A DNA stretch of 64,000 nucleotides, taken from contig NZ_JAKZAM010000003.1 of assembly GCF_022538055.1 (NCBI RefSeq), positions 186,001-250,000 of the forward strand, given 5' to 3'. The notes beneath the pieces were generated by a model. The model was not told the DNA's origin, did not search any database, and saw only the letters and a list, made by a program, of their open reading frames with translations. The position numbers were made by a program, and so were the translations under genes. Shown here piece after piece: positions 1 through 64,000 of the stretch (position 1 is its first letter; every line of letters starts with the position of its first letter). This DNA is from Cognataquiflexum nitidum. Its GTDB lineage: Bacteria; Bacteroidota; Bacteroidia; Cytophagales; Cyclobacteriaceae.

Positions 1-2457
1 AAAGAATCCAGCAAAGAAGCCTTAAGCTATATGAGTAGGTTTTCGATGGGAAATGATTTGGCTGATTTCAACAATGACGGATGGATTGACATCATAAGTC
101 TTGACATGTTACCGGAGGACGAAATCGTCCAAAAAATGTCTGCCGCCGAAGACAGCTATGAAATATACCAACTCAAACTGAATTTCGGTTACGGCAGACA
201 GACTACCCGAAACAGCCTGCAGCTAAACAATGCTAACGGCACTTTTTCGGAAATAAGCCAACTTGCAGGAGTCAATGCCACAGACTGGAGTTGGTCCCCT
301 TTGTTCGCGGATTTTGACAATGACGGTTGGAAGGATTTGTTTATTTCCAATGGCATTGCACGCCGGCCAAATGATATGGATTATATCAACTTCATCACCA
401 ATCCCGAAATAAGAGATGGACTGGTACAAAGACCAGATATCAGCGATTTGAAAATTTCGGGTCAGATGCCTCCCGGAGAAGTTCCCAATTATTTTTTCAG
501 AAATTCGGGAAACCTGACATTTGAAAATGTAAGTGAGGCTTGGGGAATAACCGAAGCTACGATTTCCAATGGGGCAGTCTATGCTGACTTGGACAATGAC
601 GGAGATCTTGATTTGATAGTCAACCATATCAATCAACCCTCCGAAATATATGAAAACAAGCTGAATCAATTTACAAATGGTGAAAAACCATCCTTTCTGA
701 AAATCAGGTTTGATGGATCAGGAAACAATAAGTTTGGGATCGGGGTGAGGGTAGAGGCCTACTTAGGTGATGCGAAAATCATTCAGGAAAACTTCACTAC
801 AAGAGGATTCCAGTCTTCCGTTGCGCCGGAGATCAATTTGGGATTGGGAAAAGCTACTAATATTGATTCTCTAAAAGTTATTTGGCCTTCAGGGAAGAGA
901 GAAACTTTCCTCAACCTAGAAGTAAACAAACTGATTACCGTAAAAGAGGAAAATGCATTGCTTGTCTCCATTCCCAAAATTGAAAAAAAGCTTTTTTTAA
1001 CCCAAAAACTCAGTTCGGAGGAAACAGGCTTGGATTTTTTACACGTAGAGGACGATTACAATGACTTCAACAAAGAGCCCCTCCTGCCTCACAAACTTTC
1101 TCATGAAGGACCTGCATTAGCCACTGGGGATGTCAATGGAGATGGATTGGAAGACATATTTATCGGTGGGGCATTAGGTCAGGAGTCAGTTCTATTCCTC
1201 CAAAACAAAAACGGAAAATTTCAGAAGTCTCTGCAAGCGGTTTTTGAAAAAGGCTTGGAATCCGAAGATACCTATGCTGCCTTTGTGCAAAGTGACACAA
1301 AGGAATTTGCAAATTTACTTTTGCTGAATGGAGGAAACAATCCTTCAATTCCACATTCCAATAAAATCCATCAAAATCACGGTTCATATTTCGAATCAAT
1401 TGATCTTCCTATTGATCCGGAAATCCAATATGTAATAGCACTTCCACAAGATTTAGATGGCGATGGTTTGGAGGATTTGTTTGTAGGTGGAAGGAATGTC
1501 ACAGGGAAATATGGACAGCTTCCCAGAAGTTATATCCTCAAGAACAGTGGAAATGGAACCTACATGGATATCACTTCCCAAATGGCACCTGACTTAGCCA
1601 CTATCGGAATGGTCAAGTCCGCTGCTTGGGTAGACTTGGATCAGGATGGTAATATGGATTTGGTTGTGACCGGAGAATGGATGCCGATCAGCATTTTGAT
1701 GCACCGCAATGGGAAATTGGTCAACGAAACTGAAAAATTCGGGTTAGCCAATACTTCAGGCTGGTGGAATACGGTAGAAATTGGAGATTTGAACGGAGAT
1801 GGTTTCCCGGATTTGGTACTAGGAAATCTTGGATTGAACAGCCGGCTAAAAGCCTCCACAGAAGCACCTGTAAGGATGTATGTCAGGGACTTTGACGGAA
1901 ACGGCAGTCTAGAACAAATCCTGACTTACCAAAATAAAGGCAAAGAATATACCATCGCCACACGGGATGAATTGGTGAAGCAAATACCAGTGCTCAAAAA
2001 GGAATTTGTCAGGCATTCAGACTTTGCCGGCAAAACAGTACATGAAATTTTCAAGAACTACAAGTTGGAAGAGGCCATACTTTTCGAAGCCACCCAATTC
2101 AAATCCCTTGCCCTTTTAAATAATCGAGGAAAAGGATTCACTATCCAATCACTTCCTGTTGAATCTCAATTTGCACCCATTCAGGCAATTTTGTTGGAGG
2201 ACCTAGATGGTGATGGAATATTGGATTTGCTCTTAGGGGGGAATATGACAGCCGCTTCTCCCTATTTCGGTGCCTATCAGGGAAGTCATGGATTGGCTTT
2301 GAAAGGAGACGGAAAGGGCGGATTTTCAATTATGGAAAATGGCAAACTCGGTATCCAAGGTGATATCAAACATATCCGTACCATTAAAGTCAAAAATGAA
2401 ACATGGATTCTCTTTGTCAAAAACGATGGAGAATTGGAGGTTTTTAAAAAGCCATAA
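1..2457 (+). CDS. FG-GAP/VCBS repeat protein with ASPIC/UnbV domain, 5'-truncated by window edge
   Basis: The reading frame is open from base 1, so the gene begins before the window; the ATG at 31 is probably internal. Repeated Asp-rich motifs (DFNNDGW, DFDNDGW, DLDNDGD, DVNGDGLED, DLDGDGLED, DLNGDGFPD, DLDGDGILD) are calcium-binding FG-GAP/VCBS blades of a beta-propeller. An ASPIC/UnbV-type segment lies at about residues 225-310 (FGIGVRVEAYLG, then LGLGKATNIDSLKVIWPSG). Such proteins in Bacteroidota are usually exported and often sit near carbohydrate-use or TonB-dependent transport loci; the role here is unknown. The 3' end is intact. A weak hairpin (GCCAT-aaac-ATGGC, 2451-2464) followed a few bases later by a T-run may be the terminator. 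Confidence 0.9.
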   Translation, partial: KESSKEALSYMSRFSMGNDLADFNNDGWIDIISLDMLPEDEIVQKMSAAEDSYEIYQLKLNFGYGRQTTRNSLQLNNANGTFSEISQLAGVNATDWSWSPLFADFDNDGWKDLFISNGIARRPNDMDYINFITNPEIRDGLVQRPDISDLKISGQMPPGEVPNYFFRNSGNLTFENVSEAWGITEATISNGAVYADLDNDGDLDLIVNHINQPSEIYENKLNQFTNGEKPSFLKIRFDGSGNNKFGIGVRVEAYLGDAKIIQENFTTRGFQSSVAPEINLGLGKATNIDSLKVIWPSGKRETFLNLEVNKLITVKEENALLVSIPKIEKKLFLTQKLSSEETGLDFLHVEDDYNDFNKEPLLPHKLSHEGPALATGDVNGDGLEDIFIGGALGQESVLFLQNKNGKFQKSLQAVFEKGLESEDTYAAFVQSDTKEFANLLLLNGGNNPSIPHSNKIHQNHGSYFESIDLPIDPEIQYVIALPQDLDGDGLEDLFVGGRNVTGKYGQLPRSYILKNSGNGTYMDITSQMAPDLATIGMVKSAAWVDLDQDGNMDLVVTGEWMPISILMHRNGKLVNETEKFGLANTSGWWNTVEIGDLNGDGFPDLVLGNLGLNSRLKASTEAPVRMYVRDFDGNGSLEQILTYQNKGKEYTIATRDELVKQIPVLKKEFVRHSDFAGKTVHEIFKNYKLEEAILFEATQFKSLALLNNRGKGFTIQSLPVESQFAPIQAILLEDLDGDGILDLLLGGNMTAASPYFGAYQGSHGLALKGDGKGGFSIMENGKLGIQGDIKHIRTIKVKNETWILFVKNDGELEVFKKP

Positions 2458-2742
2458 ACATGGCCTCCCATTTTTTTCAGTACAATTGGATACAAGTTGA
2501 GGTAATTAGGCTTCAATTCCAATTACTGCAATTTCAACACTGAACCAACAGTGATATACTACATGAATTACTGACAAAGGCCATTGATAAAAATGAAAAG
2601 TACCTTATTAAATTTCGACCTATGAAGTAATAAGTGCGCATCTGCAACTTTTCCCTATTCTTATTTATTCTGAAAAACCGCCCCTTAAAACTTGAATGAA
2701 ATACAGCAGGTTACAGCAAACATCAAATCGCCCAAAATAAAA

Positions 2743-3312
2743 TTAAACCTTGGTTTCTAACTTGTTTTTCAAATCAATTAATTCCCTCAGAAGTTTCCGT
2801 TCTCTTTCAATTGCAGCTTTTTTGTGGGTATCAAAATTTTTCTCTACTTCTGCCAAGGATTCGAAATTATATCTGTATTTTGCTCTGATCCTAAAATACA
2901 AGGTGCTTAGGAAAAACACCATAGTAAGCAGAGTGGCAATCAGTAGAAACCTTCCAAAAAATGATGCTTGCTTGATTTGATAATCCTTGTTTTCTACCAA
3001 CAATTTTTCATTCAAAATCAGGCTCAAACTATCAATTGACCGGTTCGAAATCAAGAGTGAATCTGTTTTTAATTGGTTGTTTTCGAGTAAGGATTTAATT
3101 ATTGAATCTGTGGAATCACTATGGCTTTGAACAATAAATTTTAATTGCTTTAAGTCTTCTTCATTCACAATAAAGTGACTATTGGAATTGGATGCGGGAA
3201 AGAACATCTCCTCAAAGAGTATAGAAATACTGTCTGAAAATTTGGAAGTCACATTTTCATCAAAGTTATCCGCTTGGATGAAAAGCATAATTGCAAAAAT
3301 AATTGAATACAT
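2743..3312 (-). CDS. small coiled-coil membrane protein (paralogue of the gene at 62994)
   Basis: A 189-residue protein with a hydrophobic N-terminus (possible signal peptide), a Ser/Asp/Leu-rich heptad-like region, one transmembrane segment at about residues 118-140 and a charged helical tail. The tail reads FDTHKKAAIERERKLLREL, closely matching FDQHRKNTLERERKLKREL in the protein encoded at 62994-63587, which has the same layout. I infer one protein family with two members at opposite ends of the window. Function is not recognised; a cell-envelope role is only a guess from topology. It stands alone on the minus strand, divergent from parA. Confidence 0.75.
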   Translation of the reverse strand: MYSIIFAIMLFIQADNFDENVTSKFSDSISILFEEMFFPASNSNSHFIVNEEDLKQLKFIVQSHSDSTDSIIKSLLENNQLKTDSLLISNRSIDSLSLILNEKLLVENKDYQIKQASFFGRFLLIATLLTMVFFLSTLYFRIRAKYRYNFESLAEVEKNFDTHKKAAIERERKLLRELIDLKNKLETKV

Positions 3313-3643
3313 TTTGTCGGGCTTATAGGAAGGTTTACAGAACTTTATTTGAACCGGCTAAGGAAAGTCAGTATACTTTTGGACCTTAAGTAACAAAAAA
3401 ATAAACATGTCAAAAAAATAAATTCTATAAAATAGAACCATCAGTTTTTAATTGTAAATAAATTGAATGTAAAAAAGTTAAATAAAATTTTTTTTAGAAA
3501 TTATAACGTTTTTCCCAAAATAAATTTCATTTTCATGTTCTAAATCCAGATATAGCTAAGATTCAATCAGTGTGTTTAATCTTAATTTTCAATCTGTTTT
3601 TGGGTCACAATGATTAAAATAAGAATGTATACCTGTAAAATAA
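3313..3643. other. AT-rich divergent intergenic region
   Basis: About 330 bases between two divergent genes, very A/T-rich with T- and A-runs. It must hold both promoters, but I cannot place a convincing TTTG/TAnnTTTG pair. No ORF or RNA was recognised. Confidence 0.5.
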
Positions 3644-4408
3644 ATGGGAAAAGTTATTGCAGTTGCAAACCAAAAAGGCGGTGTAGGAAAAACCACAACA
3701 GCCATGAATTTAGCTGCTAGTTTGGCAGTCCTAGAATACAAAACATTAATCATTGATGCAGACCCACAGGCAAACACCAGTTCCGGACTTGGGGTTAATA
3801 AGGAAGATACAAATGGAAGTATTTATGACTGTTTGATTGCGGGAGCGGAATTAAAAAACATAATTCAACCTACCGAATTTAAAAACCTTTATTTGGTGCC
3901 TTCAGTAATAGACCTTGCCGGGGCAGAAATCGAGTTAATCAATATAGAAAATAGGGAGGAGGTATTAAAGCTTGTCATAAGCAATTCAAAGGAGGATTTT
4001 GATTACATAATTATCGATTGCTCTCCCTCACTCGGTATCATTACCATCAATGCACTCACAGCTTGCGATTCAGTTATTATCCCTGTGCAATGTGAGTATT
4101 TTGCATTGGAAGGCCTTGGAAAACTGCTCAATACCATAAGGATAATTCAGACTAGACTCAATCCACAACTTGAAATCGAAGGGATACTGTTGACCATGTA
4201 TGATCCAAGGTTAAGACTTTCCAATCAGGTGGTGGAAGAAATCAAGCTTCACTTCAAACACATCGTGTTTGAAACCATCATTCCAAGGAATGTAAAGTTG
4301 TCCGAATCCCCAAGTTTTGGATTGCCGGTGCTGTCCCTGGATGCCGATGGGAAAGGGGCCATTGCCTACTTAAATCTTGCACGGGAAATTACCCTCAAAA
4401 ATTCCTAA
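3644..4408 (+). CDS. parA: ParA/Soj-family ATPase
   Basis: A 254-residue deviant-Walker ATPase. Walker A is KGGVGKTT at residues 11-18, including the signature early Lys of the ParA/MinD group; Walker A' is IIDADPQAN around residues 37-43; Walker B is IIIDCSPSLG near residue 122. Length matches chromosomal Soj/ParA proteins, which move or position DNA or protein cargo by ATP-dependent dimerisation on the nucleoid. Usually parB lies directly downstream; here the next gene is on the opposite strand and no ParB is visible in the window. It may therefore be an orphan ParA with another cargo, or the partner lies elsewhere. The ATG at 3644 opens the domain at once. Confidence 0.92.
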   Translation: MGKVIAVANQKGGVGKTTTAMNLAASLAVLEYKTLIIDADPQANTSSGLGVNKEDTNGSIYDCLIAGAELKNIIQPTEFKNLYLVPSVIDLAGAEIELINIENREEVLKLVISNSKEDFDYIIIDCSPSLGIITINALTACDSVIIPVQCEYFALEGLGKLLNTIRIIQTRLNPQLEIEGILLTMYDPRLRLSNQVVEEIKLHFKHIVFETIIPRNVKLSESPSFGLPVLSLDADGKGAIAYLNLAREITLKNS

Positions 4409-4622
4409 GTGGATACTTTGGAATCCACGTGCCAATAAAAGGTGCGGAGTCCATCATTGGTTTTAGAACATTCCCATTTACCAAAAAACCCGGCAATCCT
4501 AAAGTCTGAAATCAAGTAGTGACAATAAAAGAAAGAAATAAAAATCTTGGTGCGGTAGTTATTTTGCGGATCTAAGTTCAGCCGATCAAATATTTTGTAG
4601 TTTAGAATCGCCAAAAAAAGTA

Positions 4623-5963
4623 TCAGTTCCCAAAAACCACTTTTACACCCTCAGCTTTCATTTTTTCCACTTTTGCAACTTTAGAATCAATAACTGTATT
4701 CCAAAGGTAAAGTGATTTGAGAGAATGGATCTCGGAAAGGGCTTCCAAACCTGATTCGCTGACTTTGGTCCCGTTAAGGTTCAAACTTTCGAGTTTGGAA
4801 AGAATCTTCAAAGATGAAATTCCGGAATCTGAGATGGGATTATTTTCGATCCGCAGTCTTTGCAAATTGGAAAACTGAGCTACCTGATTCAGGTCAGCAT
4901 CCTGAACTCCTGTCCCGGCCAAACTGAGCCAATAAATCTGGTCTTTGATAGGCAAAAGTGCTTTCAATAATTCGGAGGCCTGATTCTTTGCGGCATCCGA
5001 TGGTAAGACAACATCCAAAGCACCGGATTCATGAGAGAGAACCCTTACCCGAAATCCCATTTTCTCCAAAGCCTTGAGATGAACAGTATCGATGCTCACC
5101 GCTATCATTTTCTCCCCTCCGAGAATATTTAGTCTTGGCTTTGCCCATGCGATGATTTCTTCATCCGCAGCCATCAAGGATACTTTGGGATCTGCCTTCC
5201 CCATTGCTATCCACCAAATGAGTATTTGGATTTCTTCCTCCGTTAGGGGCTTTTTCCCTTCGGCAGGCATAAAATCATCGTGGTCATACGGCAGCGTTAC
5301 TCTCCTTATCAACTCACTTTTTTCGGCATCAGCAGCAATAAAAACCGGGCCGTTTTCTCCCCCTTTGAGCATTGTCTCATAGGAAACCAAGTTCAGATCA
5401 CCTTTGGTTTTTCCGGGTCGGTGACAGCTTTGACACTTACTTCGAAAAACAGGCTGAATCACATCGGTAAAAACCTCCGCATCCTCCACCTTAGCCAAAA
5501 CCCGCCCTTTGGTCTCTTTTTGCTTTTCACCAAAAGGTGCAAAAGCAGTCAGATAATCTTCTCCATGAGTCAGGCTTCCTCCAAAATGTCCGGTAACAGA
5601 AAGTGCCAGGATCATAAATCCCAACACAATATAATTCAGCTTTTTGCTGAATCTAGGCTCATTCTTATTCACCCACCAAGCAATTCCAGAAATAATGACC
5701 GTGGTCCATCCAGCCACCAAATGAATATCCAAAAGGTCGTCCTCATATCCCCCGGATTGCGAAAGCATAAAACCCAACACCGCCGCAATCAAGGCACTGA
5801 TGGTTCCCAAAAGCAAAGAAAAATTCACAGCTTCCTGCATCGCGGGCCTTTTCCCAAATACCTCATAAGCTTTAAAAAAGACTGCTATGATCAAAAAGCC
5901 AATGGGCAAATGAACCCAAAGTGGGTGAAACCGGCCGATGAAAGTAATCAGGTCTTGTATCAT
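4623..5963 (-). CDS. DUF2231-like membrane protein with c-type cytochrome motif and leucine-rich repeats
   Basis: A 446-residue protein with three recognisable parts. The N-terminal 140 residues hold about four transmembrane helices starting WVHLPIGFLIIAVFF, like DUF2231 proteins. A planctomycete-type cytochrome segment carries the haem motif CQSCH near residue 176. The C-terminal third has leucine-rich repeats (LQRLRIENNPISDSG, LESLNLNGTKVSESG). It is the last gene of a three-gene minus-strand operon, 12 bases after the DUF1501 gene. Family precedent suggests an envelope haem protein working with the two secreted partners; the electron donor or substrate is unknown. Confidence 0.85.
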   Translation of the reverse strand: MIQDLITFIGRFHPLWVHLPIGFLIIAVFFKAYEVFGKRPAMQEAVNFSLLLGTISALIAAVLGFMLSQSGGYEDDLLDIHLVAGWTTVIISGIAWWVNKNEPRFSKKLNYIVLGFMILALSVTGHFGGSLTHGEDYLTAFAPFGEKQKETKGRVLAKVEDAEVFTDVIQPVFRSKCQSCHRPGKTKGDLNLVSYETMLKGGENGPVFIAADAEKSELIRRVTLPYDHDDFMPAEGKKPLTEEEIQILIWWIAMGKADPKVSLMAADEEIIAWAKPRLNILGGEKMIAVSIDTVHLKALEKMGFRVRVLSHESGALDVVLPSDAAKNQASELLKALLPIKDQIYWLSLAGTGVQDADLNQVAQFSNLQRLRIENNPISDSGISSLKILSKLESLNLNGTKVSESGLEALSEIHSLKSLYLWNTVIDSKVAKVEKMKAEGVKVVFGN

Positions 5964-5975
5964 ATTTTGACCATC

Positions 5976-7484
5976 CTAGGTTAAAATACCCTTTACCACA
6001 TGACCTTCTACATCGGTCAGCCTAAACCTCCGGCCTTGATGCTTGTAGGTGAGTTTTTCGTGGTCTATCCCAAAAAGATGTAAAATCGTAGCCTGCAGGT
6101 CATGCACATGAACCGGATCTTTGACCACATTATATCCAAAATCATCTGTTTCTCCATAGGTAAATCCGGGCTTCACTCCAGCCCCACACATCCATTTGGT
6201 AAAGCAGCGTGGATGATGGTCCCGGCCATAATTATCCGGTGAAAGCGTGCCTTGACTGTACACCGACCTTCCAAATTCACCTCCCCAAACGACAAGCGTA
6301 TCCTCCAACAAGCCCCTTTGCTTGAGGTCCTTGATCAGTGCAGCTGTCGCCCGGTCAGTTTTCTGGCATTGGTTTTTTATCCCTCCGGGCAAATTCCCGT
6401 GCTGGTCCCATCCCTGATGGTAGAGCTGTACAAATTTGACATCCTTTTCAATGAGCTTTCTCGCCAAAAGGCAATTGGCGGCATAAGTACCGGGATCGCG
6501 GCTGCCTTCACCATACATCTCATACACCGAGTCAGGCTCCTTGGACATATCCGTAATTTCCGGTACCGAGGTCTGCATCCGGAAGGCCATCTCATATTGG
6601 GCGATGCGGGCACTGATTTCAGGATCGCCATAAGTATCCAACTGCACCTCATTCAATGATTTGAGGTAATCGAGCATTTCGCGCCTGTCTTTTCCATCGT
6701 AATTTTCAGGATTGCCAAGATAAAGTACAGGGTCTTGCCCAGACCGGAATTGGATGCCTTGGTATTGGGAAGGAAGAAAACCATTTCCCCAAAGTCTGGC
6801 ATAAAGCGGTTGGTCCTGCACCGCATTTTTGGAAACCAATACGATAAAAGATGGCAGGTTTTGGTTGTCCGAACCCAAACCATAACTCAACCAAGCGCCC
6901 ATCGAGGGTCGGCCCGGAAGCTGATGACCTGTCTGGAAAAAAGTAATGGCCGGATCATGATTGATCTGTCCGGTCTGCATGCTTTTGATAAAACAAAGTT
7001 CATCCACGATCTCAGCAGTATGGGGCATCAGTTCACTGACCCAAGCCCTGCTTTGGCCATATTGGCTAAATTTGAAAGCTGAAGCAGTCATAGGAAACGA
7101 ACTTTGATCGGCACTCATCCCGGTAAGACGTTGCCCGTCTCTCACCGAATCAGGGAGCTCCTGCCCGTGAAGGTCCATGAGCTTTGGTTTGTAATCATAC
7201 AATTCCAATTGGGAAGGCCCACCACTTTGAAAGAGATAAATCACCCGCTTTGCCTTGGGCATAAAATGCGGCAAGCCTGCCAATCCATTTGCTGACTCAG
7301 AAAGCAAAGGCGGGGTTTGGGGATTTTCTGCAAAAATCTTCTCCATTCCCATCAGCGAGCCCAAGGCCAGGGAACCAAGTCCCAAAGAAGTTTTTGTCAA
7401 AAACCTCCTTCTGTCCATATTCTTTTCAATCTCCTGAAGATCCCTGTTGGAAGACCTGAGAGGGGCATCGTGATGGTGACTCAT
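5976..7484 (-). CDS. DUF1501 protein with Tat-type signal
   Basis: A 502-residue DUF1501 protein (sulfatase/alkaline-phosphatase-like fold in this family). The N-terminus has a twin-arginine signal (RRRFLTKTSLGLGSLALGS, residues 26-44) preceded by a His-rich stretch. Family-like motifs are LFQSGGPSQLELYDYKP, VVWGGEFGRSVYSQG and DHHPRCFTKW, the last rich in possible metal ligands. The start at 7484 is one base from the end of the upstream gene, arguing for translational coupling; the Met just before the RRR is an alternative. In Planctomycetes and Bacteroidota these genes are nearly always paired with DUF1549/DUF1553 genes, as here. The reaction is unknown. Confidence 0.88.
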   Translation of the reverse strand: MSHHHDAPLRSSNRDLQEIEKNMDRRRFLTKTSLGLGSLALGSLMGMEKIFAENPQTPPLLSESANGLAGLPHFMPKAKRVIYLFQSGGPSQLELYDYKPKLMDLHGQELPDSVRDGQRLTGMSADQSSFPMTASAFKFSQYGQSRAWVSELMPHTAEIVDELCFIKSMQTGQINHDPAITFFQTGHQLPGRPSMGAWLSYGLGSDNQNLPSFIVLVSKNAVQDQPLYARLWGNGFLPSQYQGIQFRSGQDPVLYLGNPENYDGKDRREMLDYLKSLNEVQLDTYGDPEISARIAQYEMAFRMQTSVPEITDMSKEPDSVYEMYGEGSRDPGTYAANCLLARKLIEKDVKFVQLYHQGWDQHGNLPGGIKNQCQKTDRATAALIKDLKQRGLLEDTLVVWGGEFGRSVYSQGTLSPDNYGRDHHPRCFTKWMCGAGVKPGFTYGETDDFGYNVVKDPVHVHDLQATILHLFGIDHEKLTYKHQGRRFRLTDVEGHVVKGILT

Positions 7485-7485
7485 A

Positions 7486-10400
7486 TTATCTTTTGGTTAG
7501 AAAAGCATCTGAATTGATAATGGCACTGGCGGTAACGGCATTGGCCGCAAGATGGAAAGGATCTAATTCTTTAGGAATCTGATATTCCCCTGAAGCCAAC
7601 CAGCCTTTGGTCTTGTTTTGATCTGCCTTGAATTTACGGTATTCATTTTCCCTCAATTCTATAAGAATTTGAAGCTCCTTAGGATTGGGTTTTCTTCCTG
7701 TCAGTCTGCGGAAAGTATCTTCTATAGACTTGGAGATTTCCGGATAAGCCAGCATTTTTTCTCCCAAAACCTTGGAAGCCTCCACAAAAGTCGGATCATT
7801 CATCAGTACCAAAGCTTGAAGCGGGGTATTGGTTTCCTGCCTTTTGCTCACCGAAAAGCTATGATCAGGTGCATCGAATATGGACAATGTAGGATGGTGA
7901 ACCGAGCGTTTCCAAATCGTGTACATACTCCTCCGATAGAGATTTCCCCCTTTATCCTGCACGTAGTTGGCTCCATTGACTTTCCAAAGACCTTCAGGTT
8001 GGTAAGGAAACACACTTTTGCCTCCAATCGTCGGATTCAGCAAACCTGCGGCAAAAAGCGCATTATCACGGATCAATTCTGCAGGAAGTCGGACCGACGG
8101 CCCGCGGGCAAGGAGGTAATTGTCAGGATCCTTTTCCATCAGTTCCGGCCTGTTTTTCGAGGCTTGACGGTAAGTGGCAGAGGTGACAATCAGACGCTGC
8201 ATGGCTTTGACATCCCAAGCGGAATTTTGAAATTCCAAAGCCAGCCAATCCAACAATTCCGGATGAGAAGGCAATTGTCCTTGATTCCCAAAATCCTCGG
8301 AAGTTACGACCATCCCGTTTCCAAAGTAATTTTGCCAAAAACGGTTGACTGCTACCCTTGCGGTGAGTGGATTTTCTGCATCCGTCAGCCATTGAGCCAG
8401 TCCAAGGCGGTTTTTGGGAAGGTCTTCGCGCATGGGCAAGACGCTCTCAGGGGTATTGGGAAAAACCTCTTCTCCCCTCATATTATATTCCCCACGGGTC
8501 AAAACATAAGTGGGCCGCTTATTGGTTTTGTCCTGCATGACCATCATCTCCGGAATCCGCTCCACAGAATCCGCATAGGCTTTTCTCTTAGCCACCACCG
8601 CTTGTAGCTTTTCTTTATAAGCCAAAGAATGGTTATTGAGGTACAGTTTTTTCAGGGCTTGTCTTTCTTGGGCGCTAAACTCGTTGCCAGATTGGGCAAG
8701 GATTGACTTATATTCTTCTAACCTCACAATCTGCAATACCTCCAAAGAAGAGAGTTCTTTGTCGTAGACACTCACTTCATCCACCAAAGCGTCTTTGAGT
8801 CCCTTGCCTCTCCACACTGCCCCTACCTGCAAACCCGGCTGTCCCCCCTGAAAAAGGATGTCTTTGTACAGATTGTCATGGGTAGTTTGGGTAGCCATTT
8901 CAAGTCCGTTTAGGAATATATTGAGTCCATTTGCTTTGGAAGAACCGTCATACGTCATGACCAGATTGATCCATTGGTCCCGGGGAATATCCTGTTCTGT
9001 GACTTTGGTGATGGCATTGTATGGAGCGGTGTGCGCCATCAGCAATTCCAAGCGGTTGTTTTTGAGACTGAGGTGATATCCACGCCAGTTATAAAGCACT
9101 GCGCCTGAACCCTTGTGAAAAATCACTCCATCAGTCAAAGATTTGGGTACAGTAATCCAAATACTCACAGAAAAAGGTTCGCTGCGCGAAAAAATACCCG
9201 AACCGCCCAAATCCAGCCAGGAATCCCCGTTGAGTTTGACAGCTTTTCCTCTAAAGCCCTCTACATAGGCAGGTTTCTGGTTTTTCACCTCGCTGCTTTC
9301 CATCGTTCCTTTTTGGGAAGGATTGAGATTGTTTTGTATGGAGTTTTGGTCAAAAGAATAAAACCCGACCCGACTTGCCGGAAAATCCAGTTTGGCAATT
9401 TTTTGAAGGGAACTGGATGCCAACCAAGCCTGAAATGCCTTTTCTTCCTTCTCAGCCACTATTTTCAGTTCCTCTTCCTCCCTGTTTTTTTGGGAAAGCA
9501 AGTAGGAAAGCATGTTGTCTTTCTCCGTATCTGTCAAAAGCATCGTCGGAACAGGTGTGGCATCATCCCAAGAAATCTGACCGGCCTCATCCACCTGATT
9601 GAAAAAACTGCTGAGCTCAAAGAAATTTTTCTGGGAAATGGGGTCGTACTTGTGGTCATGACACCGCGCACAGCCCAGCGTCAAAGCCATAAAAGCCTGA
9701 CCCATGGTACTCGTCCGGTCTACTACATATTCCACCCGAAACTCTTCCTCTACAATGCCTCCTTCCATATTTTGGGGATGAATGCGGTTGAATGCCGTCG
9801 CTATCAGCTGTTCTTTGGTAGGATTGGGAAGAAGGTCTCCCGCCAACTGATGGGTGATAAACTGGTCATAAGGTAGGTTTTGGTTGAAAGCCCTGATAAC
9901 CCAATCCCGATAGGGCGATGCATCCCGATACCGGTCTACGGTGTAGCCATGTGTATCGGCAAACCTCGCAATGTCCATCCAATGCATGGCCATTTTCTCC
10001 CCATAATGCGCAGAATTGAGCAATCTGTCGACCTGTTTTTCATAAGCATTGACGGAAGGGTCAGCAAGAAAGGCATCTATCTCAGCCAGGCTTGGAGGCA
10101 AACCTATCAAATCCAGACTCAATCTTCTCAGGAGCGTTTCCTTATCCGCCTCTTGCGATGGTTTGATTCCTTCCTGTTCCAATTTGCTAAGTACAAAGTG
10201 GTCAATGGGATTTTTGGTCCATGATTTATCCTTTACTTTCGGAATGTCATGTTTTTGAGGAGGGATAAAAGCCCAATGCTTTTTGTATTCAGCCCCATCT
10301 TCTATCCATTTGATCAGGATGGCCTTTTCCTTTGGAGTCAAGGTCAAGTTTGATTCTTGGGAAGGCATGCGGAACTCCGGATCTTCTGAAATGATCCGGT

Positions 10401-10695
10401 GAAAAAGTTCGCTTTTACGGAGGCTTCCAGGGTGGATGGCTACCTTGCCGGGGGAATCTTTGAGGGAGGCAAAAGCCATTTTGGGATCGTGCAAGCTTAA
10501 TCCTGCTTTTTGTGCTGCCAGATCAGGACCGTGACAGGCGAAGCATTTATCCGACAAAATCGGCTTGACATGAATATTGAAATCCAATGCTTCCGGCAAT
10601 TCCTCGTAGGCTGCCTGAACATCCTCGGGGAGTTCGGGGCTACAAGAAATTAAAGAGAAAATAAAGGAAAAGAAAAACAGTATTCTTAAGACCAT
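7486..10695 (-). CDS. PSCyt1-DUF1549-LamG-DUF1553 lipoprotein
   Basis: A 1069-residue secreted protein, first gene of the operon. The N-terminus is a lipoprotein signal ending LISC, with the lipidated Cys at residue 18. A planctomycete cytochrome segment holds CFACHGPD near residue 52. DUF1549 follows (HWAFIPPQKHDIP, then LIGLPPSLAEID and CARCHDHKYDPISQ), then a LamG/concanavalin-like insert at about residues 445-655 (GFRGKAVKLNGDSWLDLG), then DUF1553 (LAQWLTDAENPLTARVAVNR, RQETNTPLQALVLMNDP). The CxxCH sites suggest covalent haem. I infer a periplasmic or outer-membrane complex with the two downstream products, possibly for breakdown of a complex substrate. Confidence 0.9.
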   Translation of the reverse strand: MVLRILFFFSFIFSLISCSPELPEDVQAAYEELPEALDFNIHVKPILSDKCFACHGPDLAAQKAGLSLHDPKMAFASLKDSPGKVAIHPGSLRKSELFHRIISEDPEFRMPSQESNLTLTPKEKAILIKWIEDGAEYKKHWAFIPPQKHDIPKVKDKSWTKNPIDHFVLSKLEQEGIKPSQEADKETLLRRLSLDLIGLPPSLAEIDAFLADPSVNAYEKQVDRLLNSAHYGEKMAMHWMDIARFADTHGYTVDRYRDASPYRDWVIRAFNQNLPYDQFITHQLAGDLLPNPTKEQLIATAFNRIHPQNMEGGIVEEEFRVEYVVDRTSTMGQAFMALTLGCARCHDHKYDPISQKNFFELSSFFNQVDEAGQISWDDATPVPTMLLTDTEKDNMLSYLLSQKNREEEELKIVAEKEEKAFQAWLASSSLQKIAKLDFPASRVGFYSFDQNSIQNNLNPSQKGTMESSEVKNQKPAYVEGFRGKAVKLNGDSWLDLGGSGIFSRSEPFSVSIWITVPKSLTDGVIFHKGSGAVLYNWRGYHLSLKNNRLELLMAHTAPYNAITKVTEQDIPRDQWINLVMTYDGSSKANGLNIFLNGLEMATQTTHDNLYKDILFQGGQPGLQVGAVWRGKGLKDALVDEVSVYDKELSSLEVLQIVRLEEYKSILAQSGNEFSAQERQALKKLYLNNHSLAYKEKLQAVVAKRKAYADSVERIPEMMVMQDKTNKRPTYVLTRGEYNMRGEEVFPNTPESVLPMREDLPKNRLGLAQWLTDAENPLTARVAVNRFWQNYFGNGMVVTSEDFGNQGQLPSHPELLDWLALEFQNSAWDVKAMQRLIVTSATYRQASKNRPELMEKDPDNYLLARGPSVRLPAELIRDNALFAAGLLNPTIGGKSVFPYQPEGLWKVNGANYVQDKGGNLYRRSMYTIWKRSVHHPTLSIFDAPDHSFSVSKRQETNTPLQALVLMNDPTFVEASKVLGEKMLAYPEISKSIEDTFRRLTGRKPNPKELQILIELRENEYRKFKADQNKTKGWLASGEYQIPKELDPFHLAANAVTASAIINSDAFLTKR

Positions 10696-10832
10696 TTGAA
10701 ATCAAATCACCGGATTAAATTAAGGGAATTTCAAATGAAATCCCACCTGTTGTATCCTGAATTGTGGCAATACATTTCTTTGTATAAGTGATGAGATACT
10801 ATAGTCATCCGACTAAATGCAGGAATACCTTA

Positions 10833-10866
10833 AAATCTCCCTTGATGTTTAAATTAAGGGAGATTT
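10833..10866. terminator. intrinsic terminator-like hairpin near the IS remnant
   Basis: Perfect 11-bp inverted repeat AAATCTCCCTT / AAGGGAGATTT with a 12-base loop, followed on the + strand by a T-run. It lies between the DUF1549 operon and the end of the decayed transposase and may mark or insulate the element. Confidence 0.55.
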
Positions 10867-10948
10867 TTTGATATATTACAAATACCCCCTGCTTTAAACT
10901 GAACAATTCAAATTGTATTATTTTCAGATCCCTTTCTAAACCTGAAAG

Positions 10949-12104
10949 TCATCCTAATCTGAGAAGCTTTATTAGCGATATATAAGAGCAAATGTTAATG
11001 GCTGCCATATTTAAAATTGTGACAAACTTTTCAGCCTCTTTGCACTGCCTGCGAAATACCTTAAATAATTAATTGGCTATCAAAACTATCCAAACCAGGG
11101 TTTTGATCCCTTCCAAGCTGTCCGCGTAAAAGTATCCCAATTCGAAGTTCTGATTCAGTTGCTTGAACAGAATTTCGATATTCCATCGGCATTTATAAAG
11201 TAGAATTATTGTGTTCTCACTGAGGTCAAACATATTGGACACAAACTCAAGTACCTTCCCGATTTAAGGGCCTTTTTATATGATCAATCTGGCCTTCAGA
11301 GGTTACTTTGACGGATTCAGAAGGAATATCTGATCGAAGATAATCCCTTCATAGGCATATTCACTGATATGGTTTGGTTTTCCTTCCAGGATCTCATAAT
11401 CTGAATTTTCATGAAGTGGGGTTACAAAATAGACTCCGTTATCACTCCAATCTTTCCCTTTCCGATCCTTGACATAACCATTGTCAAAGACATAAATCGT
11501 CCCATTTTCTCTTTCATGCTATCTGAGAAAAGATTTATCATTGCAGGCAGCTTCGTTAATAAGCACAAGATCCGGTACTAAGCAGCCCAAAGGCAACTTA
11601 GAGTGGATTTTAAGCCCGCCTTTCTTTTTGCCCAATATTAGGATTGCGCTCTGCGCCTTTGTACACATCCACGAAAAGATAGATTGTCTAAGAATCAATG
11701 ATTATGACTTTTCCCTTATCCAACTGTCTGTCCAAAAAGTTGGGTTCTAAAGGCTTCATCTCTGCCTTATAAGGGTCAAAAAGATGATGATTTACCGATT
11801 CAAATACCACACTGTCTCGCTTGATATTGAAATCACTATCCATACTGACCGCAGGAAGTTTGTCTATACCCAAATATGTCAGAAGATCTTCAAGGAATAA
11901 TAGGTTTTTACTTAGACTATTAAGTGATTGGCATTTGGCTACAAAACCGCAGAGCATCAATACCAGTTACTTCCATGTAGTCATAGTCTTTTAGTACCTT
12001 TCGCTCTAGTGTTCAGACAAACAGAAGTCGACAATTTCCCGGGGAAGAAAAGAAAGTAGCTGACAAATTACCGGATGACCCGCAAGATTCGTATTTTTGA
12101 ACAT
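10949..12104 (-). pseudogene. decayed IS4-family transposase
   Basis: Reading the minus strand from the ATG at 12104 gives MFKNTNLAGHPVICQLLSFL, the start of a known Bacteroidota IS4-type transposase, then in pieces LLTYLGIDKLPAVSMDSD, VIIIDS followed by a stop, GKKKGGLKIHSKLPLG, YVFDNGYVKDRKGKDW (second acidic region) and YKCRWNIEILFKQLNQNF, which fits the IS4 Y-R-E-K signature. A C-terminal NMAAINICSYISLIKLLR ends near 10949. At least four in-frame stops and two or more frame changes separate the pieces, so the gene is dead. Terminal inverted repeats could not be defined. Nothing suggests it still moves its neighbours. Confidence 0.85.
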
Positions 12105-12262
12105 GATGTTTTTTTGGTGTGGTAACTTCAAACATCATAAACTCTAGCAAGGTGTCAAAACCTCGCTTTTTTCAAGATTTTCAAAAACACGCAGTGTTTT
12201 TGTCTGATGACAGTAATTTTTTTTATCATTATTAAGAAATTTAACCCCTTTAAAGGCCTTCA

Positions 12263-15200
12263 ATGGTTGTAAATCAGCTTAATATTAGGTGTTCAAGAAT
12301 CAATAAAAGTCTATTTAGCTTCGGATTGCTTTTTCTAGTTGTGATCAATCCGGTCTACAGTCAGCTTATTGGTCGTTATGATGATGATATTAATTTATCG
12401 TCTTTCCCCTACCATATTATGACATACGGCACTCAACATGGTCTCCCTGTGAATCAAGTCGATGGCTTGGCAAAAGACCGGAATACCGGTGTTTTGGTTA
12501 TATCAACTTCCAACGGCCTTCATCAATTTAACGGGTATGAATTTAGCTCCTACCGTAACCATCCATTTTATAGTCAAACGATATTTATTGGATTATTTTC
12601 TTCCAATTGTTATGAGCATCTGCTGGGGATTAATATGTTTGGTGAGGTTTATCATATCGCCGAGGAACCGGAATTGGTAGGAATCTTTAATGCAGTTGAA
12701 ATTAGGGATGAGTATATTTTAAGCATTGATTCAATTGGGACAGTTAGATATTTACAAGATCCTGACTTTAGCGAGCACATATTCCAAACAGACATTACTA
12801 AGGCCAATTTCATTCACCGACTGCATCCTGATACGCTGATAATAGCCGATCAAACAAAAACCTATAAATTTTTACCAAAAAGTGGTCACAAGGAAGTGAT
12901 TTTACAAGAACGCATAATTGACGTGGAATCTGATCCCAATGATGATTTTCGATACTTTCTAACACAAAAAAAACTTTATCAACTTACATCGGGAGGTCTT
13001 AGTCAAGTTGATATACCACTCTCTGTAAATGAGAACTTAATATCTATGTTTTTCAACAATGGCGCGTTGCTGATCAACTCATCCGGTGGTCTTTATTATT
13101 ATTACATTGGCTTCTTATCAAAATTCACTCAGGATGATATACTCCCGACAAATGGGCTATTCAGTTTTTTCCTAGACCATCAAACTCGGACCCTTTTTCT
13201 AGGAACACGCAATAAAGGCCTTTTGAAGCTTACCGAAAGGCGGGTGGTCAATCTTTTTTCGATATCCAATGAACTTCTCAGTTCTTTTGGCTCATTAGTG
13301 TTGGACTCCACATCGGTATATGCTTTGGCAGGAGGTAATTTGGTCAAAGTTTTCAATCAAAATACATCCAAAATTTTCGATACGGATAATAAATCAAATG
13401 CTTTAGCATCACTCAACATTATTGGAGACACGTTATTTCTAGGTACTTGGGAGGATGGAATCATTGCCCTTTCTAAGCGAACAGAAAAACAGCTCTATCA
13501 TCAAAGACTAGGAGGAAAGTCAGTTTTTGCTACATATCAAGATCCCAACGGGGTCTTTTGGGTGGGAACAAATAAGGGTGTTTACACTGGAAACAGTATA
13601 GAAAAATTAATTCCATTTAAACCTGACACTATTGATACTCAAATTATTACAATGTTCCGTACACGATCCGGTCATTTGTGGATGGGCGGAGAAACTACCA
13701 TTTACCATCTTGATCAAAATGGGACAATAATAGATCAATTTGGACCGGAACAGGGTTTAAAAGTAAAAGATGTACGTGCTTTTTATGAGGATTGGGAGGG
13801 TAGAGTTTGGATAGGCACTTATCAGGGTGGCTTGTTTTGTTTTCATGATAATCAGTTGATAGAACTTCGCAACAAGCCTAACAACATGCTCAGTAATGAT
13901 ATCTTTACCTTGACCAAAGATAATTATGGTAATTTGTTGATGAGCTCCAATAATGGAATTATGGTAGTTCAGGAAAAAGCTTTGATTGCCTATTTAAATA
14001 ATGAAATTGATTATTTGGTGCCTTTCTATATTGGTGTTCAATCCGGAGTTTTTAATACGGAATTTAATGGAGGGTTTTTAAATAACCATATCAATAAAAA
14101 CGGAAGTGCAATCTATTTTCCATCTGCACAGGGTATAGTTGTCTACTTATCAAGTCAGATCGAAACAAAGAAAACTCCGATCATTCTAAAAGGTGTATTT
14201 GCTGACGGGAAAGATGTTCTGTTTACGAGAGAAATTTCCCGTACCACCATGAAAATCCAATTTGAATTTTTTAATGTTAACTACAATGAATTTGAAAATG
14301 TGTATTATCAATTTAAACTGGGAAAAAATGGCAATTCTGTCGAATGGAGTATGCCTTCACGGGCCACTATGGTCAACTTTGATTTTTTGCCCCCCGGTGA
14401 TTATGTTTTTCAGGTCAGGGCTATCAACGGTTCAAATGATCCGGAGCCGGAGGTTCTAAGTTATAGCTTTAGAATTCTCCCCTATTTTTATGAGCGACCC
14501 TTGGTTCAGGTCGGTTTTTTTCTGATTTTTCTGTTCTTGATTTTTGTGACAGTTCAGAAGCGAAATCAACGAAAGCAACAGCAATTTCAACGAGATTTGG
14601 AGAATAAAAATACCATAACAGAGCTCGAACTAAATGCTATTCAAGCCCAGATGAATCCTCATATTATTTTCAATTCGCTTAACATGCTGATGCATTTAAT
14701 TAGATTGAAAAGTTTTGAAAAAGCAGAAAATTTCACTTTTGAATTTGCACAGATGTTGAGAAATATTCTTGAGAGAAGTGGAAATCATTTCATTGAGATT
14801 GGTCAAGAAATAGAATTATTGGAGAATTATCTACAGGTTCAGATGATCCGGTTCCAAAATTCAATAATCTACAAGATTGAATGTGAACCTAGACTGTATG
14901 CCGTACGGATCCCTTCGATGATGGTACAGCCATTGGTTGAAAATGCCATTGTCCATGGACTTTCAAATACAACTGAAGGCGGACATTTAGTGATTCGATT
15001 TGAGAAAGTAGGGGATTCAATCTATATTTCAGTAGAAGATGATGGGATTGGAAGGGCAAAATCCGCTAAAATTCAGGAAGGAAAAAAACGCAAGTCAATA
15101 GGTTTGATATTGATCCACAAGAAGATAGATCTGATGAAATCAAAGTATGGCATTTCCATAAAACTTAATTTGGATGATTTGTATGAAGGTGAGCGTTCGG

Positions 15201-15289
15201 GTACAAAAGCTTCACTGATGATTGATAATGATTCTTTGGCAAATAATGAATTAGAAGGGGATCAAGTCTCAGTTATTAATCAAAAATGA
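12263..15289 (+). CDS. beta-propeller LytS-type sensor histidine kinase
   Basis: 1008 residues. A signal peptide (about 1-35) precedes two-component-regulator propeller repeats across residues 45-630 (VWIGTYQGGLFCF, FWVGTNKGVYTG, LWMGGETTIYHL), a Y_Y_Y-like beta-sandwich to about 740, one membrane helix at about 748-768, a short coiled coil, then a His_kinase domain with QAQMNPHIIFNSLN (probable phospho-His 800) and a HATPase with MVQPLVENAIVHGL near 886. The ligand would be sensed in the periplasm. The downstream gene, 85 bases away, is its likely LytTR partner. Such propeller kinases in Bacteroidota often govern polysaccharide use; here no such locus adjoins, so the target is unknown. Confidence 0.93.
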   Translation: MVVNQLNIRCSRINKSLFSFGLLFLVVINPVYSQLIGRYDDDINLSSFPYHIMTYGTQHGLPVNQVDGLAKDRNTGVLVISTSNGLHQFNGYEFSSYRNHPFYSQTIFIGLFSSNCYEHLLGINMFGEVYHIAEEPELVGIFNAVEIRDEYILSIDSIGTVRYLQDPDFSEHIFQTDITKANFIHRLHPDTLIIADQTKTYKFLPKSGHKEVILQERIIDVESDPNDDFRYFLTQKKLYQLTSGGLSQVDIPLSVNENLISMFFNNGALLINSSGGLYYYYIGFLSKFTQDDILPTNGLFSFFLDHQTRTLFLGTRNKGLLKLTERRVVNLFSISNELLSSFGSLVLDSTSVYALAGGNLVKVFNQNTSKIFDTDNKSNALASLNIIGDTLFLGTWEDGIIALSKRTEKQLYHQRLGGKSVFATYQDPNGVFWVGTNKGVYTGNSIEKLIPFKPDTIDTQIITMFRTRSGHLWMGGETTIYHLDQNGTIIDQFGPEQGLKVKDVRAFYEDWEGRVWIGTYQGGLFCFHDNQLIELRNKPNNMLSNDIFTLTKDNYGNLLMSSNNGIMVVQEKALIAYLNNEIDYLVPFYIGVQSGVFNTEFNGGFLNNHINKNGSAIYFPSAQGIVVYLSSQIETKKTPIILKGVFADGKDVLFTREISRTTMKIQFEFFNVNYNEFENVYYQFKLGKNGNSVEWSMPSRATMVNFDFLPPGDYVFQVRAINGSNDPEPEVLSYSFRILPYFYERPLVQVGFFLIFLFLIFVTVQKRNQRKQQQFQRDLENKNTITELELNAIQAQMNPHIIFNSLNMLMHLIRLKSFEKAENFTFEFAQMLRNILERSGNHFIEIGQEIELLENYLQVQMIRFQNSIIYKIECEPRLYAVRIPSMMVQPLVENAIVHGLSNTTEGGHLVIRFEKVGDSIYISVEDDGIGRAKSAKIQEGKKRKSIGLILIHKKIDLMKSKYGISIKLNLDDLYEGERSGTKASLMIDNDSLANNELEGDQVSVINQK

Positions 15290-15374
15290 TCACTTATTTA
15301 TCATTTGATTTAGAAAGGAATCATGGATCAAACATTTTGATTTAATTTAATCCTTTGATATAATAACTCTTCCT

Positions 15375-16064
15375 ATGATTCGATGTGCAGTGATTGAAGA
15401 TGAATTGGCCAGCAGGGATATTCTGATCGAAAGAATCAAGACGTTTTATCCGGAATTGGAAATTAAATCTACCATAAGGAAAAAAGAGGAGGCCACTGAT
15501 TTTTTGAATAAAAACCCTATCGATATTGTCTTTATGGACAACCACTTGATAGGAGGCTTGGGGCTTCAGGTATTGAAGGAGGCGGATGTAAAAAACACAG
15601 AGGTTATATTTGTGACTGCCTACTCAGAATACGCCATAGAAGCGATGAATAGCGGAGCTACCTATTACCTATTAAAACCGTATAGTGACCTCCAGTTTCG
15701 CAAGGCTGTAGACCGGGCATTGATGCGCATCAGTGAACGACGGAGAATCCTAATGGTAGGTGCAAAGCAGGATACGATGATTCATCTAGATGATGTAATG
15801 TACATCGAGTCTGATGGCGTTTATTCTGTATTTCACATGAAAGACGGAATAAAGATTATATCCTCAAAAAATCTTGGGGTTTTCGAAAACCGTCTTTCGT
15901 TTTACAATTTTTATAGAATCCATCATTCACTGATCGTAAATGTGGATCATATCGACATAGTAGAAAAGGGGGCCCACCCGGTGGTCAGGCTAAAGGATGG
16001 AGCTACTAAATTGTCTATTTCCCAGCGTAAGTCAAAAGCTTTTTTTGAAGCCTTCGGTTTTTAA
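15375..16064 (+). CDS. LytTR-family response regulator
   Basis: 229 residues. The receiver domain covers about 1-115 with acidic pocket residues E8, D9 and E10, the probable phosphoacceptor D55 (FMDNHLIGG), the conserved Thr in FVTAYSEYA and the Lys in YLLKPYSD. A LytTR DNA-binding domain follows at about 130-229 (DDVMYIESDGVYSVFHMKDG, FYRIHHSLIVNVDHI). It follows the sensor kinase on the same strand and the two almost certainly form one phosphorelay. LytTR domains bind direct repeats upstream of targets; no candidate pair was identified here. Confidence 0.94.
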   Translation: MIRCAVIEDELASRDILIERIKTFYPELEIKSTIRKKEEATDFLNKNPIDIVFMDNHLIGGLGLQVLKEADVKNTEVIFVTAYSEYAIEAMNSGATYYLLKPYSDLQFRKAVDRALMRISERRRILMVGAKQDTMIHLDDVMYIESDGVYSVFHMKDGIKIISSKNLGVFENRLSFYNFYRIHHSLIVNVDHIDIVEKGAHPVVRLKDGATKLSISQRKSKAFFEAFGF

Positions 16065-16886
16065 ACCCGGGTTACATATTTGATTCCTACTGAAGGTTTA
16101 AATCACAACAAATCAGGAAATTTTATTTGGAAATCATGGTACTGCTTCGGTGGGAAATAAATGAACCGAATCGGAAGACTTGAAAAGAAGTAAAGTCTAA
16201 AAATACATTCAAATGCCTATTCTGGAATAATAAACAGATGGAATTTTTCCTCTATCGTCAGTTATTAATTGTTTTGTCGCACTTATTAAAATTGCCATTT
16301 CCATAAATAGAGAAAGGACTAAATTGCTTCAACATCCAAAAATTATGATAGCACTAAATGCAAAGTGAAAATCTTATATGATTGAAAATCAAATCTTTGT
16401 AAGATAAATTTAAACCAACTCTAATGTTTTACAATTATGAATTTCTTTAAAAAATTGAGATTGCTAGTAATAAACTATAGGAACAAAAAATTAAAAAATC
16501 CAAGTTTGGAGCTTGAAAGACTTCCATGGAAATCAAAAATACTACATAGGTAATTCAACAGGAGGTCTAGTAACATCGGATATGACTTGGTAACAGGAAT
16601 TAGCCTAGTTTTACTTAATAGGGTATAGAAGCGGATAGTTCTGCGCACTGAAGTTTGATTTTACCTTGAATCAAAAACCATGATCGCTTTAGGAAACAAA
16701 GCGAATTTAATGCCCGAAATACAAATGCAATTCCAAAAAATCATCGCTTCCTTAATACTCTGAAGGATGAACTGTTATTTTTTTAAATCTATACAAATTA
16801 ATTCTAAGCAAACCCCTGACTTCCGTAGGGCCGAAAATCAAACCTGTTATTAGGTTTTCACTATTTCAAGATGGGGATCCGTATTT
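16065..16886. other. non-coding A/T-rich stretch between the sensor operon and the island edge
   Basis: About 820 bases without a supported gene. Sequence is A/T-rich with short fragmentary ORFs only. I see no clear RNA or transposon signature. It may contain decayed coding sequence next to the tRNA-derived island boundary. Confidence 0.4.
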
Positions 16887-16918
16887 AAAAAAAAATCCCT
16901 CCATTAATGAAGGGACTT
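16887..16918 (-). terminator. intrinsic terminator of the tRNA-Arg 3' fragment
   Basis: On the minus strand TCCCTTCA pairs with TGGAGGGA (8 bp, one G-T) around a TTAA loop, followed by nine Ts. It starts about 7 bases beyond the 3' end of the tRNA-Arg fragment at 16925, as a real tRNA terminator would. This suggests the fragment is the displaced original 3' end of a tRNA gene rather than random similarity. Confidence 0.7.
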
Positions 16919-16924
16919 TTCTTG

Positions 16925-16990
16925 GTAGCCTCGAATGGAATCCCTGCCCTGCCGACAGGCGGGGAACCCATATCTATTGTTTAGAAAACT
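16925..16990 (-). pseudogene. 3' fragment of tRNA-Arg, probable attachment-site remnant
   Basis: The stretch matches the 3' half of the intact tRNA-Arg at 39195-39266 in the same orientation. GTAGCCTCGA (acceptor end) is identical, GGAATC is retained, and a 20-base block AACCCATATCTATTGTTTAG (T-arm to anticodon) is identical, after which similarity fades. A 21-base GC-rich hairpin interrupts the T-loop. Integrative elements that use tRNA genes leave exactly this kind of 3' copy at the far end. I infer an att remnant; no function as a tRNA is possible. Confidence 0.7.
16943..16963. repeat. GC-rich palindrome inserted in the tRNA fragment
   Basis: Compared with the intact tRNA-Arg this 21-base stretch is extra. 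With the next base it forms CCCTGCC-GACA-GGCGGGG (16947-16964), a 7-bp stem with one T-G pair. It is far more GC-rich than its surroundings. A related but different palindrome sits inside the other tRNA pseudogene at 39336-39363. Confidence 0.65.
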
Positions 16991-17368
16991 TCTATTATTG
17001 AGATTGATTTTAAATATTTGTAAATCAATATTTTATAATTTTAATTACAGTAAAGTAAGTCCGTTTGGAACTCCAACTGCAATTTTATTTCAAGGTAAAT
17101 TCAGGTCTTTAGATTTTTACTCACCCTCTCAGGTACAATTAACTTGGTAACAATCGCAAGAAAGTTTCAATGTTTATACCTATCCAAAAATTACGAATTG
17201 TATTCGCTAGTAATTTTCTCAATCAAAGACCCTTTCAGCTTTAAGAAACTTTCAAAGGGAAAAAGCCCTGTTATATTCCTGATTTTGAAATTAGGGACTG
17301 TAAGGAACTATCAGGCTTGGTTTTCTTCTTAAAATAGAATTTCTTTAAGACTAATTCTTAGCTATTCC
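16991..17368. other. non-coding left edge of the island
   Basis: About 380 A/T-rich bases with only short ORFs lacking any recognisable domain or good start. Probably contains the promoter for the gene starting at 17369. Nothing further is recognised. Confidence 0.4.
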
Positions 17369-18190
17369 ATGAAACATCTTATCTTTTTGATTCTATTCTT
17401 TCACCTAATCCCATGTTCAGAGATTTACTGTCAAGGAATTAAAGACCCTATCTCAAATTCAATCATTTTATTCATAGGCCAAGTTGAACCTTTGTTTGCG
17501 ACTACCTATGTGAAAAGTAAAGACGGCAATGATTTAAAGTACACAGACTTTTTGATCTCCGAAATCAAGTCCGCATCTGAGGACCAACAAAAGGTCAAAG
17601 CTTTAGCCTCATTTGCTATGGTCATGGCTTCTCTGAGTAAGGAGGATGCGAAAATCTTTGGCGCCAAAACCGGTAACGATGAAGCAATTAGAAGAGAATA
17701 TCAATCTTTCCTCTATTTAGAAACCATTCCAATCTCTTCGGAAGAAGAAAAACTTCAAGTCTATCTTCATGCCATCAAGTCAATAGCATTTCACCTCAAA
17801 GTAAAGGAAATACCTGCTTATGAAAATCTTGAGATGGTTAATGACTATGTGGAAAATGAGCTTTCTAAAAACCTACAAACATTACCCAAAAATGATGCGC
17901 TTAGAATTAATCAGACACAACTCCACTTTTTGTTCTCTATAGCACTTGAGAATTATTCCAAATTTTTGTCTGTCGGTATCCTGAAGGAGAAGCAAAATCC
18001 TAGATTTGATCAACTCACTGCTTCAAGATCAAAAATTCTCCCTCAGGCAAAAAATGTCAGTGGATTATCCGATAGCTTGATAAGCATGGAGGGTGAGGCT
18101 TATTTAAAACTCAATCAAGATATGGAATCATTATCAGGTGAATATCTTGATTTTGCGTCTGATTTGATGGGGAAAATAATTGAAGGATAA
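17369..18190 (+). CDS. secreted protein of unknown function
   Basis: 273 residues with a clear signal peptide (LIFLILFFHLIPCSEIYCQG). The mature part is mainly helical and charged, with no motif I recognise. It is followed 21 bases later by another unknown gene on the same strand, so the two and the next may be co-transcribed. It is the first gene inside the island. Codon use and length argue for a real gene. Confidence 0.65.
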   Translation: MKHLIFLILFFHLIPCSEIYCQGIKDPISNSIILFIGQVEPLFATTYVKSKDGNDLKYTDFLISEIKSASEDQQKVKALASFAMVMASLSKEDAKIFGAKTGNDEAIRREYQSFLYLETIPISSEEEKLQVYLHAIKSIAFHLKVKEIPAYENLEMVNDYVENELSKNLQTLPKNDALRINQTQLHFLFSIALENYSKFLSVGILKEKQNPRFDQLTASRSKILPQAKNVSGLSDSLISMEGEAYLKLNQDMESLSGEYLDFASDLMGKIIEG

Positions 18191-18211
18191 CATCAAAAAA
18201 ACTGAAATGAT

Positions 18212-18664
18212 ATGACTCTCCAAAGCGCAGATAAGCTTATCTATGATGATAAAACCTACTATATCTATGCAGAGCCTTTAAGTGATTACTTGAAACAAGC
18301 AGCTTTGCCTTACCCTCTTGTAGCTCCAAATACAGCTTGTTGGAGAGGGTATTCCGCCACCTATACGGTTCAAGGTAACAAGTTGTTCTTGACTGAATGG
18401 AAGGGGTATATTCGTGATTTTATGCAAGTAGGGATTGACTACCTTTTCCCCGGCGAGTCATTTGTCTTTGCGGACTGGTTTACCGGTAGCATTAAGATAA
18501 AGCAATTAGGGGAATACATAGCTGGCAGTGGTCCTTTTGAGATCCACGAAGGCCAGTTGGGTTTGGAATTCGAGCAGGGAATTTTTATTAAAGAATCCGA
18601 ATACTGGCTTCCCAAAGAGGATGTTGAAAGGATTAGAAAGGAAGAAAACGACATGCCTTTTTAA
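18212..18664 (+). CDS. hypothetical protein, 150 aa
   Basis: An aromatic-rich soluble protein (YYIYAEPLSDYL, NTACWRGYSATYTVQGN, YLFPGESFVFADWFTGSIKI) with no signal peptide or membrane segment. The many Tyr/Trp/Phe residues and turn-rich pattern suggest a compact beta domain. Function not recognised. It sits between two further orphans with gaps of about 10-20 bases, so the three probably form one transcription unit. Confidence 0.65.
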   Translation: MTLQSADKLIYDDKTYYIYAEPLSDYLKQAALPYPLVAPNTACWRGYSATYTVQGNKLFLTEWKGYIRDFMQVGIDYLFPGESFVFADWFTGSIKIKQLGEYIAGSGPFEIHEGQLGLEFEQGIFIKESEYWLPKEDVERIRKEENDMPF

Positions 18665-18674
18665 ATTAATAAAT

Positions 18675-19796
18675 ATGATAAGTCACCTCGACCAAGTTTT
18701 GGATTGCTTTGTCCGCATGGATGTAGAAAGGTTGGAATTGTTGCTAAGTGATCAGTTTACCTATTCTGATGTATCGAAGGAAAAGTTTTTAGAAGCCGTT
18801 GATATATTTTTTCAGGATTACAGAAACGAAGATCCTCCCACATTTCAGTTTCAGATTTTCCCGGGGGCATGCTGTAACAAATCCTGTGACCTTCACTTGG
18901 GCACTACTGCTTATCGCTTTATCGGAGCTAGTGACATTTATACAGATATCCGTTTTATACTAGAAGAAAAAGTTGGAGAAGAAAGTGTGGTAAAGGATAT
19001 CTACAACTGCAATCAGTTAATTACCAATGAAATTTCTCCTGAGGTACAAATGCAACGGATCCTGTGGGTATTTGAAGATGATAAAATCACCACCCAACTT
19101 CCTCCTAACTATGCATTGCAATTAAGTCAGGCCCTTTCTGCAGAATCAAGTTGGAAAATGAAAACCAAGGATTTCCCTATTCAGATTGCCGATGTAAGGT
19201 CTTGGTTGGCTGTGCATGAAAATCTATTTCATGATCTGGGAGGCCACCCTCCATCCTACGAGATAATCTGGAAGTGGGATAGATTTCTTGTACTGTATTC
19301 CAATTTGAAGAAGTTTGTTCAGTTTCTGGATGATCTGGATCCTCACCTCCAAAAATTTTCAGATTTAAAAGGTCGGGGATTACCCGAATCAGAACTTCTC
19401 CGCTGGATTGTAGAATTGGAAAAATTGCTAGAGAAAAAGTATAGCAAAGTATATGGTTGGTTTTACGAACTAAAAAATCTTGGGTTCGCTTGGCATATCA
19501 CGATATATATAAGTACTAGATTCCAAACAGAAGACCAGTTGATTACTGATTTACAGGCCTTTTTATCTTGGTTTGAAAAAGAGCGAAAAAAACTATTCGA
19601 TCACTACTTTTCGATGACTTCCGGAGAGGTTGATCAATTTATGGATCAGGCAAAACACCCCTACGAGATCTATCGGGTAATCACTTTGGTTTCCTATCAC
19701 CTGGCGATCAGAGAACGCTTCAAAAAACAAGGTGTTTACATCCCTTTTAATTTAGGAAAGGATCTGGATTTGGAGCAGTACCGTTTGATAGTCTAG
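18675..19796 (+). CDS. hypothetical protein, 373 aa
   Basis: I choose the ATG at 18675 (MISHLDQVLDCFVRMDVERL), 10 bases after the previous stop; the longer frame from 18528 would overlap the upstream gene by 137 bases. The first 130 residues resemble an NTF2/SnoaL-like cone in pattern (helices then a strand-rich part containing PGACCNKSCDLHLGTTAYRF). The rest is helical and rich in Trp/Phe/Leu. A CCxxxC cluster might bind metal. No function is recognised and no membrane segments are present. Confidence 0.65.
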   Translation: MISHLDQVLDCFVRMDVERLELLLSDQFTYSDVSKEKFLEAVDIFFQDYRNEDPPTFQFQIFPGACCNKSCDLHLGTTAYRFIGASDIYTDIRFILEEKVGEESVVKDIYNCNQLITNEISPEVQMQRILWVFEDDKITTQLPPNYALQLSQALSAESSWKMKTKDFPIQIADVRSWLAVHENLFHDLGGHPPSYEIIWKWDRFLVLYSNLKKFVQFLDDLDPHLQKFSDLKGRGLPESELLRWIVELEKLLEKKYSKVYGWFYELKNLGFAWHITIYISTRFQTEDQLITDLQAFLSWFEKERKKLFDHYFSMTSGEVDQFMDQAKHPYEIYRVITLVSYHLAIRERFKKQGVYIPFNLGKDLDLEQYRLIV

Positions 19797-19983
19797 CCAG
19801 ACACAAGAAAGTAATAAAATTCATCTAAGAATGTTGATTGAAAGATTTTTGTCCAATGAAAACAGGTAACCACAGCTTTAACCTAATTATCATTTCTTAT
19901 TTTAGTTCAACCATTTTTTTGGTTTGTGGCAACTCTTATATTTATTTGTGACAACTCTTATATTTAAAGGTCACCAGCTTACA

Positions 19984-20796
19984 ATGAATCCAGAATTCAA
20001 ACTCCTCATCCGAAGCATTTCCTCCTATGTCATGATTTTTTCCGGAGTCCTGATTTTATTCTGGTTTTTATTTGTGATGGGCAGTAGTATCATGGGATTC
20101 AACTTTTTCTCCAGTGAGGCCTTGGAACTTATGGTATTTATTTTTCTGATGGGGATTTCAATCATTGGCGTGGCGGCGGTGATCAATATTAGTTTGAGTA
20201 TCGACCTGATCGCAGATGCTAAAATCAAGGAGTTAAATCTCCCGACTCAACCCAGAAATCTTGGAAAACGCATGGTTGCCTGGACATTGGGTGTGATAGG
20301 AGTCTTGGTTTTACTGGCATTTATAGGAAACTATTCCATCAAAAGAACCCACCTTCGGAAATTCCAGACCTTAACTTCTGACGTGGTTCAATCCCATCAG
20401 GATAATCTCGTGAGGATCTTTGAGTACATGGGGGATACCGCAAAGATTTTAGAGACAAAGAAAATACTATCTCAAGTATCCGGGAGTTCCAATAAAATCT
20501 TAGGGGCGGAGGTGATTCTGAATAGAGAAATTCAGGGTGAAAGCAAATGGGTTGAGATTACTTCCGGAACAGATTCCAGCGCACTTGTCAATCAAGAGTT
20601 CGAACAACTTATAATTATTCTTTCCGGGGACGAGAAGAAACTGATTCAAGAACTGGCTGATGGTACTAAAGCAGGTGCGCAGGTGCTTGAACTGGAAAAC
20701 GGAGAGATCAAAGGATACTATCCGATCAGCAAAAATGGAAAATCTATGGTGGTAAGACTAATTCCGATGCCGGAATCCCGAGGAAGCAGAAATTAG
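19984..20796 (+). CDS. membrane protein of unknown function
   Basis: 270 residues from the ATG at 19984 (MNPEFKLLIRSISSYVMIFS); an upstream extension to 19924 is hydrophobic but looks less natural. Three membrane helices lie at about 15-40, 50-72 and 98-118. The C-terminal half is soluble (GSSNKILGAEVILNREIQGE, ENGEIKGYYPISKNGKSMVV) and probably forms a beta-rich domain. It is followed 23 bases later by a small membrane protein gene. Function not recognised. Confidence 0.65.
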   Translation: MNPEFKLLIRSISSYVMIFSGVLILFWFLFVMGSSIMGFNFFSSEALELMVFIFLMGISIIGVAAVINISLSIDLIADAKIKELNLPTQPRNLGKRMVAWTLGVIGVLVLLAFIGNYSIKRTHLRKFQTLTSDVVQSHQDNLVRIFEYMGDTAKILETKKILSQVSGSSNKILGAEVILNREIQGESKWVEITSGTDSSALVNQEFEQLIIILSGDEKKLIQELADGTKAGAQVLELENGEIKGYYPISKNGKSMVVRLIPMPESRGSRN

Positions 20797-20819
20797 AAAT
20801 TACTATCAATGAGCATAAG

Positions 20820-21161
20820 ATGGAACAACTGACTAAACTCAAAAGGCTACGAATCGAGAAAGACGAGCTGCTGATCACTATCCGGGAAAAGGAGGAAGCG
20901 AAAACCAAATCGGCTGTTTACCTTGCTATTTTCGTTCTTCTTTTGATTTGGATGGTCGCATTACTCGCAAATCCCAGCGGGGCTCAAGACCCAAATTCGA
21001 TGAACGAATCCGGGGCAAAGTTCCTGAAATTTGTTTCAGGTAAATTTCTGATAGTAAGTTTAGTCCTGATGTACCGGACACACAAGATCAACAAAGAAAT
21101 CCGGGAACTTGAAAAGGAATACGAGGAGATGAAGAAGGGAGTGGGGTATTTGAGTAATTGA
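20820..21161 (+). CDS. small membrane protein with coiled coil
   Basis: 113 residues. A charged N-terminal coiled coil (LKRLRIEKDELLITIREKEE) precedes a membrane helix (VYLAIFVLLLIWMVALLA), a second hydrophobic stretch (FLIVSLVLMY) and a basic/acidic tail (EIRELEKEYEEMKKGVGYL). The last 141 bases recur with about 16 differences at 22392-22532, on the far side of the nuclease gene. Function unknown. Confidence 0.65.
   Translation: MEQLTKLKRLRIEKDELLITIREKEEAKTKSAVYLAIFVLLLIWMVALLANPSGAQDPNSMNESGAKFLKFVSGKFLIVSLVLMYRTHKINKEIRELEKEYEEMKKGVGYLSN
21021..21161 (+). repeat. direct repeat, left copy, flanking the PDDEXK nuclease gene
   Basis: A 141-base segment ending with the stop codon of the preceding gene. 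It matches 22392-22532 without gaps and with about 16 substitutions (roughly 89% identity by eye). Both copies keep the same reading frame. Confidence 0.85.
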
Positions 21162-21225
21162 GGTGGTGGTTTCGGCTCTGGTTTTATAATATTTTCGAAT
21201 CAACCCTTTGGTTTATCTTGAAAAA

Positions 21226-22320
21226 ATGATGGAAGCGAATTACAGAATATGGATTCAGGAATTAAAGCAAAGAATTCGTTCTGCTCAGCTTAAAGCCGCA
21301 GTGGCGGTAAATGAGCAGATGATTATGCTTTATTGGGATATTGGGAAGCAAATAGTCGAAAAACAGCAAGAAGAAAGCTGGGGAAGCAAAGTGGTAGAAC
21401 AGATGGCAAAAGATTTGAAAAATGAACTGCCCGAGACGAATGGATTTTCCAGAACCAACCTGTTTGCCATGCGTCAATTTCACCTATTTTACAAAGATTC
21501 TATCCTCCTACAGCAAGCAGATATTGATTTACAAAACAAAGAAAATCAGAGTGATATAATTGTCCACCAAGCTGGTGGACTAATTGGAGAAGACAATCTG
21601 CTCTGTAAAATGCCGTGGAGACACCATGTGGCAATCCTTAACCACTGTAAAGATACAACCCAAGCCTTTTTCTATATCAAACAAACCATTCAGCATAATT
21701 GGAGCAGAAGTATTTTGGAATTACAGATGGAGTCCGACTTGGATAAGAGACAGGGAAAAGCGCTCAATAACTTTGAACTCACGCTACCCAAAATCCAAAG
21801 CGACCTAGCCAAAGAAACACTGAAAGATCCTTACAAATTTGACTTCCTCACCTTGGAAGCTGATGTACAGGAATTACAGTTGGAGAAAATACTCACGGAA
21901 AATATTTCTAGATTTTTGCTTGAGCTGGGAAAGGGTTTTGCTTTTGTGGGCAGACAGTATCCCCTGCAAATCGGAAATAAAGAACGGAAATTAGATCTGC
22001 TATTTTATCACCTGAAAATGCATTGCTATGTTGTGATAGACTTGAAAATGACGGAGTTTGAACCTGAATTTGCCGGTAAAATGAACTATTACCTAAGTGC
22101 CGTGGACCAACTGTTAAAAACGGAACTTGACCACCCTAGCATTGGGATTATTTTGTGCAAATCAAAAGACAAAATAGAAGTTGAGTTTGCCTTGCAAGAC
22201 CTCAACAAGCCCATGGGAATAAGTGAATTCACCTTCAGTGAATTACCCTTGGACATACAAAAGAACATGCCTACAGTAGAAGAAATCGAAAACGAATTAA
22301 AAGACAATTTGGATGACTAG
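21226..22320 (+). CDS. YhcG/DUF1016-type PDDEXK nuclease-domain protein
   Basis: 364 residues from the ATG at 21226. The N-terminal DUF1016 part includes NYRIWIQELKQRIRSAQLKA, LYWDIGKQIVEKQQE and FSRTNLFAMRQFHLFYKD. The C-terminal nuclease part has the family pattern FVGRQYPLQIGNKERKLDLL, then YVVIDLKMTEFEPEFAGKMN, where D-(x)n-DLK is the PDDEXK-like core. These proteins are predicted DNases common in islands and near restriction systems; no restriction-modification genes adjoin here. The gene is bracketed by two 141-bp direct repeats, which suggests it arrived as a unit or that the region duplicated around it. Confidence 0.88.
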   Translation: MMEANYRIWIQELKQRIRSAQLKAAVAVNEQMIMLYWDIGKQIVEKQQEESWGSKVVEQMAKDLKNELPETNGFSRTNLFAMRQFHLFYKDSILLQQADIDLQNKENQSDIIVHQAGGLIGEDNLLCKMPWRHHVAILNHCKDTTQAFFYIKQTIQHNWSRSILELQMESDLDKRQGKALNNFELTLPKIQSDLAKETLKDPYKFDFLTLEADVQELQLEKILTENISRFLLELGKGFAFVGRQYPLQIGNKERKLDLLFYHLKMHCYVVIDLKMTEFEPEFAGKMNYYLSAVDQLLKTELDHPSIGIILCKSKDKIEVEFALQDLNKPMGISEFTFSELPLDIQKNMPTVEEIENELKDNLDD

Positions 22321-22334
22321 TGGTATAAAATTTT

Positions 22335-22532
22335 ATGGAGAGCATTTCGTTCACTGAGGTTTCTGATGCCGAGAATATATCCCTTCCAAGGTTCCTGAAA
22401 TTTGTTTCCGGTAAATTTCTAATAATAAGCTTGGTCCTGATGTGCCGGACACATAAGAACCATAAAGAAATCCGGGAACTTGAAAGGGAATATAAGCAAA
22501 TGAAGAAGGAAGTGGGGTATTTGAGTAATTGA
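22335..22532 (+). pseudogene. truncated copy of the small membrane protein gene at 20820
   Basis: The reading frame ends FLKFVSGKFLIISLVLMCRT and then EIRELEREYKQMKKEVGYLS, matching the C-terminal half of the upstream protein. The N-terminal coiled coil and first membrane helix are missing and replaced by an unrelated 20-residue start. I read it as a remnant left when the nuclease gene came to lie between two copies. It could still be expressed as a 65-residue peptide. Confidence 0.6.
22392..22532 (+). repeat. direct repeat, right copy, flanking the PDDEXK nuclease gene
   Basis: Pairs with 21021-21161: same length, no gaps, about 16 substitutions. The two copies enclose about 1.2 kb containing one gene. 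Confidence 0.85.
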
Positions 22533-22553
22533 AAAAAACAGCCAAATTAAGGT

Positions 22554-22964
22554 ATGCTAGAACAACTTAAAGAAATCAAAGAAAAACTCAATCAGCTCAT
22601 CCAAGAGGTTGAACAGTTAGAAAACTCAATCCATGGTGAGGAAATAATTATTGAAAGAAAGGATTTTAAGTTTATTAAACGAGTTTCAAGGATAGCAGAT
22701 TCTGATTCTCATCTTTTTCGATATTTAAATGGGGTTTTTTTTAGGCTATATGGAATATCACCTTCTATCTTGTTAGGAGAAAGTTTGAGTTTAGAGTTGA
22801 AATATGAGTATTCAATTTTTAAAGCATTACAAGAAAATCGACTTCAAAAAATTGTTTTGTTAAAATTAAAAGAGCCTGTAACAACAAAAAACGGCTCCAT
22901 AATAACCCATAAAATTGAACAAGAAATTGACTCCAAATTACGTGAAAATTATAGGGTTAAGTGA
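22554..22964 (+). CDS. hypothetical protein with N-terminal coiled coil
   Basis: 136 residues. The first 30 (LKEIKEKLNQLIQEVEQLEN) form a clear coiled coil; the remainder is a mixed alpha/beta domain (FRYLNGVFFRLYGISPSILL). No family is recognised. It lies 21 bases after the remnant gene. A role as a DNA-binding or adaptor protein cannot be judged from sequence. Confidence 0.55.
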   Translation: MLEQLKEIKEKLNQLIQEVEQLENSIHGEEIIIERKDFKFIKRVSRIADSDSHLFRYLNGVFFRLYGISPSILLGESLSLELKYEYSIFKALQENRLQKIVLLKLKEPVTTKNGSIITHKIEQEIDSKLRENYRVK

Positions 22965-23070
22965 TGATATTAATTAGATAACATTCTTCAGAAGAGTTTA
23001 ATTTTCCTGTGAACCTAGACAGCACATATGTCTCTCAAATTTGATTCATCATTAAAAATCAAAGAGGATA

Positions 23071-23304
23071 ATGCTAAAAACAACGATTTCAACGGTTTTC
23101 ATGAATAGAACACTGGGACTTCAAAAAGAGGTTCTGGATAAACACGGATTTATCAATTCTTTTTTACAGGATCAGTCTGCCGGAATTGAGTACAACAAAG
23201 ATTTTGTTATTCTGGCATTTAGACCTAGTAATCAAACTGAATTCCAACAGTTTGTAAATTCCGAGACTCGAAGAACCCAATCTCTTATCCGGCATTATTC
23301 TTAG
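23071..23304 (+). CDS. hypothetical protein, 77 aa
   Basis: A short soluble reading frame (GIEYNKDFVILAFRPSNQTE) with no recognised domain. It is followed 15 bases later by another small frame, so the two could be parts of one broken gene or a small operon. Evidence is limited to ORF length and position. Confidence 0.4.
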   Translation: MLKTTISTVFMNRTLGLQKEVLDKHGFINSFLQDQSAGIEYNKDFVILAFRPSNQTEFQQFVNSETRRTQSLIRHYS

Positions 23305-23319
23305 CCCTGCGGGATTAAA

Positions 23320-23631
23320 ATGCTGGTTTACAAATTGGATTCTAAGTATTCTGCCGATTATGAGCTCGTCAGGCAGGGGAAGTATTCAAAGACTTCCAAA
23401 GAATACCAGGCATTGTTCCCAAAAACTGTTAAGATTAAAGACATTTTCGGAATAGAAAAGGAGCAAATTTCCCTTCAATATCGGATTTTCAACAAAACAC
23501 CAGACCTAAGAAAATTCTGGGAGGACAGGCTTGGAGTTCAGTTTTCAGAGGACCAAGAACTTTGGCCTATCGTGTCCATGGAAAAGGAAACATTACATGT
23601 AAACCGATTCTTATTAGCCGTAGCTGGATAA
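23320..23631 (+). CDS. hypothetical protein, 103 aa
   Basis: A 103-residue basic protein (YELVRQGKYSKTSKEYQALF, FRKFW-like C-terminal half with LGVQFSEDQELWPIVSMEKE). No family recognised. It ends about 50 bases before the convergent minus-strand gene. Probably real, but unsupported by any motif. Confidence 0.45.
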   Translation: MLVYKLDSKYSADYELVRQGKYSKTSKEYQALFPKTVKIKDIFGIEKEQISLQYRIFNKTPDLRKFWEDRLGVQFSEDQELWPIVSMEKETLHVNRFLLAVAG

Positions 23632-23680
23632 TTTTTGAAGGGGTGATTGCTTAAGTTAAGTGAACCCTATAAAAGTGTAT

Positions 23681-24700
23681 TCAATATTGTTTCCTAGCAA
23701 ATTGAATGATTTCATTATCCTCCCAATCCCCTTTTATATCTAGTATTTTTCCGTTGTCGAAAATAAGGGAGCAGTTATCATCAACTAGTTTTTTGAACTC
23801 TTTTACTGAATTTAGATCAGAGAGATACTTAACGGTGACTGTATTATGAGTCTTCTGATCTATTTTTCCTTTGGTTGTGTAGAAGTTGAATCCTTTGCCG
23901 GCAATCATGTAGAAGTAATTGGATAGGATACAGCGTTCATGGAAAAATGAATTCTGTAAAAATACGATGGAAAATTCTACCCTATCTGAATAGTTGGTTT
24001 CCAGCAAATCTTTTACTTCTTGATATCGCTTTGAAATAAAATCCGCAGGAGAAAATCTCTTATTTACATCACCTCCTACAACGAAAAGGATTTTAAGAGG
24101 AGTCGTAAGCCGTTCAAAATCTACAAGTCCATTGATAAGCTTAGTGACATTCTCCTGAATCAAATCTTTTTCATTGAATAGGTAAGGGTCAAAAATTACC
24201 AGCGATGAAAATGGTAGGCCTTTTATGCCAAAATCTTCCCAAGATTTAAATTCAGAATTTTTCCCTCCCACATTAATCAATGAAACCCGATTATTACTGA
24301 ATTTTTTCCAGGAATTCGGCAGAGAATTCATTTTTAGCCATTCTTTATAATGAATACACTCAGATTCCTTTGTAGCGCTAAAGAGTACATTCATCAACGA
24401 TGGAGAAATTTTCGCCAAAACCTCTGGACTATTCAAACAATGATTTTTATCTATGGTGATATTTTTTTGTCCTGAAAATGATCGGTCAATGAGGTTCCTT
24501 AAAACTGGATTACTGTCAATTGTCTTTTTATCCAACTCATTCGGACAGAGAGCAAGAATCTCGGAGGAGTAGAAAAAACTATTAAACTCGGCAAAAAATT
24601 CAATTAAATAGCTATGCTCCAAAATAGAATTTCGAAGGTCATTCAATTTTTGAATGGTAGGAAAGTCAATTACTGATCGAGCAGGAATCGTCTTCATCAA
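23681..24700 (-). CDS. possible phospholipase-D-like partner of the AAA ATPase
   Basis: 339 residues, start overlapping the end of the ATPase gene by four bases, so the pair is translationally coupled. The middle shows SSLVIFDPYLFN (residues 165-176), a buried strand ending in an acidic DPY typical of PLD-like folds. It is followed by FFHERCILSNYFYMIAGKGF (about 252-271), where HxR plus SN and a glycine-rich turn resemble one half of a PLD HxK active site. The usual Lys is replaced by Arg, and only one such motif is visible. I therefore call the fold tentatively. As the second gene of an ATPase pair it would be the effector or nuclease of a defence module. Confidence 0.55.
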   Translation of the reverse strand: MMKTIPARSVIDFPTIQKLNDLRNSILEHSYLIEFFAEFNSFFYSSEILALCPNELDKKTIDSNPVLRNLIDRSFSGQKNITIDKNHCLNSPEVLAKISPSLMNVLFSATKESECIHYKEWLKMNSLPNSWKKFSNNRVSLINVGGKNSEFKSWEDFGIKGLPFSSLVIFDPYLFNEKDLIQENVTKLINGLVDFERLTTPLKILFVVGGDVNKRFSPADFISKRYQEVKDLLETNYSDRVEFSIVFLQNSFFHERCILSNYFYMIAGKGFNFYTTKGKIDQKTHNTVTVKYLSDLNSVKEFKKLVDDNCSLIFDNGKILDIKGDWEDNEIIQFARKQY

Positions 24701-26436
24701 TTGGAACTTGAGTTATACAAAAAGGCCAAAAGTCTTGGAATCTCATCAAAGAATCCTTCACCAAATTCGGCTGATAATCGTCCATCCTCTAAGATGTTTA
24801 TTTCCTTAAAAGGCGAATTTTTGAATTCATCAGAATCCGGATGGTTGAAATAATAGATCTTTGTACTCATAGGGTCTAGCTCTTTCTTAGCAGTTAGGTA
24901 TTGGAAATTTCGAATCATATATTCACTATGAGTTTCCACGACAAATTGAATATTAAATTCCTTAGCCGCATCCAGAAGAAAATTAGCCAGCTTGGATTGT
25001 AAAGAGGGATGAAGGTTGCTTTCTGGTTCTTCCAATAAAAATACAGTTGGTTTTATATTCTTAGTCCTATGATTTTCTCCCATTTTTCGAATAACTGAAA
25101 TTGCAATTTTTAAAATAATCGGAATCAATTGAGAATAACCGTATCCAAGGTCTGCCAACAAAACCTTTCTCCCATTTTTTAGAATGAATATTTCAGAAGT
25201 GACGCCCTGAATTGAGTTGATTATCATTTTATCTCCAATATCAAATAGCTTCAATGAGTTATCTATAAATTTTTTTACTTCATGAGAAATATTCGTTCCA
25301 ACCTGACCAAATTCCCAAAGTAGCTTATTCATCTCCGCCACTTGTCCACTTGCTGAATATAATCGTTCTGTATTGGCTCTAAATGAAGACAATGAATCAA
25401 CAATCGAAAAAATATCAATCACTCTTTTAAATGTTCTATTGAGTTCCTTTTCAAAAAATTCTTCAAAGACAAACGTTCCAAAATCCGTTAAGGGCAAGGT
25501 TGACTTCTTATTGCTAGTACTAAATTGATTAATTCCCGCATCGCTTACTTTAATAGACAGTCGATCTAAGATCTCAGAAATTGAATATAAAAATATAGCT
25601 TCAAATTTTTCTGGAAAATCGTACACACTGTCTGAAACTATGTACTCAATTTCAACTCCTTTAGAAATTCCATCAAGTTGATCCAAAAAGCTTTTCTTGT
25701 CTTCTTCTTCAAATTCCTTGAATAGTTTTGCATTTACATCTTTATGTTTTCTTTCTGGAAATATTTTTAGATAAAAGTTTAAAAAAATGTCTGGGAGTAA
25801 TTCTTCTGACACATTTCTTCCTCCTTTGTGGTACTTCCAAATTTTCCTTTCCCAATTTTCTAGTCCTGGATGAGAATATAATAAAGTATCATGATAACCA
25901 TTTTCATACATAAAAATTAAACTTGCAATTATACTTTTAAAATTACATTTTACTTCTATTGGAATAAAAGAATATAGAAAGACGCTTCCATATTGTTCAT
26001 CTTGATCATATTCCGCTTTCTCTATTCCTTTTTTTAATTCAAAAATAATATCTCCACTTTCGAAATATATTTTTACCGCTTTCAGTTTTCCAGAAAAGGA
26101 ATCTCGTGATTGAGCATCATATACTAAATCAATAAAGGTTTTATCAATTAATTGAGGAAATGGGAAATCAAAAGTAAAAACCAGCTCATTGGATTCGCTC
26201 TTGAAATTCAAGACTTGGCCATACCATCCTAGATGATGCTTACCACCAGAAAAATTAAGCTCTTCTAGTCCCCCCGTTTCACTGATACTACTTTTCAATA
26301 AAAGGAGTGACTTAATTAATGAGCTTTTTCCAGAACTATTTTGCCCAGTCAATAATGTTATAGGGGCTAAATTAAAAACAGCTTTCTCTTTAAAAAGTCT
26401 GAAATTTTCTAAACCTAAAGTATGGAGGTAAGACAT
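24697..26436 (-). CDS. AAA15/OLD-like ATPase (DUF3696-like C-terminus)
   Basis: 579 residues. Walker A is GQNSSGKSS at residues 31-39, directly after LENFRLFKEKAVFNLAPITL as in SMC/RecF-type AAA_15 and AAA_21 proteins. A signature-like DLGYGYSQLIPIILKI and a Walker B VFLLEEPESNLHP lie near residues 425-480, followed by the H-loop FVVETHSEYMIRNFQ. The C-terminus (INILEDGRLSAEFGEGFFDE) resembles DUF3696. There is no TOPRIM nuclease domain, so it is not a full OLD or GajA protein. It is paired with the overlapping gene at 23681. ATPases of this kind act as sensors in many anti-phage systems; that role here is inference. Confidence 0.88.
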   Translation of the reverse strand: MSYLHTLGLENFRLFKEKAVFNLAPITLLTGQNSSGKSSLIKSLLLLKSSISETGGLEELNFSGGKHHLGWYGQVLNFKSESNELVFTFDFPFPQLIDKTFIDLVYDAQSRDSFSGKLKAVKIYFESGDIIFELKKGIEKAEYDQDEQYGSVFLYSFIPIEVKCNFKSIIASLIFMYENGYHDTLLYSHPGLENWERKIWKYHKGGRNVSEELLPDIFLNFYLKIFPERKHKDVNAKLFKEFEEEDKKSFLDQLDGISKGVEIEYIVSDSVYDFPEKFEAIFLYSISEILDRLSIKVSDAGINQFSTSNKKSTLPLTDFGTFVFEEFFEKELNRTFKRVIDIFSIVDSLSSFRANTERLYSASGQVAEMNKLLWEFGQVGTNISHEVKKFIDNSLKLFDIGDKMIINSIQGVTSEIFILKNGRKVLLADLGYGYSQLIPIILKIAISVIRKMGENHRTKNIKPTVFLLEEPESNLHPSLQSKLANFLLDAAKEFNIQFVVETHSEYMIRNFQYLTAKKELDPMSTKIYYFNHPDSDEFKNSPFKEINILEDGRLSAEFGEGFFDEIPRLLAFLYNSSSN

Positions 26437-26493
26437 GATTATTTATATTGACTTTATTATCTTAAACTTAATGTAAATCAGATTAATTTATTG

Positions 26494-27000
26494 TTACTTA
26501 TCTTGCTTTAGATTTTCGATTTGATTTTCTAAATCTTCTAATAGACTATTTTTTTGGGTTATCATATTTTCAAATTTTTCAATTTCCTTTTTTAGCCTCT
26601 CATTTTCTTGTAAGATTTTATAAACATCAAAACTACCCAATTCATTAACTTTTTTTAGAAATTCCATTATATGTCTTTGGAATACTGAAGGGAATCCTCC
26701 ATTTATGCTAGTTTTAAATAGCTCGTTTCGATTTGTGTCATAGAAAATTAATTCCTTGTCAAATGAATTATAATCACCTTCAATAATGTCTATCAATTCA
26801 AAATTATTTATTTTAACTTTTGTCGAATTTCCATTTTTATCAAAAAAATCATATCTGCACTGAATATAACCTTTTTGACATTTTTTTAGTGGAGTTGATT
26901 TAATAATGAAATCAAAATATGACAATTTAATTGCCTCTTCTAAGCTGTCTTTATTAATTACAGAACCATCTTTAAACCAAGCAGAATATATTATTTCCAT
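26494..27000 (-). CDS. hypothetical protein with C-terminal coiled coil
   Basis: 168 residues from the ATG at 27000; a longer frame to 27039 would overlap the upstream gene. The first 120 residues look beta-rich (KGYIQCRYDFFDKNGNSTKV) and the last 45 form a coiled coil (NERLKKEIEKFENMITQKNS). The base composition is markedly A/T-rich even against its neighbours. It lies between the helicase/TPR pair and the ATPase pair; which module it belongs to is unclear. Confidence 0.6.
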   Translation of the reverse strand: MEIIYSAWFKDGSVINKDSLEEAIKLSYFDFIIKSTPLKKCQKGYIQCRYDFFDKNGNSTKVKINNFELIDIIEGDYNSFDKELIFYDTNRNELFKTSINGGFPSVFQRHIMEFLKKVNELGSFDVYKILQENERLKKEIEKFENMITQKNSLLEDLENQIENLKQDK

Positions 27001-27017
27001 TTTTATTATTTTATAAA

Positions 27018-28517
27018 TTAAATTAATTTCCATCCCCACTTTTCCTTTTTGGAGTCGTAGGTTTTTATGATTTGTCCTTTGAAATTTTGCCCATCGCTGA
27101 GCTTGTATTTTATAATCAATGTTGGCTGGATAAAAGCATCCCCAATAAATCCGAAGCTTGCTCCAGGTTTGATTTTTACAATTCCTTCAACTTCTTTTTG
27201 AAATTGGGATTTGAAGGAATCATCTGTTATTTTCTTACAGGTTAAGACATTGTAACGCCCGCCTTTTGCGCCTCCATTGAATCGGACTGATAGCACTTCT
27301 CCAGGATGGACTTTTTTTAGAAACCGGTCGAATTTGAAGAAGCCAAACTTTTCTTCGGATGCGATAAAGTTAAGCATGCTCTTATCCGAATTGACAAACT
27401 CCACAAGAACGAGTTCTTCCGGGGTATCCGAATATAGTATGCTTTCGGCCAAGGCTGTATGCTGTCGATAGAAGGATTTATTGGAATCCAAAGTCTTTGC
27501 TTCTTGAAACCAAGATTGACTTAACCATTGATTGATGATTCCAGGAATCTTATGCCCGTGAGATTCCTTTACTTTCAAAATCAACTCGATTTCTCTCTTG
27601 GCTTCGTTATAAAGTTTTCGTTGGATCATTGCTTCCGCCATCTTTTGCCTCACTCCAACCAACATCTCCTCCGGACTGGTACAAACCAATGCCCGACAAT
27701 GGCAGGAAAAGACTTTTTCAGGATCTTGTTCTACCGCTTCAGCTAAGACTTCCCATACCCAAAAGTCATTTTGCTTCTTTTGTGCAAAAGGAATCAAGGC
27801 AGACAAAACGTTCTCCTTTTCCCCCAAAGCCAACAAGAGTTTAGCCTGGAAATATGGTGGGTATTGGTAGGCGGGATATTTCTCACTTAAAGCCTCTATC
27901 TGGGGGAGAAATTCTTCTGCTTTCTCCCGATTGAAATAAACATTCCCCTGCATGTCTCTTTGGGGTAGGAGGTGCTTGGCATAAGCGATATAAACCTGCT
28001 CGGCCAAGGCCATGATTTCTTTTCCGGTTGGGAGTTTCTCCTTCTGAAAATCATGTTCGGAAAGATTTTCCAAACCCCACCAATCCATGAATTGGAGGTA
28101 ATATCCGCTATCTTTTAAGCCTTTATGAAACCCTTTCAATAAAAAACTATATCCGTCAGAAGGTTTGGTAAAATGGAAGCCTTGGATCAAATCAGCCAAC
28201 TTCTTTATTTTTTGAACCGGAACAGGTTCTTCTTTGGACAACGCAAACACTAGCTTACCTCCCTGAAAAGACAGGGAATCAAACAGCATCTTTTCATCTT
28301 CGGGTAATTGAAGCTCAACCAACTGAATCAGCCAATAAACAAAGTCTTCAAAGCTTTCAGCAGAAGCATTGATCTTCAGGTAGTCGTAATACACCCAACT
28401 GAGATTCCTCTTGGTCCAGATATTTTCCGGATTAGCTTCGAATTCAGCCTTGGCCATTTCCAAAGCTTCTTCAAGCCTTCCGGATTGACGTAGTTCTTTG
28501 ATTTCTTTAGCTGGCAT
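27018..28517 (-). CDS. TPR-like protein with C-terminal OB/cold-shock-like domains
   Basis: 499 residues, its start overlapping the helicase gene by 11 bases. The first 360 residues are alpha-helical repeats (LRQSGRLEEALEMAKAEFEA at the start). The last 130 residues contain two small beta domains (SEEKFGFFKFDRFLKKVHPG and VEGIVKIKPGASFGFIGDAF) that resemble cold-shock or S1-type OB folds. Such folds would suit nucleic-acid binding. Tight coupling to the helicase suggests one complex. I do not recognise a named system. Confidence 0.7.
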   Translation of the reverse strand: MPAKEIKELRQSGRLEEALEMAKAEFEANPENIWTKRNLSWVYYDYLKINASAESFEDFVYWLIQLVELQLPEDEKMLFDSLSFQGGKLVFALSKEEPVPVQKIKKLADLIQGFHFTKPSDGYSFLLKGFHKGLKDSGYYLQFMDWWGLENLSEHDFQKEKLPTGKEIMALAEQVYIAYAKHLLPQRDMQGNVYFNREKAEEFLPQIEALSEKYPAYQYPPYFQAKLLLALGEKENVLSALIPFAQKKQNDFWVWEVLAEAVEQDPEKVFSCHCRALVCTSPEEMLVGVRQKMAEAMIQRKLYNEAKREIELILKVKESHGHKIPGIINQWLSQSWFQEAKTLDSNKSFYRQHTALAESILYSDTPEELVLVEFVNSDKSMLNFIASEEKFGFFKFDRFLKKVHPGEVLSVRFNGGAKGGRYNVLTCKKITDDSFKSQFQKEVEGIVKIKPGASFGFIGDAFIQPTLIIKYKLSDGQNFKGQIIKTYDSKKEKWGWKLI

Positions 28518-30696
28518 ATTCGTCTTGTTTAAAAGTTTGCAATAACGTTTTAATGTTTGATAGCAACGTCGGACTATTTGTCATACTTTGAATAGGAACA
28601 ACCCTGCCAAAAAAACCATTCTTTTTATATTCAAAATCAACTACAGCTGTTTCATTGTTTCGCTTAAATCTATAGCGCTCTTTGTATTGCTGATGTTCAA
28701 TACCATCAATGTTGATACCCGTTTCTTTAAACAACAATACTAAGTCATCAAACAAACTTCTTGTAAATGGGAACTCTTCTTCTACCTCAAAGTCAAATTC
28801 AATTTGGCTAATAATCGTTTCGGCTGTATTTCGCTTTATGGAAACATTTGGTAAATGATTTAATATTTCAGCTATTGTATTATTGAATGCACTACTTGGG
28901 GAAAGATTTGGCATAGACGCAAATGGATTTCGAAATTCATTTTTCCCGTTTATATAAGTTCTGAAAACTGCTTTGTCTTGCTCCCTCTTAAAAGTGTATC
29001 TAATCTCATAGCCAAATTTCTCCCACCCAACAATTTCAATGTATTGCTTCCTTACTGCCTGGCGAACTTTGATAAAATGATCCTGCAATGCAACAGGTTG
29101 CTCTAAAAGGTTCAGCATTGTAAGCTGTTGCAGCAATTCATTGTCCAGACTGATTTCTTCTGTTTGAACCTGATTGCCATTTAATTCTTTTAATGCATTC
29201 AAAACTGTTACATCGAGGAATGTCATATCTGAATAGGAATTGAAAAACGGTGGATTTAATGCATATAAGGTTTTTGATGCCCGGGTGATTGCGGTGTACG
29301 CGCATCGATAAAAATCCTGATTTGTTTTTCCAGCTCTCCGCTGTTTATCTGTGAAGCAGTCGAAACCTTCCATAGTATCATTATCCCAAACGGTAAATAC
29401 ATTATTCCATTCACCACCTTGAGCCTTATGGCAAGTAACGGCATAACCGTACTTCATAAGCAGGCAATTGAAAAACTCATCCTGCATAATGGCTTCCTTA
29501 AACTCTTCTGTTTTGGGCTTTAAACCCTTATGCCGGGTAGTAAAGTCTACATACAAAGCTTGGGTTTCTTCCGGCTTCAGGTAATTGTCTCCGTAAAGGA
29601 AGTTTTCAAGCATTTTGCCCTTTACAATCTTATTATTGGTTTCTATATCCGGAAAAACCAACTCCACATCACGCCAGTAAAGTGTTACCGGATTTTTACC
29701 TCTTAATGCAATTGTTCGCTGGGTAACTACATCGCTTACTTCATTGATTACTGCAAATTCACCATTAAAAATGCCCTTGCGATAATTATTACCACCCATG
29801 ATGACAATATCACTTTTCTGAATAGGCAAATCAGCATTACCAAATCTTCGTCCTCTTATCTGTAAATTTAGATCAAGACAAGTTTTATTCTTACTGGCAA
29901 TTATAATTTTTGGACTTGCTGCAACTTGCCAAGTTTCGAGGAAATTTTCATAGGTAGGATTTAGAATATCCTTAGCATTTGAACGCAAATTGAAGTCATT
30001 GAAAAAACGGGCTGAAATACTCTTACGAATTTTTGCAGCTGCTCTCAGAATGCCACTATCACCACCTTGCCGTTTTATTTCCTTCATTTCGGTTTCTTCT
30101 GAAGAAAGATTGAACTTCTCTTTAAGATAGTTGGCTTCAAATGCTTTTGAACTATTATCTCCTACCGGTGGTAATTGACAAGGGTCTCCAACAAAGATAA
30201 TTTTAGAATTTACGTTAGGCTGTGCAACCCTTGTGTAAGTAATCAAATCAGACAATAAGTGGCTTGATCCAAAACGGAAAAACTCTCCTTCGCTTTTGGC
30301 ATCAGATAACATCGAGGCTTCATCCACTATGAATATCTTGCCGACCACATCCACATTTTTCCGGATTTTATAATAGTAATAGAAAGAATCACCTTCTTCT
30401 ATCTCTACCATATCTTCATAGCTATAGATAGACTTATGAATAGTGTACGCTTCTTGCCCAGTTTTTTCTTGGATTACTTTTGCTGCTCTGCCTGTTGGAG
30501 CCATCAAGGCAAAATCCTTTTCAACTGCATTGAGATATTCTGCTAACCCTTTCAGGATGGTTGTTTTACCACTGCCGGCATATCCTTTCAGCATAAACAC
30601 CTGCACTGGACTGGCTAAAAAAGCCTCCAGCTTAGTTAGAGCCGCTTCCTGGTCTTGGCTTAGGTTTAAATGCTTAAAGTGATTGAATATGCTCAT
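28507..30696 (-). CDS. RecD/Dda-like superfamily 1 DNA helicase
   Basis: 729 residues. Motif I is GYAGSGKTT (38-46), motif II KIFIVDEASML, motif III IIFVGDPCQLPPVGDNSS, and the C-terminal helicase motifs are AVTCHKAQGGEWNNVFTVWD and YTAITRASKTLYALNPP, as in RecD2/Dda (AAA_30 plus UvrD_C_2). About 200 C-terminal residues are extra and unrecognised (ITIKVRQAVRKQY-type region to the end). The start lies 114 bases downstream of the HEPN gene. Unlike RecD it has no RecB/RecC partner; instead it overlaps the TPR/OB-like gene. It could unwind phage DNA or process recombination intermediates. Confidence 0.9.
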   Translation of the reverse strand: MSIFNHFKHLNLSQDQEAALTKLEAFLASPVQVFMLKGYAGSGKTTILKGLAEYLNAVEKDFALMAPTGRAAKVIQEKTGQEAYTIHKSIYSYEDMVEIEEGDSFYYYYKIRKNVDVVGKIFIVDEASMLSDAKSEGEFFRFGSSHLLSDLITYTRVAQPNVNSKIIFVGDPCQLPPVGDNSSKAFEANYLKEKFNLSSEETEMKEIKRQGGDSGILRAAAKIRKSISARFFNDFNLRSNAKDILNPTYENFLETWQVAASPKIIIASKNKTCLDLNLQIRGRRFGNADLPIQKSDIVIMGGNNYRKGIFNGEFAVINEVSDVVTQRTIALRGKNPVTLYWRDVELVFPDIETNNKIVKGKMLENFLYGDNYLKPEETQALYVDFTTRHKGLKPKTEEFKEAIMQDEFFNCLLMKYGYAVTCHKAQGGEWNNVFTVWDNDTMEGFDCFTDKQRRAGKTNQDFYRCAYTAITRASKTLYALNPPFFNSYSDMTFLDVTVLNALKELNGNQVQTEEISLDNELLQQLTMLNLLEQPVALQDHFIKVRQAVRKQYIEIVGWEKFGYEIRYTFKREQDKAVFRTYINGKNEFRNPFASMPNLSPSSAFNNTIAEILNHLPNVSIKRNTAETIISQIEFDFEVEEEFPFTRSLFDDLVLLFKETGINIDGIEHQQYKERYRFKRNNETAVVDFEYKKNGFFGRVVPIQSMTNSPTLLSNIKTLLQTFKQDEYAS

Positions 30697-30810
30697 GGAT
30701 TTTAATTTGAATCAAAGCTACGCGAATGGTGTGCAGTGTAAATGCACAGAGAAATGGGTGGTTTTTCTAAGTCAGATCAAAATCGATATAACCCAATGAA
30801 AAACAATACA

Positions 30811-31635
30811 TTATAAGCTTTTTCCTTCAATAATTGATTGACTAATCTTGGTTTTGAGTTCTTCAAGAACCTCATAAACCAGGTAGAATTCTTCTTTTCT
30901 CTTATTAATAATGAACCTTCCGTCATTATATAGCTTTGATTGGTCTTTGGTTAGTTTATTAAACTCTATGTATCCCCCGTCCAGAAAACCGTTGATTTCA
31001 AATTCCTGAAGCGTTTTATCATCGTTAACTTCCGATAGGGAACTTCTATGACTTAGTTCATTTCTAAAATCATTTAAAAAATAAAGATGCGATGAGATCT
31101 TTTTATCTAAAGTCACCATTTCTTTTAGGGCGGTTAATTTTATTTTATAAGGAATATGAAAAATCGAGGTTGGTTCTTGAGATGGTGAATAGTTGGAGTT
31201 CTTTTGCTTCAAATAACGATTGACTGATCTAACATCGCTATTAGATATCTTAAGAAAAAAGTAATTGACCATTTCTTCAGCCTGTAAGTGGGCATATCGG
31301 CAAAATTCCCCAAAGTTTTTTTTGTGGTTTGGCGTCCCCTTCTCAAACCTACACATTTCAATACAATCTCTAAAAAGTTGTTCACGAGAAGGCTCTTCAA
31401 ACCAAGAATAGTCGATAAGATTTTGGAAGTCTAACGCCAAATAGTTTCTAATTAAATTAACTTTTTGGTCTAGGTTTTCAGAATTATCCGTCAAAAAATC
31501 AACCTCAACCGACTTCTTTTCCACCCCATTTGAATGAAAAGTCTGTATTAATTGATCTCTAAACCATTCATTTCCAGGAGAAGTTGAAATCTCCTTTACA
31601 AACTTCAACAAAGCTTTGAGTTTATTCCTGTCCAT
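30811..31635 (-). CDS. HEPN-like protein, candidate retron effector
   Basis: 274 residues, starting three bases after the stop of the retron reverse transcriptase. The protein is almost wholly helical. Near the C-terminal third it carries RNELSH (R191-H196), the Rx4-6H motif of HEPN ribonucleases, inside a helix (LYFLNDFRNELSHRSSL). HEPN proteins cut RNA in toxin-antitoxin, CRISPR and abortive-infection systems. In retrons the gene beside the RT usually encodes the toxic effector that is held inactive by the RT-msDNA complex, so I infer that role here. No signal or membrane segment is seen. Confidence 0.75.
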   Translation of the reverse strand: MDRNKLKALLKFVKEISTSPGNEWFRDQLIQTFHSNGVEKKSVEVDFLTDNSENLDQKVNLIRNYLALDFQNLIDYSWFEEPSREQLFRDCIEMCRFEKGTPNHKKNFGEFCRYAHLQAEEMVNYFFLKISNSDVRSVNRYLKQKNSNYSPSQEPTSIFHIPYKIKLTALKEMVTLDKKISSHLYFLNDFRNELSHRSSLSEVNDDKTLQEFEINGFLDGGYIEFNKLTKDQSKLYNDGRFIINKRKEEFYLVYEVLEELKTKISQSIIEGKSL

Positions 31636-31638
31636 TCA

Positions 31639-33177
31639 TTAATCATTATTTTCGAAAATTTCCATTGCCTTTTCCAAGCCTTCTTTAAACAGCAAATCCA
31701 ATACATTTTCCAGAAAATCTTCTCTTTTTTGCAACTTCGGTTTTATTGGAGCTCCGCATAATTCATTAAATCTACTTTTCAATTTACTATACATATTTGA
31801 CTCCCCTCGCACCATTTTCAAATAGTTCAATTTTCCCTCAATGACACTTGCCATATCAGGCCTTCCTTTTAAGATATGACTTTTATTCTTGAGGTATTCA
31901 GCCATGAAAAAGGAGTATGCCCTATCATACCCGTATCTTTCCCAGTAATACAGCCACATCCGGAGCTGCTTAACATAGCGTTTGGAAACATTTACTTTTT
32001 CATTGACCACTAAGCCTGTGACTTCTTGTCTAAAACCTTCTTTCTGAAGCCGGGTTTTTGACTCTTTTATTTCAAATCCTTGATCTTTAACAACCCTCTC
32101 AAGTTCAATCAGAAACTCTGAATCTTTCTGATAAACATTGTGCATGGAACTGAAGGTAAGATCATCTGCATATCTAGTGTATCGAAGTCCAAATCGTTTA
32201 GCCACCCCATTCAACCGATGATCCATTTTGTGGCAGATGATATTGGTAATCGTAGGTGATGTCGGGGCTCCCTGTGGAAGTACATTTCGCTTAGTCTTGA
32301 CCCAATTATTTTCAGGATCTTTGCGTTCTACCTCAAGTTCAGTACAGCAAATTCCAGCAATTATATTGGCGATTTCTAATTTGCCCAAGGAAGGGATCTC
32401 ATTAACCAACCATGCCACTTTTTTGGCATCATTTTCAAATTTCCAGTGAGAATGGTGTGATTTGGTTATTACATAAATGGGTTTTTCATCATTTATGGAA
32501 CTAGAGGCAAAAAGCTTAACCTTGAATTGATTTGAGGGAACGGGAACAAAAATTTCATAAAAAGGATGGTCTCTTTCCGGAATATCACTTTTATCAACTA
32601 CGACTTCTGAAACATAAGAGTAACGATACCTTTGGAATGTTATATCCTTAGACTTTAAAACCTGAGTTGAGAATTCTTCCCAAGGCATAGAAAAAATTTC
32701 AGGCGAAGTTTCTTTATTAAGATTGAATGGAGGCAATTGAAGAACTTTCCAAACTCTTGCCTGTTCGATGGATGGGAAAAAGTCTTTTAAATCTAGATTA
32801 TAGACATAACGCTGGCCAACGTGAGCCTTGGCATTATCTACAATAGATTTTCCAGGGACAAATCCCGTTGCAGCAAGGTGAGGCTGGTTAATTGCCTGAA
32901 GGATTACATTTAATATTTGTTGAAGTGATTTCAGCTTTCCAATAGGGGCATGGATTGATCTTTCACCTCCGGATTTCTTGTTTACCTGAAATTCAAAATA
33001 CCTTTTACCTCCTAGGTTTGCATTTGCATATCTGGTCAGTTTTGTCATACTAAAGGAGTATGCTTTTTCCCCATATATCCACTCTGCAACCAGATTGATA
33101 AAGTTCAAAAGATCTTCCTTGGTCTGAAGTCTTTTAAAATTTTCCCTTACGTATTTAACTTGATTTTCAGTTAGCAT
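31639..33177 (-). CDS. retron-type reverse transcriptase
   Basis: 512 residues. Retron-specific motifs are all present: NAKAH (N115-H119, the NAxxH region X motif), catalytic NLDLKDFFPSI (D129), PQGAPTSP (301-308), TRYADDLTFSS (YADD at 336-339) and EVTGLVVNEK (VTG at 386-388, region Y). The enzyme would reverse-transcribe the adjacent non-coding RNA into branched msDNA. It is long for the family (often 300-400 residues). The extra length lies mostly between motif A and the QG motif (about 145-290, e.g. RDHPFYEIFVPVPSNQFKV) and in a C-terminal tail. The start at 33177 is 24 bases downstream of the RNA's a2 repeat. Confidence 0.95.
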   Translation of the reverse strand: MLTENQVKYVRENFKRLQTKEDLLNFINLVAEWIYGEKAYSFSMTKLTRYANANLGGKRYFEFQVNKKSGGERSIHAPIGKLKSLQQILNVILQAINQPHLAATGFVPGKSIVDNAKAHVGQRYVYNLDLKDFFPSIEQARVWKVLQLPPFNLNKETSPEIFSMPWEEFSTQVLKSKDITFQRYRYSYVSEVVVDKSDIPERDHPFYEIFVPVPSNQFKVKLFASSSINDEKPIYVITKSHHSHWKFENDAKKVAWLVNEIPSLGKLEIANIIAGICCTELEVERKDPENNWVKTKRNVLPQGAPTSPTITNIICHKMDHRLNGVAKRFGLRYTRYADDLTFSSMHNVYQKDSEFLIELERVVKDQGFEIKESKTRLQKEGFRQEVTGLVVNEKVNVSKRYVKQLRMWLYYWERYGYDRAYSFFMAEYLKNKSHILKGRPDMASVIEGKLNYLKMVRGESNMYSKLKSRFNELCGAPIKPKLQKREDFLENVLDLLFKEGLEKAMEIFENND

Positions 33178-33200
33178 CGCTGATGAATTAAAAAATTCTA

Positions 33201-33407
33201 GAAGACCTGTCGATATATTCTCCGTTTATGAACTATATATTTCATAAAATTGAAAAATCTAATTCAAGAAAAATTTCATTATTCTTTCATGAATAATTCG
33301 ATTTAACTCAACCATTCATCCCGAATTTCTTCGGAACACCAACCGCTCTGATTTAACCTTACGGCCATTTCCAGTTGGCACAAATCAATAGTTTTCGACA
33401 GGTCTTC
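33201..33407 (-). ncRNA. retron msr-msd non-coding RNA with a1/a2 inverted repeat
   Basis: Transcribed on the minus strand, immediately before the RT gene. Its ends are a perfect 13-base inverted repeat: GAAGACCTGTCGA (a1, 33395-33407) and TCGACAGGTCTTC (a2, 33201-33213). Inside the proposed msr are a TGATTT/AAATCA stem enclosing GCCA/TGGC, and a hairpin TTCCGAA-GAAA-TTCGGGA (33319-33336). The inner msd-like part is A/T-rich with ATTATTC/GAATAAT (33278-33297) and TATGAA/TTCATA (33226-33245 area) hairpins. A 207-nt length, position and end pairing all fit a retron RNA. The branching guanosine and the exact msr/msd junction cannot be fixed by eye. Confidence 0.85.
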
Positions 33408-33431
33408 AAAGAACTTCCACAAAGGAAAAAT

Positions 33432-33447
33432 ATTACTGTGCAGTAAT
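33432..33447. promoter_or_regulatory. operator-like palindrome between the retron and the WYL regulator
   Basis: ATTACTG-TG-CAGTAAT is a perfect 7-bp inverted repeat around two bases. It lies 24 bases upstream of the retron RNA and about 105 bases before the divergent WYL gene. A dimeric regulator such as the WYL protein could bind here and control both directions; this is inference. Confidence 0.4.
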
Positions 33448-33552
33448 GCTTCACAGCAAAATCTGTTTTCCTATATTTATTTACCGGTTGAATAAAGCCT
33501 TGAGACTTAACAAAAGCCGGACCTAATTCAAACGGACCGAAAATAAACAAAA

Positions 33553-34578
33553 ATGTCAACTAACAAAAATGCCCTAATCCGTTATAAAGTCCTTGATTCT
33601 TGTTTTCGAAATCCAGGAAAGCGCTATTTTATAAATAGTCTGATAGAGGAGTGCGAAAAAGTTTTAGCAGAAATCGACCCGAAGACCAAGGGGATTTCCA
33701 GAAGGCAGATTTTTGATGATATCTCATTCATGGAAAGTTCGGAGGGATGGTCGATAGATTTGGAACGCCTTAAGGATGGAAAAAAGGTCTTTTATCGTTA
33801 CAAAGACCTTTCTTTTTCAATAAACAATATGCCCCTGAATGAGGTGGAGATCAATCAGCTCAATGATGCAGTTGATATCCTTTCGCAATTTAAAGGAATG
33901 CCTCAATTCGATTGGATTAGCGAGATGATACCGAAATTGAGGCAGGGAATTAACTCATTTGGACCCGAAACCAAATTGATGGAATTCGAATCCAATGAAT
34001 TTTTGAAAGGAAAAGACCATTTAGGAACTCTATACAATGCTTTAAAACATAAGACACCTTTAAAAATAAGCTACCAACCATACCAAAATGAGGTTCCTTA
34101 CAAGCTTATTTTCCATCCCTACTATTTAAAGCAGTACAATGGAAGATGGTTTTTGTTCGGCTATAGTGCCATGAATGGAAAATCTGACTGGAATTTGGCA
34201 ATTGACAGAATTTTGGAACTTGAAGATTTTTCAATCCCTTTCAAAGAAAATACCGAAATAAACTGGGTAGAATATTTTGAAGACATCATTGGCGTCACCA
34301 AACCGGAAGGACAGCCCATCCAAAAAATAGTATTGTATTTTTTCGGAAAAACCGGGCGATATATTGAGAGCAAGCCTATCCACGGATCTCAGAAAAGTAA
34401 GTGGATTGATCCAGAGACTTTGGAAGTCAGGCTGGAAGTAATCGCAAATTATGAATTGGAAAGATTGATACTTTCATATGGGGAGTCGGTTTTGGTCCAA
34501 TCTCCTTCATCGCTCAAGAAGAAAATATATTCAAGAATAGAAGCCTCTTTAGGGATGCAAGGAAAAAATCTTCAATAA
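33553..34578 (+). CDS. WYL-domain transcriptional regulator
   Basis: 341 residues. The N-terminal 75 residues form a winged helix-turn-helix (IRYKVLDSCFRNPGKRYFIN, ISRRQIFDDISFMES). The WYL domain covers about 150-250 (LKISYQPYQNEVPYKLIFHP, YYLKQYNGRWFLFGYS) and a WCX-like C-terminal extension ends the protein. WYL regulators sense nucleic acids or nucleotides and often control defence genes. It is divergent from the retron with about 145 bases between its start and the retron RNA. I infer that it controls the retron or the neighbouring modules. Confidence 0.88.
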   Translation: MSTNKNALIRYKVLDSCFRNPGKRYFINSLIEECEKVLAEIDPKTKGISRRQIFDDISFMESSEGWSIDLERLKDGKKVFYRYKDLSFSINNMPLNEVEINQLNDAVDILSQFKGMPQFDWISEMIPKLRQGINSFGPETKLMEFESNEFLKGKDHLGTLYNALKHKTPLKISYQPYQNEVPYKLIFHPYYLKQYNGRWFLFGYSAMNGKSDWNLAIDRILELEDFSIPFKENTEINWVEYFEDIIGVTKPEGQPIQKIVLYFFGKTGRYIESKPIHGSQKSKWIDPETLEVRLEVIANYELERLILSYGESVLVQSPSSLKKKIYSRIEASLGMQGKNLQ

Positions 34579-34892
34579 CTATTAATTGATTGAAAGTATT
34601 TTTTGATAACCAATTTTTATAAAAAGTCCCATTTCAAAAAAGATCACGGTTTTTAAGAACCGGTAGAAATTTAATTCTCAAAATTTTTTCTTTTCAATTT
34701 CTGAGTGAGCATATCCGGCCTATCACTATGGAATAACTGGCCTGAATACTTTTAAACCTTCTGAACCCACCATTTAAAGCGAAAGATAAAATAGTTTGTA
34801 GATGTTTTTAAATCTATAATCGGGATTTTTTAACCTGTGAACTTCCACTGCATTGATGCGTCGGAAACTTGTATCACACAAACGGAACAATC
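34579..34892. other. AT-rich intergenic region before the HNH operon
   Basis: About 310 bases without a supported gene. Presumably contains the WYL gene terminator and the promoter of the HNH-DUF4407-vWA operon. No clear hairpin or box was assigned. Confidence 0.4.
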
Positions 34893-35177
34893 ATGACCGA
34901 GCAAATTGAAAATCAAAAAGGCCTTTATGATCAAGGCTTGGAAGATCCAAGATGGAAGCGCCTCAGACTTCAAGTTCTGGATCGAGATCAGCACCAATGT
35001 AGATTCTGTCAGAGCCAATCGGATCTTCAAGTTCATCACCGGCAATACCACAGAAACAAGTCCACCGGTGAATGGAATAAACCCTGGGAATATCATCCCT
35101 TTTTCCTGATCACTGTCTGCGATTCCTGTCACTATCAAGGACACCAACACTACCCAATACCTACCAAAGAAATCTAA
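34893..35177 (+). CDS. HNH endonuclease-like protein
   Basis: 94 residues from the ATG at 34893. The core is RWKRLRLQVLDRDQHQCRFC, then LQVHHRQYH and LITVCDSCH, giving two Cys pairs (CxxC and CxxC-type) around a double His, the zinc-stabilised HNH arrangement seen in McrA-like nucleases. It has no other domain. It opens a run of four same-strand genes with short gaps (13, 2 and 37 bases), ending in a vWA protein. HNH nuclease activity is likely from motifs; the target is unknown. Confidence 0.8.
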   Translation: MTEQIENQKGLYDQGLEDPRWKRLRLQVLDRDQHQCRFCQSQSDLQVHHRQYHRNKSTGEWNKPWEYHPFFLITVCDSCHYQGHQHYPIPTKEI

Positions 35178-35190
35178 AATCGTTTCAATT

Positions 35191-35790
35191 ATGAGCATCT
35201 TCACCAAACTCTTCAGAAAAAAAGCTCCCTTAACGGTTGAGCAACAATCACAAGTCCTGACTCCAACTGAATCCATGGCTACCACTGTACCCATGATCGA
35301 CAAATCCCTCTTTACCGAGGATAGACACCCTAGTGAACTCTTTCCGGTTCCTGATTCTCTCGCTACAAAAAAATCCAAGAAAAGCCTCCTGGAGGATCTC
35401 AAATCTAAAAATTACTATGCCATGGGCATGAGAGATGGATATGACGATCCAAACTTTGAAACCATGAATCAGAACGTCAACCTGATCGCCTGTGATTATA
35501 AGGAAGTATATGCTGTGGCGATTCAGGAAATCGACGAGCACCTTCTGAAAATCGAACGCACCCTGGTACCTCAATTCGAAGAGCAGATGCCCTTTGAATA
35601 CCGTGAGGTAAAGCTGCAAAAAGAAATGCTGGAAGAGCATAAGAGAGATCTGAAGCAACAGTTTGATCTAGCGGCCCTGGGTGAAGGTTATATTGAAAAA
35701 TCAGTGGAACAATATAGAGCAGGCTTCAGGAAAGGTTTGCGCCAATGGACCGATGAAGTAGTGTTGTTCAAACCTTTTAGCACTTTATAA
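35191..35790 (+). CDS. hypothetical protein between the HNH and DUF4407 genes
   Basis: 199 residues, soluble, with a basic start (MSIFTKLFRKKAPLTVEQQS), a Pro/Ser-rich middle, and a long charged helix-rich C-terminal half (LKIERTLVPQFEEQMPFEYR). No family recognised. It stops two bases before the DUF4407 gene, so the products are probably made together. It may act as the cytosolic partner of that membrane protein. Confidence 0.7.
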   Translation: MSIFTKLFRKKAPLTVEQQSQVLTPTESMATTVPMIDKSLFTEDRHPSELFPVPDSLATKKSKKSLLEDLKSKNYYAMGMRDGYDDPNFETMNQNVNLIACDYKEVYAVAIQEIDEHLLKIERTLVPQFEEQMPFEYREVKLQKEMLEEHKRDLKQQFDLAALGEGYIEKSVEQYRAGFRKGLRQWTDEVVLFKPFSTL

Positions 35791-35792
35791 TC

Positions 35793-36794
35793 ATGCTACT
35801 TAAACTATTTTCCAATCTGTTTGGCTACAACTACGAGGTAGTAAAAGCCCAAACTACCGTCAGCAAACAGAAGATCATTACTTTGGGCACACTGATGCTG
35901 ATTCCAGTTTCCCTTTGGACAATATCCGGTTTTTACATTGGTTATGACCTTTTGGGAGCAGGTTTTTTCCAATCCTTAATCGGCGGATTGTTTGTTGGTA
36001 CTCTGATTCTGATCATCGACAAAAGCTTCCTCACTACTCCAAAAGAAAGTGTCAGTAAGTGGCTCAAAACATTTAGAGTAGTCTTTGCAGTTGTAGCAAC
36101 GATTTTGGGTTCTATCGCTTTGGATCTGATGTTTTTTAGTGGGGACTTGGAGGAATATCGGGAGAAAAAATCCGCGAAAATTCAGAAAAGTGAGTCTGAT
36201 AGTTTTATGAAGGAAAACAATCATCTCCTTACTAATCTTGAGAACTCCATATCTAAACAGCAATCAATTACCGAAGCTTCCAAGATTGATTGGAAAAATG
36301 AAGCGGATGGTACAGGAGGTTCCGGCAGTGCAGGAATAGATAAAATAGCACTTCTGAAAGAAGGAATCTATAAATCTGATGCCGCAAAACTAGCACAGAT
36401 GGAAGCTAGCCTTCTTTCAATAAAAGATAGTCTTGGTCAAGAAGCAATCCTTTACGGTCAAAAAATGGCGACCAAGAAGAGTAATGCTTTGTTGAGCAAA
36501 GTCACAGACTTGCATGATTTTATCCTGAGTAGCGGATTAAGCATGTTCTTCTATGGGCTGTTTTTTGTGGCCGTGTTTTCCCTAGAAATTTTCTTTCTCA
36601 TCACAAAATCATCTACAGCAGATTCCCTTTTTGATAAAATGCTCTATGCAGAGGAGAGAATGGGAGAACGCAGGCTCCAAACTTTGATGACTCAAAGAGA
36701 TGAAATTCTTCGCCAAGATGGACTCTTTGGCCCTCGAGCAGAGAGAATCCGTCAATTGGCTTCAGAACACGACAACATCCGAAAAATCGGATAA
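35793..36794 (+). CDS. DUF4407 membrane protein
   Basis: 333 residues. Three membrane helices near the N-terminus (IITLGTLMLIPVSLWTISGF, GGLFVGTLILIIDKSFL, FAVVATILGSIALDLMFF) are followed by a long coiled-coil or helical hairpin (about 125-235) and a fourth membrane helix (FFYGLFFVAVFSLEIFFLIT), with a charged tail. This topology and the IDKSF motif fit DUF4407. The family has no assigned function. It sits in an operon with an HNH-like protein and a von Willebrand A protein. Confidence 0.8.
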   Translation: MLLKLFSNLFGYNYEVVKAQTTVSKQKIITLGTLMLIPVSLWTISGFYIGYDLLGAGFFQSLIGGLFVGTLILIIDKSFLTTPKESVSKWLKTFRVVFAVVATILGSIALDLMFFSGDLEEYREKKSAKIQKSESDSFMKENNHLLTNLENSISKQQSITEASKIDWKNEADGTGGSGSAGIDKIALLKEGIYKSDAAKLAQMEASLLSIKDSLGQEAILYGQKMATKKSNALLSKVTDLHDFILSSGLSMFFYGLFFVAVFSLEIFFLITKSSTADSLFDKMLYAEERMGERRLQTLMTQRDEILRQDGLFGPRAERIRQLASEHDNIRKIG

Positions 36795-36831
36795 GTAAAT
36801 CTTAATAACCCAACCTTTATCAATCTTAAAC

Positions 36832-37521
36832 ATGGAAAATCAAGCAGCAAATTCCTTTAACAAAGAGAATTCAACATTAAAGAAAAAGACCTTCTACCAT
36901 CTGGTCTTGGATCGAAGTGGAAGTATGAGTTCCTGCTGGGAAGAAGCCATCCAAGTTATCGATAAGCAACTTTTGGACTTGAGGCGAATTCAAATCGAAA
37001 ATCCGGATTCGGAAATCATTTTCTCACTCTGCGCATTCAATCAAGCACTTCATTTTTCTGAAGAATTAATGAATGCAGAAACGTCTAAAATCGACTGGAA
37101 AACAATTTTTCCTTACGGAATGACAGCCTTATATGATGCCATTGGAGAAAGTATTGAATTTTTGAAAGACAAAGCAGGTCAGAGTTTAGAAGAAAAACAT
37201 TCTGATGTTATCATATTGATTTTGACTGATGGATTAGAAAATTCTTCTAATAAACACCTTGGCCCAGAGATAAAAAAAATGATCGAAGCTTGTGAGCAAA
37301 CCGAAAAATGGAATTTTCTATTTCTTGCGGCAGGTTTGGATGTTGAACAAGTAACAAGAGAGTTTGATCGTGGAAGAAGAAATTCTTTAAATTTCAATAA
37401 ATCAATGATGGCTTCTGCTGTAGGCATGGTCAGCGATGAACTCTCGAACTTTGTCAAATCCAAAAACACTGGAGCAAAGAAGAAAGAATTCTTCAAGGAT
37501 GGGGATGATTTAGCTTTTTAA
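36832..37521 (+). CDS. von Willebrand A domain protein (TerY-like)
   Basis: 229 residues, a single vWA domain. The MIDAS metal site is complete: DRSGS (D27, S29, S31), T98 in GMTALYDA and D133 in LTDGLEN. No signal peptide is seen, so it is cytosolic, like the TerY proteins of tellurite-resistance and defence loci. In such systems the vWA protein often scaffolds a kinase/phosphatase or membrane partner. Here the partners would be the DUF4407 and HNH proteins upstream; no kinase is nearby. Confidence 0.82.
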   Translation: MENQAANSFNKENSTLKKKTFYHLVLDRSGSMSSCWEEAIQVIDKQLLDLRRIQIENPDSEIIFSLCAFNQALHFSEELMNAETSKIDWKTIFPYGMTALYDAIGESIEFLKDKAGQSLEEKHSDVIILILTDGLENSSNKHLGPEIKKMIEACEQTEKWNFLFLAAGLDVEQVTREFDRGRRNSLNFNKSMMASAVGMVSDELSNFVKSKNTGAKKKEFFKDGDDLAF

Positions 37522-37594
37522 AAGTTGACTACACCTCGCAAATCTTGAATCTTTATCAAGTTTTATTAACTCAAACCATTAGAAACAAAAACAA

Positions 37595-38458
37595 ATGAAA
37601 AATACCCTATTACTGTTAATTAGCTTTCTGACCTTGATGTCAACTCTTTGTGCTCAAGTAAAAGAGGGACACTATATTGGATTTGAAGTGGATGAATGGG
37701 TTTACAGTAAAAATCAAAAAACACATATTTTCCTGGAGACAGTCGAATTAAATACTCAGATAATAATGAATAAGAATAAGATTGAATTTCAAAAAGGAAA
37801 AGATGCTGAATGGCTCGCCAACAAATGGGAGTTTGATGAAACAGTAAAGGAAGAAGATGGAACTGTTTTCTACAGATACTTTGATGAAAGAGAACAAATG
37901 GTACTTTTTACTCCAGAAAACAATCTTTTGTATTACTATTATAATTGGGACGATACCTTTAAAAACTTCCGGAATTTAACTGTTTATAAAAACCTTCAAC
38001 TTAAAAGCAAAAAGAATCAAACTCTTGAAGATTCCGAAGAGCAAGTGGACCTCGCCAGATTTATCATTACAGATGCCAAATTTAATGGTGAAGATGTAAC
38101 TCCTACAGTAGTGAAGAACAAAGCTTATACTGTTTTTTATACTTTAAAGGGAAGAGAGGAGATTTACATGGCGAATTATTTTAGTGAAGCTAACACTCAA
38201 AGCTTCGGGCTGTTGTATGACTCAAATCTGGAAGTATTTAAGGAGACTGAGGAAGAATATAAAACAGACGTACTGACCTCTTCTTGGAGATATATGAATG
38301 ATTATGATGATAAAAAGGGGACAGCCAAAATCAAATTAATAAAAATTTATAAACCTCAAGGAATCATTTTTGAATTAACAATCATTGCTGAAAATCTTGA
38401 CTTAACGGTTTACAAGGGGTATATGGAGGGATCTTTGGATTTTTCAATGTTCAAATAG
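37595..38458 (+). CDS. secreted protein of unknown function
   Basis: 287 residues with a signal peptide (LLLLISFLTLMSTLCAQVKE). The mature part is beta-rich with many aromatic residues (GHYIGFEVDEWVYSKNQKTH, LLYYYYNWDDTFKNFRNLTV). No family recognised. It follows the vWA gene by about 70 bases on the same strand and may be a separate unit. Confidence 0.65.
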   Translation: MKNTLLLLISFLTLMSTLCAQVKEGHYIGFEVDEWVYSKNQKTHIFLETVELNTQIIMNKNKIEFQKGKDAEWLANKWEFDETVKEEDGTVFYRYFDEREQMVLFTPENNLLYYYYNWDDTFKNFRNLTVYKNLQLKSKKNQTLEDSEEQVDLARFIITDAKFNGEDVTPTVVKNKAYTVFYTLKGREEIYMANYFSEANTQSFGLLYDSNLEVFKETEEEYKTDVLTSSWRYMNDYDDKKGTAKIKLIKIYKPQGIIFELTIIAENLDLTVYKGYMEGSLDFSMFK

Positions 38459-38578
38459 TTCACATTTAAGCCTTGTATTGGCAACTTTGGATGCTTCATC
38501 GTTAAGAGCGGTTTGGCCTATGATCCACTGTTACCGGTTAGTGCTTAATTTTTATATCATAGAGCTTATAATGAATGG

Positions 38579-38851
38579 TCAAAGCCAGAAATGCTTGTCT
38601 TTTAAGATTAACGTTTGATCATCATTGTTAAGTTCATAGACATATTCAATCAAAATATCTTTATAAATGGAATTAAACCTTTCTCGTATAGTACCTTTAA
38701 TTAAATCACTCCTGTTAATAGGAGGAAGATTGGGTGGCCAATTAAGAGTTGATTTATAAGTTTCAAAATTATTTATTAGCCACTCTTTTTCATTAAAATC
38801 AGTATTATTCAGTTCCGAAAAAGCCTTTATATAATCGTCTTCATTGAGCAT
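38579..38851 (-). CDS. hypothetical protein, 90 aa
   Basis: A short acidic soluble frame (LNEDDYIKAFSELNNTDFNE) with no known motif. Support is only length, an ATG and composition similar to nearby genes. It could be a real small protein or chance. Confidence 0.4.
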   Translation of the reverse strand: MLNEDDYIKAFSELNNTDFNEKEWLINNFETYKSTLNWPPNLPPINRSDLIKGTIRERFNSIYKDILIEYVYELNNDDQTLILKDKHFWL

Positions 38852-39154
38852 AAGGCATGTATTTTTGGGTTACCTTTCGATTCATTGTTTGCCGTTTTCA
38901 TTGGTCAAATAAAGAGAATCTCATTTCAGTCAGCTACCATCAAGATAGCTGAATTTTCTGAACTACAGTCGAATTTGAGAAAATGGTTACCGACACATAA
39001 AAAAGGAAGGCACCTTCATCAATCGGATCTGTATTCCGGTTGCCCTATCACTGTAAAAAAAATCAGGATCTGACACGGATTTCAATCAAAAGACTGGTTT
39101 CTTTTTTATAGGTATTTTTGAAATCTACCGAAAGTTTGTGCAGTTATAACGAAA
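38852..39154. other. non-coding right edge of the island
   Basis: About 300 bases between the last island ORF and the tRNA terminator. Only short frames without motifs are present; nothing is recognised. Confidence 0.35.
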
Positions 39155-39175
39155 AAGGGATGAATTTCCTCCCTT
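39155..39175 (-). terminator. intrinsic terminator of tRNA-Arg
   Basis: AAGGGA pairs with TCCCTT across a 9-base loop; on the minus strand the stem runs into a T-run. It lies 20 bases beyond the tRNA 3' end, the expected place. Confidence 0.6.
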
Positions 39176-39194
39176 AAATCATTGTAAAACTGTG

Positions 39195-39266
39195 TAGCCT
39201 CGACGGGAATCGAACCCATATCTATTGTTTAGGAAACAACTATTCTATCCATTGAACTACGAGGCC
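39195..39266 (-). tRNA. tRNA-Arg (anticodon CCT)
   Basis: A 72-nt minus-strand gene that folds as a full cloverleaf: acceptor GGCCTCG/CGAGGCT, D-arm GTTCAATGGATAGAAT, anticodon stem GTTGT/ACAAT with loop TTCCTAA (anticodon CCT, reads AGG), T-arm ATGGGTTCGATTCCCGT, discriminator A. CCA is not encoded. Its 3' end points to lower coordinates, into the accessory region. A partial copy lies at 16925 and a broken copy at 39298. Confidence 0.93.
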
Positions 39267-39297
39267 ATTTGCACTTGTAAAGATGACTAATATATCT

Positions 39298-39379
39298 AAC
39301 CCATATCTATTGTTTAGGAAACAACTATTATATCCCCGTCCGACCGATGTCAGCCGGGCGGGCATTGAACTACGAAGCC
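39298..39379 (-). pseudogene. broken tRNA-Arg copy interrupted by a GC-rich palindrome
   Basis: A second copy of the tRNA-Arg lies 32 bases upstream of the intact gene. Thirty-two bases from the T-arm through the anticodon are identical, and the 5' acceptor end is kept with one change. The 3' acceptor end is missing, and a 28-base insertion splits the D-arm. It cannot make a functional tRNA. Confidence 0.8.
39336..39363. repeat. GC-rich palindrome inserted in the tRNA pseudogene
   Basis: The 28 bases are absent from the intact tRNA. They form CCCGTCCG / CGGGCGGG, an 8-bp stem with one T-G pair (39335-39362), around a 12-base loop. It resembles the palindrome at 16943-16963 in GC content, size and choice of site (inside a tRNA-Arg copy). 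Confidence 0.65.
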
Positions 39380-39390
39380 ATATTTAGACC

Positions 39391-39526
39391 GCTAGATATG
39401 AGATGCGAGATACTAGATTTGCAACCTGTGTTTGAAAACAACTCCAAAAAGTCTTTAAATAAAGCTGGTCTTGTTTCTTGACGCTAGTTTCATCTCTCGC
39501 TTCTCGCTTCTAATCTCTCGCTTCTA
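39391..39526. repeat. GAGATxCGAGA-type low-complexity inverted repeat
   Basis: The left side reads GCTAGATATGAGATGCGAGA and the right side, on the other strand, reads repeated AGAAGCGAGAGAT and AGAAGCGAGA units, ending in CTAGCG. The two sides face each other across about 70 bases and share the outer GCTAG. Such 10-base GAGAT/CGAGA units look like a dispersed intergenic repeat family. Confidence 0.55.
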
Positions 39527-39582
39527 AATCAGGTCGCAAGTTAAATCAATTCCCTCCATTTCCGCAAATAATATTAGGGTCA

Positions 39583-39615
39583 TTTGTTCATTTCATTTTT
39601 AATACGCTATCTTTG
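39583..39615 (+). promoter_or_regulatory. Bacteroidota-type promoter of the rpsP operon
   Basis: TTTG at 39583-39586 and TATCTTTG at 39608-39615, 21 bases apart, fit the -33 TTTG / -7 TAnnTTTG pattern of Bacteroidota sigma factor. It is about 55 bases before the rpsP start. Confidence 0.7.
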
Positions 39616-39670
39616 CAGTCCAAAATTTAAGATGGACGGGATCCATCAATTCACTAAATATCAAATTAAT

Positions 39671-40225
39671 ATGGCAGTAAAAATCAGATTATCGCGTAGA
39701 GGCAGAAAAAAAATGGCCATCTATGACGTTGTAGTAGCTGATGCTAGAGCTCCACGTGATGGACGCTTTATCGAAAAAATCGGGACTTATAACCCCAACA
39801 CTGACCCTGCATCCATCAACATCAACAATGAGCGCGCTCTTAAATGGTTGTTGAACGGTGCGCAGCCGACTGATACAGTAAAGGCTATGCTTTCTTACAG
39901 AGGTATATTGTTGCAAAAACACCTTCAAATCGGTGTATTGAAAGGCGCGATCACACAAGATCAGGCGGATGCAAAATTCGAAACTTGGAAATCTTCTAAA
40001 GAAGCTGCTATCGGCGGTAAAGTGGACAGATTGACCAAAGAAAAAGAAGACGCAAAAACCAAGGCATTTGAAGCTGAAACAGCTAAAAACCAAGCCCGTC
40101 TTGACGCCATCAAGAAAAAAGAAGATGACGCTATCGCTGCTGCTACTCCAAAAGTAGAAGAAGCTCCGGCGGCTGAGGTTGAAGCACCTGAGGCAGCAGC
40201 TGAAGGAGAAGAAACCCAAGCTTAA
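39671..40225 (+). CDS. rpsP: ribosomal protein bS16
   Basis: 184 residues from the ATG at 39671 ([20 protein letters not shown]), the standard S16 start; a longer frame to 39584 overlaps the promoter. The S16 core is residues 1-80. A C-terminal extension of about 100 residues is Lys/Glu-rich, then Ala/Glu/Pro-rich ([20 protein letters not shown]); such extensions are common in Bacteroidota. It opens the rpsP-rimM-trmD-rplS operon. Confidence 0.97.
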
Positions 40226-40239
40226 TACCCCTTTACACC

Positions 40240-40770
40240 ATGAACAAAGACAATTGTTTCCAATTGGGCTATGTGTCCAAAGTTCATGGGCTTCATGGTG
40301 AGGTTACGGTAGTCCTGGATGTAGATTTTCCGGAAGATTACGAAGAACTGAAGCATGTCTTCATCGAGCAAAAAACCAGGTTAGTCCCTTTCTTTATTGA
40401 GCATTTTGTGTCCCAACCGAACAACAAGGTGCTTGCAAAATTTGAGGATTACAACTCGGTGGACGATGCAAGCAAACTCATAGGATCGGCTTTGTTCCTT
40501 CCGATGAGCGAATTGCCCGAGCTTGGAGAAGACCAATACTATTACCATGAATTGGTAGGTTTTGAGGTAATCGACGATTCCCTCGGACTTATCGGAGAGG
40601 TTAAGGTCATTTATGACATGGAAACCCAGGATTTATTGGGCGTCGAACATAAAGGAAAAGAGGTTTTGATACCCATTCAGGACCAGATTATCCTCAAAGT
40701 CGACAAGGCAGCTAAGAAAGTTTACTGCTCCCTGCCCACAGGATTGATTGACATATATTTGGAAGACTGA
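40240..40770 (+). CDS. rimM: 16S rRNA processing protein RimM
   Basis: 176 residues. The N-terminal RimM domain ([20 protein letters not shown]) and the C-terminal PRC barrel ([40 protein letters not shown]) are both complete. The protein assists maturation of the 30S subunit and binds S19. Fourteen bases follow rpsP, and its stop overlaps the trmD start by one base. Confidence 0.95.
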
Positions 40771-41456
40771 TGCGCATAGACATCATTTCAGTTGTTCCCG
40801 GATTGTTGGAAGGACCCTTTTCACATTCGATTCTCAAAAGAGCGGAAGAAAAAGGTTTGGCCACAGTGAGGGTCCACAACCTGAGAGATTATGCCGGCGG
40901 CAAACAGAAGCAGGTCGATGACTATGCATTTGGAGGCGGTGCCGGGATGGTCATGATGATAGAACCCATCGCCAAGTGCATCGAAACACTCAAGAGCGAA
41001 AGGGAGTATGATGAAGTCATTTACATGACACCTGACGGAAAGAAATTTGACCAGCAAATGGCCAATGAACTCTCTCTCAAGGAAAACTTCATCATCCTGT
41101 GCGGACACTATAAAGGTGTCGACGAAAGGGTCAGACTGAAATGGATTACCAAAGAAATCAGCATCGGTGATTATGTCCTCTCAGGAGGCGAATTGGCCGC
41201 AGCTGTGGTGACGGATGCCATTATCAGGTTGATTCCGGGAGTACTCAATGACGAAAGCTCGGCATTGACAGATTCCTTCCAGGACGGGCTTTTGGCCCCA
41301 CCGGTATATACCAGACCCGCAGACTATGAGGGAATGAAAGTGCCGGAAATATTAATGTCAGGACATCAAGCCAAAATAGATACCTGGAGATTTGAAGCAT
41401 CGGTTCGCCGAACCAAAGAAAGAAGACCGGACCTTCTCGAAGGAAAAGAACTCTGA
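40770..41456 (+). CDS. trmD: tRNA (guanine-37-N1)-methyltransferase
   Basis: 228 residues. SPOUT-family features include [20 protein letters not shown] at the start, [27 protein letters not shown] and the trefoil-knot SAM loop [19 protein letters not shown]. It methylates G37 in tRNAs that read CNN codons and prevents frameshifting. It overlaps rimM by one base. Catalytic Asp lies in the [11 protein letters not shown] loop region as in the family. Confidence 0.96.
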
Positions 41457-41498
41457 GGCGATATATCTAAGAAAGTAATATCATTGAGTCTAACAAAA

Positions 41499-41518
41499 GA
41501 TTGCGCTGAGGCGCAGTC
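41499..41518 (+). promoter_or_regulatory. strong hairpin in the rplS leader
   Basis: GATTGCGC-TGAG-GCGCAGTC, an 8-bp stem with one T-G pair and a tetraloop, sits 26 bases before the rplS start. It has no T-run, so it is not a terminator. It may be an RNA leader for L19 autoregulation or an mRNA-processing site; this is inference. Confidence 0.45.
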
Positions 41519-41544
41519 GCTACAAGCACATAAAATATACAGCT

Positions 41545-41916
41545 ATGAGCGAACTACTTAAAATTGTAGAAGCGGAATACAGCGAGGCGAGAGCCAAATT
41601 CCCTTCTTTCAAAGCAGGAGATACCATCAACGTCCACGTGAAAATCACTGAAGGTAACAAAGAGCGTATCCAGCAATTCCAAGGCACCGTCATCCAGAGA
41701 AAAAATCCAAATACAAACGGAGAAACTTTCACTGTAAGAAAAGTATCAAACGGTGTAGGTGTGGAAAGAATTTTCCCTATCATCTCCCCAGCCATCGACA
41801 AAATCGAATTGATGAGAGAAGGTAAAGTGAGAAGAGCTAGATTGTACTACCTAAGAGGTCGTCAAGGAAAGTCTGCCAAAATCAAAGAAAAAATCAGACA
41901 CAGAAAAGACGCTTAA
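41545..41916 (+). CDS. rplS: ribosomal protein bL19
   Basis: 123 residues with the full L19 signature ([60 protein letters not shown]). Last gene of the operon, 88 bases after trmD; the gap contains a stable hairpin. A strong terminator follows. Confidence 0.97.
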
Positions 41917-41928
41917 TTGTCTTTTTCA

Positions 41929-41960
41929 CAAAAAGGGAATCCAAACGGTTTCCCTTTTTT
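41929..41960 (+). terminator. intrinsic terminator after rplS
   Basis: AAAAAGGGAATCC-aaac-GGTTTCCCTTTTTTT: a long stem with one T-T mismatch and an uninterrupted T-run. It also abuts the end of the convergent AbiEii gene and may serve both strands. Confidence 0.85.
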
Positions 41961-42745
41961 TATAGGCTTTGCTGACTTATAAACTCTTTAAACAAAAGCA
42001 CTTTTGCTTTGTCTTTTTCTGAAAAAAGGAAAGAGGCAACATCAGAAGCCATTTCTTCCATGCTGATTTTTTCACAATGCTCGATTATCCGGTTTTTGAG
42101 TTCCAAACCGGCGCTGATTCCTATTTTCTGACGGAGGTATCCGTAATCTGGAGTTTGGATTTTGCTCAGAATAAATACAACATCAAAAAAGTCCCTTCCC
42201 TTATTCCTTGGCCTATTCAAAATCGCATAAAACTTCTTCGCAAGCAGTAATTTCAAAGGCACAACTTTGATTGGGCAGAAAACATCAAACCGGTTTAGGA
42301 TGTAGGATTCTGAAATAAACTCAAAATGCTGAGCTTCAGTATCCAATTGGATCAAAATCTTTTCTTCCTCGTATCCTGAGAGTCCCGAATCGAAAAGAAG
42401 TTTTGGGAATTTTACCAAACAATGAAAAGCACCTCTAAATCTATTTTGGATTTCCACCTCGTAACCTTCATTGCTCAGAGAATTTTTAATCTCCAAGGAA
42501 ATTGATTCAAATTCATTTTCTGTCAAACCCAAATTATCGAAATCCAAGTCCTCAGAAAAACGTTGGTTACCGTGCACAATTCTCAAACAGGATCCTCCTA
42601 AAAAAATAAGTTTATTCCCATAAGAACTCTCAAACACAATTTGAAGGATTTTATATTGGAGGTATTCCCTAAGCATAAACCTCCTGAACTTATGAAGATG
42701 CTCAGGGAAAAATTTTTGGATTTCATCAATTCCTAACATGGTCAA
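41960..42745 (-). CDS. AbiEii/AbiGii-type nucleotidyltransferase toxin
   Basis: 261 residues. The nucleotidyltransferase core is FLGGSCLRIVHGNQRFSEDL followed by DFD: GGS at 50-52 and catalytic acids D66 and D68. The rest (VVPLKLLLAKKFYAILNRPR, GRDFFDVVFIL) matches the family C-terminus. AbiEii-type toxins add nucleotides to tRNA acceptor ends and stop growth. The start overlaps the upstream AbiEi-like gene by up to 20 bases, the usual antitoxin-first order of a type IV pair. It is inserted between rplS and gltX. Confidence 0.87.
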   Translation of the reverse strand: MTMLGIDEIQKFFPEHLHKFRRFMLREYLQYKILQIVFESSYGNKLIFLGGSCLRIVHGNQRFSEDLDFDNLGLTENEFESISLEIKNSLSNEGYEVEIQNRFRGAFHCLVKFPKLLFDSGLSGYEEEKILIQLDTEAQHFEFISESYILNRFDVFCPIKVVPLKLLLAKKFYAILNRPRNKGRDFFDVVFILSKIQTPDYGYLRQKIGISAGLELKNRIIEHCEKISMEEMASDVASFLFSEKDKAKVLLFKEFISQQSL

Positions 42746-43346
42746 CGTATTTTATTAAGCCCTCCACCCTTTTCTCAAGAGTTTTATTTTGGTAAATTTT
42801 TAAATAATCATGCAATAACTCCCATTTAATATGACTTATAACAGAGGGGTTTAGCCGCAAAGATTCAAAATCTCCTATACTGACGAAATTGGGATTTAGG
42901 TACAAATAGTCCAGAATGCATTTCTCTAAATCTGCCATTGCAAAATGGATATGCCCTACCTGTTTGATCTGATATCCAAAGAAAATCTTGCTGTGGATAC
43001 TTCTATAACTGAATGTCCCAATGAAGGTATTGAAGGTTGAAGTTTTTTTTGTAGAAATGGAAGTTATAGTAAATACTCCCTCAGGTATTAAGTTATAATG
43101 GCTAAATGCGGATTCCAAGGACACGTAGGAAGGTTGATAAATCTTATTGGCAATCCGGTATAAACTTTTCGTCGATTGTTCGATTTCCGCAAAGACATAC
43201 CATTTATTGATTATCTTTTTCAGGTATCCTTTTTCCTGCCATTCCACCAATCTTCTGTTATCGAAGTTCGGGAAAAATATATTTATGTGTGAAATAGAGA
43301 AAAAACCCAACGGCAACAGTTTTTCTCTAAATTCTAAATATTTCAT
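42726..43346 (-). CDS. AbiEi-like antitoxin/regulator
   Basis: 206 residues. The N-terminal 60 residues look like a winged helix (FDNRRLVEWQEKGYLKKIIN, then KWYVFAE), and the middle has the AbiEi pattern QPSYVSLESAFSHYNLIPEG with ITSISTKKTSTFNT. AbiEi proteins repress their own promoter and neutralise AbiEii. It is the first gene of the pair; its promoter would lie in the short region upstream of gltX. It is visibly more A/T-rich than the ribosomal genes on its left. Confidence 0.8.
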   Translation of the reverse strand: MKYLEFREKLLPLGFFSISHINIFFPNFDNRRLVEWQEKGYLKKIINKWYVFAEIEQSTKSLYRIANKIYQPSYVSLESAFSHYNLIPEGVFTITSISTKKTSTFNTFIGTFSYRSIHSKIFFGYQIKQVGHIHFAMADLEKCILDYLYLNPNFVSIGDFESLRLNPSVISHIKWELLHDYLKIYQNKTLEKRVEGLIKYVDHVRN

Positions 43347-43422
43347 TTTATTGTTATTTATAACAATTTTAAGAAATATAAATTGAAATTACAACCGCTA
43401 TTAATTAACCCATATCATTGGG

Positions 43423-43458
43423 TTGGTTATAAGGTATCCTTATCTTTTCCTATCTTTG
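43423..43458 (+). promoter_or_regulatory. Bacteroidota-type promoter of gltX
   Basis: TATCTTTG at 43451-43458 is a perfect TAnnTTTG -7 box, and the eight following bases are nearly the same as at the rpsP promoter. A TTGG at 43423 could be the -33 element, though at 24 bases the spacing is long. Confidence 0.55.
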
Positions 43459-43529
43459 CAGCCTCAAAATAGACTGAACAATACAACCAAACGGATTCCA
43501 ACAGGTTGTACTAAGAATAAAATCATACC

Positions 43530-45065
43530 ATGAACAAAGAAGTACGTGTAAGATTTGCTCCTTCCCCTACAGGAGCTCTACATATCGGCGGCGTTAGAAC
43601 TGCCCTTTACAATTACCTATACGCAAGAAAAACAGGAGGGAAATTCCTTCTGCGCATCGAGGATACTGACCAAAACAGGTTTGTGCCCGGAGCAGAAGAA
43701 TACATCAAAGGTGCATTGGACTGGCTTGGAATCTCTCCTGATGAGAGTCCTTGGAATCCGGGCAACAGCTCTCCCTACCGACAGTCCGAGCGAAAACCAA
43801 TGTACATGCAGTATGCGCTTGACCTGATCGAAAAAGGTCATGCCTACTATGCATTTGATACTTCTGAGGAATTGGATGCGATGAGAGAAAGACTTACTGC
43901 CGCAAGGGTCGTATCTCCTCAGTATAATTCTATCACCAGGACCCAAATGAAAAACTCCCTTACCCTCCCTGAAGATGAGGTCAAGGCGAGATTGGCTTCC
44001 GGCGAGGCCTATGTCATCCGTATCAAAATCCCAAGAAAAGAAGAAGTGAGATTGCATGACCTGATCCGTGGATGGGTCATGGTTCATTCAAGTACTTTGG
44101 ATGATAAAGTCCTGATGAAATCAGACGGGATGCCTACTTACCATTTGGCCAATATCGTGGATGACCACCTGATGAAAATCACCCATGTCATCCGCGGTGA
44201 GGAATGGCTTCCTTCCGCACCCCTACACGTATTGCTGTACAAGTACTTTGGATGGGAAGATACCATGCCGGAATTTGCGCATTTGCCCCTGTTGCTAAAG
44301 CCTGACGGAAACGGCAAACTTTCCAAAAGAGATGCCGACAAGCATGGTTTTCCTGTATTCCCGATGGATTGGAAAGATCCGAATTCAGGGGAAACAGCCA
44401 TGGGATTCCGCGAAGGAGGTTACCTCCCTGAAGCCATGTTGAATTTCTTGGCTTTCTTGGGATGGAATCCGGGCGACCATAAGGAGATTTTCAGCTTGGA
44501 AGAATTGGTCGAAGCATTTTCTATCGAAAGAATCGGTAAATCAGGTACAAAATTTGATATCAATAAGGCAAAATGGTTCAATGAACAATACCTCAGGGCC
44601 AAGTCAGATGAAGAATTGGCAGCATATCTCATCGCTGATATCGAAAAAGAAGGGCTTTCAATAGACAAAGAAAAAGCAGCAAAAATAGCCCATGTCATGA
44701 AAGAAAGAGCAACTTTCCCCGCGGACCTTTGGAAAGAAGGAAAGTTTATGCTGATCGCTCCTTCCAAATTCGACGATGAGATTGCAGGAAAGAGATGGAA
44801 TGCCGAAGTCGTCACCGTATTGGCAACTTACATAGAAAAGCTAGCGGCGCATACCGGCGAATTCACTCCCGAAATTGCTAAGGCTGTTCTTGAGGAATCC
44901 GCAGAAGCCAATGGCATCAAACTGGGCAAAGTCATGCAGGCAGTACGCTTGGCAGTGACCGGAGTGGGTGCAGGACCGGATCTGATGGCAGTATTCAGTA
45001 TTATTGGAAAAGAGGAATTGTCCAAGAGGATCAAGTTTGCCTTGGACACTTTGCAGGTACTCTGA
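43530..45065 (+). CDS. gltX: glutamyl-tRNA synthetase
   Basis: 511 residues. Class I signatures are PSPTGALHIGG (HIGH-like HIGG at 18-21) and KLSKRD near residue 264 (KMSKS equivalent). The C-terminal anticodon-binding domain ends RLAVTGVGAGPDLMAVFSII. It charges tRNA-Glu in the cytosol. It stands alone behind its own promoter, with a small gene 25 bases downstream. Confidence 0.97.
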   Translation: MNKEVRVRFAPSPTGALHIGGVRTALYNYLYARKTGGKFLLRIEDTDQNRFVPGAEEYIKGALDWLGISPDESPWNPGNSSPYRQSERKPMYMQYALDLIEKGHAYYAFDTSEELDAMRERLTAARVVSPQYNSITRTQMKNSLTLPEDEVKARLASGEAYVIRIKIPRKEEVRLHDLIRGWVMVHSSTLDDKVLMKSDGMPTYHLANIVDDHLMKITHVIRGEEWLPSAPLHVLLYKYFGWEDTMPEFAHLPLLLKPDGNGKLSKRDADKHGFPVFPMDWKDPNSGETAMGFREGGYLPEAMLNFLAFLGWNPGDHKEIFSLEELVEAFSIERIGKSGTKFDINKAKWFNEQYLRAKSDEELAAYLIADIEKEGLSIDKEKAAKIAHVMKERATFPADLWKEGKFMLIAPSKFDDEIAGKRWNAEVVTVLATYIEKLAAHTGEFTPEIAKAVLEESAEANGIKLGKVMQAVRLAVTGVGAGPDLMAVFSIIGKEELSKRIKFALDTLQVL

Positions 45066-45090
45066 TTTATTCAAAAAAGAAAAAACTCCA

Positions 45091-45303
45091 ATGGCTAAGA
45101 AACCTAAAAAAGAAGAAATCGCAAAGGTTCACAAGGACCTTGAAGGTTTCAAGATGAACATAGACACTTTTGGAGAAATTTCAAGTACTTTCTCCATCGA
45201 TAAGCTCAATGAATTTCTAAACAAAAATGTCGATGACAAAAAGCTCAAAGACAGGGAAGACATTGAAGAAATAAAAGAAGGTAAAGAGAAAAAGAAAAAA
45301 TAA
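45091..45303 (+). CDS. small charged conserved protein
   Basis: 70 residues from the ATG at 45091 (MAKKPKKEEIAKVHKDLEGF); a longer frame would overlap gltX. It is Lys/Glu-rich with a central LNEFLNKNVDDKKLKDRED. No domain is recognised. Its position, 25 bases after gltX, suggests co-transcription. Confidence 0.7.
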   Translation: MAKKPKKEEIAKVHKDLEGFKMNIDTFGEISSTFSIDKLNEFLNKNVDDKKLKDREDIEEIKEGKEKKKK

Positions 45304-45360
45304 ATTATGAGCAACCGCAATGAAATGGGTAGCCAAATTATATTCTGATTTACACCTTGG

Positions 45361-45464
45361 CTTGGTTTGACAGGCTCACCAACCGCTGCCCGGTGCCCAA
45401 TGGTTTTGTTTTCCTCCCTTCCTACTCATCTTTCAATATTCGGTGGCTGAGCGAAGTCGAAGCC
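45361..45464. repeat. dispersed intergenic repeat with GC-rich ends
   Basis: The left end reads GGTTTGACAGGCTCACCAAC and the right end GGTGGCTGAGCGAAGTCGAA. GACAGGCTCA and TGAGCGAAGTC are motifs I recognise as typical of dispersed intergenic repeats in Bacteroidota genomes. The element fills much of the 340-base gap between 45303 and 45645. The small ORF across it is not a gene. Confidence 0.6.
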
Positions 45465-45546
45465 TTTTTGTCAAATCTAGATGGGGGTAAAAAAGCGGCT
45501 AACCATAAAACAAATTTCTCTAACATCTTTCCAATTGAAAATTTAG

Positions 45547-45578
45547 GCACAAAATCATGAAGATTTTGTGCTTTTTTT
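45547..45578 (+). terminator. intrinsic terminator downstream of the gltX unit
   Basis: GCACAAAATC-atgaa-GATTTTGTGC is a perfect 10-bp stem followed by seven Ts. It ends the gltX transcript after the repeat and isolates the next gene. Confidence 0.88.
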
Positions 45579-45644
45579 GATCCAACCATTTCCGTTGCCC
45601 GTATTATATTTTATATTTCGACTTAAACATTAGTAGAATCAATT

Positions 45645-48407
45645 ATGAAACCATATTTACTTACACTTTTTCTATTACTATTTTCCATATCGGTTTTTGC
45701 CCAAACTACTGGTACCATTACAGGTAAAGTCACTGACAGCAAGACAGGGGAAGTCCTACCGTTTTGTAATGTTTTTATTAACAATACCACTCTTTCTACA
45801 GTCACTGACATTGACGGAAAATTTACACTGCCCAACGTTCCTGAAGGGGAGGTTGAAGTTGCTTTTTCATTTATAGGATATCAAGCAATACAAAAACCGG
45901 CGTCCATCAAACCTGGAGGAGAATTTATTCTCAATGTAAGTATGGTTTCATTTGAACAGGAACTCTCCGATGTCGAAATCAAAGCCACGCGTGACAAGGC
46001 TTGGGAAAGGGAGTTGAGAAGGTTCAAAAATCTATTTTTAGGAAATGACAACCTTGCTTCACAATGCGAAATCCTCAATCCATGGGTTATAGAATTTCCT
46101 GAGGAAAATACCACAAACAGCTTTCGGGCCACCGCTATCCAACCTATAGAAATCAAGAATAACGGACTGGGCTACAACCTCACTTTTGACCTCAAGGAAT
46201 TCTACTTCACTCCCCAATATTACATCATCGCCGGCGCGACGAGATTTGTAGAAATGGATACTTCAGCCCAAATGGTCAGACAAGTGTGGGAGAAAAACCG
46301 TGAAGAAACTTACAAAAAGTCTCCGGCCAATATGTTCAGATCCATGATCCAAAACCAGCACAATCAGGAAGGATTCATGCTTTATGGAAATAAACCGGGA
46401 GGATCGGAAACATTAAATATGCGGTCAGATATTTTTTCAAATGAATTGGGAAAATCTGTCGTCATCTATAACCCTGAAAACCTGATAACCCCCGGAAGAA
46501 AGCCCGGAGAGTATAAAATATACTTTAAAGGAAGGGTTGAGATCCATTATGAAAAAGGTTACAGTACCATCAATACTTACAAAGATGCTCCCTACCCGAT
46601 TTCATGGATCGAAGTCAATGGGAATTATGTCAATGTAAATACCAACGGTGTGGTCCTCAACCAAAAAGATGTAACCTTCTCCGGAGATATGGACAAGAGA
46701 AAAGTGGCGACACTCCTGCCTATGGATTATAATCCTCCATTTTCTTTGAAATCCAACACCCAAATGGCAAAGGATGCAAATGGCTTACAGGAAAAAGTTT
46801 ATCTCCATTTGGACAGGCCGTTTTACTACAAGGGAGATCAGTTATTTTTTAAAGCCTACCTGAATTACAACAATCAATCACTTAAGAAAGAGTTGAGCAA
46901 AGTATTATATGTAGAATTGATTTCCGAAAACAGGGATTTACTGATTCAGAAAAAATTTAAGATCGAAAACGGGCAGGCCGTTGGGGACATGTTTTTGCCG
47001 GACACACTCAACTTGAAAAAATATTATTTGAGGTCATATACTACTTGGAACAGGAATTATGGCCCTGACACTTACTTTGTCAAGGCAGTGCCGGTTCTCA
47101 GTCCTTACGATAGGATAACAGAATCAGAATCTGTGGAAGAGTCAACATCTCAAATCACAGCTGTATTTACTCCAAATAAACCAGAATACTCAAAAAGGGA
47201 AAAAGTAAGTCTGGATATCAGACTTCAGGATCAAAAAGGTAATCCAGTCTCTGCCAATCTTTCTGTTTCGGTGACGGATAATCATTTTGTCACCCCTATA
47301 TCGCTGAACCCAACAATTCTAAATGGGCTGGTAATCAAAGAAGTCCCCAAACATATTACCACAGACAAGTTCACCTATCCTATTGAAAAGGACATGAGGA
47401 TATCAGGGCAATTTTTCAATGAAAAAGGAAAGCCTGAAGCAATACCCTTCACAGCCTATTTCAATAATTTCTCAGCCACTCTTGAGCTTGAGTCGGATAT
47501 CGAAGGAAAGTTCAACCTTGAAGAAATGGACTTTTATGGACCTCTCGATTTTACATTCATGGCTTTAGATAAAAAAGGAAATTCTTATGGCAAGTTCCAG
47601 ATTATCAGCCCATTAAAACCTCCATTTTTTGTGCCTGAATCAGTTAAAATGCCAAAATTCGCAAGCACAAACGAGGCAATTTTTTCTAGGGTTGAAGAAA
47701 AAACCGTTGAGCTCCAGCAGGTCATTGTAAATGAGGAGGTTACAATAGACAAAACTAGGGCTATCTATGGAAAGGCCGATCATGTGGTACAGGGAGATCT
47801 TTTGATGCGCGGAGGAAACTCCACAGATCTTTTGCTTAGCCTCAAACCATATATCCCGGGGATGGCAGTCAATTCTTTTGGGCAAGTCACTTTGAGAGGA
47901 GGAGCGACATCTTTGACCCTTTCGCTCGAACCGATGGTAATGGTAGATGGTGCCATCCTTCCCGGCAACAGTGCCGCTTCCAATATCAATTCCATCAATC
48001 CAAACGATGTGGAAAGGATAGAGGTCGTAACCAGGATGGCTTCAATTATGGGCGATATGGGCAGAAACGGTGTCATTGCCATCTACCTTAAAAAAGGCGG
48101 GCAGCCATCTTCTATACTAAATACCGCCTCCGCAAATATGAATACCATCGTAGTCGACGGGTTTTCAGTTCCAAATAATTTCTTTCAGCTAAGCCATGAA
48201 AATGAAGGTGAATCTCTTCCATTGGGTTATGATGAGAGAGCAACACTTTACTGGAATCCCTATCAAATTACAGATGGAGAAAACGGAAAACTACAGATCG
48301 AATTCTTTATGAATGACAACCCAAGTTCCAAATCTATGGTAATCGAAGGACTCACCATTGATGGGACCCCAATTAGGGCAAAATTCATGATTCCTTCCGG
48401 AAAGTGA
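45645..48407 (+). CDS. carboxypeptidase-regulatory-like protein with TonB plug domain, no barrel
   Basis: 920 residues. The signal peptide ends VFAQ. A CarboxypepD_reg-like domain covers 22-105 (GTITGKVTDSKTGEVLPFCN). A middle part has MG2-like macroglobulin strands (KVYLHLDRPFYYKGDQLFFK). The C-terminal third has a TonB plug (LRGGATSLTLSLEPMVMVDG, NDVERIEVVTRMASIMGDMG, VIAIYLKKG). The 22-strand barrel of a SusC-type receptor is absent: the protein ends about 100 residues after the plug. It overlaps the next gene slightly if the latter starts early. Such barrel-less plug proteins occur in Bacteroidota; the role is unknown. Confidence 0.85.
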   Translation: MKPYLLTLFLLLFSISVFAQTTGTITGKVTDSKTGEVLPFCNVFINNTTLSTVTDIDGKFTLPNVPEGEVEVAFSFIGYQAIQKPASIKPGGEFILNVSMVSFEQELSDVEIKATRDKAWERELRRFKNLFLGNDNLASQCEILNPWVIEFPEENTTNSFRATAIQPIEIKNNGLGYNLTFDLKEFYFTPQYYIIAGATRFVEMDTSAQMVRQVWEKNREETYKKSPANMFRSMIQNQHNQEGFMLYGNKPGGSETLNMRSDIFSNELGKSVVIYNPENLITPGRKPGEYKIYFKGRVEIHYEKGYSTINTYKDAPYPISWIEVNGNYVNVNTNGVVLNQKDVTFSGDMDKRKVATLLPMDYNPPFSLKSNTQMAKDANGLQEKVYLHLDRPFYYKGDQLFFKAYLNYNNQSLKKELSKVLYVELISENRDLLIQKKFKIENGQAVGDMFLPDTLNLKKYYLRSYTTWNRNYGPDTYFVKAVPVLSPYDRITESESVEESTSQITAVFTPNKPEYSKREKVSLDIRLQDQKGNPVSANLSVSVTDNHFVTPISLNPTILNGLVIKEVPKHITTDKFTYPIEKDMRISGQFFNEKGKPEAIPFTAYFNNFSATLELESDIEGKFNLEEMDFYGPLDFTFMALDKKGNSYGKFQIISPLKPPFFVPESVKMPKFASTNEAIFSRVEEKTVELQQVIVNEEVTIDKTRAIYGKADHVVQGDLLMRGGNSTDLLLSLKPYIPGMAVNSFGQVTLRGGATSLTLSLEPMVMVDGAILPGNSAASNINSINPNDVERIEVVTRMASIMGDMGRNGVIAIYLKKGGQPSSILNTASANMNTIVVDGFSVPNNFFQLSHENEGESLPLGYDERATLYWNPYQITDGENGKLQIEFFMNDNPSSKSMVIEGLTIDGTPIRAKFMIPSGK

Positions 48408-48421
48408 TTTTTGTTCCTATT

Positions 48422-49111
48422 ATGAATTTCAAACACCTATTTTTGGAAATGCAAAAATTGATTTTCTACATAGCCGTCTTCGCCTTCTTGGCTTTACCTA
48501 TTTTGGTACAAGGGCAGACAAGTTTTGGTATCAGAGGTGGATATTCTGTGTCATCCTTGAGCTATAGAACCGGTGCGGGAAGGCCACCTACCCGAACTAG
48601 CGGTATTAGTGCCCCGACTTTTGCTTTTGTTATGGAACATTTTGCCGGAAAAAATGCAGGGATCCAAATTGAAATCCAATACCTAACTTTGGGATATTCT
48701 CAAACAGATACTGTATTTGCCGGAACCAACAGGACTGAGTTGGATTACCTGAAAATGCCAGTTCTCTCGAATTTTTATGCGGGCAGAGGAGGTAGGTTCC
48801 ATATTAAAATAGGACCACATTTCGGATACCTTTTGAATGCCACAGACGTACAGAGGGATTTTGATGGGAATAATTTTTTGCCCACATATGGAGGACCGGG
48901 GGACAATCCCCGAAAGTTTATGTATGGTCTGACAGCCGGTGCAGGACTTTCCAAATTATTTGGAAAAAGCACCTTGGAAGGAGATTTGAGGTTTTCATAT
49001 GAATTTGGAAGGCCTGAAACCTTAGACCGGATTTTTGAAATAAATTCCACGAATATTGAATTCACTTTGACCTATTTGTTTCAGGCTTTGAAATCCAAAA
49101 CCCAAAATTGA
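48422..49111 (+). CDS. outer-membrane beta-barrel protein (PorT-like)
   Basis: 229 residues from 48422; the ATG at 48449 (MQKLIFYIAVFAFLALPILV) gives a neater signal peptide and is equally likely. After cleavage near QGQ the protein alternates hydrophobic and polar residues with aromatic ends (FGIRGGYSVSSLSYRTGAG, STLEGDLRFSYEFGRPETLD), as in the eight-stranded PorT/OmpA-like family. It follows the plug protein by 14-40 bases and may be co-expressed. Confidence 0.8.
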   Translation: MNFKHLFLEMQKLIFYIAVFAFLALPILVQGQTSFGIRGGYSVSSLSYRTGAGRPPTRTSGISAPTFAFVMEHFAGKNAGIQIEIQYLTLGYSQTDTVFAGTNRTELDYLKMPVLSNFYAGRGGRFHIKIGPHFGYLLNATDVQRDFDGNNFLPTYGGPGDNPRKFMYGLTAGAGLSKLFGKSTLEGDLRFSYEFGRPETLDRIFEINSTNIEFTLTYLFQALKSKTQN

Positions 49112-49170
49112 AACCTAAAGGAACTTATCCAGGGTTTTGATGGTATGATAGATAATTAAATCGAAAAGAT

Positions 49171-49755
49171 ATGCTACAAGCTCAAAAAAGACCCGTCCAT
49201 ATTTACATGGAAGCAAATCCAAACCCGAATTCTTTAAAATTTGTGGTAAACTTCATGTTGACAGATGAGGGTGTCAGCTTTGATTACCCTGATCAATCTA
49301 GTACCGAGACTTCTCCATTAGCAAGTGAATTGTTCAATTTTGCTGCCGTCGATAGGGTTTTTATCACATCCAATTTTGTGACTGTGACCAAGAAAGATGA
49401 TATTGATTGGGTAGAGATTCAGGATATAGTCCGTGACCATATCAAAAAATATTTGGAAGCCGATAAATCTGCCGTTGTGATTACTTCATTTACAAAGGAT
49501 CCTCTTTTTGACGAAAATGATTCCGAAACAGTAAAGAAGATCAAAGGGATATTGGATGAATACATTCGTCCGGCGGTCGAGCAAGACGGTGGTGCCATCG
49601 TTTTCCATAGTTTCAATGAAGGAATAGTAAAAGTCTTACTTCAGGGATCTTGCTCGGGATGTCCTTCGAGCACCGTCACCCTCAAAGCAGGTATCCAGAA
49701 TTTATTGACGAGGATGCTTCCTGAGGTCAAGGAAGTTCAGGCTGAAGGAGTTTAA
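49171..49755 (+). CDS. NifU/NfuA-type iron-sulfur scaffold protein
   Basis: 194 residues. The N-terminal Nfu_N domain includes YMEANPNPNSLKFVVNFML, and the C-terminal NifU domain includes IRPAVEQDGGAIVFHSF and GSCSGCPSSTVTLKAGI, with ligands C161 and C164. It carries [4Fe-4S] clusters to target enzymes. Nine bases separate it from the DUF3810 gene. Confidence 0.93.
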   Translation: MLQAQKRPVHIYMEANPNPNSLKFVVNFMLTDEGVSFDYPDQSSTETSPLASELFNFAAVDRVFITSNFVTVTKKDDIDWVEIQDIVRDHIKKYLEADKSAVVITSFTKDPLFDENDSETVKKIKGILDEYIRPAVEQDGGAIVFHSFNEGIVKVLLQGSCSGCPSSTVTLKAGIQNLLTRMLPEVKEVQAEGV

Positions 49756-49764
49756 GTATTTCTG

Positions 49765-50841
49765 ATGCTGAGAGGAAATTGGACTTGGACATTATTGGGC
49801 CTGATCAGTTTGGTGGTCAGGCATTTTGCTGTAAAATATCCCGAAAAAACCGAGGCAATATATTCGAGGACCTTTTTCCCGGGAATCAGGAATGTCATTG
49901 ACCTTTCCCTGTCACTCTTGCCTTTTGCCACAGTTTATATATTTCTGGGTTCTTTGATCTTTTTTATCGGTTATTATTTTTACCGATTGAATCATACTGA
50001 AGGCTGGAAAAATAAAATCGGATATTCATTTCGTTCTTTGTCCAATTATTTGGGTGCCATTGTTTTCTTTTTCTTGGTCCTGTGGGGTTATAATTACCAG
50101 AGAATCCCAATTTTCCAACAAGTAGGTCTGAAGCCAATTCCACTCAATGAAGACCAACTCATCAAGGAAACTGAATTGACAAGAAGCATTCTCAGTCAGC
50201 TCAGATACAATATCGAGGAAGATACCATTGCCATTGAAAAGACCATAGAATATCCGGAACTTGAAAAATTGGTAAGGGCCAATATGCGTGAAAACTTGTA
50301 TTTGTTGGGATTGAACTTTACAGGAAATCCAAGGACAAAGCAGTTTTATCCGGCAGGATTCATGCGGAAAATGGGGATTTTGGGAATATATTTTCCATTT
50401 ACAGGCGAAAGCTACATCGATCCGACATTGCACCACTTAGAAAAACCCTTTACCATCGCTCATGAAATGGCACATAGCTATGGGGTGACGGACGAGGGTG
50501 AGGCCAATTTTATCGCTTGGGTGATCTGTTCCAATTCCGATGATCCTTTGTTGCAATATTCCGGGCAGCTCAGGTTATTGAGATACCAGATGAATGACAT
50601 GTACAGGATGTCCAAAGATTTATTCAGGGACTTTTATAAAACATTACCTACAGGAATCCGAAATGATTTAATCTCTATCCAAAAGGAAAATGAAAAAATC
50701 AAACCAATAAATCTGGAAATAAGCAGAAAATCCAATGACCTTTTTTTAAAAACCCAAGGAGTGAAAGCAGGGATAAACAGCTATCAGCAACTGCCCATGC
50801 TTGCATATGCCTGGAGAAACAGTCTGAAAGATGGATTTTAA
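49765..50841 (+). CDS. DUF3810 membrane protein with HEMAH motif
   Basis: 358 residues. Two or three membrane helices lie near the N-terminus (TVYIFLGSLIFFIGYYFY, YLGAIVFFFLVLWGYNYQ). The soluble part carries FTIAHEMAHSYGVTDEGEAN around residues 229-248, a HExxH zinc-peptidase motif followed by an acidic ligand candidate. DUF3810 proteins are predicted membrane metallopeptidases; no substrate is known. Confidence 0.85.
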   Translation: MLRGNWTWTLLGLISLVVRHFAVKYPEKTEAIYSRTFFPGIRNVIDLSLSLLPFATVYIFLGSLIFFIGYYFYRLNHTEGWKNKIGYSFRSLSNYLGAIVFFFLVLWGYNYQRIPIFQQVGLKPIPLNEDQLIKETELTRSILSQLRYNIEEDTIAIEKTIEYPELEKLVRANMRENLYLLGLNFTGNPRTKQFYPAGFMRKMGILGIYFPFTGESYIDPTLHHLEKPFTIAHEMAHSYGVTDEGEANFIAWVICSNSDDPLLQYSGQLRLLRYQMNDMYRMSKDLFRDFYKTLPTGIRNDLISIQKENEKIKPINLEISRKSNDLFLKTQGVKAGINSYQQLPMLAYAWRNSLKDGF

Positions 50842-50843
50842 AA

Positions 50844-51560
50844 TCAATACTCAAGCTGCCTCCTGTACATCTGAATGGTATTTTCCAATCCATAATACAA
50901 AGCATCACAAATCAAGGCATGACCGATAGAAACCTCATCCATAAAGGGGATACTTTCCTTTAGGAACTTAAGGTTGTGCAAATCCAGATCATGTCCTGCA
51001 TTCAATCCAAGACCCAAGTCTTTTGACAGCAAAGCGACCTCCACATAAGGTTTCACAGCTAGTTTTCTGTCTGAGTGGTACAGAGTGGCATAAGGTTCGG
51101 TATACAACTCGACCCTGTCGGTTCCGGTATTTTTGGCCGGTTCAAAATATTTAGATTCAGGATTGATAAATATTGAAACCCTTGTACCAGACTCATGCAG
51201 TTCGGCCACGATATCTCGGAGCAAAAGTTGATGTTTGATCGTATCCCAACCGCTGCTAGAGGTAATTGCCTGAGGAGGATCCGGAACCAATGTGGCTTGT
51301 GCAGGTCTGACCAAACGGATCAGGTCCATAAACCTTTGGTCAGGATATCCTTCTATGTTAAATTCGGTAGTGACTACTTTGGAAAGATCGATCACATCTT
51401 GGTACCTGATATGTCTTTCATCAGGCCTTGGGTGAACGGTAATGCCCTGTGCACCAAACCGCTCCGCATCCAAAGCCACTTGAACTACATTCGGATTATT
51501 TCCGCCACGGGCATTCCTGAGGGTGGCGATTTTGTTAATATTTACGCTCAGTTTGGTCAT
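50844..51560 (-). CDS. pdxJ: pyridoxine 5'-phosphate synthase
   Basis: 238 residues. The TIM-barrel start ([20 protein letters not shown]) and motifs [42 protein letters not shown] and [13 protein letters not shown] are characteristic. It condenses 3-amino-2-oxopropyl phosphate with deoxyxylulose 5-phosphate to make pyridoxine phosphate. It is convergent with the DUF3810 gene, with two bases between the stops. Confidence 0.96.
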
Positions 51561-51621
51561 TTTCCTAGATTAAAAGATATTTTTGTGACAAATTTACACC
51601 TATAACACAAAGAACAAGACA

Positions 51622-52071
51622 ATGGGTTTAAAGGGAAGTGTAGAAAGTGAAATAAAAAATGCCATGCTCGCCAGAGACAAGGACAGGCTGAGGGCATTGA
51701 GAGCTATCAAATCGCTGATTCTATTGGAAGAAACCAAAGAAGGTGCCGGCACTGAGCTTTCTATAGAAGATGAAATGAAGCTTTTGACCAAAGCTGCCAA
51801 GCAAAGAAAGGATTCAGCAGACATTTACAAGCAACAAAACAGAGAAGACCTCTATGCGGTAGAAATGGCCGAGCTTGAAATCATCAGCGAGTTTTTGCCA
51901 AAGCAATTGACCGAGGAGGAACTTGTGGCCGAATTGAAGGCCATCATTTCTGAATCCGGTGCTTCCGGAGCCAAAGACATGGGCAAAGTAATGGGTTTAG
52001 CTTCCAAAGCACTGGCGGGCAAAGCCGACGGTAAAGCGATATCACAGAAAGTCAAAGAACTCCTGGCCTGA
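51622..52071 (+). CDS. GatB/YqeY-domain protein
   Basis: 149 residues, the full YqeY length (LRALRAIKSLILLEETKEG, EMAELEIISEFLPKQLTEEE, SGASGAKDMGKVMG, ALAGKADGKAISQKVKELL). The domain resembles the tRNA-binding tail of GatB; free-standing versions may help in tRNA amidation, but the role is not settled. CvpA follows six bases later. Confidence 0.93.
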   Translation: MGLKGSVESEIKNAMLARDKDRLRALRAIKSLILLEETKEGAGTELSIEDEMKLLTKAAKQRKDSADIYKQQNREDLYAVEMAELEIISEFLPKQLTEEELVAELKAIISESGASGAKDMGKVMGLASKALAGKADGKAISQKVKELLA

Positions 52072-52077
52072 TAAGCA

Positions 52078-52623
52078 TTGAATATCCTGGATGTTTTCAT
52101 AGTGGTTTTTTTGGCTTTGGGCGCCTATAGCGGCTATAAGGAAGGATTGTTTATCGGTATTCTTTCCATTGTTGCCTTTATTTTTGGGGTGATCCTTGCT
52201 TTTCATTTTATGAATTGGGGAGCGGACCTACTTGCCAAACATGTGGATGAGATGACTTTCCTGCTGCCTTTTATGGCTTTCATTTTGATATTTTTGGGAG
52301 TGATCCTGATTATCCGCAGCTTGGCTTTTTTGGTAAAAAAAACGATAGATTTTACCATTCTCGGTTCGGTTGACAATGTGGCTGGCGGGATTCTAGGGTT
52401 TTTCAAAACCGTATTCATCCTAAGTCTTTTTATATGGATTGCAGGTGCCTTCGATTATTCCCTCCCTAAAGATTGGACAAAAAACTCCGAAACGTACAAT
52501 TACATAAACCCGATTGCTCCTGTGGTCATCGAAGCTGTCGATGACTATACCCCTATTTTCAAAAACACCATTGCCTCAATTCAGGAATTGGTGAAAAAAA
52601 CCGCGGATGGTCTTACTGATTGA
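52078..52623 (+). CDS. CvpA family membrane protein, TTG start
   Basis: 181 residues with four membrane helices (IVVFLALGAYSGYKEGLF, GILSIVAFIFGVILAFHF, LLPFMAFILIFLGVILIIRS, GFFKTVFILSLFIWIA). The start is TTG at 52078; no ATG exists between the previous stop and the first helix. CvpA proteins affect colicin V export in E. coli and biofilm behaviour. Its last 17 bases overlap the glutaminase gene. Confidence 0.9.
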   Translation: MNILDVFIVVFLALGAYSGYKEGLFIGILSIVAFIFGVILAFHFMNWGADLLAKHVDEMTFLLPFMAFILIFLGVILIIRSLAFLVKKTIDFTILGSVDNVAGGILGFFKTVFILSLFIWIAGAFDYSLPKDWTKNSETYNYINPIAPVVIEAVDDYTPIFKNTIASIQELVKKTADGLTD

Positions 52624-53188
52624 CAACTTTGATTCATTTTCCCATGTTCTTGCCGATTATTTGAGACAAACAGGGATAGAATTAGAAATAGTAAGGAATG
52701 ATGTTGAATTGAGGTATCTCACTTCAAAATCCTGGGAGGCCCTTATTCTTTCTCCTGGCCCGGAGTCTCCTTCAAAAGCCGGAAACCTGATGAAAATCCT
52801 TGGTTGTTATGTAGGCAAATTACCCATTTTGGGAATCTGCCTTGGACATCAAGCCATTGGAGAATATTTTGGGGGCCAATTGCGAAAAAGTGAAAAGCCA
52901 GTACATGGGAAGGTACATACTGTTTACCGGACTTTTGACCATGAAATTTTAAAAGGATTGCCGGAGAGTTTTGCGGTAACGAGGTATCATTCCCTGGAAA
53001 TTAAAAATATCCCTGAATGCCTTCAAGTCCTTTTGGTAACCGAGAAAGGAGAAATCATGGCAATGACCCACAAGACTTTGCCCATCCTCGGTATACAATA
53101 CCACCCTGAAGCTTACCTCACAGAGTTTGGAAAAGAAGTGATAGGTAACTGGCTCCATTTTTGTAAAATTGATTTCAAACTTGTTTAG
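52607..53188 (+). CDS. glutamine amidotransferase, PabA/TrpG type
   Basis: 193 residues. The class I GATase triad is clear: C78 in GICLGHQAIGEYFGG, and H166 and E168 in IQYHPEAYL. The opening VLLIDNFDSFSHVLADYLRQ and LILSPGPESPSKAG are typical of the subunit that supplies ammonia to anthranilate or aminodeoxychorismate synthase. No PabB or TrpE partner is nearby, so which pathway it serves cannot be told. It overlaps cvpA by 17 bases. Confidence 0.93.
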   Translation: MVLLIDNFDSFSHVLADYLRQTGIELEIVRNDVELRYLTSKSWEALILSPGPESPSKAGNLMKILGCYVGKLPILGICLGHQAIGEYFGGQLRKSEKPVHGKVHTVYRTFDHEILKGLPESFAVTRYHSLEIKNIPECLQVLLVTEKGEIMAMTHKTLPILGIQYHPEAYLTEFGKEVIGNWLHFCKIDFKLV

Positions 53189-53275
53189 GTATTTTTAAGT
53201 ATTTTTTAGTGCTTTCAAACTTGTTGCCTTTTCACAATGTTTTATATTTCGAATCCTATTTAATATATTTAGTGC

Positions 53276-53941
53276 ATGCAGGCCTACGAATTTATCAATA
53301 ACCTTATTCCTCCATTAAAACTCAGTGACAAGGTGCGACTTGCTTTGAACTGGATGGAGGAAATCCGGACAGACATCCTCCCGGTGGTTGATGATAGCAG
53401 GTTTATGGGTTTCGTTACGGAGGATTTGGTTTTTTCGATCAATAATCCCGAGACAAGGATAGCAGAAGTTTCTCTTGAAAATATTTCTTGTTTTGTATAC
53501 CAGGACAAGCATATATATGATGTGATCAAAGTAGCCTCAGAATACCATTCCAATATGATTGCGGTGGTGGATAGAGAAAACAATTATATTGGTGTCGTGA
53601 CCATGGAGGACGCTATCAGCGCGTTTGCGGACTCCCTCTCTATCCAATCCAATGGTGCTGTCTTGGTTCTTTCCATGAATATGACAGATTACAGTCTATT
53701 CGAAATCGCCAGGGTGATCGAGTCCGAAAACACCAAAATACTAAGCAGTTTTATATCAAGTGACCCACTTGATGACTCCAAAATAAAATTGACACTGAAA
53801 TTGGATAAAACAGAACTCAGACATGTCAAAGCAACCCTAGAGCGTTTTGGCTACCGGATTCTCGACCATTTTCAGGAAGAAGAGGGCATCAGCGGGGAAC
53901 AGGAACGGATTGACAACCTTTTCCGATTTTTACAGATCTAA
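53276..53941 (+). CDS. CBS-domain protein
   Basis: 221 residues. Two CBS domains cover about 1-125 (TDILPVVDDSRFMGFVTEDL, YHSNMIAVVDRENNYIGVVT). The C-terminal part (VLVLSMNMTDYSLFEIARVI) resembles an ACT domain. It lies immediately before nadK, an arrangement common in Bacteroidota. CBS pairs bind adenine nucleotides, so an energy- or nucleotide-sensing role is plausible. Confidence 0.9.
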   Translation: MQAYEFINNLIPPLKLSDKVRLALNWMEEIRTDILPVVDDSRFMGFVTEDLVFSINNPETRIAEVSLENISCFVYQDKHIYDVIKVASEYHSNMIAVVDRENNYIGVVTMEDAISAFADSLSIQSNGAVLVLSMNMTDYSLFEIARVIESENTKILSSFISSDPLDDSKIKLTLKLDKTELRHVKATLERFGYRILDHFQEEEGISGEQERIDNLFRFLQI

Positions 53942-53954
53942 TCCCTATCCCTTT

Positions 53955-54830
53955 ATGAAAATCACATTGCATGGGATAGATGTTCAAAAAGAGTTTCTTC
54001 CGCAGATAGGCATTCTTTTCGATATCCTCAAGAAAAGGAATATCGACATCAACCTGACTGAATCGCTACTCAAGTCACTCAAAAGAAATGCATTCCAGAC
54101 AAAAGGTTTGAAATCGGTCAATCAAAAAGAATCGATTAAAGAATCTGACTTTGTCATTTCTATTGGTGGGGACGGCACCTTGTTGGATACTGTTTGTTTG
54201 GTGGGAGAAAATGAGATTCCAATTCTAGGAGTCAACACGGGCAGGTTGGGTTTTTTGGCTACCGTGGCAAAGGAAAATATTCAGAACAGTATCGAAGAAT
54301 TGGTCTCAGGGGCTTTTTCTGTGGAGTCAAGATCCCTTCTAAAGCTTGAATCCGATGTCCCCCTTTTCAACGGACTCAACTTTGGCCTGAACGAATTCAC
54401 CATCCACAAGCGGGATACATCTTCAATGATAACAGTACATACCTATATCAATGACCTGTATCTCAACAGCTATTGGGCAGATGGATTGATTATCGCGACT
54501 CCGACAGGATCAACAGGCTACTCTCTGAGCTGTGGCGGGCCGCTGATTACACCGGGAGCAAGAAATTTTGTCATCACCCCCGTCAGCCCGCACAACCTAA
54601 ATGTACGTCCGATAGTAGTGTCGGATGACAATGAAATCAGCTTTAAAATCGAGGGACGTAGCGAGAAGTTTCTTATTTCTTTGGATTCACGGTCTACGCC
54701 TATAGATGCAACAGTAAAATTGAAGGTAAAAAAAGCTGAATTTTCAGCAAAATTAGTCAAATTCTCTTCCTACAGTTATTTCGATACACTTCGTCAAAAA
54801 CTCAACTGGGGATTTGATATGAGAAATTAA
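53955..54830 (+). CDS. nadK: NAD kinase
   Basis: 291 residues from the ATG at 53955; a longer frame would overlap the CBS gene. GGDGTLLDT (71-79) is the catalytic motif, with VNTGRLGFLA, GLNEFTIHKRD, DGLIIATPTGSTGYSLSCGG downstream. It phosphorylates NAD to NADP in the cytosol. Confidence 0.96.
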   Translation: MKITLHGIDVQKEFLPQIGILFDILKKRNIDINLTESLLKSLKRNAFQTKGLKSVNQKESIKESDFVISIGGDGTLLDTVCLVGENEIPILGVNTGRLGFLATVAKENIQNSIEELVSGAFSVESRSLLKLESDVPLFNGLNFGLNEFTIHKRDTSSMITVHTYINDLYLNSYWADGLIIATPTGSTGYSLSCGGPLITPGARNFVITPVSPHNLNVRPIVVSDDNEISFKIEGRSEKFLISLDSRSTPIDATVKLKVKKAEFSAKLVKFSSYSYFDTLRQKLNWGFDMRN

Positions 54831-54987
54831 ATGTATGATTACTCTTTTTGAGTAGGTAATCTCCAATGAAACAGGGGTTTATGGCAATTATGCTTATTAT
54901 AAGCCTTCTGTATCATTAACAAAAATTAACCCCGTAAATACTTATATGGGTTTTTATATCGTTGTCTAGTTCATAAATTGCATCGTC

Positions 54988-55740
54988 TTGAAAAAGAATA
55001 AGTTTTGGATTTTGTCTTGGTCATTTATTGTGGTTTCTCTGGCTTTTTTAAAGCCTGAAAATTCAATCGCACAAAAGTATGACGCAGGCGGAGGACTTGG
55101 AGTAGCCACCTATTCGGGTGATATCATCAGGCGACTCGATCCAAATCAGATCGGACTTCAGGGGACGTTGTTTGGCAGACGAAATTTTGACAATGTATGG
55201 TCGCTCCGTGGCGGATTATCATTTGCTAGGCTCAATGCAGCAGATAGCATCAATCCCATCGATCCGGTAATGGCATACAGAAATGCGGGATTCAACGGAT
55301 CTTTGTTTGAAGCTTCCGTGGTCATGGAGTATCACTTCCTTGATTTTACAAACCCCTACGCCCAATTCAGATTTTCTCCTTATGGATTCTTGGGATTGGG
55401 ATTTGCAGGTTTTGTAGGCAAAGGCAGAAAATTTGAAAATGACCCCAATCCTACAGGCTACACTGTAGGAACACCCGTTATTCCTTTTGGTATCGGTATC
55501 AAATACAAACTTTCTGATCGGTGGATCCTTGCTGCTGAATTTGGAGCAAGGGCAACATTTACTGATGCGCTTGACAAGCTCTATGGGGAAGAACGTTTCA
55601 TTTCCCGCTTTCCGGATCCTAACAATCCAAGTATCTTGACAGGCTATAACTATGGCAATTACAGTGACAAAGACTGGTATTACTTTTTAGGCGTGACCCT
55701 CAGCTACACTTTCAGCTCAATAAAATGTTATTCTTATTAA
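54988..55740 (+). CDS. DUF6089-type outer-membrane protein, TTG start
   Basis: 250 residues, starting with TTG at 54988 (MKKNKFWILSWSFIVVSLAF). A signal peptide ends near IAQ, then a beta-barrel pattern runs through (AGGGLGVATYSGDIIRRLDP, FRFSPYGFLGLGFAGFVGKG, SDKDWYYFLGVTLSYTF). In Bacteroidota this gene sits next to uppS and bamA, as here. Function unknown; an envelope-assembly link is inferred from place. Confidence 0.88.
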   Translation: MKKNKFWILSWSFIVVSLAFLKPENSIAQKYDAGGGLGVATYSGDIIRRLDPNQIGLQGTLFGRRNFDNVWSLRGGLSFARLNAADSINPIDPVMAYRNAGFNGSLFEASVVMEYHFLDFTNPYAQFRFSPYGFLGLGFAGFVGKGRKFENDPNPTGYTVGTPVIPFGIGIKYKLSDRWILAAEFGARATFTDALDKLYGEERFISRFPDPNNPSILTGYNYGNYSDKDWYYFLGVTLSYTFSSIKCYSY

Positions 55741-55822
55741 TTTCTACCAAAAATAGAATATTGAAAAAGAAATAGCATTTTTGTACCTCCAAAAAACGAA
55801 GGCCCTTTCGTATGCCTACGAA

Positions 55823-56560
55823 ATGAAAGAATCATTAGACAAAGAAAAAATCCCCCACCACATCGCTGTTATCATGGATGGCAATGGACGTTGGGCCCAA
55901 CAAAAAGGGGCCATGAGGATTTTTGGCCATAAAAATGCCATAAATGCCGTAAGAGATTCCATTGAAGGTTCTGCCGAACTAGGAGTAAAATACCTGACCT
56001 TATATGCATTTTCGACTGAAAACTGGTCAAGACCAGAAGATGAAGTCAGTGCATTGATGGAGCTGCTTGTAGATACCATCTCAGGTGAAGTCCCCAATAT
56101 GATGAAGAACAACATCAGGCTCCTGACTATTGGCGATACGGATAGTCTTCCCAAAAAAGCAAAGGAAAAACTGAAAGAAGCGATCAGCATGACAGCCAAA
56201 AACACCGGCCTTTCGGTGGTGTTGGCCCTGAGTTATAGCGGAAGGTGGGAAATCCAAAATGCAGTCAAATCAATTGTCAAAAAAGTAGAAACAAAACAAC
56301 TCAACATTGAAGATATTACGCAGGAAGTGATCGCTGCGCATTTGAATACCAAAGACATCCCTGATCCGGAACTTCTGATCAGGACAAGCGGAGAAATAAG
56401 AATCAGTAACTTTCTCCTTTGGCAATTGGCTTACACAGAGCTGTATTTTACAGAAGTGTTATGGCCGGATTTTAGAAAAGAGCACCTCGTAGAGGCCATT
56501 CTTGATTATCAAAAACGAGAAAGAAGGTTTGGCAAAACCGGGGCTCAGATTAAACCTTAA
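55823..56560 (+). CDS. uppS: isoprenyl transferase (undecaprenyl diphosphate synthase)
   Basis: 245 residues from the ATG at 55823 (MKESLDKEKIPHHIAVIMDG); a TTG at 55781 is less likely. HIAVIMDGNGRWAQQKG (D19 catalytic), LTLYAFSTENWSRP and LIRTSGEIRISNFLLWQLAY are the family motifs. It makes the C55 lipid carrier for cell-wall and O-antigen building blocks. bamA starts five bases later. Confidence 0.96.
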   Translation: MKESLDKEKIPHHIAVIMDGNGRWAQQKGAMRIFGHKNAINAVRDSIEGSAELGVKYLTLYAFSTENWSRPEDEVSALMELLVDTISGEVPNMMKNNIRLLTIGDTDSLPKKAKEKLKEAISMTAKNTGLSVVLALSYSGRWEIQNAVKSIVKKVETKQLNIEDITQEVIAAHLNTKDIPDPELLIRTSGEIRISNFLLWQLAYTELYFTEVLWPDFRKEHLVEAILDYQKRERRFGKTGAQIKP

Positions 56561-56565
56561 TATTG

Positions 56566-59259
56566 ATGAAAAAGAGTTTTATTATCCTTTGCCTTGTCAT
56601 GTGGGTCCTTAGCGCCCAGGCCCAGATCCGTTTGGGACAAAGTCGCTATACCCCAGCCAAGCCTGTGGATATTTTAGAGTTGAATTATTCCAAACCCCAA
56701 AAATATAGGATTGCCGAAATCAAAGCCGTCGGCCTTACCACTTTGGATGAAGTAGCTATCATCTCATTGTCAGGATTAAAGGTAGATGATGTCATTTCAG
56801 TACCAGGAGATGCTACAGCCACCGCACTCAAGAGAATTTGGGGACAGGGAATCATTGGCGATGTAAAAATTCTCGTTACTAAAATTGAGGGGGATGACAT
56901 CTACCTTTTGATGGAGTTGACAGAAAGACCGAGATTCAGTAGGGTAGAATTTTCCGGTGTCAATAAAACACAGGAAGGTGAGCTAAAAGATAAAATCAAA
57001 ATCCGGGGTCGGGTTGTACGAGATGATGTATTGAACACTTCCCAAAGGAATATCCGCCAATACTTCGTGGATAAAGGCTACCTCAATACCGATGTCAAAG
57101 TCATTCAGGAAAGGGACACCACCCTTCCAAACAGTGTAAAGCTGAGATTTGAGGTTGATACAAAAACAAAAGTCAAAATCAATGAAGTGAGGGTTTTTGG
57201 TGCCGAGGGCATCGATGCCAAAAAAGTGAAGTCCAAGCTTAAGAAAACAAAGGAACATCCCCGCATGTATCTCGGAAGAGATATTGCTTCAAGAATTACA
57301 AATACCACTCCAAAATCTGCGGCGGACGCAATTTTCCACATGAGCCCTGTTGAAGATGCCAAAGTCAAAGAATATATCAACAGGAATTTTAAACTCAATT
57401 TCCTCAATGCTTCCAAATTTGTTTCCAAGGAATTTAAGGAAGACAAAGAAAAAGTCATTGCCTATTACAATTCCAAAGGTTACAGAGATGCAGAAATCAT
57501 TGCTGATTCGGTATATAGATTCGCTAACAATACAGTCAATGTAGACATATCCTTAGAAGAGGGTAAAAAATACTATTACCGCAATATCACCTTTGTAGGA
57601 AACTACCTACACCCAAATGCCGTACTTCAAAATCGTCTTGGAATAAGCAAAGGGGATGTTTACGATAAAGAAAAATTGGATAAGAGACTCAATTATGATC
57701 CGCAAAAAGGAGATGATGTAAGCTCACTTTACCAAGATAACGGATATTTGTTTTTCTCCATAGAACCCGTCGAAGTCAAAATCAAAGAAGATTCCATTGA
57801 CATTGAAATGAGGGTATTTGAAGGCCCCCAAGTGACGGTCAACTCCGTCAATATCCAAGGAAATGAAAGGACTTCCGACCACGTAGTGATGCGGGAAATC
57901 AGGATTTTGCCCGGACAGAAATTCAATAGAAGTTTGCTTGTCAGGACTATCAGGGAATTGTCCCAATTGGGATATTTTGACCCTGAAAAGATTGAACCTG
58001 ACATGCGACCAAACTATGAGAATGCGACGGTGGACATCACCTTCAAACTTGAAGAACGGCCAAATGACCAGATAGAATTGTCAGGTGGTTGGGGTGGATT
58101 CTTTGGATTTGTAGGTACTGTAGGTTTGGTTTTCAATAACTTTTCCTTAAAAAACATCGGCAACTTTGAAAAATGGAGACCACTTCCTGTGGGCGATGGA
58201 CAGCGGCTATCTCTTAGGGTTCAGGCCAACGGCCGTTCTTTCCAAAACTACAGTGTTTCGCTTACTGAACCTTGGTTTGGTGGCAAAAAGCCAAATGCCT
58301 TGAGTTTCAGCTTGAACAGGTCTGTGCAGAGACAACTGGATTTTCGTAATCCCGGAGGCCAAGAACTCGGGTTTTTCAAGATTACCGGGGTGACTCTAGG
58401 GCTTTCTAAACGTGTAACCTGGCCGGATGATTACTTCATGGTAAGTACGGCGCTATCCTATCAAAACTACGATTTCTTTGAGTTTGGTAGGCAGTTTGGA
58501 TTGTCATTTGCCACAGGAAAGCTAAACAGTATTGCGCTCAATACCACCATTGCGAGAAACAACGTTGATAGCCCAATATATCCAAGAGTAGGTAGCAATA
58601 TTTCTTTGGTGACTTCCCTTACCCCACCTTATGCTTCTTTGAATCCAAATATAGACAGGGAATCTCCTGATGAGGAAAAATTCAAATGGCTAGAATACCA
58701 CAAGTGGATGTTTGACGCAACATTCTTCACTCCTGTATTCGGATCTACCAAGTGGGTAATCAGTGCTAGGACACACATGGGATTCCTAGGTTCTTATGGA
58801 GACCGGATCGGGATCATTCCATTGGAAAGATTTGTGATGGGAGGAGATGGTATGAACATGAACAACTTTGCTTTGGGTCAAGAAATCATAGGACTTAGAG
58901 GGTATGAAAACCAAACCATCACACCGGGAAGAGAGTCAAGAAATGACCCAAACTCCACCGAAGGTTATGGTGGTATCGTGTACAACAAGCATGTCATGGA
59001 ATTGAGGTTCTTGGTCTCTCCTAATCCTTCAGCGACAATATTCCTCCTTGGATTTGCTGAAGCTGGAAACAACTGGGGATCCTATTCAGAATTCAACCCT
59101 TTCAACCTGAAAAAATCTGCAGGAGTTGGTGCAAGGATCTTTATGCCCGCCTTTGGACTCCTTGGATTGGATTGGGGGTATGGATTTGATAATGCTCCCG
59201 GTACCAATAGGCCTAGCGGCGCCCAATTCCACTTTACCATCGGACAACAATTCAGATAA
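56566..59259 (+). CDS. bamA: outer-membrane assembly factor BamA
   Basis: 897 residues from the ATG at 56566. Signal peptide (SFIILCLVMWVLSAQAQ), five POTRA-like repeats across about 45-430 (IAEIKAVGLTTLDEVAIISL, FSGVNKTQEGELKDKI, VNIQGNERTSDHVVMREIRI), then the Omp85 barrel with FVMGGDGMNMNNFALGQEII and GLRGYENQTI (VRGF-like GLRGY). It folds and inserts beta-barrel proteins. It overlaps the following ompH by one base. Confidence 0.96.
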   Translation: MKKSFIILCLVMWVLSAQAQIRLGQSRYTPAKPVDILELNYSKPQKYRIAEIKAVGLTTLDEVAIISLSGLKVDDVISVPGDATATALKRIWGQGIIGDVKILVTKIEGDDIYLLMELTERPRFSRVEFSGVNKTQEGELKDKIKIRGRVVRDDVLNTSQRNIRQYFVDKGYLNTDVKVIQERDTTLPNSVKLRFEVDTKTKVKINEVRVFGAEGIDAKKVKSKLKKTKEHPRMYLGRDIASRITNTTPKSAADAIFHMSPVEDAKVKEYINRNFKLNFLNASKFVSKEFKEDKEKVIAYYNSKGYRDAEIIADSVYRFANNTVNVDISLEEGKKYYYRNITFVGNYLHPNAVLQNRLGISKGDVYDKEKLDKRLNYDPQKGDDVSSLYQDNGYLFFSIEPVEVKIKEDSIDIEMRVFEGPQVTVNSVNIQGNERTSDHVVMREIRILPGQKFNRSLLVRTIRELSQLGYFDPEKIEPDMRPNYENATVDITFKLEERPNDQIELSGGWGGFFGFVGTVGLVFNNFSLKNIGNFEKWRPLPVGDGQRLSLRVQANGRSFQNYSVSLTEPWFGGKKPNALSFSLNRSVQRQLDFRNPGGQELGFFKITGVTLGLSKRVTWPDDYFMVSTALSYQNYDFFEFGRQFGLSFATGKLNSIALNTTIARNNVDSPIYPRVGSNISLVTSLTPPYASLNPNIDRESPDEEKFKWLEYHKWMFDATFFTPVFGSTKWVISARTHMGFLGSYGDRIGIIPLERFVMGGDGMNMNNFALGQEIIGLRGYENQTITPGRESRNDPNSTEGYGGIVYNKHVMELRFLVSPNPSATIFLLGFAEAGNNWGSYSEFNPFNLKKSAGVGARIFMPAFGLLGLDWGYGFDNAPGTNRPSGAQFHFTIGQQFR

Positions 59260-59795
59260 TGGTGAAAAGACCGATTATATTACTAATTTTGTGCACGCTA
59301 TTTGGCTTGACCCTGTTTATCTCGCCGGTGGAAGCCCAAAAGTTCGGGTATATCGACTCTGAATATATCCTAAACAAGCACCCGGATTACCGACTGGTTC
59401 AGGATGAATTAACATCTATTAGCAATCAGTGGAAAAAAGAGGCACAGGATTTGGAACAGGGAATCAAAACCATGTATGCCAACCTCAAAGCAGAAGAAGT
59501 ATTGCTGACAGAAGAAATGTACCAAGAACGTTTGGTTGCCATCAAGGAGAAGGAAAAAGAAGCTGTCGCTTTCAACAATAGGGTTTTTGGGATCAACGGA
59601 CAGTACTACCAAAAACAAGCTGAGTTGCTCCAGCCTTTACAATCCAAAATCTATGATGCCATAGACAGGGTTTGTAAAAGAAACAACTTGGTAATTCTGT
59701 TTGACAAAGCTGCTGGGCCACTGATGATCTACACAGACCCCAGACATGACTACTCAGAATTTGTATTGGAAGAATTAGGAATAGAAAACAAATAA
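59259..59795 (+). CDS. OmpH/Skp-family periplasmic chaperone 1
   Basis: 178 residues. A signal peptide (ILLILCTLFGLTLFISPVEA) precedes KFGYIDSEYILNKHPDYRLV, the OmpH start, a coiled-coil middle and a C-terminal strand (IDRVCKRNNLVILFDKAAGP). Skp-like chaperones hold unfolded outer-membrane proteins for BamA, which is directly upstream with a shared base. Confidence 0.93.
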   Translation: MVKRPIILLILCTLFGLTLFISPVEAQKFGYIDSEYILNKHPDYRLVQDELTSISNQWKKEAQDLEQGIKTMYANLKAEEVLLTEEMYQERLVAIKEKEKEAVAFNNRVFGINGQYYQKQAELLQPLQSKIYDAIDRVCKRNNLVILFDKAAGPLMIYTDPRHDYSEFVLEELGIENK

Positions 59796-59813
59796 ATTAA
59801 ATCAATAACGAAA

Positions 59814-60368
59814 ATGATGAAAATTAAAGTCGTCCTTTCCGCAATAGCACTCTTTTGCGTAGGATTCGTAGCCCAGGCCCAGGAATTGAAGATCGGCTAT
59901 ACCAATGTGGAATTACTGATGGACCTTATGCCGGAGATGGAACAAATAGCAGCTGATGTACAAGACTACCAAGCTCAGCTTCAAACCAACATCCAGACAA
60001 AAGCCCAGGATTTTCAGAGAAAAGTACAGGCTTATCAACAGGCTGCGCCGACAATGACTGAAGATGCAAGGTCTGCAAAAGAGCAGGAATTGCAAAAATT
60101 ACAACAGGATCTTCAGAAGTATGAGCAAGATGCCCAGGTATCTTACCAAAACAAGCTTCAGGAACTTCTTGCTCCTGTTCAGCAAAAAGTCTTCAATGCG
60201 ATCAATGCAGTAGCTGCTGAGAACAACTATTCTCACGTATTCTCTGAGTCTGCAGGTCAGTCACCGATCTTGCTTTACACCAGAGACGAAGACAAATTCA
60301 CTGAATTGGTTTTAGCCAAACTAGGCGTTGAATTGCCTAAGGCTCCTGCTGCACCTGCAGGAAGATGA
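59814..60368 (+). CDS. OmpH/Skp-family periplasmic chaperone 2
   Basis: 184 residues, paralogous to the previous gene. Signal peptide ends VAQAQ; LKIGYTNVELLMDLMPEMEQ is the OmpH start, followed by a Gln/Lys-rich coiled coil and NAVAAENNYSHVFSESAGQS. Tandem ompH genes after bamA are usual in Bacteroidota. A strong terminator follows. Confidence 0.94.
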   Translation: MMKIKVVLSAIALFCVGFVAQAQELKIGYTNVELLMDLMPEMEQIAADVQDYQAQLQTNIQTKAQDFQRKVQAYQQAAPTMTEDARSAKEQELQKLQQDLQKYEQDAQVSYQNKLQELLAPVQQKVFNAINAVAAENNYSHVFSESAGQSPILLYTRDEDKFTELVLAKLGVELPKAPAAPAGR

Positions 60369-60391
60369 TTTCCGTCAAACCAAAAAAATTT

Positions 60392-60424
60392 AAAACCTGT
60401 TTCGAAAGAGACAGGTTTTTTTGT
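60392..60424 (+). terminator. intrinsic terminator of the bamA-ompH operon
   Basis: AAAACCTGTTTC-GAAA-GAGACAGGTTTT, a long near-perfect stem with a tetraloop, followed by Ts. It lies 24 bases after the second ompH stop. Confidence 0.9.
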
Positions 60425-60477
60425 ATTTAAGGCCCAAACCCAAGACGGCCGACCAATCAGTCTTTAAATGAAATATT

Positions 60478-60855
60478 ATGGCATGTGATCTTGGTGACAG
60501 AACCAGTTCAAGAATCAGTCTAAATTTGAGCAAAAACAAACAGTATCATGGCAAAAAAAAGTTCAAAGAGGTAATTCAACAATCTGATGAAGCTATTCTA
60601 GTAGACTTTTATGCGGATTGGTGCGGTCCCTGCCAGACCATGAATCCTGTACTTGAAGATGTCATCAGTGAACTCAACGGGAAAATAAAACTCTACAAAC
60701 TCAATGTCGAAAAAAACCCACAAGTAAGCCTTCAGTTTGGAGTGCGTTCCATTCCGCATTATATATTATTTAAAAGGGGAAAAATCCTTTGGAGAAAAGG
60801 TGGCATCATGACCAAAAGGGAATTATTGCAAGCGATGAAGGGGTTTGTGGGGTAA
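60478..60855 (+). CDS. thioredoxin-family protein with doubtful start (A-run frame change)
   Basis: A thioredoxin fold with FYADWCGPC (C49 and C52 in this frame), FGVRSIPHYILFKRG (cis-Pro followed by His instead of the usual Thr) and a C-terminal helix. The first 25 residues of the open frame do not look like a thioredoxin. An ATG at 60548 starts MAK and then meets eight As (60553-60560) that throw it out of frame. One more A would give MAKKKFKEVIQQSDEAILVD, an ideal start. So either the assembly has a base missing, or the gene relies on slippage, or it truly starts at 60478. Confidence 0.85.
   Translation: MACDLGDRTSSRISLNLSKNKQYHGKKKFKEVIQQSDEAILVDFYADWCGPCQTMNPVLEDVISELNGKIKLYKLNVEKNPQVSLQFGVRSIPHYILFKRGKILWRKGGIMTKRELLQAMKGFVG
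60521..60528 (+). promoter_or_regulatory. TAnnTTTG -7 box before the probable thioredoxin start
   Basis: TAAATTTG is an exact TAnnTTTG match and lies 20 bases upstream of the ATG at 60548. That places transcription start after the ATG at 60478, so the longer reading frame from 60478 is doubtful. The -33 element is not clear. Confidence 0.45.
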
Positions 60856-60876
60856 TGTCAATGGAATGACCCAAAG

Positions 60877-62082
60877 CTAATTACAGATTTTTTGATTTGC
60901 TTGCTCGGCAATAATTAATCCAAACTCCTTGGCCATACTCAGATTTTCGCAGGCAGCTATATCATTGCCAAGTTGATGATAAGTAAGTCCTCTTTGATAA
61001 TAAGCCTCTTTGAAATCTTGTCTGTGGTAAATTGCCAAGGTATATGCACCCAGCGCCAAGTCATATTTTTTTGCTTTATAATAAATGTTCCCTTTTCCAA
61101 AGTGTGCATTTGGCTCCATTGGGTCTATTTGGATCACTTTTTCGTAGTCGGCAAAAGCGCTATCGATCTGCCCCATTTTTTCCAAAACATAGGCTTTGTA
61201 AAGTAAGGATTCTATATCGTCTTCATCTGTATTCAGTGCTTTTTCGAAATCAGCCAAAGCTTCTTTCCATCTTGAAGCTTTGAGCCTTTGAAAACCTCTT
61301 TGCTTATAAGAGGAGGCAAATTCAGGCTCACCGCTTATGGCATTGGAATAATATAGGTCGGCCCCATCTAAGTCCCCTGAAGCTAAAGCGATCTCTGCCA
61401 AATATTGGTTGGCAAGTGGATGGTTAGGATTTAGCTTTAGCGCAACCGTGAAATCCTCTTTTGCTTTGTCCAATTGGCCATTTTTTTGGTATGCCCTACC
61501 CCTATTGAGAAAATAATCCGGATTCCAAGGACGAAGTTCTATGGCTTGGTCAAAGTATTCATTTGATTTTTCGTAATCATCCATTGCAAGATAGGCAAGT
61601 CCCAGATATTGGTAAATGTAATCCTTGGCTGCACTCTGCTGACTCAGTATTCCCGTAATTCCGGTTTGGAAAGCAGGCTTTTGGTACAAGATAGTAGTCG
61701 TCTCCCTTGGCGGTAAATGAAGCAACTTTTTCAAATCCTCCACGGCTAGGTCATATTGCTTGATCTGATACCTAAGAATACCACGAGCGAAAATTCCCTC
61801 AGTATGGACAGGATCCAGTTCCAACAAAATACTGTAATCGGTCAATGCCCCGGTTTTGTCCCCAGCTCTTTCCCTTACTATCCCCCTGAAATAATAAGCT
61901 TCGACAAAATAAGGTTTGACCTGAATGATGTCGGACAAAATCGCATAAGCCTCAAGGTAATCCCCAGATTCTGACAAACCCATTGCCTCCTCCATTTTCA
62001 GGTCCAAGTCCTCGTATTGAGCCATTGTCTGAAAGGAAATCACCCAAAGCACTACCAAAAGAAAATGCCTCATTGTCTTCAT
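60877..62082 (-). CDS. secreted tetratricopeptide-repeat protein
   Basis: 401 residues. Signal peptide (FLLVVLWVISFQTMAQ) followed by about nine TPR units (KPYFVEAYYFRGIVRERAGD, RPWNPDYFLNRGRAYQKNGQ, DPMEPNAHFGKGNIYYKAKK). TPR proteins mediate protein contacts; the target is unknown. It is convergent with the thioredoxin gene. Confidence 0.92.
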   Translation of the reverse strand: MKTMRHFLLVVLWVISFQTMAQYEDLDLKMEEAMGLSESGDYLEAYAILSDIIQVKPYFVEAYYFRGIVRERAGDKTGALTDYSILLELDPVHTEGIFARGILRYQIKQYDLAVEDLKKLLHLPPRETTTILYQKPAFQTGITGILSQQSAAKDYIYQYLGLAYLAMDDYEKSNEYFDQAIELRPWNPDYFLNRGRAYQKNGQLDKAKEDFTVALKLNPNHPLANQYLAEIALASGDLDGADLYYSNAISGEPEFASSYKQRGFQRLKASRWKEALADFEKALNTDEDDIESLLYKAYVLEKMGQIDSAFADYEKVIQIDPMEPNAHFGKGNIYYKAKKYDLALGAYTLAIYHRQDFKEAYYQRGLTYHQLGNDIAACENLSMAKEFGLIIAEQANQKICN

Positions 62083-62153
62083 ACTATTGCTTTTTCAATT
62101 AATGGGATTTCTATACTTCGACAATCTAAAAACGACCAAGCTAAAATCAAAAT

Positions 62154-62531
62154 TCACTTATGCTTCGAAAAAAAATTTACTTTGACAGAAATCAGAAAAG
62201 CAATCAAGGCAAAAACCAAGGTGAAGCTATCAATCATTTTTTCCTCAAAGTCAATTCCTAACATCCTTTGAAAGAGATAACTGATGTAGGAATTTGGTAA
62301 ATCCCGAACTCCTAACTTTCTAAGAACGCCCCAATGCCAATCTGTCAAGGGACAATATCCCCAACCATACCAGATCCCAAGAATTACCCATGATCCCAAT
62401 GTCAGGGAAATAACAGCCAAATGCCATTTTCGAAGCGGTTTCCAAAGCCAAGCAAACAAATTGAAACAAATCAACAGGGTATGGAATACCAAAAAGAAAT
62501 AATCTGCTAACCTTAACAATTCACCTGACAT
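62154..62531 (-). CDS. DUF2784 membrane protein
   Basis: 125 residues with three or four membrane helices (ADYFFLVFHTLLICFNLFAW, WHLAVISLTLGSWVILGIWY) and the family-like GWGYCPLTDWHWGVLRKLG. Function is unknown. It precedes the TPR gene on the same strand, about 70 bases away. Confidence 0.85.
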   Translation of the reverse strand: MSGELLRLADYFFLVFHTLLICFNLFAWLWKPLRKWHLAVISLTLGSWVILGIWYGWGYCPLTDWHWGVLRKLGVRDLPNSYISYLFQRMLGIDFEEKMIDSFTLVFALIAFLISVKVNFFSKHK

Positions 62532-62993
62532 AGCAGAAATCTAATAAATTATTCTACAGCTCCAAACTTCAGGGCAGCTATTGCCTCCACAGACATTAAA
62601 TGAACATCTGAATTGCCTTCCGATCCCGACCGCATAAGTGGTAACTTGACTCCGGAAAATATAATCTTTAGCCTGAAATACCCAACAAATACCTGTCCAA
62701 GGACAGGAAGGCCTCCAAACTATGGAAGAATATAAAGTTACCCCCCATGGAGGGTATATCCATGTTTAAAATTTTCAAATTTGGGCCAAAAGAAAAAAAT
62801 TAAAGGAATTCCTTCTTTTTTTTCTTCATCAATATCGGAGTAAAATCTTGATTGCATTTGAAGGAAAGAGGAAAAAAGATATTCAATCCCGCGTTTTTTA
62901 CTTTTCTTTAAATATACAGGCATATTTATTGCTTATCTTTACAACTGGGAAAAGTTAAAAATCGAGTAAAGAAAGTTATAAACACCAATTTCC
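62532..62993. other. intergenic region with inverted repeats
   Basis: About 460 bases without a supported gene. CCTGTCC-AA-GGACAGG at 62692-62707 is a perfect 7-bp inverted repeat, possibly an operator or hairpin. A second, TACCC/GGGTA, lies near 62739-62755. A short frame at 62738-62923 has no motif. The promoter of the gene at 62994 should be in the last 80 bases. Confidence 0.4.
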
Positions 62994-63587
62994 ATGAGAC
63001 AAAATCTTACCTATCTAGCACTATTCATTTTTTTATCGACTCCCTTGTTTGCTCAACAAACAGATTCGGTCAGCTTGTCTAATAACGGCAGCATCAGCAG
63101 TCAGTTTGATTTTCTCATGAAATCATCCAACAACTACCAAGACTACAAAGTCATCAAAAAGACAAGCATAGAAAAATTCAAATCCAATGTCATCGATTCG
63201 CTGAATGTGTTCAAAAACCAATTGGTCACCGTCAATCAGAACCTTGCCGATCAACAAGCTAAAATATCCGGACTGGAAAAAGAAATTACAGACACCAAAG
63301 AACTGCTCACCACAGCTGAAGTGGCAAGAGATAATTTTGAATTCTTTGGAATGCCGATATCCAAATCCGCATATAACAACCTCATGTGGACTATTGTTGC
63401 TGTATTGACAGCAGCCTTTCTTTTTTTCCTTTTCAAATATAGCCAAAGCCATAAGCTGATTTCCAAGGCTCAAAAAGACCTTGCCGACACACTTGAGGAA
63501 TTTGACCAGCATAGAAAAAATACCCTCGAAAGGGAACGCAAGCTCAAAAGAGAACTTGTCGATGCCATGAACGGAAAAATCAACTGA
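62994..63587 (+). CDS. secreted coiled-coil membrane protein (paralogue of 2743)
   Basis: 197 residues. Signal peptide (LTYLALFIFLSTPLFAQ), coiled coil (NQNLADQQAKISGLEKEITD), one membrane helix at about 125-145 (MWTIVAVLTAAFLFFLFKYS) and a charged helix FDQHRKNTLERERKLKREL. The same plan and tail occur in the protein encoded at 2743-3312. Function unknown. A strong bidirectional terminator follows. Confidence 0.8.
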   Translation: MRQNLTYLALFIFLSTPLFAQQTDSVSLSNNGSISSQFDFLMKSSNNYQDYKVIKKTSIEKFKSNVIDSLNVFKNQLVTVNQNLADQQAKISGLEKEITDTKELLTTAEVARDNFEFFGMPISKSAYNNLMWTIVAVLTAAFLFFLFKYSQSHKLISKAQKDLADTLEEFDQHRKNTLERERKLKRELVDAMNGKIN

Positions 63588-63600
63588 TACCAAATAATCA

Positions 63601-63641
63601 AAAAAAATCCCGCTGAGAGTAATTTCAGCGGGATTTTTTTT
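63601..63641. terminator. bidirectional intrinsic terminator
   Basis: AAAAAAATCCCGCTGA-gagtaat-TTCAGCGGGATTTTTTTT: an A-run, a GC-rich stem and a T-run. It sits between two convergent genes and should stop transcription from both sides. Confidence 0.92.
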
Positions 63642-63653
63642 GTCCGAAAAATA

Positions 63654-63965
63654 TTAAGTCAACAAAATCAACAACAACAGGATGATGATGATCGCGCCAA
63701 CAGACAGGTAAACACCCCCACCCATTTGCTTGGCTTCAACTTTCATATCCTTCAATTCACTTTTTACTTCTCTTCTTTCTTCCTTGCTCATCTCAGAGAA
63801 ATCCATCGCTTTGATTTCTTCCACCCTCATTTCAATTTCAGAAAGTCTCACCTTTTGTTCTGGAGAAAGTTCCTCTTTCTCATTTTTGTTGGATGCAGCA
63901 GATGCATTGACCTCAAATGCAAAAACCATTACCAAAAAAGACAGCGCATACATTAACTTTTTCAT
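63654..63965 (-). CDS. small secreted/membrane protein, 103 aa
   Basis: Signal peptide (YALSFLVMVFAFEVNASA), a Glu/Lys-rich helix (SPEQKVRLSEIEMRVEEIKA), and a C-terminal membrane helix (VGAIIIILLLLILL). The pattern is a helical stalk held in the membrane. No function recognised; convergent with the coiled-coil gene at 62994. Confidence 0.75.
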   Translation of the reverse strand: MKKLMYALSFLVMVFAFEVNASAASNKNEKEELSPEQKVRLSEIEMRVEEIKAMDFSEMSKEERREVKSELKDMKVEAKQMGGGVYLSVGAIIIILLLLILLT

Positions 63966-64000
63966 GTTGATTGAATTTAAATTGATTTCTTAAGATAATT

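Follow-up and report, generated by a model that had tools for sequence, protein, structure and literature searches.

A DUF1016/YhcG nuclease gene between two copies of a gene tail in Cognataquiflexum nitidum, probably the trace of a tail-borne insertion

The analysed window is a stretch of 64,000 nucleotides from Cognataquiflexum nitidum, in which a predicted nuclease gene of the DUF1016/YhcG family is enclosed by two direct copies of the 3' end of a small gene. The locus comprises the following features:

18528-19796, + strand: gene p373, true start uncertain, found beside relatives of the 113-aa gene in genomes G330, G170 and G743
19984-20796, + strand: upstream gene of 270 aa (p270), in an order that is kept in G743
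20820-21161, + strand: intact target gene of 113 aa, a small protein with a hydrophobic stretch, whose 3' end is the left repeat
21016-21161, + strand: left repeat copy (U), the final 48 codons of the 113-aa gene, stop included
21162-22386, + strand: cargo between the repeats, 1225 bp, with the nuclease gene inside
21226-22320, + strand: predicted DUF1016/YhcG PDDEXK nuclease gene, 364 aa from the ATG, with both Pfam domains and a D...DLK motif
22335-22532, + strand: 65-aa ORF holding the right repeat, most likely a gene remnant
22387-22532, + strand: right repeat copy (D), beginning 67 bp past the nuclease stop

The two repeat copies align over 146 bp without gaps, with 17 differences (88% identity), and form the longest direct-repeat family that a search of the 64-kb window with a length threshold of 40 returned. 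The match between the 1.5-kb flanks of the nuclease gene has an E-value of about 1e-50, and the repeat is thus not due to chance. Both copies end exactly at a TGA stop codon, the left one as the 3' end of the 113-aa ORF and the right one as the end of the 65-aa ORF, which is most likely a gene remnant and not a gene. The original prediction had described gene-tail copies of 141 bp and about 89% identity on both sides of a YhcG/DUF1016-like gene; this is the same repeat, its coordinates were right, and the presence of the tail on either side was confirmed. A DNA search of the own genome with positions 20820-22560 reported no further site, which led to rejection of a dispersed repeat as an explanation for the window, and on the protein level the 113-aa sequence matched just the two repeat sites in this genome.

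Several familiar types of mobile element were compared with this arrangement. No integrase or transposase ORF is listed in the cargo (21162-22386), and the YhcG gene is the sole ORF of at least 100 aa on either strand between the repeats, which differs from an integrase-borne island. Among the inverted-repeat pairs found, none lies at the cargo ends, and a repeat of 146 bp with 88% identity differs from the short identical duplication expected of a transposon. The repeat is a coding gene end that runs in frame to the stop, not the non-coding attC site of an integron gene cassette.

The nuclease ORF is intact, with its ATG at 21226 and its stop at 22318-22320. It matches DUF1016_N (E = 7.2e-39, 133.5 bits against a Pfam cut-off of 32.8) and YhcG_C (E = 2.9e-60, 203.1 bits against 32.5), and the catalytic D ... 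(E/D)xK motif can be read in the sequence as KLDLLFY ... VIDLK, which makes the product a probable DNA-cutting enzyme. A simple pattern applied to 199 family sequences gave ELK in 130 and DLK in 41, with no match in 16. Genes of this family are present in 141 of 395 genomes sampled in the phylum and on 430 plasmid records. The part of PMC1189080 that deals with COG4804 treats DUF1016/YhcG as a predicted nuclease whose function is given as unknown, and obvious conserved neighbours are not reported there; both Pfam domains concerned also occur in the window gene. The words "homing" and "mobile" are absent from the available text of PMC1189080, and mobility of the family is not mentioned in the titles and abstracts of the papers found on DUF1016/YhcG, PDDEXK repeats, free-standing homing and ORF6N.

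The locus sits in a 22-kb interval between tRNA-Arg(CCT)-like sequences: a partial copy near 16953-17007 and the tRNA gene itself (39194-39266), which is closely followed by another partial copy (39294-39335). Genes for an AAA_15 ATPase, a TBP-TOTE helicase, a reverse transcriptase, a WYL protein and a DUF4407 protein occur in the interval; those of the helicase (28507-30696) and the reverse transcriptase (31639-33177) are on the same strand. The tRNA fragments and this gene content give the locus the look of a defence-type island at a tRNA gene. The ORFs tested included no recognisable integrase, and other genomes of the genus match the tRNA-linked stretch, not the cargo. Elsewhere in the own genome, three further DUF1016 loci showed no flanking repeat. 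On contig C26 (L372, 3604-6663) three repeats of 150-170 bp, 86-92% alike, alternate with two ORF6N genes in a cassette-like array, and on contig C69 (L370, 6550-8010) dense overlapping repeats, 92-97% alike, lie close to another YhcG gene without enclosing it.

The 113-aa protein had no Pfam family above the cut-off and no relative in GTDB genome contigs, plasmids, phages or viral contigs. A search of 98 related genomes returned the own genome and one match broken by five stops, and among 390 genomes of the family seven others matched (E < 1e-4), all in genus g113. Four of these (G330, G170, G778 and G810) carry a single, distant relative along the full length of the protein, with no YhcG match in the 6.0 to 8.5 kb read around it, and in G330 and G170 it adjoins p373. 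G743 keeps the order p373-p270-p113, and identity to the 113-aa gene is 89% over its first 28 codons; beyond them the similarity ends, a DEAD/Helicase_C gene follows, and no copy of the gene's tail was found in the following 12 kb. The locus in G796 is cut by a contig end, and the match in G730 was not repeated on a second reading. The 270-aa protein went unmatched when the other four genomes of the genus were searched. The search proposed with the original prediction, for relatives with one copy of the 113-aa gene and no nuclease nearby, was thus successful in four genomes, and the arrangement that would have spoken against the prediction, two distinct conserved genes kept in this order everywhere, was not what these genomes showed. 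Over 46 residues, the U and D tails share 19 and 20 identities, respectively, with the G330 protein, and 19 and 15 with that of G170; where the two window tails differ in amino acids, each keeps family-like residues, at different sites.

Recurrence of the structure was surveyed by comparing the 1-kb flanks of DUF1016 genes for direct repeats, with neighbouring ORFs as controls. The 199 genes located were a mix of picks by similarity to the window nuclease and family matches, many of them in draft genomes or metagenome assemblies. Flanks of 500 bp or more were available on both sides of 184 genes, which were tested, with near-duplicates (for example L028/L029 and L185/L186) left unmerged. At L270 and at the ORF6N loci L228 and L236 the match had no covering ORF, and these were omitted. 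In the first set, 20 of 88 DUF1016 loci had a direct repeat, compared with 12 of 150 neighbouring ORFs, and two of the first control matches (L019 and L281) turned out to be YhcG genes themselves. In the enlarged set, any repeat was found at 31/184 loci versus 18/304 controls (p = 1.5e-4), close repeats at 20/184 versus 12/304 (p = 4.1e-3), and close and single repeats at 16/184 versus 5/304 (p = 3.3e-4). After the controls had been purged of YhcG genes by profile (8 of 699 removed) and extended, any flanking repeat occurred at 31/184 DUF1016 loci and 20/425 controls (p = 3.5e-6). A stricter rule, a duplicated tail of the upstream gene, held for 15/184 loci versus 5/425 controls (odds ratio 7.5, p = 3.5e-5); the 15 is an upper figure, as L057, L079, L244 and perhaps L061 are likely dispersed repeats and L239 is doubtful by eye, and the rule misses three cases seen by eye (L281, L038 and L043). 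The window is counted among the 184, the 31 and the 15. At the other 169 DUF1016 loci the tail rule did not hold, and E. coli K-12 yhcG has no flanking repeat. Among the YhcG genes found as neighbours, seven were testable, with any repeat at three and a tail at none. ORF6N loci (any repeat 2/28, tail 0/28) and Fic loci (1/23 for each) are samples too small for a comparison of DUF1016 with other cargo.

The target genes at these loci are unrelated to each other. They encode a glycosyltransferase 2 (L106), a DUF7033 protein (L018), a histidine kinase (L126), a Type ISP restriction-modification enzyme (L263), a glutamate dehydrogenase (L264), an Eco57I restriction-modification methylase (L293), a cyclophilin/FKBP protein (L196), RhuM (L202) and an N6-methylase with DUF559 (L281); the 225-aa target at L062 matched no Pfam family at E 1e-5. 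Repeat lengths range from 22 bp (L038) to 362 bp (L031). The right end of the repeat coincides with the target stop in the window and at L038, and lies 2 bp past it at L106, 3 bp at L062 and L043, 5 bp at L018 and 11 bp at L264; ends at or near the stop would result if the coding tails are orthologous and the DNA beyond them is not related. At L281, on the reverse strand, the order is methylase, YhcG, tail, YhcG, tail and next gene, which makes three N6-methylase tails in all, separated by two YhcG genes that differ from each other, apparently through two successive insertions. L031 is the mirror case, with the 5' part of the downstream gene repeated upstream of the nuclease. The similar structures around DUF1016/YhcG genes suggest that these genes have moved into unrelated gene ends with a borrowed tail.

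The differences between paired tails bear on where the tails come from. In eight gap-free pairs, the window excluded, 13, 8 and 52 differences fall on first, second and third codon positions, and the share of third positions (52/73) exceeds both one third (p = 4e-11) and 0.54 (p = 0.002). The individual counts are 1, 0 and 12 at L106, 6, 5 and 16 at L263, 2, 1 and 8 at L293, 0, 0 and 9 at L196, and 1, 0 and 5 at L264, with no third-position excess at L062 (3, 1 and 2) and L202 (0, 1 and 0) and no differences at L018. L281 (4, 0 and 1 at most, without third-position excess) and L126 (gaps) were kept outside the pool. Owing to the third-position excess, one tail in the family was probably imported from a working orthologue. 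In the window the counts are 4, 5 and 8 (third positions 8/17, p = 0.17), and nine codons differ in amino acid.

The best-resolved case is the glutamate dehydrogenase locus L264 in G379, for which 12 genomes of the genus were searched. In six relatives the glutamate dehydrogenase gene is followed after 89-115 bp by the next gene, a short empty site, and in a seventh, G721, the nuclease is likewise absent and the spacer differs. Before the stop codon, the U tail is resident-like at 3/3 sites that set G721 and G713 apart from most others; after the stop it is G718-like at 6/6 sites at which one copy agrees with G718 and the other with G721. The D tail shows the reverse pattern at the same sites. 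The two tails therefore look like reciprocal chimeras, a reading that relies on about nine sites at one locus with a gappy far intergenic alignment, and coding site -9 does not fit it. Such a pattern is what a single crossover between the resident gene and a circle of tail, downstream DNA and nuclease would be expected to produce. This locus was the reason for setting aside target-site duplication and homology-facilitated end-joining.

Other cargo between tails of the same gene was found at a glycosyltransferase site. In G225 a 288-bp stretch, made up of 218 bp ending just past the glycosyltransferase stop and about 70 bp more, flanks a DUF1016 gene; its left copy is interrupted by a dispersed repeat, and no clear donor was found for this site. 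The dispersed repeat in the left glycosyltransferase tail at L163, about 150 bp long, occurs at many other sites in genomes of genus g41. In G044 the tail of the same glycosyltransferase gene flanks an ORF6N gene (Pfam E = 2.7e-28). There the left tail is resident-like (143/148 identical with G225), the right coding tail is foreign to the group (125/148 identical with its own left copy), and the pieces downstream of U and D are nearly identical. G255 has two glycosyltransferase tails, 99% alike and 13.8 kb apart, around other cargo, and G242 also has other cargo, with the second tail absent on that stretch. Exchange of cargo, one of the two origins considered in the original prediction, is thereby supported in kind, and the different cargo that it proposed to look for exists (DUF1016 in G225, ORF6N in G044), at the glycosyltransferase gene and not at the 113-aa gene. 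The other origin, insertion with duplication, holds up in kind as acquisition at a gene end, but plain duplication is not the best reading for the family, given the third-position differences in the non-window pairs and the crossover-like pattern at L264.

The insertion at L196 is common to G367, G724 and G653, in the genus in which the gene was tested, and its occurrence in three separate assemblies speaks against misassembly there. The tails are 97% alike within G724, 98% within G653 and 85% within G367, and 83-88% alike between the species of G724 and G653, which points to recombination between the repeats or to repeated insertion. As the repeats are more alike within the genome than between species in two of three genomes, such flanking repeats probably recombine. 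Loss of the nuclease gene by this route, as had been envisaged for the window, was not observed.

Taken together, the window locus is probably the trace of a tail-borne insertion. A circle carrying the nuclease gene and a gene tail would, as in the best-resolved relative case, undergo a single crossover with the resident gene close to the stop codon; this would leave the target gene whole with the U copy, followed by the nuclease, and the headless second tail (D) would then adjoin the former right flank. For the window, the target would be the 113-aa gene and the tail the 146-bp repeat. The window locus would share this origin with the relative case, and the crossover would by default be carried out by host homologous recombination. 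What is seen directly in the window is the repeat, the intact target gene and the intact nuclease ORF, a structure that recurs at other loci, and an empty site together with tail chimerism is seen at one relative. That the nuclease gene arrived as a small cargo, linked to a 3' end of the target gene from a foreign source, is given about an even chance. Among the points that speak against it, the codon positions in the window may also reflect an in-place duplication that has drifted, the near-identical downstream pieces in G044 are unexplained by one crossover, the chimera relies on few sites at one locus, the third-position excess is absent from some tail pairs (L062, L281), and only a minority of DUF1016 loci have tails. 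No donor tail was found for the window.

The alternative that survives best, possible although on the whole unlikely, is that gene ends in defence-rich islands gather any cargo by homologous exchange, with DUF1016 as one passenger. It would account for the repeats at ORF6N (2/28) and Fic (1/23) loci and at controls (tails at 5/425), and for the different cargo that G255 and G242 have at the glycosyltransferase site, but not for the excess of DUF1016 loci over their own neighbours in the survey. The own-genome array of ORF6N genes and 150-170-bp repeats, like the small ORF6N and Fic samples, leaves such repeats only possibly specific to DUF1016 over other cargo. A homing-type process, in which the nuclease would be the engine that cuts nuclease-free targets near their 3' end so that repair copies nuclease and tail, is a more doubtful candidate. 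The enrichment of tails at DUF1016 over neighbouring genes and the intact nuclease ORF would agree with it, as would a layout like that in the part of PMC3630166 on fungal genes, where the gene core is followed by an inserted C-terminus of foreign origin, the endonuclease ORF and the native C-terminus in a displaced position. However, unlike the fungal genes, L264 and G044 have the foreign-looking coding tail downstream, such tails also enclose ORF6N, not a nuclease according to Pfam, and the target genes are unrelated, with a cut site that is hypothetical. Still less likely is an in-place duplication, by which the insertion would have doubled the local gene end through target-site duplication or tandem slippage and the spare copy drifted. 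The third positions in the window (8/17) are compatible with drift and no reading-frame break is seen, in a copy that is short; this contrasts with the third-position excess elsewhere (52/73), the wide variation in repeat length (22 bp at L038 to 362 bp at L031), the tail chimerism at L264, and the family-like residues kept at different sites by U and D in the window. The weakest reading, a tandem pair of the 113-aa gene and a neighbouring paralogue that received the nuclease gene between them, with loss of the 5' part of the second copy, fits the nearly equal distance of U and D from the G330 protein (19 and 20 of 46) but is improbable, as relatives hold one copy in the stretches read and separate tandem pairs would be needed for many unrelated targets.

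Among known systems, the mORFs of fungal mitochondria appear to come closest to the window in layout. The part of PMC3630166 concerned describes mitochondrial genes of fungi (Glomus, Allomyces atp6) whose C-terminus is present twice, once on each side of an endonuclease ORF, and cites Allomyces atp6 as the first case. Like the mORFs portrayed there, the loci described here consist of a gene core, a duplicated C-terminal part, a free-standing endonuclease ORF and a second C-terminal part, one tail looks foreign at L264 and, from pooled codon positions, probably in the family, with largely synonymous differences, and several unrelated target genes are involved; in the window, a predicted endonuclease gene lies between two copies of the target's 3' end. 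Unlike the mORFs of that account, which belong to mitochondria and encode LAGLIDADG or GIY-YIG enzymes, the window gene is a bacterial YhcG gene for which cutting is predicted, and whereas mORFs have the inserted tail upstream and the native one downstream, the foreign-looking coding tail of L264 is downstream. The window locus thus seems to resemble a mORF in layout, and membership is not claimed, because cutting is a prediction and, where they can be told apart, the foreign and resident tails follow another order.

A second comparison concerns bacterial genomic islands. Where an integrase-borne island or prophage occupies the 3' end of a protein gene, as e14 does at icd, the element brings along a copy of that 3' end; the target gene is kept intact, and its headless tail is left at the opposite border. 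The window shares the whole gene and the headless tail beyond the cargo, but has no integrase between the repeats, where one gene makes up a unit of about 1.2 kb.

On a wider scale, DUF1016/YhcG could be a large bacterial and archaeal family of free-standing mobile nucleases that colonise the 3' ends of unrelated genes, with a donor tail that keeps the invaded gene whole and a nuclease that promotes the exchange, and hence a prokaryotic counterpart of mORFs; this is a tentative proposal that is rather unlikely to hold in full. If these genes are mobile gene-end swappers, the DUF1016/YhcG family would gain a testable role, and the odd gene-tail fragments beside its members would be explained. 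Bacteria would then also have a route by which the 3' ends of core and restriction-modification genes are swapped between species.
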